This document shows positions 1-35,496 of a DNA stretch of 35,496 nt, piece by piece. The notes beneath the pieces are model-generated. The model worked only from the letters and a program-made list of their open reading frames with translations. It was not told where the DNA came from and did not search any database. Origin of the DNA: a bacterium (GTDB lineage: Bacteria > Planctomycetota > Planctomycetia > Planctomycetales > Planctomycetaceae); assembly GCA_016124895.1 (NCBI GenBank), contig WGMU01000175.1:1-35496 (forward strand). Reading direction: 5' to 3'. How positions within the stretch are numbered: the first letter of the stretch is position 1; every line of letters starts with the position of its first letter. Position numbers and translations under genes: made by a program.

Positions 1-140
1 ACTCCCCCGAGGAGCAGACCTCGAATCCCTGCTCCCCGACGTCTGGCTCCAGACCAACCCCCAGCATCGCTGGACCATCGCCGACCACAGAAAAGAAGAA
101 CGAGCCCGAAAGGGAAACCTGTAGTTCGTCTGGCGCTTAC
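1..140 (+). mobile_element. Right end of an IS66-type insertion sequence
   Basis: The first 140 bases look like the 3' end of an IS66-family element. A transposase-like reading frame closes at 122-124. Sixteen bases later the sequence GGCGCTTAC ends at 140, so the element read inwards begins GTAAGCGCC. IS66-family elements are known to start with GTAA and to make 8-bp target duplications; the duplicated octamer here would be 141-148 (CGAAAGAG). The left end lies outside the window, so the duplication cannot be checked. The end falls exactly at a codon boundary of the mannosyltransferase frame on the other strand, which loses its family resemblance beyond this point. Confidence 0.65.
2..124 (+). 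CDS. tnpC: IS66-type transposase, C-terminal fragment
   Basis: This frame is open from the window edge and gives 40 residues before a TAG stop. It contains ESLLPDVWLQ followed by a basic, charged tail (HRKEERARKGNL). This resembles the C-terminal element of IS66 TnpC proteins of planctomycetes, where a 'LPxxWL' stretch closes the protein. The DDE catalytic core is off the window. The assignment is from remembered family features, strengthened by the GTAA-type terminus 16 bases downstream. The gene may be intact on the full genome. Confidence 0.55.
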   Translation, partial: LPRGADLESLLPDVWLQTNPQHRWTIADHRKEERARKGNL

Positions 141-857
141 CGAAAGAGCGAACTCGTGCCGATCGCGATGAGACCAGATGACTGCCCGTTCCCAAAGGTA
201 GACAAGCAAGACTGGAAGCAGCGCGATGCCGACCGGGCGACACGCGCTAGCAAATCCGACAACCAAGGCCACGACGGCAGGACGCCATAGCCTCTCCATT
301 CCGTACATGGCTACCAGGACCGTCATCAGAAAGACTGATTCGCTATACGCCATCCGAAAAAAGCAGGTCGTTGGCCATAGACCGAAAGCCAGAAGCGTCC
401 ATTGACTCAGGTTGGAGTCAGTATTGTGAGGCGAGGCACGGACGTACAATCCAAGAACAACATAGAGAGCGACAAGTGCGAGGTGGCTCACGATAAGTAA
501 CGTCAGTTCGCTGCGCACTTTCAGCACCCACTGAAGACCTTTGGCCAGCAATGGATAGACGGGGAAGAAGGCAACGTTTGATTGCCTGGTTGGACAGTAC
601 GAATAGCCTTTCTCGCAGATTGACGCATACCATGTGCCATCCCAGGCAGTGAATGCATTTACCAAGCTCAGTTCTTTCTGCCGATGGTGCTCCTGCCGTG
701 GGAGATAGACTGTGCCAAACCACACTCCGCCAATCACAATCAGCCCCGTCAGGTAATAGATCGACAGAGCTTGTGCGACGGTCGATGTAAGTTTTGAGCG
801 CATGTGGCGTTCCTGTGCCGACAGGCGTCCGGGGGCTGAACCCACCTGTTTGCTCAT
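141..857 (-). pseudogene. PIG-V-like mannosyltransferase (GT-C membrane enzyme), 3' end cut off by an insertion sequence
   Basis: A 239-codon open frame resembles bacterial PIG-V/GT-C mannosyltransferases, membrane enzymes that transfer mannose from a polyprenyl-phosphate donor. Visible features are a first membrane helix near residues 30-52, the motif AWDGTWY (residues 71-77), then GYSY, AFFPVYPLL, AYSESVFLM and a late RPVGIALLPVLLVYLW segment. The family normally has about 400 residues, so roughly 40% is missing. The frame ends at 141, where the IS66-like terminus starts. The start used is ATG at 857; ATG at 803 has a better ribosome site (AGGAAC) and would remove 18 residues. The gene is probably inactive unless the truncated form folds. 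This is not seen as a simple closed frame because it runs into the window edge. Confidence 0.7.
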
Positions 858-1265
858 GAATCACGGTCGCAACCCGAGTTCTGCGACCCTGTCGCAGTCA
901 CCGAATGATGGGTGCCTTGACACTCGTGGCGGCACCTGTTTCTACAGTCAACTAAGACATAGCTGGCGCCAGATGCTGTTAAAAAACCAGTTTCAAGACT
1001 TCCGCGGTCGCGTAGTTTACTGCCACTGGCAAGAGTCAGTCCGAGTTGCGTTCTGCCCCTGCACACTCCCGCGGAGTCAGCTTTACCACCTGAACGACAT
1101 CAGTCTGCGGAGGCAAGCGACGGGATTCCCAAGTCTGCACTGGATCCACCATAGGCCAGCAAATCGGTCATCGAACGGAACTTCAACCGCTCGCTCGGTT
1201 CTGCTCATTAACGACGACCGATTCGTCTGGCGTTCGAGGGTCCATCCGTTAAAGCGTACCAATTC
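858..1265. other. Gap without a convincing gene; small hairpins
   Basis: No frame here has family resemblance; a plus-strand frame at 802-1392 crosses two real minus-strand genes and is a shadow. Two inverted repeats are visible. CTGCGAC/GTCGCAG at 881-897 has a 3-base loop and lies in the putative leader of the mannosyltransferase, 24 bases before ATG 857. GGTGCC/GGCACC at 911-936 has a 14-base loop. The stretch should contain the terminator of the Cys-rich gene (minus) and the promoter of the mannosyltransferase (minus); neither can be placed with confidence. Confidence 0.4.
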
Positions 1266-1673
1266 TCAACTTCCGACAACGCATTGCTTGCTGATATACT
1301 CTTTCTGTTTTGAGCAGATCTGGTTGCCGCTGCTGTCATTATGCGGGGCACCTTGTGAGCACATCATCGCTATTGCTTCCCAAGTGCAGTAGAATTCGCA
1401 CGTACATTCCATTCTCGCTTTGGTGTCCTGTTCACAAAAGCTGTCACTAGTACCATCCGTGCATTCGATTCCACCCATTACCTCATAATACCGGCTGTAC
1501 GTGCCGGTACACTCTGATTCCGAAGTCCGGTCGTCGCATGGATCTTCCTCACCGCAGTTTCCCACCATGGGTGTCTTGCCGTTGCACGGATCCTGAGCCC
1601 ATGCATATTCTACCGCAGCAGGAACTGCCAGAGAACACAGCGTGAGGAGTGCGAACTTCTTCGAGTTTGACAT
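1266..1673 (-). CDS. Small exported cysteine-rich protein (135 aa), family not recognised
   Basis: The protein starts with a clear signal peptide (MSNSKK, hydrophobic core, likely cut after AWA at residue 26). The mature part of about 109 residues holds 12 cysteines, including the cluster ECTCEFYC, and is acidic in its first half. The even cysteine number and export suggest a disulfide-bonded protein. The start at 1673 has an AAGGGA ribosome site about 10 bases upstream; a longer frame from 1835 would overlap the gene before it. It is the last gene of a minus-strand set with the DUF1573 and LolA-like genes, 74 bases after the latter, with a strong hairpin in the gap. I do not recognise the family; a secreted effector, toxin-like peptide or structural protein are all possible. 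Confidence 0.7.
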   Translation of the reverse strand: MSNSKKFALLTLCSLAVPAAVEYAWAQDPCNGKTPMVGNCGEEDPCDDRTSESECTGTYSRYYEVMGGIECTDGTSDSFCEQDTKARMECTCEFYCTWEAIAMMCSQGAPHNDSSGNQICSKQKEYISKQCVVGS

Positions 1674-1709
1674 GACAATTGTTCCCTTTTCAAACAGGGT
1701 TGCGAAGAT

Positions 1710-1731
1710 CAGTGCCGCCAGTGCGGCACTG
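1710..1731 (-). terminator. Strong hairpin between the LolA-like and Cys-rich genes
   Basis: CAGTGCCGC and GCGGCACTG form a perfect 9-bp, GC-rich stem with a 4-base loop. It sits wholly in the 74-base gap after the stop at 1748 and 37 bases before the Cys-rich start at 1673. There is no T-run after it. It could reduce read-through, protect the upstream or downstream mRNA from decay, or act as an attenuator that sets the level of the small protein. Confidence 0.5.
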
Positions 1732-1747
1732 CTGAGTCGAATGTTTA

Positions 1748-2773
1748 TCACGCCCTTCGCCTGCTTTTCGACAGTAAGTAGAAAGCCGCCAGCCCGCAGA
1801 GTACAGCCAGGACGGTCCACAGTGTTGCCAACCATGGGTAAGACAAGTGGGACAGTCCACTGGGTGCCGGTTTTCGTGCATTGGTGGCCGTGGTGAGAGT
1901 TCTTCCATTCCAGACCAGGAGATGGCCGTCCTTTCTGACGATCTCTCCGACCTCCGGATTTAAGGACGTGAGCGAGAAGCGATCCGGTGAGATACGTGTG
2001 TTAAACTCAGCGAATTCCACCGTTGCAATTTGCTCTTCGGTAATCCGGTCGCCTGAGTAACTCGTCAATATCACCTGTTGGGGGTACCAGGTGGAATCTC
2101 CATATTTCCGGTAGTGTGATCGTACCGTTTGTCTTCCGCCACCTCCCGCCGCTTCCATGCGTAACACGGCATGGTTCATGTCGGGTGCGATCCAGATCTG
2201 GACAGCCGCCCCGTTGGAGCGCAGGAACGAGATGTGCTGAACTGCCTGCCCATCGAGAATCTCCTCAGTGACCGTTTCCTCACGACGATCTGCAACGGCG
2301 AGCCCATCTTCAAGGGTGCGTCTGGATAAGGAAAAGAGCGGCATGGGATAACATCCCAGAATCTTCGGGTCGAACAAATCATGCGTAAAACCCAAGCCCC
2401 CTCTTATGCCATCGACGTGTTCTTTCGAACCTGCCCTGAGGTAGTCACCCGTCTCGCGATCGCGGACGCCGGGATCCTGCAAATACACATCTCCGGCGAA
2501 GATACTGATCTTTGTGATCCCGTAACGGTTAGCCGTGCGTTCGGTACGTTGCCGGTGTCCGTCAAAGTCAATTCGGTAGGTGTCGTCAACTGCACTGTCG
2601 GCCGGACGATTAAAGGGGCCTTTGGTGGTACGATTCGTCAGCACAATATGGCCACTGTGCAGTTTCTCGCGTGCTGCAATCGCCTTCAGTTCAAGCTCCA
2701 TTCCTGCAGTCATGTCGGCCGCACAGGCTGGCGCAGCAGTTACGATAGCCATCACACAGAGAGCTGCTCTCAT
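1748..2773 (-). CDS. Exported LolA-like protein with C-terminal membrane anchor (341 aa)
   Basis: The product has a signal peptide (MRAALCVMAIV, cut near ACAA, residue 19). Its body has the feel of LolA/RseB-type outer-membrane lipoprotein-sorting domains: an early helix, then alternating strands such as YRIDFDGHRQR, TKISIFAGDVYL and QHISFLRSNGAAVQIWIAPD. It then has a single hydrophobic helix near residues 313-335 and a basic end (KSRRRA), so it would face the periplasm and be anchored in the inner membrane. It starts 3 bases after the stop of the DUF1573 gene, so the two are co-transcribed and probably coupled. The exact role is unknown; lipid or lipoprotein binding is an inference from fold-like features only. 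Confidence 0.6.
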   Translation of the reverse strand: MRAALCVMAIVTAAPACAADMTAGMELELKAIAAREKLHSGHIVLTNRTTKGPFNRPADSAVDDTYRIDFDGHRQRTERTANRYGITKISIFAGDVYLQDPGVRDRETGDYLRAGSKEHVDGIRGGLGFTHDLFDPKILGCYPMPLFSLSRRTLEDGLAVADRREETVTEEILDGQAVQHISFLRSNGAAVQIWIAPDMNHAVLRMEAAGGGGRQTVRSHYRKYGDSTWYPQQVILTSYSGDRITEEQIATVEFAEFNTRISPDRFSLTSLNPEVGEIVRKDGHLLVWNGRTLTTATNARKPAPSGLSHLSYPWLATLWTVLAVLCGLAAFYLLSKSRRRA

Positions 2774-2776
2774 GAC

Positions 2777-3595
2777 TCAATCATCCTTTACTGGGAACTG
2801 CGATACGTCATGGACTTTCAGCGGGATTCGTAATAGCGGCTCGGCTGCTGAGTCCGTTTCAATAATAAGCTCAGGGTGGTGTTGAAAACTGGTGAAGCTC
2901 GTACCATCGAATTGCACCAGCACGTTCCTGGCGGCGGGGTTGGTGTGAGCATGCACTGCCGCTGAGAAGGCCCGGTGGGTACACGCAACACGCTTCACAT
3001 GGAACCGATCCAGTGCATTGGGTGTCAACGTCACCGTTTGCGAGTATTCATGGCCGGCTGGGAATTCCAGAGCATCATGCGACAGCGTGATATCCGGCCG
3101 TACGTGCGCCTTAATATGGACGTCAACATTATGGAGAATGCCATCAGTGCGTTGAAAGTAAACGATCCGGGCTGACGCCGAAACAGGCCCACGCGCTGTG
3201 CCGGATTTATAAATCAGGTCAAGGATTGCGGACTGTCCTCCCTCAATCTGACTTTGCGATAGTTCGTGTGACGCGCAACTGCAGCCGGACGAGACCTTGT
3301 TGATCAGCACAGCGTCGCGACTCTGGTTATGGAGCTTAAATGAGACGCGTCGCGTTACACCTTGGCGCAACTCTCCCAGATCGATAACCGGCTCGGTGAC
3401 AGCCAGCGGGGCAGGCATACTGGCCGACGAGAAGTCCCGAACCGCCAGAAAGGCAAATCCCAGTGACGCTCCCAATGCGCCAAAGCCGAGTGACAGCACC
3501 AGTAAATAAGTGGATCGGTCATCAAGGCGCCGGAGAAGCGTCACTGTTGTGGAATGACCATTGCGCATGCCACGCTGCCTTGACTGGAGTATCAT
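2777..3595 (-). CDS. DUF1573-type membrane-anchored periplasmic protein
   Basis: The protein has an N-terminal membrane helix (about residues 30-52) followed by an immunoglobulin-like DUF1573 domain. The family signature is visible: DLGELRQGVTRRVSFKLHN, then VSSGCSCASHEL, the two-cysteine motif common in this family. A second beta domain follows (PDITLSHDALEFPAG). DUF1573 proteins are abundant and mostly uncharacterised in planctomycetes and Bacteroidetes. It is the first gene of a minus-strand set of three. The start at 3595 has no clear ribosome site; an internal ATG at codon 10 (3568) would also keep the helix. A perfect 15-base palindrome lies 69 bases upstream. Confidence 0.8.
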   Translation of the reverse strand: MILQSRQRGMRNGHSTTVTLLRRLDDRSTYLLVLSLGFGALGASLGFAFLAVRDFSSASMPAPLAVTEPVIDLGELRQGVTRRVSFKLHNQSRDAVLINKVSSGCSCASHELSQSQIEGGQSAILDLIYKSGTARGPVSASARIVYFQRTDGILHNVDVHIKAHVRPDITLSHDALEFPAGHEYSQTVTLTPNALDRFHVKRVACTHRAFSAAVHAHTNPAARNVLVQFDGTSFTSFQHHPELIIETDSAAEPLLRIPLKVHDVSQFPVKDD

Positions 3596-4014
3596 GGAAT
3601 CTGCTGTGGGAAAATCAGACTGTGGTCAGCCGTCATCTCCTCGCAGACACATGCACGCGTACATTCATTCCGAATGAAGATCGCCGAGTCCTTCCCCCCA
3701 GGCTGCCGTCATCCAGCGAGTCAGCAAAGCAGGATTTGGAGCCGTCCGCGAACTGGAAAGACCTGTTTGTCACCAGTGACAGCTTGTACCTGAGACTCAT
3801 TCAGAAGGCCAGAGAAAAATGTACGGTATCTATTTTTTAACAGATTGGACGGTCATTCATTGTTCTGGACCCTGATCCTGTGCATGCAAATATCGGAAAG
3901 GAGTAGAAGCATCGGGTCGAGCTGTGCGACATCACGGAAACTCAGTACACCCGCCGCGACAAAGATCGCTTCTTCTCGAAGGAATGCCATCTGCCGCTGA
4001 AGTCCGATCGCTTT
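3596..4014. other. Gap with promoter region of the DUF1573 operon and a possible gene remnant
   Basis: The left part (3596-3840) should hold the promoter of the minus-strand DUF1573 set and includes the palindrome at 3664-3678. The right part (3841-4014) is open in the same frame as the LamG-like gene downstream apart from a TAG at 3904. The residues read as protein (ELCDITETQYTRRDKDRFF), but there is no ATG, GTG or TTG start between the TAG and 4015 in that frame. It may therefore be decayed coding sequence. Confidence 0.4.
3664..3678. promoter_or_regulatory. Perfect palindrome, operator candidate
   Basis: TTCATTC-C-GAATGAA is a perfect inverted repeat with 7-base arms and a 1-base centre, in AT-richer DNA 69 bases upstream of the DUF1573 start. 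The size and symmetry fit a dimeric repressor or activator site. No regulator gene is adjacent, so the link is positional only. Confidence 0.35.
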
Positions 4015-4575
4015 GTGCTCACTGAACTGCAGGACGGGCGGTACGTGATGAGAGCGGCTGAGGCTGCCACCGAGCCTGGCCTGCAACTCGACGTTCCTGC
4101 GGCAGAGCCCATGCCGGCCGGTGCCTTTGCCGTTCGGATGCGAACTCTGAACGGCGCCGCTTACGTCAATTTCCGCTCACGGGAAGTTAAAGGGCAGGTA
4201 CGCTGGCTGCACCTGTATGTGACACCCGACGGTCGCTGGAGTCTGTGGTCCGCTCTGGCAATTCTCGCGAAGGACGAGTGGGTCAAACCGCCTGGAATCC
4301 CCATCACACAGAGTGAGCAGCCTGACCCGGAACTCGCCGCCGGAAAATGGTTCAACGTCGCCGGACACTGGTCTGATTCTGACTACGAAGTCTGGCTGAA
4401 CGGTCAGCGCATCGCCGGGGGACGAATTCAGGATCCGGATGGATTTGTCCCGGACGCGTTCGGTAAAGGCTTCCAGGTCGGTACGGCCGCCGGCCAGCCG
4501 GGTCAATCCGGCTTCGAACTGGACTACGCCGCCATCTGGGACGCAGGACAGACCAAACCAAAGACGGGTGAATGA
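4015..4575 (+). CDS. LamG/concanavalin-like domain protein, probably 5'-truncated
   Basis: The product (186 aa from GTG 4015) reads as a LamG or DUF1080-like jelly-roll domain. Typical pieces are AAYVNFRSRE, GKWFNVAGHWSDSDYEVWLNGQRI and a closing FELDYAAIWD. Planctomycetes use such domains in exported sugar- or surface-binding proteins, but this one has no signal peptide. The same frame stays protein-like back to 3907, where it meets a TAG; no start codon lies between, and before the TAG the frame stays open to a TAA at 3838. The simplest reading is a gene that lost its 5' part, with the visible piece a remnant. It converges on htpG and its stop lies in the left arm of a strong hairpin. Confidence 0.5.
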   Translation: MLTELQDGRYVMRAAEAATEPGLQLDVPAAEPMPAGAFAVRMRTLNGAAYVNFRSREVKGQVRWLHLYVTPDGRWSLWSALAILAKDEWVKPPGIPITQSEQPDPELAAGKWFNVAGHWSDSDYEVWLNGQRIAGGRIQDPDGFVPDAFGKGFQVGTAAGQPGQSGFELDYAAIWDAGQTKPKTGE

Positions 4576-4601
4576 CCGATACGGAACTGGTCATTCACCC
4601 G
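4565..4601. terminator. Bidirectional terminator-like hairpin overlapping two stop codons
   Basis: CGGGTGAATGACC (4565-4577) and its exact complement (4589-4601) form a perfect 13-bp stem with an 11-base loop. The stop of the plus-strand gene (4573-4575) lies in the left arm and the htpG stop (4591-4593) in the right arm. Being symmetric it can act on both strands. It lacks a T-run, so intrinsic termination is not certain; transcript 3'-end protection is the alternative. Confidence 0.7.
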
Positions 4602-6492
4602 CAATCGGTGAGCGGCTTGACGCCAGTTCTTCCATGAAACCCATCATGCGGTCGGTCGCGTCGTGCGCGTCGGGGACGACACCTTCGATCATCAGGGCGT
4701 TGGTAAAGAGCTGCTGGCCGCAGGATTTGATGAATTCGTCGTGCTGCGAGTTCGCTGACAGAGCGGCCAGACGCTGAACCAGCGCGTGCTTCGGGTTGAT
4801 CTCGAAGATCCGCTTTGCCATCTGAAACTCATCACTCGCCTGGCTGAGCACCTTCTGCAGTTGAGCACTCATCGCGCCTTCCGGGTTGACGAGGCAGCAG
4901 GCACTGGCCGTCAGACGATTTGAGACACGCACATCTTCGACTTTCTCGCCGAGGCCCTCTTTCAGCAACTCGATGACGCGGTCGAGGCCAGCGGGTGTCT
5001 CGTCAGCGGCCTTTGACTCAGCGTCCTCTCCTTCAGCCGTGTCAGCCTTCGCTTCCGGCAGTTCAACCTCGGCTGAGTCGATCGAGACGATGTCCTTATC
5101 CGCGAACTTGCCCAGGTGGTTGAGCACGAACTCGTCGACGGGATCGATCAGATACAGCACTTCGAAGTTCCGCGACGCAAACGCTTCGAGATTCGGTGTG
5201 CGCTGGATCGTGCGGATGTCCGAGCCGGTGACGAAGTAAATCTGCGTCTGCTCTTCCGGCATCCGGCTGACGTAGTCGTCCAGCGACGTCAGGGCAGCGC
5301 GATCATCTCCGCACGAAGACCGGAACCGCAGCAGCTTGGCGATCGCGTCACGGTGCTCGAAATCGCTGGCGACGCCTTCCCGCAACGTCGTTCCGAACTG
5401 GCCGTAAAACTTCGCGTACTCTTCGGGTGTTTCGGCGAATTTCTCGATGTGCCCCAGCACGCGTTTGACGAGCACCTTGCGAATCTTGCGGAAGACTGTG
5501 TCGTCCTGCAGGGCCTGACGCGAAACATTCAGCGGCAGATCGGCGGAATCAACGAGCCCATAGATGAACCGCAGGTACTCGGGCAGAAGTTCGCGGCAGT
5601 TGTTCTGCACGAGGATCCGCTTGGCACACAGGTGCAGGCCGTGCTCGTCCTTGCCAAAGCCCATCAGCTCGAAGTTAGTCGGCGGGCAGAACAGGATCGC
5701 GTGAAACTGAAACGGCGAATCACTTGTCAGATGCAGATGCCACAGTGGTTCTTCGTGCGTGCGCTTCGACAGGTAACCGTAAAACGCCTTGTACTGCTCG
5801 TCGGTGACCTGCGACTTCGGCTCGACCCAGATCGGCTTCTGATCGTTGACGTGCTCGCCGTCGCAGCGAATCGGGTAAGGCACGAACGTCGAATACTCGG
5901 TGAGGATATGCTTCAGTCGGATCGGTCGCGTGAACTCGTCGAGATCTTCCTTCAGATGCAGTTTAATCTGCGTGCCGCGTTCGAGCCCCTCGGCCGCTTC
6001 GATCGAGAACCTGCCGGTTCCGTCCGACGTCCACTTCCAGCCGGTGTCTTCGGAGTAACTGCGGGTCAACACTTCAACCTGATCGGCGAGCATGAACGCC
6101 GAGTAAAACCCGACGCCGAACTGGCCAATCAGCGACACGTCGTTCTTCTGCGCGTCGCTGAGCTTCTTCAGGTAGTCGAGCGACCCGCTGTGCGCGATCG
6201 TGCCAAGATTCTGAATCAGCTCGTCATGCGTCATGCCGATCCCGTTGTCGCGGATGGTCAGCACGCGGTTCTCTTCGTCGGGTTCGATCCAGATGCCGAG
6301 TTCACTCTCACCCACGGAGGCACCCTGAGTCAGTACAACGTGCCGGTACTTATCGAGCGCGTCGGACGCGTTGGAGACCAGTTCACGGATCGCGATTTCA
6401 CGGTTCTGGTACAGCGAGTGCGAGAGCAGGTGCAGGAGCTGAGCAATCTCGGCCTGAAAGGTAAATTCCTGCGGAGCGGTTTCAGTCGTCAC
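4591..6492 (-). CDS. htpG: HtpG, Hsp90-family chaperone
   Basis: This 633-residue protein is a full-length bacterial Hsp90. The N-terminal GHKL ATPase domain shows FQAEIAQLLHLLSHSLY, the ATP-binding ELVSNASDALDKYR, the Asp of IRDNGIGMT, and GTIAHSG followed by IGQFGVGFYSAFM. The middle domain has the client and gamma-phosphate region with NVSRQALQDD. An acidic insert rich in Glu and Ala (EAKADTAEGEDAES) precedes the C-terminal dimerisation part, which ends in SPIAGE. The start is a GTG at 6492 with GAGAGGG 8 bases upstream. HtpG is a cytosolic ATP-dependent folding helper. It stands alone, divergent from the sensor kinase gene at 6871; no CIRCE element was seen. Confidence 0.97.
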   Translation of the reverse strand: MTTETAPQEFTFQAEIAQLLHLLSHSLYQNREIAIRELVSNASDALDKYRHVVLTQGASVGESELGIWIEPDEENRVLTIRDNGIGMTHDELIQNLGTIAHSGSLDYLKKLSDAQKNDVSLIGQFGVGFYSAFMLADQVEVLTRSYSEDTGWKWTSDGTGRFSIEAAEGLERGTQIKLHLKEDLDEFTRPIRLKHILTEYSTFVPYPIRCDGEHVNDQKPIWVEPKSQVTDEQYKAFYGYLSKRTHEEPLWHLHLTSDSPFQFHAILFCPPTNFELMGFGKDEHGLHLCAKRILVQNNCRELLPEYLRFIYGLVDSADLPLNVSRQALQDDTVFRKIRKVLVKRVLGHIEKFAETPEEYAKFYGQFGTTLREGVASDFEHRDAIAKLLRFRSSCGDDRAALTSLDDYVSRMPEEQTQIYFVTGSDIRTIQRTPNLEAFASRNFEVLYLIDPVDEFVLNHLGKFADKDIVSIDSAEVELPEAKADTAEGEDAESKAADETPAGLDRVIELLKEGLGEKVEDVRVSNRLTASACCLVNPEGAMSAQLQKVLSQASDEFQMAKRIFEINPKHALVQRLAALSANSQHDEFIKSCGQQLFTNALMIEGVVPDAHDATDRMMGFMEELASSRSPIAGE

Positions 6493-6870
6493 GTTTCATC
6501 CCTCTCGAATCAACTGTTGTAAACAACCAGTGCGAACAATCGGGGCAGGCAGTGGGCCGCTCAGCCAGGATCGCCCTGGTGAAATATCCAAAGGAGCAGG
6601 ATATTAGACACGCCTTTGCGGCCTCTCAACCGGGCCATGCGGCGCTGCCGCAGTCATCAGGAACTTCGAATCTGATGATGAATGGCAGCGCCCGACGATT
6701 GCAGACCGCCGTCGAAATGGGCACGCTGCTCCGAGGTGTCGAGGCTGCCAGCCGTCGCATCTTCACCTGGGAGCGATTCCGGTCGGGATTCCAATTCGAG
6801 GGCCTCACCTTTTGAAACCTGCTGATTCAGTCATGGGCCGGGCCGGGCTCACTGTTGCGAGCAACTTGCC
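6493..6870. promoter_or_regulatory. Divergent intergenic region with three inverted repeats
   Basis: This 378-base gap between htpG (minus) and the sensor kinase (plus) must hold both promoters. Three perfect short inverted repeats lie close together: CCAGG/CCTGG (6565-6579, 5-base loop), AATATCC/GGATATT (6583-6605, 9-base loop) and TGCGGC/GCCGCA (6638-6652, 3-base loop). They could be operators or leader structure. GTTGT-AA-ACAAC (6516-6527) lies 24 bases before the htpG start. No protein-like frame was found. Confidence 0.4.
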
Positions 6871-8013
6871 ATGCTGAATTCGATTACGTGGTTGTTTGAA
6901 ACAGATCTCTGGCCTCCCCGCTGGCGCTGCGGCGAATGGAGCGACTCGCTCGGCTGGATGCACATCATCTCGGACTGTTTCGTCTTCAGTGCGTACGTCG
7001 CCATCCCGCTGGTGCTCGCGTACTTCGTGCTCAAACGCAAAGACATGGTCTTCCCCCGGATTTTCTGGCTGTTCGCGGCCTTCATCTTTGCGTGCGGAAC
7101 GACTCACCTGGTCGAGGCGATCATCTTCTGGCAGCCGATCTATCGATTCGCCGGACTGCTGAAGTTTCTGACGGCTGTCGTTTCATGGCTGACCGTCGCC
7201 GCTCTGATCCGCATCGTGCCGCAGGCTCTGGAACTGCCCGGCCTGGCAACCGTGAATGAAAGGCTGGAATCCGAGGTGCAGGAGCGCCGGATTGCCCAGC
7301 AGAAGTACGAAGCGGCGAACGAGGCACTGCTCAGCCGCAACGACGAACTTCAGCAGTTCGTGTACACAGTTTCGCACGACCTGAAATCGCCGCTGGTGAC
7401 GGCACGCGGATTCATCGGAGTGCTGAAGGAAGACGTCGAAAGTCAGGACTTCGACCGCATTGCCAACAGCGTCAATCGCATCGAAGCGTCCACCGAGCGC
7501 ATGCAGGAACTGATTGGCGACCTGCTGCAGCTCAGCCGGGTCGGCAGCATTCGTTATGAGCCCGAATGGATCAATCCGGCCGGCCTGCTGATGCACCTGC
7601 GCGATTCTGTGTCGGAACCCGGGGCCGAGCACCAGATCGAAATCAAGATGCCGTTGCCGCAAGTCTTCGCCGACCGTGTGCGTCTGAATGAGGTCTTTCA
7701 GAATCTGCTCAGTAACGCGGTCAAGTATGGTTGCCCCACGCCGGACTCGCGCGTGCGCGTCTCAGCAACTGACGACAGCAACGGTGTCACGTTCCGCATC
7801 GCCGATTCGGGGCCGGGCATCGCTCCCGAACTGCAGGCCCGCGCATTTCTGCCGTTTGAGCGACTGCATTCGGGCGGCGACGGCACGGGCATCGGACTCT
7901 CAATCGCCAAACGCATCATCGAGAATCACGGTGGCCGGATCTGGATTGAATCGCCACCGGAAGGCGGCACGGTCTTTGTGTTTCACCTGCCGCATCCAGA
8001 GAAACGCGACTGA
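6871..8013 (+). CDS. Sensor histidine kinase with ETR1-type ethylene-binding membrane domain
   Basis: The 380-residue protein has three N-terminal membrane helices that match the plant ethylene receptor domain. Helix 1 holds ISDCFVFSAYVAIP, with Asp35, Tyr42 and Pro46; helix 2 holds FIFACGTTHLVEA, with Cys75 and His79; helix 3 has FLTAVVSWLTVAALIRIVP. Cys75 and His79 correspond to the copper ligands Cys65 and His69 of ETR1, and Asp35 to Asp25, a constant shift of 10. A coiled-coil linker (about 126-160) leads to the HisKA motif VSHDLKSP (His169) and a complete ATPase domain (NLLSNAVKYG, DSGPGIAP, GTGIGLSIAKR). No receiver or GAF domain is present and no response regulator is adjacent. The ligand may be ethylene or another small alkene; binding is inferred from the residues. 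Confidence 0.9.
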   Translation: MLNSITWLFETDLWPPRWRCGEWSDSLGWMHIISDCFVFSAYVAIPLVLAYFVLKRKDMVFPRIFWLFAAFIFACGTTHLVEAIIFWQPIYRFAGLLKFLTAVVSWLTVAALIRIVPQALELPGLATVNERLESEVQERRIAQQKYEAANEALLSRNDELQQFVYTVSHDLKSPLVTARGFIGVLKEDVESQDFDRIANSVNRIEASTERMQELIGDLLQLSRVGSIRYEPEWINPAGLLMHLRDSVSEPGAEHQIEIKMPLPQVFADRVRLNEVFQNLLSNAVKYGCPTPDSRVRVSATDDSNGVTFRIADSGPGIAPELQARAFLPFERLHSGGDGTGIGLSIAKRIIENHGGRIWIESPPEGGTVFVFHLPHPEKRD

Positions 8014-8077
8014 ACAGTGCGCCCGCCAGCAAGCCTTGCCCGCTCTCTGAAGCAGGCGTCCTCAAGTCGGCTCGCTG

Positions 8078-8134
8078 ACGTCCCTCACTGCAGGACACTC
8101 GACCTGCCTGCTGGCTTGAGTGTCGAATGACGTC
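8078..8134 (+). terminator. Hairpin after the sensor kinase gene
   Basis: GACACTC (8094-8100) and GAGTGTC (8118-8124) form a perfect 7-bp stem with a 17-base loop. It is flanked by two GACGTC hexamers that can extend the pairing after an internal loop. It lies about 80 bases after the kinase stop, where a transcript end would be expected. There is no T-run, so the call is tentative. The rest of 8014-8279 holds no gene that I can see. Confidence 0.35.
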
Positions 8135-8279
8135 CGCGGCAGGTAAAGTTTGACCTGACAGCGCTGCTGCACCATTTGCCCTGAACATCGACCACCTGAA
8201 TCCGCAGTACGGCAAGCGACAGCCGATCCATTCCGGGCCGCGGTCATATAACTCGGCAGCAGAACAAGGAGACTGAAGC

Positions 8280-9734
8280 ATGACTGGGACCAACGCGATT
8301 GAAGTGCGGATGTTGATTAACGGCGAATGGCGAGACGCGGCAGGCGGCGGAACGCTCGACGTCATCAATCCGGCAACGGAAGAGACGGTGGCGAGCGTTT
8401 CGTTCGGAGGTCGCGCTGAAGCCCGTCTGGCTCTCGAAGCTGCCTCGGCGGCCATGCCCGCCTGGTCGAAGCGGACAGCCTGGGACCGGGCGAAGATCCT
8501 CAAACGCAGCGCCGACCTGATGCGTGACCGCTGCGAGTCGATCGCCCGCCTGTTGACGATGGAACAGGGTAAGCCACTGGCCGAGTCGCGCGGCGAAATC
8601 AACCAGGCGGCTGATACGTTCGAGTGGTTTGCCGAAGAGGCCAAGCGGGCGAATGGCGAAGTCATTCCGGAATCAGTTCCCGGTCGCAAGCACCTGACGG
8701 TCAAACATCCGGTCGGCGTGGTCGCGTCAATTTCGCCGTTCAACTTTCCGATCTCGCTGCAGAGCCGCAAGATCGCGCCAGCACTCGCGGCTGGCTGCAC
8801 CGTCGTCGCGCGGCCGGCGAGTCAGACACCGCTGAGTCTGCTGGCGATCTTCCACTGCCTGGAAGATGCGGGCATCCCGGCCGGCGTTGCCAACGTCGTT
8901 GTCGGTTCGCCGCGCGAGATGTCGGCTGAGTTTCTCGAAAACCCGGTCTGTCGCAAAATCAGCTTCACCGGGTCGACCGAAGTCGGCAAGCACCTGATGC
9001 GCGGCTGTGCCGACCAGGTCAAGCACATCAGCCTGGAACTTGGCGGACACGCACCGTTCATCGTCTTTCCGGATGCGGATCCGGAACTCGTGTCGCAGTT
9101 CGCCGTCACGGGCAAGTTTCGCAACAACGGTCAGGTCTGCATCTGCCCGACGCGGTTTTACGTGCATCGCGACGTGCAGAAGGAGTTTACGGAAGCCGTC
9201 GTCAAACGCACTCGTAGCCTGAAGCTCGGCAACGGACTCGACGACGGGGTCGAAATCGGCCCGATGTTTGAATCGTCGGCGATGCAGAAAACCGCCGAAC
9301 TCGTCAGCGACGCGCAGCAGCGCGGCGCAAAAGTCCTGACAGGCGGCGGGCGATCCGACAGGTTCGATCGCGGTTACTTCTTTGAACCGACTGTCCTGTC
9401 CGGTCTGACCGCCGACGCGCGGCTGATGGAAGAAGAGCCGTTTGCTCCAGTGATGCCGCTGCTTGATTTCGATCGGCTCGATGACGTCATCGCCGCTGCC
9501 AACAATACGAAGTACGGTCTGGCTGCGTACGTTTTCACAAACGATCTGACTGTCGCCTGGCGCATGGCGGAGGGACTTGAAGCCGGGATTATCGGCATCA
9601 ATGATCCCGTGCCAACCACCGTGCAGTGCCCGTTCGGCGGCATGAAGGAAAGCGGCCTGGGACGTGAGCTGGCTCACGAAGGGCTGGAAGCGTACCTCGA
9701 AACGAAATACGTCTCGATGAAACTGCGGGACTGA
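8280..9734 (+). CDS. NAD(P)-dependent aldehyde dehydrogenase, succinate-semialdehyde dehydrogenase type
   Basis: This 484-residue protein is a normal-length ALDH-superfamily enzyme of the GabD/SSADH type, which oxidises an aldehyde to the acid with NAD(P)+. The cofactor domain shows ISPFNFPISLQSRKIAPALA and the FTGSTEVGK turn. The catalytic glutamate is in LELGGHAP and the catalytic cysteine in NNGQVCICPTRF. EEPFAPVMP and the closing PFGGMKESGLGRE are typical. Conserved residues of substrate choice cannot be settled by eye, so succinate semialdehyde is the best guess, not a proof. The start at 8280 has AAGGAG about 9 bases upstream. The gene is followed after 17 bases by a molybdopterin oxidoreductase, so the two are probably co-transcribed. 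Confidence 0.88.
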   Translation: MTGTNAIEVRMLINGEWRDAAGGGTLDVINPATEETVASVSFGGRAEARLALEAASAAMPAWSKRTAWDRAKILKRSADLMRDRCESIARLLTMEQGKPLAESRGEINQAADTFEWFAEEAKRANGEVIPESVPGRKHLTVKHPVGVVASISPFNFPISLQSRKIAPALAAGCTVVARPASQTPLSLLAIFHCLEDAGIPAGVANVVVGSPREMSAEFLENPVCRKISFTGSTEVGKHLMRGCADQVKHISLELGGHAPFIVFPDADPELVSQFAVTGKFRNNGQVCICPTRFYVHRDVQKEFTEAVVKRTRSLKLGNGLDDGVEIGPMFESSAMQKTAELVSDAQQRGAKVLTGGGRSDRFDRGYFFEPTVLSGLTADARLMEEEPFAPVMPLLDFDRLDDVIAAANNTKYGLAAYVFTNDLTVAWRMAEGLEAGIIGINDPVPTTVQCPFGGMKESGLGRELAHEGLEAYLETKYVSMKLRD

Positions 9735-9751
9735 CAGGGACGGAATCGGCG

Positions 9752-11932
9752 ATGCGACAACCGAAGAGTGGCGGCGGCTGGAAAGCGATTGGCTATACGC
9801 TGCGCATGGCAAACCGGGCTGGCTGGCTGCGACTGTGGCGCGCGATGCGCAGCAAAAACGCCTGCAAGACCTGCGCTCTGGGCATGGGTGGCCAGATGGG
9901 CGGCATGGTCAACGAAGGTGGATACTTCCCTGAAGTCTGCAAGAAGTCGTTTCAGGCGATGGTCTCGGACATGCAGGACGGGATTACGCCCGGTTTTTTC
10001 CAGCGGTACGGCTTCAACGAACTGCGAGCGATGACACCGCGGCAGCTCGAACACAGCGGCCGGCTGGTCATGCCGCTCTACGCGGGCCCGGATGATTCGC
10101 ACTATCGCCCGATTGAATGGGACGAGGCACTCGACCTGCTGTCGAAGCGGTTGCAGGACGCCGGCCCGACGCGCAGCTTTTTTTACGCGAGCGGTCGATC
10201 GTCCAATGAAGCCGGATTTCTGCTGCAGCTCTTCGCGCGGCTGTTCGGCACAAACTATGTCAACAACTGTTCGTACTACTGTCATCAGGCCAGCGGTACC
10301 GGACTGGCCGCGAGCATCGGGACCGGCACTGGGACGATCAAACTCGAAGACCTGCACCACGCGGATCTTTACATTCTGATCGGCGCCAACCCGGCCTCGA
10401 ATCACCCGCGTCTGCTGCGCTCGCTGATGGAACTGCGACGACGCGGTGGCAAAGTCATCGTCATCAACCCGGTGAAGGAACTCGGACTTGTCAACTTTCG
10501 AGTCCCCAGCGACGTGCGCAGCCTGCTGTTCGGTTCTCCGATCGCCAGCCAGTACGTGCAGCCACACATTGGAGGTGACATCGCTCTGCTGACTGGCGTC
10601 GCAAAGTATGTGCTCGACAACGGCGGAGAGAACCACGACTTCATCACCAGTCGCACCGAAGACTTCGACGCATTTCGTGCTCAGGTCGAAGCAACGAGCT
10701 GGCAGCAGATTGAGCGCGACTCCGGTGTGTCGCGGGCTCAGATCGAACAGATCGGCGAGACGTATCTCAACGCCGGGAACGCCGTCATCGGCTGGGCGAT
10801 GGGCATCACGCATCACGTTCACGGAACGGACAATGTGAAGATGGTCGCCAACGTCGCCCTGCTCCGCGGCATGGTCGGCCGGCCGGCCGCCGGACTGATG
10901 CCGATCCGCGGTCACAGCAACGTGCAGGGCGTCGGCTCGGTCGGCGTCACTCCCGTCCTGAAGCAGGCGCTGCTGAAGCGGTTTGAAGAGCGGCTCGGGA
11001 TCGAGGCTCCGAAGTCCCCCGGCTACGACACGATGGCCTGTATGGAAGCCGCCGATCGTGGCGAGATGGACGTTGCGCTTTGTCTCGGCGGAAACCTGTA
11101 TGGCAGCAATCCGGACGCGACCTTCGCCCAGCAGGCTCTGCAGAAGATTGGTCTGGTGACTTACCTGTCAACAACGCTGAACACCGGGCACGCCTGGGGT
11201 CGTGGCAAAGAGACGCTCGTTCTGCCCGTTCTGCCACGCGACGAAGAGCCTCAGCCAACGACGCAGGAGTCGATGTTCAGCTTCGTGCGGCTCAGCGACG
11301 GCGGCCGACTCCGCTACTCAGGCCCGCGCAGCGAGGTGTCTATACTGACCGCACTTGGCCAGCGAGTGCTCAGCCAGCAGACGGCCATCGACTGGAAGCA
11401 GCTCGAAAGTCACGACGCGATTCGGCAGCTCATCGCCGAGATGATTCCCGGCTTCGAGCCCATCGCGACAATCGGCCAGACGAAGAAGGAATTTCACATC
11501 GCGGGACGGCACCCGCAGAACGGCCAGTTCACTACCGAATCCGGCAAGGCGAGGTTCCACGCGATCGATCTGCCGGATCTCGCGCCGGTATCCGGCAGTG
11601 AACTGCGGCTGATGACTGTCCGCAGCGAAGGCCAGTTCAACACGGTCGTCTACGAGGAAGAGGACCTGTACCGCGGTCAGGAACGCCGCGACATCATCCT
11701 GTTGAATCCGTCCGACATGCAGCGGCTGGGCCTGAAGGCCGATCAGAAAGTCCGCATCCGCAGCGCTGCTGGCGAGATGCGCTATCAGCTCGCCCGCCCC
11801 TTCGACGTCCGCTCCGGCAACGCCCTGATGTACTGCCCGGAAGCCAACGTCCTGATCCCGCATCAGGTTGACCCGAAATCAAGAACTCCCGGCTTCAAGA
11901 ACATCAGGATCACAGTCGCTCCTGAAGAGTGA
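9752..11932 (+). CDS. FdhF/YdeP-like molybdopterin oxidoreductase
   Basis: The 726-residue protein belongs to the DMSO-reductase superfamily of molybdopterin-guanine-dinucleotide enzymes, in the formate-dehydrogenase-like YdeP branch. The N-terminus has ACKTCALGMGGQMGG, with fewer cysteines than needed for the usual 4Fe-4S motif of FdhF, as is typical of this branch. Cofactor-binding stretches include FFYASGRSSNEAGFLLQLFAR, LIGANPASNHPRL, GLMPIRGHSNVQG and LGGNLYGSNPD. The C-terminal molybdopterin-dinucleotide domain has FNTVVYEEEDLYRG and ILLNPSDMQRLGL. There is no Tat signal, so it is cytosolic. Substrate is unknown; members have been linked to acid resistance. It follows the aldehyde dehydrogenase by 17 bases and precedes the glycosyltransferase gene by 18. 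Confidence 0.88.
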   Translation: MRQPKSGGGWKAIGYTLRMANRAGWLRLWRAMRSKNACKTCALGMGGQMGGMVNEGGYFPEVCKKSFQAMVSDMQDGITPGFFQRYGFNELRAMTPRQLEHSGRLVMPLYAGPDDSHYRPIEWDEALDLLSKRLQDAGPTRSFFYASGRSSNEAGFLLQLFARLFGTNYVNNCSYYCHQASGTGLAASIGTGTGTIKLEDLHHADLYILIGANPASNHPRLLRSLMELRRRGGKVIVINPVKELGLVNFRVPSDVRSLLFGSPIASQYVQPHIGGDIALLTGVAKYVLDNGGENHDFITSRTEDFDAFRAQVEATSWQQIERDSGVSRAQIEQIGETYLNAGNAVIGWAMGITHHVHGTDNVKMVANVALLRGMVGRPAAGLMPIRGHSNVQGVGSVGVTPVLKQALLKRFEERLGIEAPKSPGYDTMACMEAADRGEMDVALCLGGNLYGSNPDATFAQQALQKIGLVTYLSTTLNTGHAWGRGKETLVLPVLPRDEEPQPTTQESMFSFVRLSDGGRLRYSGPRSEVSILTALGQRVLSQQTAIDWKQLESHDAIRQLIAEMIPGFEPIATIGQTKKEFHIAGRHPQNGQFTTESGKARFHAIDLPDLAPVSGSELRLMTVRSEGQFNTVVYEEEDLYRGQERRDIILLNPSDMQRLGLKADQKVRIRSAAGEMRYQLARPFDVRSGNALMYCPEANVLIPHQVDPKSRTPGFKNIRITVAPEE

Positions 11933-11950
11933 GCAAGGTGACTGCCAGAT

Positions 11951-14900
11951 ATGACGACACTTGACGACGTCCCCAGCCAGCCTCGCACGGTCGTACAGTT
12001 GTCACTGATTAATTCGACCGGTGACAGCTATCACCGGATGCGGTGGCCCGGTCAACATCTGGCGGCTCAGGCCCCAGCCTGGCGGATCATCAATCTCGAT
12101 GCCGGTGCTCGCGAGCGATTCGAGTGGGGCCTGCATGCCGATCTGCTCGTCATCTTTCAGTCGAACGATCTCGACCTGTTTCCGCTGATCGAGCAACGTC
12201 GACGACTGGGTCGTCAGACGCTCGTCGAACTCAACGATAACTTTTACGACACGCCGGCCTCGGCGCCGATTTTTGAACAATGGAATTCGCCGCTGCTCTG
12301 GCAAACCTACGAACGATTTCTCAGCGAATGCGACGGCGTCATTGTGACCGGACCGGGTCTGCAGCATTTGTTTGCAGACCGTACCGATCGACCGGTTCAT
12401 ATCCTCGAAAACAATTTTCCCTGGACGCTCCCGCTCTTTGAAGATGTGTGGACACCGTTGAGTCAGTCACTCGGAGTTGGCTGGGCGGGATCTATCGGAC
12501 ATCTCGCTGACCTGATCGCGTTTGAACCGGTCCTGCGTGACATCCTGTCCAAGTCGCCGCAGGCAACACTCTACCTGATGGGCAATGCCGGAATCCCGGA
12601 CTGGCTGGACTTAACGCCGGACCGCGTGCGATTCACACCGTGGGGGGGCATGGACGAATACCTGCGATTCTGGAAGCCGGTGCAGATTGGGTTTGTGCCG
12701 TTGCTCCCGACCTCATGCAACCGCTGTCGTAGTGACATTAAGGCGGTTGAAATGGCCGGCAGTGGTGTCCTTCCAATCCTGCCGGATGCTCTGCCCTATC
12801 TGAAGTTTCTACAGGCCACAGGAATCCCCGCATACGATTCGCCACAGTCTCTGCAACGAATCCTTTCTGACTACCTGCGGAATCCCGATCGAATCGAAGT
12901 GGACGCACGGACGTGTTTTGATTACGTCAGAACGCATCGCTGCGGCCCCGTTCGCCGTGAGCGTCTCGAACTTTACAGCTCCCTGATGCCTGTCACGAAA
13001 TCTGATTACGACTGGCCACTGCCGGCAGGATATCACGAGACCGGGGGCACACCACTGCGAGAGATGTCCTACATCAAACTGCTGGAACAGTTACGTCGCG
13101 ACCTGCAGTCCGGGAGGAACCTGGGCGAATCCTTGAAGCGTCTGCAACATGCACTTCCGGACCATCGCTTCAATCCGGATGTTGCCCTGATGGAACTTAG
13201 ACTGATTCAAGAGAGTGGTGCAGTTGGTCTTCGCGAACGACTTGAGGAGTACCGACAGGTATATCCTCGCGATCTGCGATTTCGATTTGTGGCACTGAAT
13301 TGTTCAGAATCACCTGTCGAACGTCTGGAAATCTGGCACGAAATAGCCGCGCATCTTCTGGGCCAGAGTCATTCGATTCGGCATGTTTTTCAGGCCGAGA
13401 TCGTCCGGTTGCTGAGCCGCGATCTTGAGCGGTTCGCGACGGTATCTCCGACCGGATTCGCAGCAACAGCCGCTGAGTTCGTCAATCTGTATCCCGACGA
13501 TGCGGCTCTTAGATTCGCGGTCGCGCGATTCGAACTCCGTTGTGGTGCAGACAGGAAGGCTCTGGATCACTTCCGTTGGCTGCTTCGCACCCGTCAAGAA
13601 GTGCTGCGCAATCGTGACTTCTTTGCCAATAGCGATGTCGCAGAGTTCGCGATTTGGGTCAGCACGCTCGACGCCAGAACTCACGGTGTCGTCTGGAATG
13701 ACTCGACAAGTCTGGCTCCAGACATAGACGACGCGGCAGCATTGAGGAGTGATGCGGAACAGAAATCGTCCTTATGTCGTTCGACAGTGCCTGACACCCC
13801 GCCACTACCACAGTCGGGTGCTTCGCAACTCGACGACCGTGACTTTCAGATCGACTCAGAGCCAATGTGGCTGGCTCGGGCACACTTGACCGCCAGCGAC
13901 TTGAAGGAAGCCTGGCGTCAGTTCAATGCAATCTGTGAGGCCGACCGGTCGAATGCGGTGGCTCTGCTGTTTCGTGGCCTATCCTCGTGGAACTCTGGCG
14001 ACAAAGAGAAGGGGCTTGCCGATTTCCAACGTGCCGAAGAACTCGCTCCGGCCAACGCCCTCTTCCTGGATCAGCTCGCTGCTGTACGCAGAGAATGCGG
14101 AGATCTACCAGGTGCCATAGCGGCTTCAAGACATGCAGTCCAGCTCGCGCCGTTTCGCACTGCGTTCCAGATGACTCTTGCCGATTCTCTCACGCTGGCT
14201 GGCAATCATTCCGCAGCAGAAGCCGTTTGCCGATCGGCGATTAAACTTGCTCGTAACGAACCCGATGAGTGGAAACTGCTTCAGCAGAAGCTTGCGATCT
14301 CTCTTCTGAGTCAGAACCGCCACGATGATGCAGCCACCGTTCTGGATGACGCTCTGACGGCCCCGGACGTCAAACGCTGGCAGGTTATCCAGACGGTGAT
14401 CACGGCGCTTGATGCGCAGACTTATCTTGAGATCGGCGTCGAACAGGGCACGAACTTCGAACTCGTCCGGGCTCCAATGATGCTCGGTGTTGATCCCGTT
14501 CCCGCGATGCCCCGCGTCCGAACACTGCTCCACTACGGCGTCGTCCAATATTTTTCCTCGCGCAGCGATGATTTCTTCACCGCTGAAGCCGGGTTGCTGG
14601 AGCAACACCCGCCAGATGTCGTTTTCATCGACGGCAAGCATACTTTTGAGCAGTCGCTGCGGGATGTCGAAAACTGTTTGCGATTCCTGAGTCCCGGCGG
14701 TGTGATTCTCATGCACGACTGCAATCCCAGGTCGGCAGTCATGGCAACTCCGGCGAATTCGATGGAAGAGGTTGTCGAGTTGGCACGCCAGGGACGCTTG
14801 CCCGGGTGGACGGGGAAGTGGGAAGGGTGGACCGGTGATGTCTGGAAAACCATTGCCACGTTACGTGCTACTCGCAGTGACCTGCGTGTCTGTGTTCTGG

Positions 14901-15076
14901 ACTGTGACTTTGGAATCGGTGTCGTCAGACACGGAAGCGCGCTCGACCACGTGGAATACTCGGCCGTCGAAGTCTCGCAGATGGACTACGATGATCTTGC
15001 AGCAAATCGCCATGAACTGCTTGGCCTCCGAGAACCCACGCAACTGTCCGCTGTGCTGAAAGCGTCCAACGGCTAA
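11951..15076 (+). CDS. Three-part protein: glycosyltransferase, TPR repeats, SAM methyltransferase
   Basis: This 1041-residue protein has three regions. Residues 1-350 read as a GT4-like glycosyltransferase, with an early RMRWPGQHLAA, VGWAGSIGHLADL, then LYLMGNAG, and a donor-binding-like IKAVEMAGSGVLPILPDA. Residues about 360-790 are helical, with TPR-like units after 630 (FRGLSSWNSGDKEKGLADFQRAEELAPANALFL is one unit, then RRECGDLPGAIAASRHAVQLAP). Residues about 810-1000 are a class I methyltransferase of the Methyltransf_24 type: YLEIGVEQGTNFELV for SAM, then DVVFIDGKHTFEQSL and GGVILMHDC. It probably builds or modifies a surface glycan. The downstream half lies alone; a second start inside was not seen. 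Confidence 0.75.
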   Translation: MTTLDDVPSQPRTVVQLSLINSTGDSYHRMRWPGQHLAAQAPAWRIINLDAGARERFEWGLHADLLVIFQSNDLDLFPLIEQRRRLGRQTLVELNDNFYDTPASAPIFEQWNSPLLWQTYERFLSECDGVIVTGPGLQHLFADRTDRPVHILENNFPWTLPLFEDVWTPLSQSLGVGWAGSIGHLADLIAFEPVLRDILSKSPQATLYLMGNAGIPDWLDLTPDRVRFTPWGGMDEYLRFWKPVQIGFVPLLPTSCNRCRSDIKAVEMAGSGVLPILPDALPYLKFLQATGIPAYDSPQSLQRILSDYLRNPDRIEVDARTCFDYVRTHRCGPVRRERLELYSSLMPVTKSDYDWPLPAGYHETGGTPLREMSYIKLLEQLRRDLQSGRNLGESLKRLQHALPDHRFNPDVALMELRLIQESGAVGLRERLEEYRQVYPRDLRFRFVALNCSESPVERLEIWHEIAAHLLGQSHSIRHVFQAEIVRLLSRDLERFATVSPTGFAATAAEFVNLYPDDAALRFAVARFELRCGADRKALDHFRWLLRTRQEVLRNRDFFANSDVAEFAIWVSTLDARTHGVVWNDSTSLAPDIDDAAALRSDAEQKSSLCRSTVPDTPPLPQSGASQLDDRDFQIDSEPMWLARAHLTASDLKEAWRQFNAICEADRSNAVALLFRGLSSWNSGDKEKGLADFQRAEELAPANALFLDQLAAVRRECGDLPGAIAASRHAVQLAPFRTAFQMTLADSLTLAGNHSAAEAVCRSAIKLARNEPDEWKLLQQKLAISLLSQNRHDDAATVLDDALTAPDVKRWQVIQTVITALDAQTYLEIGVEQGTNFELVRAPMMLGVDPVPAMPRVRTLLHYGVVQYFSSRSDDFFTAEAGLLEQHPPDVVFIDGKHTFEQSLRDVENCLRFLSPGGVILMHDCNPRSAVMATPANSMEEVVELARQGRLPGWTGKWEGWTGDVWKTIATLRATRSDLRVCVLDCDFGIGVVRHGSALDHVEYSAVEVSQMDYDDLAANRHELLGLREPTQLSAVLKASNG

Positions 15077-15365
15077 TGCATTCACGGTGCGTAAGTGCGT
15101 TTTCTTGTGCCTCGCCAGCCATGTTTGGCCATCGGTCACTTGTACGGCCGCGATAATTGATGCCATCTGGCACGCACAGTCAGCCTGAGCAACGTGCCCT
15201 CCAACCACTCACAACACCGGTTAGCGACCGTGGTCAGCCAATGCCGCACTTCCACTGGCGAACGAGTTGGCCTGCAAACGATTAGACATTGCAGATACGC
15301 TTGTTTCCTTCAGATGCCCCGCCACGGTCTCCTTCCTCGTCACTCAGAATCCTGAGGCCCCGCCA

Positions 15366-16748
15366 ATGCTCACACTGACTGGTCGCAGCGAAAAAAACTC
15401 TTCTTTCTGCGATAGAATCTCGCGACGCAACTTCCTGCAGATCGGAGCGCTCGGCGGTGCGGGGCTGACATTGCCCGGCCTGCTGCGCGCGGAAGCGGCG
15501 AATTCTCAGGGCGGGTCGAACAAGTCCGTGATCATGATCTACCTGGTCGGAGGACCTCCGCACCAGGACATGTTCGATTTGAAACCGAACGCTCCAAAAG
15601 AAGTCGCCGGCCCGTGGAAGCCGATTGAGACCACAGTGCCTGGCATGGAAATCTGCGAAGCCTTTCCAAAGCTCGCACAGATGGCCGACCGTTTGGTCAC
15701 AATCCGCTCACTCGTCGGCTCTCAGGCCGGTCACGACGCGATTCAGGTTTTTAACGGCCACAATCCGCGCAAGCCGGCTCCGAGTGGCGGCTGGCCACAG
15801 TTCGGTTCGGCCGTCGCCAAAGTGCAGGGCGCGTCGAGTTCGTCCGCTCCGCCGTTTGTCAGCCTCTGTTACCCCTGCACGCACGGACCGTACAACGAGC
15901 CCGGTCCGGGATTCCTCGGTGCTCCGTACTCTCCATTCCGGCCGATGGGGCCGACGAAGGAGGACATGGTCCTTAACGGAATCACGATCGAGCGGCTGGG
16001 TGACCGCAAAGCTCTGCTCAAAAGCGTCGATCAGTTTCGCCGCGACGTCGACACCAGCAGCATGATGCGCGGTATCGACACCTTCACCGAACAGGCGATG
16101 GGACTGCTGACCTCGTCGAAGCTGGCCGACGCACTCGACCTGTCGAAAGAAGACCCGCGCATTGTCGAGCGGTACGGCACTGGTGACCCGACGAAATTCA
16201 TGGACGGCAACGGCGCGCCGCGTGTCCCGCAAAGCCTGCTGGTCGCGCGGCGTCTGATCGAAGCCGGCGCCCGCGTCGTCACGCTGAACTACTCGAAGTG
16301 GGACTGGCACGGTGGTCTCAATGCCGAGGGACGGGCCAACAACTCGATCTTCCTGCGCGAAGCCGAAGACTTCCCGGTGTTCGATCAGTGCGTCAGTGCG
16401 CTTGTCGAGGACCTGCATCTGCGCGGGCTCGACAAGGACTGCACAGTCATCGTCTGGGGCGAATTCGGCCGCACCCCGATCATCAGCAAACAGGTCGGCC
16501 GCGATCACTGGCCGCGACTGAACTGCGCCTTGATGGCCGGGGGCGGCATGCAGACCGGTCAGGTCATCGGCGCCAGCGACCGTCTGGGCGGTGAAGCGAT
16601 TTCCCGTCCGGTGACGTTCTCCGAGATCTACTCAACTCTGTACCACAATCTCGGCATTGATGCCCGAGCGACGACCATCGGCGATCTCAACGGTCGCCCC
16701 CAGTACCTGCTCGAAGACGACGTCCCGCCACTGCGAGAACTGGTCTGA
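15366..16748 (+). CDS. DUF1501 protein with Tat leader
   Basis: The 460-residue product is a planctomycete DUF1501 protein, related to the alkaline-phosphatase/sulfatase fold. The leader has SRRNFLQIGALGGAGL (residues 19-34), a twin-arginine signal, followed by a cut near AEAAN. The body has MIYLVGGPPHQDMFDLKP near the start, LVTIRSLVG, the central ARVVTLNYSKWDWHGGLN and the closing VIVWGEFGRTPIISKQVGRDHW, the family hallmark. DUF1501 genes often pair with DUF1553 cytochrome-type genes; none is here. The frame is open back to 15267, but the Tat signal fits ATG 15366. It is exported, probably to the periplasm; the substrate is unknown. Confidence 0.88.
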   Translation: MLTLTGRSEKNSSFCDRISRRNFLQIGALGGAGLTLPGLLRAEAANSQGGSNKSVIMIYLVGGPPHQDMFDLKPNAPKEVAGPWKPIETTVPGMEICEAFPKLAQMADRLVTIRSLVGSQAGHDAIQVFNGHNPRKPAPSGGWPQFGSAVAKVQGASSSSAPPFVSLCYPCTHGPYNEPGPGFLGAPYSPFRPMGPTKEDMVLNGITIERLGDRKALLKSVDQFRRDVDTSSMMRGIDTFTEQAMGLLTSSKLADALDLSKEDPRIVERYGTGDPTKFMDGNGAPRVPQSLLVARRLIEAGARVVTLNYSKWDWHGGLNAEGRANNSIFLREAEDFPVFDQCVSALVEDLHLRGLDKDCTVIVWGEFGRTPIISKQVGRDHWPRLNCALMAGGGMQTGQVIGASDRLGGEAISRPVTFSEIYSTLYHNLGIDARATTIGDLNGRPQYLLEDDVPPLRELV

Positions 16749-16833
16749 CCTGAAAAACGCAGGCAGCCCTCGTGACAGCGTCAGTCTCTAACCGGGTCAA
16801 CCGAGGGTTCAACGTGCAGAAGGAACGACTCGC

Positions 16834-17166
16834 ATGGATCTCTCAGTGACAACAACATTTACGATCGAAGGCCACCGGATCGTCGCATACAAGGGTCTCG
16901 TTCGCGGCATTATCGTGCGTGCTCCGACGATTTCGCAGGGGCTGGTCGGCGGGCTGAAGCAGATCGTCGGCGGCAGAATCGGCGCCTACACCCGCATGTG
17001 TGAGCAGGCACGGCAACAGGCGTACGACGACATGCTTCAACATGCTTACGAGCTGGGTGCCAACGCGATCGTTGGCGTGCGCTACGATGCGTCAGAAGTC
17101 GTCAACAGCGCGACCGAAGTCCTGTGCTACGGAACAGCCGTCATCATTGAGCCCGAGGCCGCGTGA
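16834..17166 (+). CDS. YbjQ-family (UPF0145) protein
   Basis: The 110-residue protein has the YbjQ/UPF0145 pattern: a first strand, then GLVRGIIVRAPTISQG, an amphipathic region ending in YTRMCEQARQQAYDDMLQHA, then ANAIVGVRYDASEV and a closing strand with GTAVIIEP. The family forms small oligomeric rings and its job is unknown. The start at 16834 is preceded by AAGGAA at a normal spacing. It stands 85 bases after the DUF1501 gene in the same direction and converges on the DHOD-like gene. Confidence 0.9.
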   Translation: MDLSVTTTFTIEGHRIVAYKGLVRGIIVRAPTISQGLVGGLKQIVGGRIGAYTRMCEQARQQAYDDMLQHAYELGANAIVGVRYDASEVVNSATEVLCYGTAVIIEPEAA

Positions 17167-17208
17167 CTGCGGCTTCAAGCATATCGACGGCAACCGGTGG
17201 AACGGATT

Positions 17209-18516
17209 CTACCGTACTTTGACGGCCTCACAGAGCGACGGCAGATCGCGAATCGTGGGAAGATGATCGCTGCCTGCTGACTGACGAATGTGTTCGAGCC
17301 ACGTGAGGTAGCCACGCTCCGGGTGGAAGTACAGTTCGTGCAGAGCTCGCTGAGTCCGGGTTCCGCGAGACATGACGTATTCGCTCAGCGGAAGCTGGAA
17401 GTACGTGTGGAGCTGGAACGTCGTTGCTCCCAGCAGTGCGTACTCGATCGCCATTTTTCCGCTGCAGATGTTTCCGGTAGCTGACCAGGGAATCGGCTTT
17501 CGACCGGCAGAATTCATCTCGGCAGCAAAGGCGGCCATGACTCGCAGGTTGCGGTCGCTGAGGTCCGGACCGCCGTAGGCGACTCCGCGGTGACCGGCGA
17601 ACTCACGGTCGGGGTCGAACAGGCGGTTGCCATAGACGAAGAAGTCCGCCCGGTCAGCCGGCAGTGCCGCGTGGATCGTGTCCAGAAGTTCGAGCTGAAA
17701 GTCATCCTCGAACATCGCGTTGAATACTTTCAAGCCGACCCTCACAGGCGAATTCGTTCCAGTTGCTGGTGAGACCGCGTTGCGAATCAGTACCGGGACC
17801 CGCTGCAGCCATTCGACAATTCTCGCCCGCGCCGTCGCTCGATCGCTGCCGGCCAGCGTCGGACTGAAGTCCTTTTCGAGCGGCATCGCGGAGAACTGCT
17901 CACCGCCGCCGGAGAGCCACGCGGTCAGCAGAGCCCGCGTCGAAAACTCATATTCGTCGATCCGCCAGTCCACTTCGTCCGGACCGGGCAGATGAAACTT
18001 GCAGGACGGAACGATCAATGTCCCGCTGGGAACCGCCTCAGCCTGCGACTGCCGCACCAGATCGAGATACTCGTCGAACGACTGCCACCAGCCGCGGCCT
18101 TTCCACGTGACCGTCCAGCCAGGCTCGCCGTCCCGCCCGAGGATCGTCTCGACGTCCATCCGAGCTTCGCGCACAGCCCAGGCATCCATCGACTGCAAGC
18201 CGGATTCGTTCTGCGCGATGACCGTTTTGAGAACGACAAACCCCAGCCGCGCGTCGAGATCTTCCTGCACCTGCCGCAGATTCATCGACAACTGCCCGGA
18301 CGCTTTGCCCCACGGATTCCGAACCGGCAAACCCGCGTACTCGGTCGAAACGTCGGCTCCGTATTCTTCGAGCAGATACGCTTCCAGCTTCAACGGCAGC
18401 CCCTGCGTCGCCAGTTTTTCATAGTCCCGCTGTACGCGAGCAAGGAACTCGCGTCCGACATTCGCTTTCCCGGGCAGGCAGCCGCCCGTTCCCGGCGATG
18501 AAACTCGCTGCGTCAT
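17209..18516 (-). CDS. Dihydroorotate-dehydrogenase-like flavoprotein
   Basis: The 435-residue protein looks like a TIM-barrel flavoenzyme of the dihydroorotate dehydrogenase/PreA group. Visible pieces are the early NPWGKASGQLSMN followed by GFVVLKTVI (the FMN-binding ASG...KT part of the family), LSDRNLRVMAAFAAEM and, near the end, the phosphate-binding SATGNICSGKMAIEYALLGATTFQLHT. It is about 100 residues longer than ordinary PyrD, with extra N-terminal and mid-domain sequence. A pyrimidine role is not shown; it may act on another substrate. The start at 18516 has GGAGA 6 bases upstream. It stands alone. Confidence 0.7.
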   Translation of the reverse strand: MTQRVSSPGTGGCLPGKANVGREFLARVQRDYEKLATQGLPLKLEAYLLEEYGADVSTEYAGLPVRNPWGKASGQLSMNLRQVQEDLDARLGFVVLKTVIAQNESGLQSMDAWAVREARMDVETILGRDGEPGWTVTWKGRGWWQSFDEYLDLVRQSQAEAVPSGTLIVPSCKFHLPGPDEVDWRIDEYEFSTRALLTAWLSGGGEQFSAMPLEKDFSPTLAGSDRATARARIVEWLQRVPVLIRNAVSPATGTNSPVRVGLKVFNAMFEDDFQLELLDTIHAALPADRADFFVYGNRLFDPDREFAGHRGVAYGGPDLSDRNLRVMAAFAAEMNSAGRKPIPWSATGNICSGKMAIEYALLGATTFQLHTYFQLPLSEYVMSRGTRTQRALHELYFHPERGYLTWLEHIRQSAGSDHLPTIRDLPSLCEAVKVR

Positions 18517-18720
18517 TGAAGTCTCCGGCCCGTACTTTTCCGGGATCAGGGTTGTCCCCTGCGTTTCTGCTCACAGAATAGCGGTCACTGCTCGATTGCC
18601 CCACGGGATGCACAGTCCTGGCGGACTGTCGAGAATCCCCATTCGACAAGCGTGCCACTGCGAGTCCACGAACGATCCTCAGGGGTACTCCGTCACGACA
18701 GCCTTTTCAGGAACTCAGCC

Positions 18721-20190
18721 ATGACTGCTGTCCAGCCTCTTCTGCACTCCGTCGCAGCAATGCTCGCTACATTTGTTGCTGCCAGTTCGACCGCCATCGG
18801 AGCAGACTCGATCATCGATAGTGCCGACGTCTCGAAACCTGCTGCTGGCGAATGGTCGCGCTCAAACGGCGAACTGGCCACAAATGCCGCTGCCGGATCT
18901 CGAATCGCCCTGCCCATCCGACCCGATGGCGAGTATGACTTTCGAGTCAGCTTCACGCGCCGCACTGGAGTCCACTCGATCGCCCTGATCTTTGTGGCCG
19001 GCAGCGGCCAGGCAACGTTTGAAATCGACGCCTGGGGCCAACACCTCGCCGGCATTCAAAACGTCGACAGCCGATCGCTGCGCGAGAATTCGACGCGTTC
19101 CGGGAACCACACACTGCAGAACGGCCGCCGCTACACCGCCGAAGTCCGCGTGCGCAAAGATCGAGTCGAGGGCTATCTCGACGGCCGACTGATCTCGACG
19201 TACCGCGGCGATGGCAGTGACCTGTCGATGCTCGGCTCATGGCAGATTCCCGATCGTACGGCCCTGGGCATTGGAGCGTGGGACGCGGAAGCCATCTTTC
19301 ACGCGATCGAAGTGACTCGTCCCGGCAGTGACACGCCGCTGCCACTGGCCGTTGCATCAGCCGCCTCGCGTCCAGTTCCGGCAACGACTCAGCAGCCAAC
19401 GACGCCTCCCCGTTCGACAACCTCGCCCCGCCGGACAACAGCCACAACTCCTCGTCCCAGAACAACACCAGGTAGCTCACCGGCTCAAAACAACGGCGGT
19501 AATACGGGCAACGGTCGTCGAGTCCTCATCGTCATCGCGAATCAGGACTTCTTTTACCGTGAGTACGCAGACCCGCGCGAAGAACTCGAACGAGCCGGCT
19601 TTACGGTCGAAGTCGCCGCCGGCAGCAAGCAGACCTGCCATCCTCACTCAAACTCTGGTGAGGGCAGCGATGGCGGAGCCGTCAATCCAGACCTGGCCCT
19701 CGCCGACGTCGACCCGTCCCGGTACGAGGCCATCCTGTTCAGCGGCGGCTGGGGCTCGTCGATGTATCAGTACGCGTTTACCGGCTCGTACGCCAATCAG
19801 GCTTACAACGGCGATCGCGCGACGAAGGAAGCTGCAAACCGCCTGATCAACGAATTCGTCGCCGCCGACAAACGCGTCGCCGCGCTGTGCCACGGCGTAT
19901 CAATTCTCGCGTGGTCGCGGGTCAACGGGCGCAGTCTGCTGGCGGGTAAACGAGCCACCGGCCCGACCCGCCAGGGTCCCGCCGGCATCTACAACGGCCG
20001 CCGCGACCAGCCTTCGTCCCGTTGGAACTCCGAAGCCAATGGAGCCCGCATGGTCCCGCCGAACTCAGTCGGCGACCCGCGGACCGCCGCCGACGACATC
20101 GTCATCGACGGCAAAATCCTCACTGGTCAGGACGACATCTCCGCAAGAGAAATGGGTCGCCAGCTCGCTGCGGCACTGAAGCGACGTTGA
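18721..20190 (+). CDS. Exported fusion: LamG-like domain, Pro/Thr linker, DJ-1/PfpI domain
   Basis: The 489-residue product begins with a signal peptide ([22 protein letters not shown]). Residues about 30-200 form a concanavalin-like domain ([43 protein letters not shown]). A linker of about 60 residues rich in Thr, Pro, Arg and Ser follows. From residue about 270 comes a DJ-1/PfpI class I amidotransferase-like domain: [31 protein letters not shown] and the nucleophile elbow [12 protein letters not shown] with the reactive-type cysteine. PfpI-like proteins act as glyoxalases, chaperones or proteases in different families, mostly in the cytosol; export with a LamG domain is unusual. The open frame extends back to 18652, but ATG 18721 fits the signal peptide. 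Confidence 0.8.
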
Positions 20191-20331
20191 CAACTGACCG
20201 CCCCCGTGCCGGACGGTCGATCTGAGTTGCACATTGTGTTCTGTTCGGAGCCAGCACGCTTTCGAGATTGCTCCGAGTGAGTAATCCTTCACTCGCGAAC
20301 TCAATTCTGTCCTCTCGCCTGGAGACGCGTG

Positions 20332-21708
<1,377 letters not shown>

Positions 21709-21779
21709 CGTGTCGCGCAGGACCGAATTCTCGGCAGGACGGACTTCCATCCGCTTCTATTTGCCCTGCCATGCTCTTC

Positions 21780-21868
21780 AGATTGGGTGGCTGGGGCTGG
21801 ACTGAGCCTGCGAAGGAAGCCCCGGGGTTTCGCTCGTACCTCGCTCCAACCCCGGCCACCCCGAATCT
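21780..21868. repeat. Long imperfect inverted repeat between convergent genes
   Basis: AGATTGGGTGGCTGGGG (21780-21796) pairs with CCCCGGCCACCCCGAATCT (21850-21868) with a few mismatches or bulges. The centre holds a second palindrome, CCCCGGGG (about 21820-21827). It fills the gap between the ceramidase-like gene and the second DUF1501 gene, which converge. A bidirectional terminator is the plainest role; a dispersed planctomycete repeat is the alternative. Confidence 0.55.
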
Positions 21869-21892
21869 GAAAACTGACAGGCACTACCAAAG

Positions 21893-23242
21893 TCACGCCA
21901 GCAGTTCGTCGATCGGCTTGCCGATGATCAGCGGCCGCGGGCGGTCCGTCTGATCGTACAGAACGGTCTCCTGATCAACGCCCAGCAGGTGATACAGCGT
22001 CGCGGCGAAATCAGCCTGATTGCGAGGCGACTCGGCCGGATACGCGGCAGCATTGTCGGACGTTCCGAAAACCGTCCCGACTGACGTTCCGGCTCCGCAC
22101 AGGGCGAGCGAGTAAACCCAGGGCCAGTGATCGCGGCCCGAGTTCTTATTGATCGTCGGCGTCCGGCCGAACTCAGCGTTGACGACGACCAGCGTATCTT
22201 CCAGCAGACCGCGCTGGTCGAGGTCCGTGACCAGCCCGTGCAGCGCCGCGTCAAGAGTCGGGGCCAGGTCCTGCTTCATCCTGCGGAAGTTCTGGCTGTG
22301 CGTATCCCACGAGCCGCTCGGCGTGTGGCAGTAACTGACATTGACGACCGGGACACCGGCTTCGATCAGCCGTCGAGCCAGCACGCAACGCTGACCGAAC
22401 TCCGTCCAGCCGTATGACTGTCGCAGCTCCATTGGCTCGGACGCGAGGTCGAATGCCGATCGCGTTGCTGGTGAACTCAGCAGCGAAAACGCTCGCTGGT
22501 AGAACTGGTCGAGATCGGCAGCCGAAGCAAAATCATCAATCGACCTTCGCTGTTCATCAATCTGCCGCAACAGAGACTGACGATGACCGATGCGCGTTGA
22601 GGTCAGCTCGTCCGCCGGCTGCACCGCTTCAATTCGGACATCCTCATCGAGCAGCTTCTGATCGACGGGAAAGTGCGCGTGCCGGGCTCCGAGAAATCCG
22701 GGAAGCTGGCCGTGCAGTGTGGTGCCATTGCTGCGCCGCATCAGCGGGCCGATCCGCACCCAGCCGGGAAGCTGATTCTGCGACGGCCGCACCGCATCGA
22801 CCACGGCTCCGAACGGCGGGTAATCTGAGACCGACGGCGGAAAGTCGGTCTGCGGTGTTCCCGGCGGATGCTGATGGCCCGTGTTGGCCGGAAGGCTGGC
22901 CGTCACGTGATTCGGGTTCGAGTGCGACATCGAACGGATGATCGCCATCCGGTGAGCCAGCGTCGCGCACTGCGGCAGCAGTTCGGAAAACTGGATGCCC
23001 GGCAGCGAGGTCGAGATCGCTCCGAACGCACCCTTCACGGCCGATGGTCCATTCGGGTTTGGATCGAACGTCTCCTGCTGCGGATGACCGCCGTGCAGAT
23101 AGAGCACGATCATCCGTTTCGCCCGCCCGAACGAGCCATTTCCGGACGCGGCCAGCGTCCGATTCCGCAGCAGCTCCGACAACGACAGCCCGAACAGACC
23201 GCCGAGTTTGATCGCAAACCGCCGCGAAAACCGCTGCTGCAT
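21893..23242 (-). CDS. DUF1501 protein, second copy
   Basis: The 449-residue product is a DUF1501 protein of the alkaline-phosphatase/sulfatase-like fold. A twin-arginine-like leader (SRRFAIKLGGLFGLSLSELL, residues 6-25) is near the start. The body has MIVLYLHGGHPQQETFDP, MAIIRSMSHSNPNH, PVVNVSYCHTPSGSWDTHS and VVVNAEFGRTPTINKNSGRDHW, the family hallmark. It differs clearly from the copy at 15366, so it is a paralogue, not a recent duplicate. The frame is open further up to 23407, but that part reads through a hairpin repeat at 23255-23293; ATG 23242 fits the leader. It is divergent from the secreted protein gene at 23500. Confidence 0.85.
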   Translation of the reverse strand: MQQRFSRRFAIKLGGLFGLSLSELLRNRTLAASGNGSFGRAKRMIVLYLHGGHPQQETFDPNPNGPSAVKGAFGAISTSLPGIQFSELLPQCATLAHRMAIIRSMSHSNPNHVTASLPANTGHQHPPGTPQTDFPPSVSDYPPFGAVVDAVRPSQNQLPGWVRIGPLMRRSNGTTLHGQLPGFLGARHAHFPVDQKLLDEDVRIEAVQPADELTSTRIGHRQSLLRQIDEQRRSIDDFASAADLDQFYQRAFSLLSSPATRSAFDLASEPMELRQSYGWTEFGQRCVLARRLIEAGVPVVNVSYCHTPSGSWDTHSQNFRRMKQDLAPTLDAALHGLVTDLDQRGLLEDTLVVVNAEFGRTPTINKNSGRDHWPWVYSLALCGAGTSVGTVFGTSDNAAAYPAESPRNQADFAATLYHLLGVDQETVLYDQTDRPRPLIIGKPIDELLA

Positions 23243-23254
23243 CGCTTCGCCTCG

Positions 23255-23293
23255 AAAAGTAGCCATCTCGCTCCGCCGAGATGAGCCGCCGTG
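23255..23293 (-). repeat. Dispersed hairpin repeat, copy 1
   Basis: Read on the minus strand this is CGGCGGCTCATCTCGGCGG followed by AGCGAGATGGCTACTTTT. CATCTCG and CGAGATG form a 7-bp stem with a 6-base loop. It lies 13 bases before the ATG of the second DUF1501 gene, in its leader. A second copy (33866-33903) differs at about three positions over 38, and a third, more divergent one lies inverted at 33747-33780. Confidence 0.7.
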
Positions 23294-23499
23294 TCCCAGA
23301 TATTTCCTCGAAGTCTCCTTGCAGGCTACCCGGTTACCGGTCACTCTGAAAACAGAGAACTGGCGCGGTCGAACTATGACCTGTCGCCGGTGTTGCATTA
23401 ATGGCACGAGCCACTTGCGAGCAGCCGCGCTGCCGATGGCGGCGGCTCACAGAGTTTCGCTCGATCATAGTCGACTCAACCTCTCTGCACGGCAGAACA

Positions 23500-24545
23500 A
23501 TGACTCGAATTGCGACCTGCTGCATTTCCGGCTGTTTTGTATCTGTAGTTCTGCTGATCGGGGCCACCGAGGCCTGGAGTACCGACATCGAGTGGAAATC
23601 CCGTAACGATTGGCGACGTTGCTATATCGATGACGTATTGAAGTATTCGTTCAATGCGAAGTCAGGGACAGTCAAGCAGTACGATGTGAAGTCAAAGAAA
23701 TGGACCACGTTGACTCCACTGAAGACGCCGCGGACTGTTTCCGACAAAATGAAAGACTACGGGTTGATTCCTCTTATGGATTCGCCATCCAGCAAAGGCT
23801 GGCGACGCGCGTGGATCGACGGAACCTACTGGTCATTTCACGAGACCACCGGAAAAGTCAAACGCCGCACGAAATCTTCGTCGGGAAAGTACCGCTTCGA
23901 GACCGTGTCTTCTGACAGAATTCCGCCTGTGCTGCGTACCGCAATGTGCATGGTCGGGGCCGGAGAGAACAGGGCGTCGGCACAAGCTCGGACATCTGGC
24001 AGTTCGCCGGTCTTCGCACCCGACGTTGTACAACGGCATCGCGTAATTGGAGGCGAGTCGCCCGCAACAACGCTGAATTTTCTGAAGGAAAAGTGCAATC
24101 GCCGGTATGTTTACCGGACGCGGACGGGCAAGGATGACCTGTATGCCAGCCAGTCCATAAGTTACCGCGATGGCGAACTGATTATTCGCACGACCGGTTA
24201 CGGTCAGCCGCCAGAGGCGTTCTATGTTCCGTTGAACCGCATGAACCCAACGAATATCGAATACGATTACACGCCGGACTCGCGACGTCTCATTCAGAAA
24301 GGCGGCCTTTTCGCGAAAGAGAAATGGGAATGCAACAGCGGTTACCACAGTCTGCGACTGAATCCTCTCAAAGATGAGCCAGTAATTCGCCGTATTCAGG
24401 GAACCAAAAATTCACCTCGGAGTATGTCGTCCTGATCTTCGCGGATAAACGGACGGCGCAACTGGCGGGTTCGGCTCTCGCACAATTCATCAGACTTCAC
24501 GGCGGCAAAGGAGAAGCTTTTGTTCCAGCGAGGATCCGCGACTGA
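23500..24545 (+). pseudogene. Secreted protein of unknown function with a frameshift at an A-run
   Basis: The product starts with a signal peptide (MTRIATCCISGCFVSVVLLIG). The mature part has two imperfect copies of one unit, DWRRCYIDDVLKYSFNAKSG and GWRRAWIDGTYWSFHETTGK, then a mid-region with conserved-looking cysteines. The first frame stops at 24433-24435 after an unlikely tail (KNSPRSMSS). At the AAAAA run (24406-24410) the reading moves to another frame, which continues as EYVVLIFADKRTAQLAGSALAQFIRL and ends at TGA 24543-24545. A one-base loss in the run, or a base-calling error, explains it. The new stop lies in the loop of a hairpin, as at another gene end in this window. I do not recognise the family. 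Confidence 0.65.
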
Positions 24546-24560
24546 ATCGCGATCCTTCGC
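24528..24560. terminator. Hairpin around the stop of the frameshifted gene
   Basis: GCGAGGATC-C-GCGA pairs with TCGC-GATCCT-T-CGC, a 13-bp stem with two single-base bulges and a 5-base loop. The loop holds the TGA at 24543-24545. The gene on the other side (24712, minus) converges on it. This placement supports 24545, not 24435, as the original gene end. Confidence 0.5.
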
Positions 24561-24711
24561 ATTATTGGAATGCTGATGCCTCGGTCGGCAAAGTGGCACC
24601 CGCAGAGGCACCTACCTTGTGCAGTGAATGTTTCAGCGGTGCTCGTACTTGGAAGTGGCAGATTTTCGGTCGTTCGGCTTATCTCGCGGAACGCAATGGC
24701 TCCTTTACAGT

Positions 24712-25392
24712 TCAGCGTCGGAAACGTTCGCCATCCGGGTGCTGGGGGCTAACGACCCAGGGATCTCCGTGGTCGTGGTAGCCGCCGCGTTCCCAGAAGC
24801 CGGGTACGTTTTCGGCGGTCAGCTCGATCGCCTTGAGCCACTTGGCGCTTTTCCACGCGTACAGCTTCGGGACGATCAGACGCAGCGGGCCGCCGTGGTC
24901 GGCGTCGATGGGTTCGCCGTCGTGGCGGTCGGCGACGAGGACGTCGGCATCATCGAGGTCCGCCAGCGGCAGGTTCGTCGTCCAGCCGAAGTCGTAGCCT
25001 TCGGCGACAACGAACTTCGCTTCGGGAAGCAGTTCGGCCTTCTCCAGCAGCGTTTTGATCGAGACGCCTTCCCACAGATTGCCGAGCCGTGACCACGTCG
25101 TCACGCAGTGAAAATCGGCGAAGACCTTGACCCGCGGCAGTTGCTGAAACTCGTCCCACGTGACCTTGAACGGGTTCTTCACCAGGCCGCGGACCTCGAA
25201 CGTCCAATCGGCCAGTGAGACGCGCGGTACCGTCGACGCGTGCAGAACCGGCCACTTGCGAGTTCGCGTCTGACCGGGCGGAATGCGGTTCTCACGGTGA
25301 GTGTCTTCACTGATGATGACGTCGTCCGGCTGGCCGTTGGGACCGGGCGGAGCGCCAGGCTGGTATTTGGGATCGTCAGGGCCAGTCAGCAT
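24712..25392 (-). CDS. YuiH/sulfite-oxidase-like molybdopterin oxidoreductase
   Basis: The 226-residue product has the sulfite-oxidase-type molybdopterin fold seen in the short YuiH/YedY group. It starts with a Pro/Gly-rich segment, then TFEVRGLVKNPFKVTWDEF, the molybdenum-ligand cysteine in DFHCVTTWSRLGNLWEGV, a GYDFGWTTNLPLADL core and GGPLRLIVPKLYAWKSAKWL before a closing FWERGGYHDHGDPW. No signal peptide is seen from ATG 25392; the frame is open further up to 25524 but that part is not family-like. These enzymes are generally cytosolic or exported oxidoreductases of unknown substrate. It is the second molybdenum enzyme in the window. Confidence 0.85.
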   Translation of the reverse strand: MLTGPDDPKYQPGAPPGPNGQPDDVIISEDTHRENRIPPGQTRTRKWPVLHASTVPRVSLADWTFEVRGLVKNPFKVTWDEFQQLPRVKVFADFHCVTTWSRLGNLWEGVSIKTLLEKAELLPEAKFVVAEGYDFGWTTNLPLADLDDADVLVADRHDGEPIDADHGGPLRLIVPKLYAWKSAKWLKAIELTAENVPGFWERGGYHDHGDPWVVSPQHPDGERFRR

Positions 25393-25624
25393 GAGAGGCT
25401 GCCTCGAAAGTCTGACATCGAACCGGCTGGAGCAAGCGGCGTGCAGCCGTGGGAATGACCAGACAGATTCCCCGTGTCGTTGCTCCGCGTCAAGCCGCTG
25501 ACTGCGGCAACGGGCCAGGCTCAATCAGCCAACGCGCGAGCAGGAGGTCAATGGCGCGGGCGCAACCCTGCTGCAGGTTGCCGGCCGCCAGCGTCGTGCC
25601 TTCTCAAGCTGCTCCCTGCTGACG

Positions 25625-26065
25625 CTACTCGACCGCGCGGGCAAGCTGCCGTTCTCGAGCTTCCTGCATTCGCGACAACGCCTCGAAGAGTTCCCGCACG
25701 CGCGGGACGGACGACTCGCCGGCCAGTTCGTCATACAGGCGAATCAGTTGAGTGTCGACCTGAAGCGCGGCGGCGAGAATTTCATCTTCCGTCATCCCCT
25801 GCTTCAGGTCGAGACGCTGCAGAATGCCGTTCAGCGATTCCTCAGCTCCAAACTGCAGCCAGGTATTCAGCAGGCACATGTCCGCGTTTTCCTCGAACTC
25901 TTCGATCCCTGTACCAAGCTGTCCTTCGTGGATCGCGATGTACTGCAGCAGGTACGGCAGCCGCTCACCCTGCACATTCTTCTGTGCCTGTCTGAAGCGA
26001 CTCGCCAGCTCGTGATAGAACCTCTGGATGGAACTCAGAATGTCTCGAACCTGGACGGATGGCAT
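25625..26065 (-). CDS. Ferritin-like helical protein (146 aa), predicted
   Basis: The protein is all-helical and has the look of a ferritin/rubrerythrin-like bundle: an early helix with RFYHELASRFRQA, then LPYLLQYIAIHEGQL (E/H pattern), a middle helix with TEDEILAAALQVD, and a last pair with RLYDELAGESSVPRVRELFEALSRM. Iron ligands are not proved; E and H residues sit where the family has them in two of the helices. The start at 26065 has AGGAGA 7 bases upstream; a longer frame from 26089 would overlap that site. It follows the Lon-like gene after about 210 bases that include a terminator-like hairpin. A stress role alongside hsp20-lon is an inference from position. Confidence 0.6.
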   Translation of the reverse strand: MPSVQVRDILSSIQRFYHELASRFRQAQKNVQGERLPYLLQYIAIHEGQLGTGIEEFEENADMCLLNTWLQFGAEESLNGILQRLDLKQGMTEDEILAAALQVDTQLIRLYDELAGESSVPRVRELFEALSRMQEARERQLARAVE

Positions 26066-26213
26066 GATTGAGTCTCCTGGCTGAAACACACGGCTTCACT
26101 CCGAATCCGCTGGAAGCCCGACAGTTGTCGAGCGCTGATGACAGCCGCTCAAAGCAAGACATGTACCAAACGGATGCCGAAGACGTTGAGCAGCGTTCGC
26201 GGTCATCAATCGC

Positions 26214-26240
26214 TGGAGTCACGATTGGCGTGTGACTCCA
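26214..26240 (-). terminator. Hairpin after the Lon-like gene
   Basis: TGGAGTCAC and GTGACTCCA form a perfect 9-bp stem with a 9-base loop, 36 bases after the lon stop on the minus strand. No T-run follows. It probably ends or protects the hsp20-lon transcript, making the ferritin-like gene a separate or weakly linked unit. Confidence 0.55.
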
Positions 26241-26275
26241 CTGGGCGCGCTACTGTGCTGCCTCGCACTTTCCTC

Positions 26276-28780
26276 TCACTGCTCCGAGAACTCGCCTGGC
26301 ATCGGAGGGCGCGGATCTTCAGGCAGCGTCGGCATGTCCGGCGTCCAGATGAGCGGCATGGTCTGCAGCGGCTGCTCTTTGAGGATGTCGATCATCACGG
26401 CCAGTCGGTCGGCGACGGCGTAATGAAACGTGTCCGACGTTTCGGTATCACCGGCCGGGACGCCCGTCAGCAGTTCAATCGCATCGTCGATATCGGAAAT
26501 CGCCCACAGGTGAAACTGCTCGTCCGCGATCGCCTGCAGCACGTCGGGTCGCAGCACGAGATTCCGGACGTTCGACTTCGGCAGGCAGACACCCTGAGTC
26601 CCGGTCAGGCCGGTTTCGCGACAGGCGTCGAAGAATCCCTCAACCTTTTCATTCACTCCGCCGATTGCCTGAATCGCTCCCCACTGGTCGATCGAACCAG
26701 TGATGGCGATGTCCTGCCGCAGCGGAATTTCTGCAAGGGCGCTCAGCAGGGCGAGCAGTTCCGCGGCGGAAGCGCTGTCACCATCAATGCCGCCGTAGCT
26801 TTGTTCCATCGCGAGGCTCGCCGACAGCGCGAGCGGGTGATTCTGCGCATAACGGTTGCGGAGATAGCCTTCGAGGATCAGCACACCTTTATCGAACGTC
26901 TGCCCGCTGAGGTGACTCTCGCGTTCGATGTTCACGATTCCGGCCGCGCCGATCCCGACACTCGCCGTGATCCGCGTCGGGCGTCCGAATGCGTAGTCGC
27001 CGAGATCCGCGACAGCCAGACCGTTGATCTGACCGACGCTGCGATCGCGCAGGTTGAACAGCAGAGTGCCGTCGACGATCAGTTCACGAATCTTCTCGGC
27101 CACTCGATTGGAGCGGAAGACGCGACGCTCTTCGGCCGTGCGAACGTGCTCTGCAGTCACCGCATCCACTCCGGCACGCCGCGCGTGAAAGTCGGCCTCG
27201 CGGATGATATCCGCCACCCAGGTGAATTCGGTCGAGACCTTGCCACGATGTTCGGCCAGCCGCGCACCGGAGCGGACGAGTTCGACAACCGCGTCACTGG
27301 TGAACGGCAGCGTGTTCTCCTTCTCACACAGCCGCCGCACAAACTGGCCGTACAGAACGCAGGCGTCTTTTCCCCCCAGCGTTTCGGAATCGAAGTCCGC
27401 TTTGACGCGAAAGACGCGTGAAAAGTCTTCGTCGTACAGACACAGCAGGTGATAGATCAGCGGCGGACCCGCAGCGACCAGCCGCACTTCGACGGGAATC
27501 GGCTCGGGCTGCATCGCCGTGACGGAGAACATCGAAAACGGATCGTACACCTCGATCTGAATCTCACCGCTCTTGAGCGTTCTCTTCAGCTCCTTCCAGA
27601 CGAACGGTTCGCGCAGTGCTTCAAGCAGATCGAAGACCAGAAAGCCTCCATTGGCTTTCAGCAGACTGCCCGATTTGATCCTCGTGAAGTTGGTCATCAC
27701 CCGGCCGTGCTTATCCACGACCCGTTCAATCGTTCCGAACAGGTTGCGATAGTTCGGCGCGTTTTCGATCACAACGGGCGGATGGCTGCACTCGCTGTTA
27801 TCGACCAGCACGTTGACCTGGTAGTCGAGAAATCGCTCCTGCAGTTCTGGATCAAGCGGGCTGAGCGGGATGCCGCTTTCTCCGGCGATCAGTTCGCTGC
27901 GGAACCGGTCGAGATGGCTGATAATGTGCTGCCGCAGACCGTCGAGCCAGTTGCGGACTTTTTCAGCCGGAAAACGTTCGGCCAGTTCGTCGATCCACGG
28001 CTTGACAAGTCGCTCGGCGAATTCGCGCGCGATGGAGCGGATATCCGAATTGATATCGAGCATCATCTGCCGCTGCTGTTCGACGGTCTCACTGGCCTTC
28101 TGCATTAGTTCGTCGCGGTGACTTTCGATTTCCTCCATGCGTTCGGCCGGCAGCGCATCGATTTCTTCGGGCGTCATCGGCTCGCCGTCTGGACGACGCG
28201 GCAGATAGACGATGTTCCCGTCGGGCATTTGCCGCGACGTCATGCCGTGATCGCGTGCGAACGCTTCCAGATCCTTACCGATGGCCTCGCCACGTTTGCG
28301 GTACTCCGTGCGCAGCCGCTCCTTTTCGCGGCTGAAGTCCTCTTCTCGAAAGGCACGCGGTATGGCTTCGACCAGTTTGTGAACGAGTTCCTGAATGGCG
28401 TCACGGAATTCAACGCCGTGTCCGGCAGGGAATTCGATCGCCAGTGGCCGGTCGGCTTCCGCGAAGTTATTGACGTAAACCCAGTCGGACGGAACCCGCT
28501 TCCCGTCGACACGCTGCTGCAGCGCTTCGCGGAGCAGATTCAGACGCCCCGTACCTTCAAGACCGGCCGCGTAAATGTGGTAATTGCGATGCGCAATACC
28601 GGCTCCCAGATCCAGCGCTTCAAGCGCGCGAGGATGCGCGAACAGACCATCAAGCGGCTGCAGTTCGGACGTGTCTACAAAGCCGAGTTCTTCCACTGGA
28701 AAGTCAAGCTGAAGGTCTGCGGCCGACAGCCGGCAACGGAGTTCAGCGGCGGACTTCGGTAATTCAAGCGGGTCGGTCAT
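26276..28780 (-). CDS. Lon-type ATP-dependent protease (AAA_32/LonB-like group)
   Basis: The 834-residue protein has an N-terminal AAA_32-type domain and a C-terminal Lon protease domain. The protease part has the Ser-Lys dyad: YGGIDGDSASAAELL (Ser about 669) and GGVNEKVEGFF (Lys about 712), 43 apart as in E. coli Lon. The N-terminal loop AAGLEGTGRLNLL has Arg in place of the Walker A Lys, which is usual for this group. The middle has a long helical insert and then the second ATPase-type part with LFGTIERVVDKHGRVMTNF and GGFLVFDLLEAL. The start ATG 28780 overlaps the hsp20 stop by one base (TGATG), so translation is coupled. It degrades damaged proteins, presumably in the cytosol. Confidence 0.9.
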   Translation of the reverse strand: MTDPLELPKSAAELRCRLSAADLQLDFPVEELGFVDTSELQPLDGLFAHPRALEALDLGAGIAHRNYHIYAAGLEGTGRLNLLREALQQRVDGKRVPSDWVYVNNFAEADRPLAIEFPAGHGVEFRDAIQELVHKLVEAIPRAFREEDFSREKERLRTEYRKRGEAIGKDLEAFARDHGMTSRQMPDGNIVYLPRRPDGEPMTPEEIDALPAERMEEIESHRDELMQKASETVEQQRQMMLDINSDIRSIAREFAERLVKPWIDELAERFPAEKVRNWLDGLRQHIISHLDRFRSELIAGESGIPLSPLDPELQERFLDYQVNVLVDNSECSHPPVVIENAPNYRNLFGTIERVVDKHGRVMTNFTRIKSGSLLKANGGFLVFDLLEALREPFVWKELKRTLKSGEIQIEVYDPFSMFSVTAMQPEPIPVEVRLVAAGPPLIYHLLCLYDEDFSRVFRVKADFDSETLGGKDACVLYGQFVRRLCEKENTLPFTSDAVVELVRSGARLAEHRGKVSTEFTWVADIIREADFHARRAGVDAVTAEHVRTAEERRVFRSNRVAEKIRELIVDGTLLFNLRDRSVGQINGLAVADLGDYAFGRPTRITASVGIGAAGIVNIERESHLSGQTFDKGVLILEGYLRNRYAQNHPLALSASLAMEQSYGGIDGDSASAAELLALLSALAEIPLRQDIAITGSIDQWGAIQAIGGVNEKVEGFFDACRETGLTGTQGVCLPKSNVRNLVLRPDVLQAIADEQFHLWAISDIDDAIELLTGVPAGDTETSDTFHYAVADRLAVMIDILKEQPLQTMPLIWTPDMPTLPEDPRPPMPGEFSEQ

Positions 28781-29214
28781 CAGTCGTCCTGCCTGCACTG
28801 CTTGGGAAGTCGAATGCGGAAGACCCCCTGTTCGTGCGAAATCTGAATCCGGTCGCGATCGACTGGCTGGCTGAGAGTCAGTTTCCGACAGAAGGCACCG
28901 TGCCGACGCTCAATCCGCACGGCGCCGTGCGGCGTTTCGTCGCGTCGCGTATCGCTGCGTGAACCGCAGATCGTGACAGATTCGGCATCAACGCGGACCT
29001 GCAGATCGTTCACCGCGACACCTGGCAGATCGGCCTCGACGAGAAACGCGTCCGGAGTCTCGTAAACATCGAGTTGCGGCAGCCAGCCCGCCGCTTTCTC
29101 AAGCCAGGGAGCGCCCAGCAGCGCGTCAAACGTGCGGTCAATGTGCTCATCCAACTGGCTCAGCGGCGCGTGTCCAAGTGGCAGGCGAATTGGTTCCCAG
29201 CGAGGCGAACTCAT
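28780..29214 (-). CDS. Hsp20/alpha-crystallin small heat-shock protein
   Basis: The 144-residue protein has the alpha-crystallin domain from about residue 45 to 140: LPQLDVYETPDAFLVEADLPGV, then LQVRVDAESVTICGSR and RRHGAFCRKLTLSQPVDRD. It ends with GVFRIRLPKQ, where the family usually has GVLxIxLPK. It is an ATP-independent holdase. It overlaps the downstream lon gene by one base. A cysteine in the domain (FCRKL) is unusual but not damaging. The nearest upstream gene is divergent, so the promoter is in 29215-29575. Confidence 0.93.
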   Translation of the reverse strand: MSSPRWEPIRLPLGHAPLSQLDEHIDRTFDALLGAPWLEKAAGWLPQLDVYETPDAFLVEADLPGVAVNDLQVRVDAESVTICGSRSDTRRDETPHGAVRIERRHGAFCRKLTLSQPVDRDRIQISHEQGVFRIRLPKQCRQDD

Positions 29215-29575
29215 GTCGCATTCCTCTCACGACGGACGGTCAGTGACGATTCTGTCGGTGACGGCCAGGTGACCCGAACAACCATGATGCTCTTCTCGAT
29301 GTTTTTGAACCAGATCGCTGGGCCACAATTCGCTTTTCGCTGGAACAGCAAACAGCGGGCCATCGACAGGCATCAGGGCTCGTCGTGTAAACCTGGCAGT
29401 TTCGCCCTGTTGCAGACATACGATACCTGGCACCCTTTCGGTGCGTGACCGTTGCCGTTAGAAAATCTCGCTTCGCAAGACCGCGGAAATTGGTCGGTGG
29501 AACGTGTCGCGACGGCACGTTCTGGTGCTTCATGGATTCGCACGGCAACGATGCACGACCTGCAGGGAACAAGGT
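29215..29575. promoter_or_regulatory. Divergent intergenic region between hsp20 and the double receiver gene
   Basis: The gap of 361 bases must hold two promoters. GAACGTG/CACGTTC (29500-29522, 9-base loop) is a perfect 7-bp hairpin 53 bases before the start at 29576. GCACC/GGTGC (29430-29444) is a smaller one. Neither a CIRCE element nor a clear -10/-35 pair was recognised. No gene is visible. Confidence 0.35.
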
Positions 29576-30313
29576 ATGACTTCCGTAACTCGCCGGATTC
29601 TGATTGTTGATGATGAGCCGGATATTCGAGACAGCGTGGCCGACATACTCGCGGATTTCGGATACGAGGTAGAGACGGCCGCAGATGGCCGCGCCGCACT
29701 GGAAAGAATTAAACACCAGTCGTTCGATGTCGCGTTGCTCGATTTCAAGATGCCCGGCATGGATGGGCTGACGCTGTATCGAGAGATGCGTCGGTTATGT
29801 CCGGAGACTTCAGCCATTCTGGTCAGTGCTTACACGGGCGACGGCATTGCGGACGAGGCACTTTCGATCGGCGTACGGCGGGTGATCGCGAAGCCGGTCG
29901 ACATGAGCGAAGTGCTGGCAGAAGTCGACCGGCAACTGGAGCGACCGCTGGCACTGGTTGTCGACGACGATCGGGATTTCTGCGAGGCATTGCGCGACGT
30001 GCTCGACGACTGGGGCTACCGAGTCAGCCTGGCGGGCGATGAGGCTTCTGCTGCCCGGTTACTGCAGTCCCGCCGCCCTCGAGTCGTCGTGCTCGATATC
30101 GTGCTGGGAGCCCAGAGCGACCCGGCACGCGTGCTGCAGTCAATCCGCGAGTCCAGCCCGAACGCCGAGGTCGTTCTTGTCACTGGCCATCGGGCGGAAA
30201 CGCAGCCACTGATCAGCGTCCTGATCGAGAGTGGGGCCGCTGCAGTCTGCTTCAAGCCGCTTGACATTCAGAGTCTGCTGGACATCCTGCCCGAGCCTGT
30301 CAGTGAAGCGTAA
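29576..30313 (+). CDS. Tandem receiver-domain (REC-REC) response regulator
   Basis: The 245-residue protein has two CheY-like receiver domains and nothing else. The first (residues 5-122) has the acidic pair VDDEPD, phosphorylation Asp56 in LLDFKMPGMDGL and Lys106 in VIAKPVD. The second (residues 124-240) has VVDDDRDF, Asp174 in VVLDIVLGA and Lys in CFKPLDI. No output domain is present, so it acts through a partner, such as a phosphorelay or another kinase. The ATG at 29576 has AGGGAA upstream; the frame is open further up but has no domain there. No kinase is adjacent; the kinase at 6871 lacks a receiver and could be a partner, which is speculation. Confidence 0.9.
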   Translation: MTSVTRRILIVDDEPDIRDSVADILADFGYEVETAADGRAALERIKHQSFDVALLDFKMPGMDGLTLYREMRRLCPETSAILVSAYTGDGIADEALSIGVRRVIAKPVDMSEVLAEVDRQLERPLALVVDDDRDFCEALRDVLDDWGYRVSLAGDEASAARLLQSRRPRVVVLDIVLGAQSDPARVLQSIRESSPNAEVVLVTGHRAETQPLISVLIESGAAAVCFKPLDIQSLLDILPEPVSEA

Positions 30314-30690
30314 GGTGACTTCAGCAACCCGGACGAACAACGCGACTGGTCTGGCTGGTCGTCGAGGCACTTCAGTCGGCAACCTGTGTCAGACTGACGT
30401 TTGTCACGATTTCCGCAGCGATCCTCACTGTGTGTCCAGGATCTGTCAGGAATCTCTTCAAAGTCGGTTGCACGTGATTTGGTTTGCCGGACAGAATGCC
30501 AGTCCCACCGAGACTGTGCCGCCGAAGCAAACCGCGCTTCCGTTTCTGGACGTGTCTCACGGTTTTACCTGCCGTTGAACCACTGTTTTCCGTCGAATCA
30601 CTGTTGCCCGTCACAATCAGAAGTTCATCTGTGCTCTGGCTGTGACTCTCATCTTCAGTGATTTCCGGATTTCACAAGTCAGGCTGTGCC
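30314..30690. other. Gap without a convincing gene
   Basis: No frame here has family resemblance. The nearest inverted repeat is CAGTC/GACTG around 30500-30516, with a 7-base loop, which is too short to matter. The stretch should hold the end of the receiver-protein transcript and the promoter of the PIN/TRAM gene. Confidence 0.35.
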
Positions 30691-31761
30691 ATGCTGCTGC
30701 TCATCATTCGGATCATTTACGCAGTGGTTTCTGCCGGGGCAATTGCTGCCTTCGTCAGGAACACAGACAGCGCTCCACCAATCGTGAATCAGCATCCGCT
30801 GATGTCGTTTTTCGGACTGCTGATCCTCAGCCAGTCGCTGACAGTGCTCGATCTGTTGATCTACCGGAAACGGATCGAGCTGGTCTCAGCCATCTATTTC
30901 GGCCTGCTGATCGGTGTACTGTTGAGCTTCCTTCTAACGCTGGCTCTGGAGCCGATTCTGGACGCAATCGGAGGGAGGGACGCTCTGGGATGGCGATTCG
31001 CAATCTCGTCCCTGTCAACGGCCGGTTTGTCCTACCTCAGCATTTCACTGTTGATTCAGACGAAGGATGACTTCCGCTTCGTCATACCGTTCGTCGAGTT
31101 TTCCCGCGAACTGAAGGGTGGCCGACCGCTGATTCTCGACAGCAGTGCCTTGATCGACGGCCGGATTGCTGAAGTTGTCGAGACGAAAGTCATCGATGCC
31201 GAAATCATCGTTCCAGGCTTTGTTCTGCGCGAAGTGCAGGAAATTGCGGACAGCAGTGACAAGGGTCGCCGCACACGCGGACGACGCGGTCTCGACGTTC
31301 TGGGCAAGCTCCAGTCAATCCCGCATGTCGACGTTGAGGTGGAAGAGTTCGACCAGCGGGACGGAACAAAGTCGCCGGTCGACGAGCAGCTCATCAAGCT
31401 GGCGAAGGATCGCGGCGGACGCATCATCACGAACGATTTCAATCTGAATAAAGTCGCCAGCGTCCAGGGCGTTGACGTGATCAACCTCAACGATGTGGCC
31501 TCAGCACTGCGACCGAGGTTTCTGCCAGGTGATCAGCTTCAACTGAAGATTCAACGAGAAGGCGAATCGCCAGGACAGGGCGTCGGATACCTCGATGACG
31601 GCACCATGGTTGTGTGTGAGCAGGCAGCGGCACTGATCGGTCAGGAAACCGAAGCCGTCGTGACCAGCGTCCTGCAGAGCAGCGCTGGCCGTATGATTTT
31701 CGCCCGGCCCAGCGGAGTTGAACCCGGTCCCGGCGACCAGCGGGCACACCGCAGCCGATAG
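30691..31761 (+). CDS. Membrane PIN/TRAM-domain protein (YacL-like)
   Basis: The 356-residue protein begins with four membrane helices in residues 1-125 (MLLLIIRIIYAVVSAGAI, then LMSFFGLLILSQSL, AIYFGLLIGVLLSFLLT and a last one near ISSLSTAGLSYLSI). A PIN nuclease domain follows: RPLILDSSALIDGRI with the first Asp, VPGFVLREVQEIAD, SPVDEQLIKLAKD and IITNDFNLNK. The C-terminal TRAM-type domain has RPRFLPGDQLQLKI and a GVGYLDDGTMVVCE part. This architecture is the YacL family, membrane proteins with a putative RNase domain facing the cytosol. The ATG at 30691 starts the first helix; a frame from 30658 would add 11 residues. It is not in an operon. Confidence 0.92.
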   Translation: MLLLIIRIIYAVVSAGAIAAFVRNTDSAPPIVNQHPLMSFFGLLILSQSLTVLDLLIYRKRIELVSAIYFGLLIGVLLSFLLTLALEPILDAIGGRDALGWRFAISSLSTAGLSYLSISLLIQTKDDFRFVIPFVEFSRELKGGRPLILDSSALIDGRIAEVVETKVIDAEIIVPGFVLREVQEIADSSDKGRRTRGRRGLDVLGKLQSIPHVDVEVEEFDQRDGTKSPVDEQLIKLAKDRGGRIITNDFNLNKVASVQGVDVINLNDVASALRPRFLPGDQLQLKIQREGESPGQGVGYLDDGTMVVCEQAAALIGQETEAVVTSVLQSSAGRMIFARPSGVEPGPGDQRAHRSR

Positions 31762-31790
31762 CACAACCAGACCGTCAGCAGCGGGGGGAC

Positions 31791-31803
31791 GGAGCTTTGC
31801 TCC
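31791..31803. terminator. Short hairpin after the PIN/TRAM gene
   Basis: GGAGC-TTT-GCTCC is a perfect 5-bp hairpin with a 3-base loop, 30 bases after the PIN/TRAM stop. No T-run follows. A terminator role is only likely from its position. The rest of 31762-32026 is without a recognised gene. Confidence 0.3.
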
Positions 31804-32026
31804 ACCATTTGTCACCTTTCCAGACACTTGCAGGTTCGGCGGAACTGCCATACCCAGGACGGCTGACTGGCTGTGGCGAACCCGTAAAACCAGGCCCGAA
31901 ACTCGTCTGGACCTGATTCCGACAAGTCGCGACGCTGCCCGTCCGTTGATGATCCCGCGTCTGTGACTGCCGCTGCATTTTCTGCCGGCAGGTTGCAACG
32001 TTGACCGCTCCGTATTCCTGCCAGCC

Positions 32027-33013
32027 ATGCCTACTGAAGATCGATACCTCGTCACCGGAGCCGGCGGCTTTATTGGCAGCCATCTGGTCGAAGCCCTGCT
32101 CCACCGCGGCCACCGCGTGCGGGCCTTTGTGCGGTATACCTCGAACGCAAACAAGGGCTGGCTCAACGACATTTCCCCGGACCTGAAAGGGCGGCTGGAG
32201 TTCTTTCACGGCGACATCGCCGACGGCCGGGCGGTCATGGAAGCGGCCCGCGACTGCTCGCGAATCTTCCATCTGGCCGCTCTGATCGGAATTCCGTACT
32301 CGTACATCGCTCCGCAAAGCTACGTCACGGTCAACGTTCAGGGCACGCTGAATGTGCTCGAAGCGGCTCGCACGCACCAGCTCGAACGCTGCATCGTAAC
32401 GTCGACCAGCGAGGTCTACGGGACGGCTCTGTACACGCCGATCGACGAGAAGCACCCACTGCAGGGCCAGTCACCGTACTCGGCCACGAAGATCGGGGCG
32501 GACCATATCGCGCTGAGCTATCACAAGGCATTCGACCTGCCAGTGACAGTCGTCCGCCCGTTTAACACGTTCGGGCCGCGACAGAGCACTCGGGCGATCA
32601 TTCCGACGATTATTACGCAGGCGCTGCAGCGGGATGTGATCGAAGTCGGCAGCCGCATTCCGATCCGCGATATGGTTTTTGTCGAGGACACGGCGAACGG
32701 CTTCATCGCCTGTGGCGACTCGGAAGCCTGCATCGGCGAGGTGACGAACCTCGCAACCAACATCGGCGTGTCGATCGGTGACCTGATCGACCGGATTCAG
32801 CAACTCGCCGGAACCAGCCTGCCGGTCACGGAACGCGACGAGCGGAAGCGGCCGGAAAAAAGCGAGGTATTCACGCTGCTGGGATCGGCGGAACTTGCTA
32901 AACAACGCTGTGGCTGGACGCCGCAGATGACGCTCAATCAAGGACTGCAGCGCACCATCGAGTGGTTTCGTACTTCCCAGTTCAGGGACGACGTGGGGGA
33001 ATATCGAGTATGA
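32027..33013 (+). CDS. SDR-family nucleotide-sugar 4,6-dehydratase, LegB-like
   Basis: The 328-residue protein is an extended SDR enzyme that makes a 4-keto-6-deoxy sugar nucleotide. The NAD-binding TGAGGFIG is at residues 10-17, STSEVYG holds the Ser-Thr part and PYSATKIGAD is the YxxxK motif. It recalls LegB (GDP-GlcNAc 4,6-dehydratase of the legionaminic-acid pathway) in its ADLVLL-free, HPLQGQSPYS and RPFNTFGPRQSTRAIIP stretches and in the RIPIRDMVFVEDTANGF step. That substrate is an inference; a UDP- or TDP-sugar is possible. It overlaps the next gene by 4 bases (ATGA), so the two are translated together. Confidence 0.85.
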   Translation: MPTEDRYLVTGAGGFIGSHLVEALLHRGHRVRAFVRYTSNANKGWLNDISPDLKGRLEFFHGDIADGRAVMEAARDCSRIFHLAALIGIPYSYIAPQSYVTVNVQGTLNVLEAARTHQLERCIVTSTSEVYGTALYTPIDEKHPLQGQSPYSATKIGADHIALSYHKAFDLPVTVVRPFNTFGPRQSTRAIIPTIITQALQRDVIEVGSRIPIRDMVFVEDTANGFIACGDSEACIGEVTNLATNIGVSIGDLIDRIQQLAGTSLPVTERDERKRPEKSEVFTLLGSAELAKQRCGWTPQMTLNQGLQRTIEWFRTSQFRDDVGEYRV

Positions 33014-33729
33014 GAGCTGTGATTCTGGCAGGAGGCCGCGGAACCCGACTGGCTCCGTACACAACCGTCATCCCGAAACCACTGCTGCCGATCGGCGATC
33101 GCCCGATCCTCGATCTCGTGCTGCACCAGCTTGCCGACGACGGCTTTACCCGCGTGACCCTGACGCTCGGCTACATGGCCGATTACTTCAAGGTCTTTCT
33201 CGCTCAGCGCCCGGAACTGCACGAGCGGCTGGAGATCGACTTTATTGAAGAGACGCAGCCGACGGGCACGGCCGGGTCGCTCGCGATGGTACCCGATCTC
33301 GATGAGCCGTTTCTGGCAATGAACGGTGACATCCTCACTGACCTGAGTTACGCCGAGTTGTTTCGCTTCCACTGCGAACAGGACGCGGCACTGACCATTG
33401 CCGCTCACCAGAAGCAGGTAAAGATCGATCTCGGCGTTCTGGAAATCGCCGCCGACGGCCGATTGACGGACTACATCGAGAAGCCGACCAAAAGTTACTC
33501 GGTCAGCATGGGCATCTACGTGTACCGGCCCGACGTGCTGATGATGATCCCGAAAGGCGAGTACCTCGACTTCCCGTCGCTGGCGCTGAACCTCAAAGAT
33601 GCCGGCCGCAAAGTGCTTGCCTGGAAGACGGACGCCACCTGGCTCGACCTCGGCCGCCCGGAAGACCTGCAGGAAGCGACCGAACTGTTCGTCGCCCGCG
33701 AGTCACAGTTCACTCTTCGCGCCGCGTGA
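33010..33729 (+). CDS. Sugar-phosphate nucleotidyltransferase
   Basis: The 239-residue protein is a GT-A-fold nucleotidyltransferase. It has MRAVILAGGRGTRLAP and PKPLLPIGDRPIL at the start, the sugar-binding EETQPTGTAGSLAMV, NGDILTDLSYAEL with the metal Asp and IEKPTKSYSVSMGIYV, a typical IEKP-type signature. The start ATG 33010 overlaps the stop of the LegB-like gene. In some legionaminic-acid clusters a GTP-linked nucleotidyltransferase (PtmE) makes the GDP-sugar used by LegB, and this pair fits that pattern, but UDP- or CDP-type activation cannot be excluded by eye. Confidence 0.9.
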   Translation: MRAVILAGGRGTRLAPYTTVIPKPLLPIGDRPILDLVLHQLADDGFTRVTLTLGYMADYFKVFLAQRPELHERLEIDFIEETQPTGTAGSLAMVPDLDEPFLAMNGDILTDLSYAELFRFHCEQDAALTIAAHQKQVKIDLGVLEIAADGRLTDYIEKPTKSYSVSMGIYVYRPDVLMMIPKGEYLDFPSLALNLKDAGRKVLAWKTDATWLDLGRPEDLQEATELFVARESQFTLRAA

Positions 33730-33746
33730 GCAGTCTGGTTGTTCAG

Positions 33747-33903
33747 AAAATGTAGCCATCTGGCACCGTCGAGATGAGCTGATTCCAGAACGGACGGATT
33801 TTTCAGGGAGCGCACACAATGCCGAAGACCGCTCCCGTCGCGAAATCTTAAGAAAAACGTTTCGTGACGGCGGCTCATCTCGACGGAGCGAGATGGCTAT
33901 TTT
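33747..33903. repeat. REPIN-like element: inverted doublet of the hairpin repeat with inner hairpins
   Basis: Copies 3 (33747-33780, minus orientation) and 2 (33866-33903, plus orientation) of the hairpin repeat face each other across about 85 bases. Between them are two further hairpins: GGGAGCG/CGCTCCC (33806-33836, perfect 7-bp stem) and GTCGCGAAA/TTTCGTGAC (33837-33868, 8 of 9 paired plus one G-T). The whole 157-base stretch can fold into one large structure. It sits between the nucleotidyltransferase stop (33729) and the last SDR gene (33950). Such a layout is the pattern of REPIN elements, mobile non-autonomous hairpin doublets. Confidence 0.6.
33866..33903 (+). repeat. Dispersed hairpin repeat, copy 2
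   Basis: GACGGCGGCTCATCTCGACG followed by GAGCGAGATGGCTATTTT. The 7-bp stem CATCTCG/CGAGATG with a 6-base loop is conserved with the copy at 23255-23293, from which it differs at about three positions. Both copies are in the same orientation relative to the gene downstream (here the SDR gene at 33950, 46 bases on). Confidence 0.7.
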
Positions 33904-33949
33904 GCGCCGCTCGTTGATTCTGCCTACTGAGACAACCAGAGCCTGCTCG

Positions 33950-34948
33950 ATGCCGAAAGTGCTGGTCATCGCCGGAACGTCGTTTATCGGGCGGCACGTT
34001 TGCGAGCACTTGTGTGAGACCGACTGTGACGTTGTGGCGACGTCGCGTCGCAAGACGGTTGGAGGTGGTCACGATACGACGTTCTGCGAATTGACAAACG
34101 CCGACTCTGTTAAGGCCGTCATTCGCGACGTTGCCCCCGACTGGATCATCCAGTGCGGCGGAGCAACGTCGAGCCGCGATCCGCGCGAGCTTTATCGAAC
34201 GCACGTTGACGGCACGCTGAACGTCATTGAAGCGGCGAAACAGCTTGTCCCTGAAGCGTCGCTCTGCATCTTCGGCAGCGCCGCCGAGTACGGCCCTGTC
34301 TCTGAACGCGAACTTCCGGTTTCCGAAGACTGCCCGTGTCGACCGATGACGTTCTTTGGCGCGTCGAAGCTTGCGCAGACGTACCTCGCGCAGGCTGCAG
34401 CGGCGACGAACGGTCAGAAGATTGTCATCGTGCGTCCATTCAATGTAATTGGCCCCGGTCTGCCGGACTTTTACTTTGCGTCGTCCCTCGCGCGACGACT
34501 GCTGAAACTCCGAGAGGAGCACGCTCCTCCGGGAACGTCGTTCGACATCTTTAATGCCGATTCTACGCGCGACTTTATTGACGTCCGCGATGTCGCGCGA
34601 GCAGTGACCGCTCTGCTCGTCAGGCTCGAAGCGGCCGACCCGACAAACGCGGAAAGCACCGGAGTAACCAGCGGCCCTGTCTTCAATCTTGCCACCGGAG
34701 TTGAAACGTCGCTGCTCGATGTCGCGACGCTGCTCGGAGATCTGGCGGGCGGCTTTGTGCCGCATCCGGCCGGGCAGGCCGAGTCGCGAGGCGGCATTTC
34801 CCGGTCGGTCGGCGACGCCTCGAAACTCAAGTCTGTACGCTTGCCATTAACCGAGACATCCGGTGCCGCCTCATCCTGCTGGCAGCCTGAATTCGACTGG
34901 TACGCAAGCATCCGCGACCTCTGGAACGAGCTGTCGGTGCGGAGTTAG
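33950..34948 (+). CDS. SDR-family sugar epimerase/reductase with Phe in place of the catalytic Tyr
   Basis: The 332-residue protein is an extended SDR of the epimerase/dehydratase or RmlD/GDP-sugar reductase type. The Rossmann start is VLVIAGTSFIGRHV (residues 4-17). IFGSAAEYGPVS and RPFNVIGPGLPDFYFASSLA are typical of the family, and STRDFIDVRDVARA closes the sugar-binding part. The usual YxxxK reads FGASK here (TTT codon), so the catalytic tyrosine is absent and the lysine present. The enzyme may be non-catalytic, use another base or be an error in this position. The start at 33950 begins the Rossmann strand; the frame is open up to 33599, but that part crosses the repeat and the previous gene. 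It is not coupled to the genes before it. Confidence 0.8.
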   Translation: MPKVLVIAGTSFIGRHVCEHLCETDCDVVATSRRKTVGGGHDTTFCELTNADSVKAVIRDVAPDWIIQCGGATSSRDPRELYRTHVDGTLNVIEAAKQLVPEASLCIFGSAAEYGPVSERELPVSEDCPCRPMTFFGASKLAQTYLAQAAAATNGQKIVIVRPFNVIGPGLPDFYFASSLARRLLKLREEHAPPGTSFDIFNADSTRDFIDVRDVARAVTALLVRLEAADPTNAESTGVTSGPVFNLATGVETSLLDVATLLGDLAGGFVPHPAGQAESRGGISRSVGDASKLKSVRLPLTETSGAASSCWQPEFDWYASIRDLWNELSVRS

Positions 34949-35369
34949 GCGGTCGTCGCTTGGTTGCAGCCACCCGAGTGCTGCTCAGGCTCACTGCTGG
35001 TGCCCCGGTCTGCCTCAGCACGCGTCTTCAGCCGCTTGGATTCTTCGCGGTATGAGCGAATCACCTCCGGCAAACAGCGACACTGTTCCAGCCTCGCTGA
35101 TCAACATCCCAGCGCAGATCGGCCGCAGCAGCCGCCGGACGAATTATCGGCTGCTGTCGTGGAATCCGTGGGCCGGCGTCCTGTTCCGGCCATGGCACCG
35201 TCTGTCGCAACCGCTGCGGTGTTGAACATCGTCCCCGGACGAAGTCGGAGTCTGGATGCTCCGATACCGCCGCTGCGCCCACTCAGACTGACTCCAGCGG
35301 GAAACTTGCGCGCCCGCGGAGCCCCCCAAAGAACGCCGACGACGACACCCCGGCGCCCACCTGTTTAAC
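34949..35369. other. Gap without a convincing gene
   Basis: This stretch after the last SDR gene holds several short overlapping frames, the longest about 130 codons on the plus strand, all rich in Arg, Pro and Ser and without family resemblance. A frame of 57 codons from ATG 35052 (SESPPANSDTVP start) is the most protein-like but is not convincing. No strong inverted repeat was seen. Confidence 0.35.
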
Positions 35370-35496
35370 GAGAGCAGAAAGGGGGGAGAGCAGAAAGGGG
35401 GGAGGGCGGGGAGGGGAGAGCAGAAAGGAGAGAGCAGAAAGGGGAGAGCAGAAAGGGGAGAGCAGAAAGGGGAGAGCAGAAAGGGGAGAGCAGAAA
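35370..35496. repeat. 14-bp tandem repeat running into the window edge
   Basis: The unit GGGGAGAGCAGAAA occurs four times perfectly at 35441-35496 and several more times, with variation in the G-run, back to 35370; the core GAGCAGAAA appears eight times. The strand is nearly all purine apart from one C per unit. The window ends exactly at a unit boundary, so the true length is unknown. Such arrays often break assemblies or mutate in copy number. Confidence 0.85.

Follow-up and report, generated by a model that had tools for sequence, protein, structure and literature searches.

A minimal planctomycete histidine kinase with an ethylene-receptor-type membrane domain

Introduction

Could a planctomycete sense ethylene? 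The question is raised by a histidine kinase gene in a planctomycete contig (WGMU01000175.1), which encodes a membrane domain resembling the ethylene-binding domain of plant ETR1. Direct ethylene binding has been tied to a specific receptor and response in few microbes; passages of PMC11819568 on this subject name Synechocystis, Rhizophagus and now Azospirillum. The same source mentions putative receptors in other bacterial phyla, and passages of PMC7700396 and PMC5285503 name proteobacteria, cyanobacteria and early fungi. The main texts of the latter two papers contain no word beginning with "planctomyc". Searches of the open-access literature, judged by title and opening of the abstract, turned up plant or rhizosphere work but, among the papers listed, none on a planctomycete ethylene receptor; other reviews may list some.

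Results

Architecture of the kinase

The gene lies at positions 6871..8013 on the plus strand of the window, by which we mean the whole 35,496-nucleotide stretch of DNA that was analysed. This is exactly the open reading frame proposed in a first-pass annotation made from the DNA letters. By reading-frame and Pfam analysis it codes, from an ATG start, for a sensor histidine kinase of 380 aa. GC by codon position (0.63/0.41/0.76) resembles that of three adjoining genes. The parts of the protein follow in the order ETR1_N, predicted coiled coil, HisKA and HATPase_c.

The ethylene-binding profile PF25487 (ETR1_N) matched residues 27-122 (6949..7236, plus strand) with an E value of 7.6e-36 and 122.7 bits, far over the curated cut-off of 27. 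The E value rules out chance resemblance, and we dropped that reading. A profile search of the membrane domain had been named as a check in the first-pass annotation, and the match upholds the assignment, with Cys and His kept. Three hydropathy peaks coincide with three confident helices in an AlphaFold2 model, all on the plus strand: helix 1 spans residues 25-55 (6943..7035) and carries D35, Y42, I45 and P46, helix 2 spans residues 62-85 (7054..7125) and carries I72, C75 and H79, and helix 3 spans residues 91-121 (7141..7233) and carries K98 and the motif TAVVS.

Seven residues of ETR1 are needed for ethylene binding, according to passages in PMC11819568, PMC6586836 and PMC6682694. All seven are present in the window domain as D35, Y42, I45, P46, I72, C75 and H79. 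K98 corresponds to ETR1 K91, so that D35 and K98, the helix-1/helix-3 pair, are both present. The original source for the seven residues is reportedly Wang 2006. We take the ETR1 residues to be D25, Y32, I35, P36, I62, C65 and H69, in part from the papers' passages and the first-pass annotation; the ETR1 sequence in our alignments is numbered consistently with the residues cited in those passages. The predicted matches at D35, Y42, P46, C75 and H79 thus stand, with I45, I72 and K98 in addition, and TAVVS is common to both third helices. The claim of a gapless alignment at the key sites holds for the residues themselves but not for the spacing: the offset between the two proteins is 10 residues in helices 1 and 2 and 7 at helix 3 (K98 = K91, S105 = S98), which opens a gap of three residues in the alignment between the second and third helices. 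C75 and H79 are the expected Cu(I) ligands. Over residues 27-122, the window domain is identical to ETR1 at 38/96 positions, to the Azospirillum brasilense domain at 47/96 (49%) and to the Lacipirellula domain at 65/96.

Residues 1-26 (6871..6948, plus strand) form an N-terminal stretch with the motif PRWxCGxW, identified in an alignment of 18 kinases. P15, R17, W18, C20, G21 and W23 are invariant in 18/18 of these minimal kinases. Cys20 is a candidate, by analogy, for an inter-subunit disulfide of the kind that plant receptors form through an N-terminal Cys, and a passage of PMC6682694 ascribes one N-terminal Cys to cyanobacterial receptors as well. A signature of roughly FDTSxFPPRWxCGxW recurs ahead of helix 1 in many of the proteins from loci L047-L126.

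The kinase part is complete, as the first-pass annotation had stated. HisKA covers residues 160-225 (7348..7545, plus strand; Pfam and alignment), with His169 as phospho-acceptor, and HATPase_c covers residues 268-376 (7672..7998, plus strand; Pfam). Two further ATPase-type Pfam models also match. The His, N, G1 and G2 boxes are all represented (His169, N278/N282, D312/G314/G316 and G340/G342). A Pfam scan of the 380 aa gave no match to PAS, GAF or receiver domains, and because a receiver is absent we dropped the idea of a hybrid kinase. The AlphaFold2 model, built with 18 aligned kinases as input (mean pLDDT 86.8, pTM 0.60), has a long helix at residues 125-170 followed by an ordinary kinase part. 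In a structure search with this model, the best 50 of 491 PDB matches were kinase or kinase-like chains. Among these 50, 8g3a_D (BceAB-S) aligned over 351 columns and may reach the membrane part, and the remaining listed matches spanned about the length of the kinase. When residues 1-130 were searched by sequence against the PDB, the single match was a chance one to a synthetic protein (E 0.76), and no relative emerged. In the window protein, then, a predicted coiled coil links three helices of the ethylene-binding family, with the residues required in ETR1, to a full HisKA/HATPase kinase.

Comparison with known receptors

A close experimental parallel is AzoEtr1 from A. brasilense. Passages of PMC11819568 report that AzoEtr1(1-130) expressed in yeast shows saturable 14C-ethylene binding. 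AzoEtr1 and the window protein share the residue numbers D35, C75, H79 and K98 and the 47 identical domain positions given above, and in both the domain drives a HisKA/HATPase kinase. AzoEtr1 differs in its PAS domain and in the response regulator gene that overlaps its own, and its ethylene-binding domain falls in another tree branch. The sequence that we compared comes from strain 2020WEIHUA_K (locus L045), whereas the published receptor is from strain Sp7; we took L045 as the AzoEtr1 orthologue because it has the same D35/C75/H79/K98 numbers and an overlapping response regulator gene.

The cyanobacterial receptors SynEtr1 (Synechocystis) and GeiEtr1/2 (Geitlerinema), as described in passages of PMC6682694, resemble the window protein in placing the domain on a histidine kinase with a single N-terminal Cys, but carry GAF, PAS or phytochrome-like parts for which the window protein has no match. 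Plant ETR1/ERS1 share the seven residues, the Lys91 equivalent and TAVVS in helix 3. The window protein differs from them in its 38/96 identity, the 3-residue gap, the lack of a GAF match and its position outside the ETR1 branch, and we dropped a plant-type receptor reading on the last two grounds. The same architecture occurs within the phylum in a kinase of "Planctomycetes bacterium Pan216" (L054, CP036279.1), which has 389 aa and is 41% identical over 389 columns. The Pan216 kinase gene has an overlapping receiver-domain gene directly downstream, and the window gene does not.

Distribution of the domain

Profile searches found one ethylene-binding domain in the window's own genome. The domain was present in 19/40 relatives, in 42/392 genomes drawn from the phylum Planctomycetota and in 58/291 genomes drawn from the Bacteroidota order to which a Pleomorphovibrio genome belongs, and in 0/14 control genomes. 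The domain sequences taken from these searches leave out a few short or split matches: one among the relatives (G018:C333), two in the phylum draw (G167:C92) and five in the Bacteroidota order scan (G433, G425:C64, G556:C1:4113394 and two in G618:C4). The one genome of the same genus among the relatives (84% complete) lacks the domain, as do many members of the family.

These three profile-found sets carry no selection bias for Cys and His. The 70 other planctomycete domains found in this way all have both Cys and His; 56 have all seven residues, at least one being missing in the other 14, and 65 have both the Asp and the Lys. A scan of named genomes, in which open reading frame starts were assigned heuristically, gave at least 589 confirmed stretches. 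We analysed 80 of these loci: 35 from Bacteroidota, 30 from Planctomycetota, 10 from Verrucomicrobiota, 2 from Hydrogenedentota, and one each from Acidobacteriota, Cyanobacteriota and an unplaced source. Because the 80 loci were chosen by a pattern that demands Cys and His, their Cys/His count is uninformative. The domain also occurs on 18 plasmid records, three of them typed as conjugative. The plasmid kinases include L046 and L151, both on plasmids typed as conjugative, and L152, a short kinase on a Blastomonas phycosphere plasmid that adjoins two response regulator genes on the opposite strand.

The first-pass annotation had called a planctomycete receptor less described than the cyanobacterial ones. 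Our literature search agrees in having found no such report, but the domain itself is common in planctomycetes. Since it is also present in related phyla, the window gene is less special than that annotation suggested. The domain family is already known, and the window protein is an added member in a branch worth a binding assay.

Signal output and a proposed partner regulator

We propose that the window protein is a minimal kinase of the ethylene-receptor type. It would act as a dimer, each subunit holding one Cu(I) through Cys75 and His79 of helix 2, and ethylene would bind to this copper. Helices 1 and 3 would be bridged by a salt bridge from Asp35 to Lys98, which would couple binding to helix movement, and this movement in turn would alter autophosphorylation of His169. 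The phosphate would then pass to an unlinked Rcp1-like single-domain regulator, most likely one encoded on contig C164 of the same genome (L143:1776-2237, minus strand). We consider this explanation, taken as a whole, probable, although the lack of an adjacent regulator, the patchy presence of the gene in the family and the 14 of 70 other planctomycete domains that miss at least one of the seven residues count against it.

The genes beside the kinase offer no regulator. Upstream and divergent lies a gene for an Hsp90 family (HtpG-like) protein (4591..6492, minus strand), which is outside the system, and downstream lies one for an aldehyde dehydrogenase (8280..9734, plus strand), which is not a response regulator; both were assigned by protein scan. 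A molybdopterin oxidoreductase gene begins on the same strand 17 bases past the end of the aldehyde dehydrogenase gene, and the two may form an operon at window positions 8280-11932. We dropped a functional link between the kinase and the HtpG-like, aldehyde dehydrogenase or molybdopterin oxidoreductase neighbours. None of nine nearby proteins scanned has a receiver domain, and the window kinase is therefore an orphan. Orphan kinases are common, and a missing adjacent regulator leaves membership in a two-component system possible. Among the 80 loci, 11 of 21 complete minimal kinases (341-430 aa) are followed within 450 bp by the start of a same-strand receiver; three of the 11 had also served as seeds for the receiver model. 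Across the full set of 80 loci, a receiver lies in the same protein in 20, adjacent in 35 (both in 2) and in neither place in 27, with 5 reading frames running off the locus end.

We looked for a partner elsewhere in the genome. The closest kinase, a paralogue on C164, is 46% identical to the window kinase over 242 aa. Around the phospho-acceptor His the two are identical at 53/90 positions, including the stretch QQFVYTVSHDLKSPLVT. A receiver gene directly beside the C164 kinase encodes the second-best match to the Pan216 regulator. Because the C164 kinase is the closest and adjoins a Pan216-like regulator, we propose, from sequence comparison, that the C164 regulator is the partner of the window kinase. 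Against this choice, the Pan216 regulator finds its best match on C32, and a further regulator of this type is on C83; we call these proteins Rcp1-like. The presence of such regulators on C32 and C83 and the orphan state of the window gene would agree with a different output, in which the kinase binds ethylene but engages in crosstalk with the C32 or C83 regulator or serves the C164 pair as a phosphatase. The likeness of the C164 and window kinases near the His argues against this reading, as the kinase beside the C32 regulator is 31% identical to the window kinase over 228 aa. We regard a different output as somewhat unlikely; it concerns output alone and is compatible with the input half of our preferred explanation.

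Two further gene families were scored. ACC deaminase gave one match below the curated cut-off, and since matches of the same kind occur in 6/14 control genomes it was not counted. Copper-ATPases gave two unbroken matches above the cut-off and a third that was split in two, and the presence of such genes in 13/14 controls means that they do not discriminate.

Phylogeny and the Asp-Lys pair

We placed the window domain in a careful tree of 90 rows, from which L001 (the locus of the window itself), L019, L262 and L263 were omitted. A 16-row branch with support 100/90 contains ETR1, three cyanobacterial, six proteobacterial (including A. brasilense) and six planctomycete domains. The window protein lies outside this branch, nearest to Lacipirellula limnantheis, in a tree that has few columns, a bootstrap that is not settled and ETR1 as a long branch. 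A quick tree of 98 rows has the same split, and in it the domain L090 from a cyanobacterial metagenome-assembled genome falls with Bacteroidota. The Synechocystis and Geitlerinema receptors were absent from both trees, where cyanobacteria were represented by three other domains. The window domain does not group with the plant and cyanobacterial domains, a comparison that the first-pass annotation had proposed. Accordingly, the domains in the tree with tested ethylene binding are not its nearest kin, and planctomycetes hold domains of both types. A search of the open-access literature for ethylene-binding data on the window protein's branch found none. Given the position outside the ETR1, cyanobacterial and proteobacterial branch, we infer ethylene as the ligand from the residues of the domain, and binding by the window protein is a reasonable hypothesis.

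We compared the helix-1 acid and helix-3 base across the family. In 239 rows, representing 226 distinct domains, 204 have both, 15 have neither, 5 have the acid only and 2 have the base only. All 15 distinct domains with neither come from Bacteroidota (L086/L218, L094, L095, L100/L156, L105/L159, L183, L197, L202, L215, L217, L222 and L224-L227), with His kept in 15/15 and Cys in 14/15. The Bacteroidota order scan yielded 79 domains. In 65 of them position 35 is an acid and position 98 a base, 1 has the acid only, and the remaining 13, with neither, have S, N or once L at position 35, and L at 98. Thus the helix-1 acid (ETR1 D25) and the helix-3 base (K91) tend to be lost together in Bacteroidota. 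Joint loss is not a strict rule, to judge from the two base-only rows, both from planctomycetes: L262, with an odd helix-1 region, and L263, which matches weakly and is divergent. The acid-only domain L147 from a cyanobacterial plasmid indicates that the base alone can be replaced. In a tree of 151 rows built without the acid and base columns, which left out the nine divergent domains L228-L236 (all acid-bearing) as well as L262 and L263, the acid changed four times and the base four times, and the state with neither arose at least twice on well-supported branches. A sign test on independent pairs had 2 pairs only (p 0.5) and proves nothing alone. According to the review PMC13012798, affinity falls about 100-fold when Asn replaces the Asp, variants occur naturally, and models place the Asp in a salt bridge with a Lys. 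Joint loss in nature fits this salt-bridge model. Nine Bacteroidota relatives (L227-L230 and L232-L236), eight of them divergent, lack the copper-ligand Cys, one of them lacking the His as well, and these perhaps differ in function.

The tree and the Bacteroidota variants bear on whether the window domain keeps its Cu(I) site and senses another signal, such as copper status, oxygen, CO or another small alkene. A branch outside plants and cyanobacteria may own a different ligand, and the window domain lies in such a position. Some Bacteroidota relatives have lost the Asp/Lys pair yet retain Cys and His, so a likely copper site without the standard ethylene site exists in nature. The window domain, on the other hand, keeps all seven residues. 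Three of these, I45, P46 and I72, are not expected copper ligands, and there is no obvious reason why a plain copper sensor should require them. We consider a ligand other than ethylene unlikely.

Discussion

The reading that the gene is a decaying orphan receptor without function can draw on the lack of an adjacent regulator and on patchy presence in the family, but is very improbable given an open frame, host-like codon-position GC and intact sensor and kinase motifs. Our preferred explanation is a copper-held ethylene signal passed by a minimal receptor kinase to the C164 regulator.

At 380 aa, and without PAS, GAF or receiver domains, the window protein is a simple system in which to study how the binding of ethylene could move a kinase. 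Either outcome of a binding assay would be useful. If the protein does not bind ethylene, the seven-residue rule fails to predict ethylene binding, which would be as informative as a positive result. If it does, ethylene sensing extends to phyla beyond those tested. We tentatively suggest a broader reading, in which the window protein belongs to a large branch of ethylene-binding domains from Planctomycetota, Verrucomicrobiota, Bacteroidota and others. Binding by the window protein could then mean that ethylene sensing is general in free-living heterotrophs and untied from photosynthesis and plants, and joint loss of the acid and base may mark members with a changed affinity or ligand.
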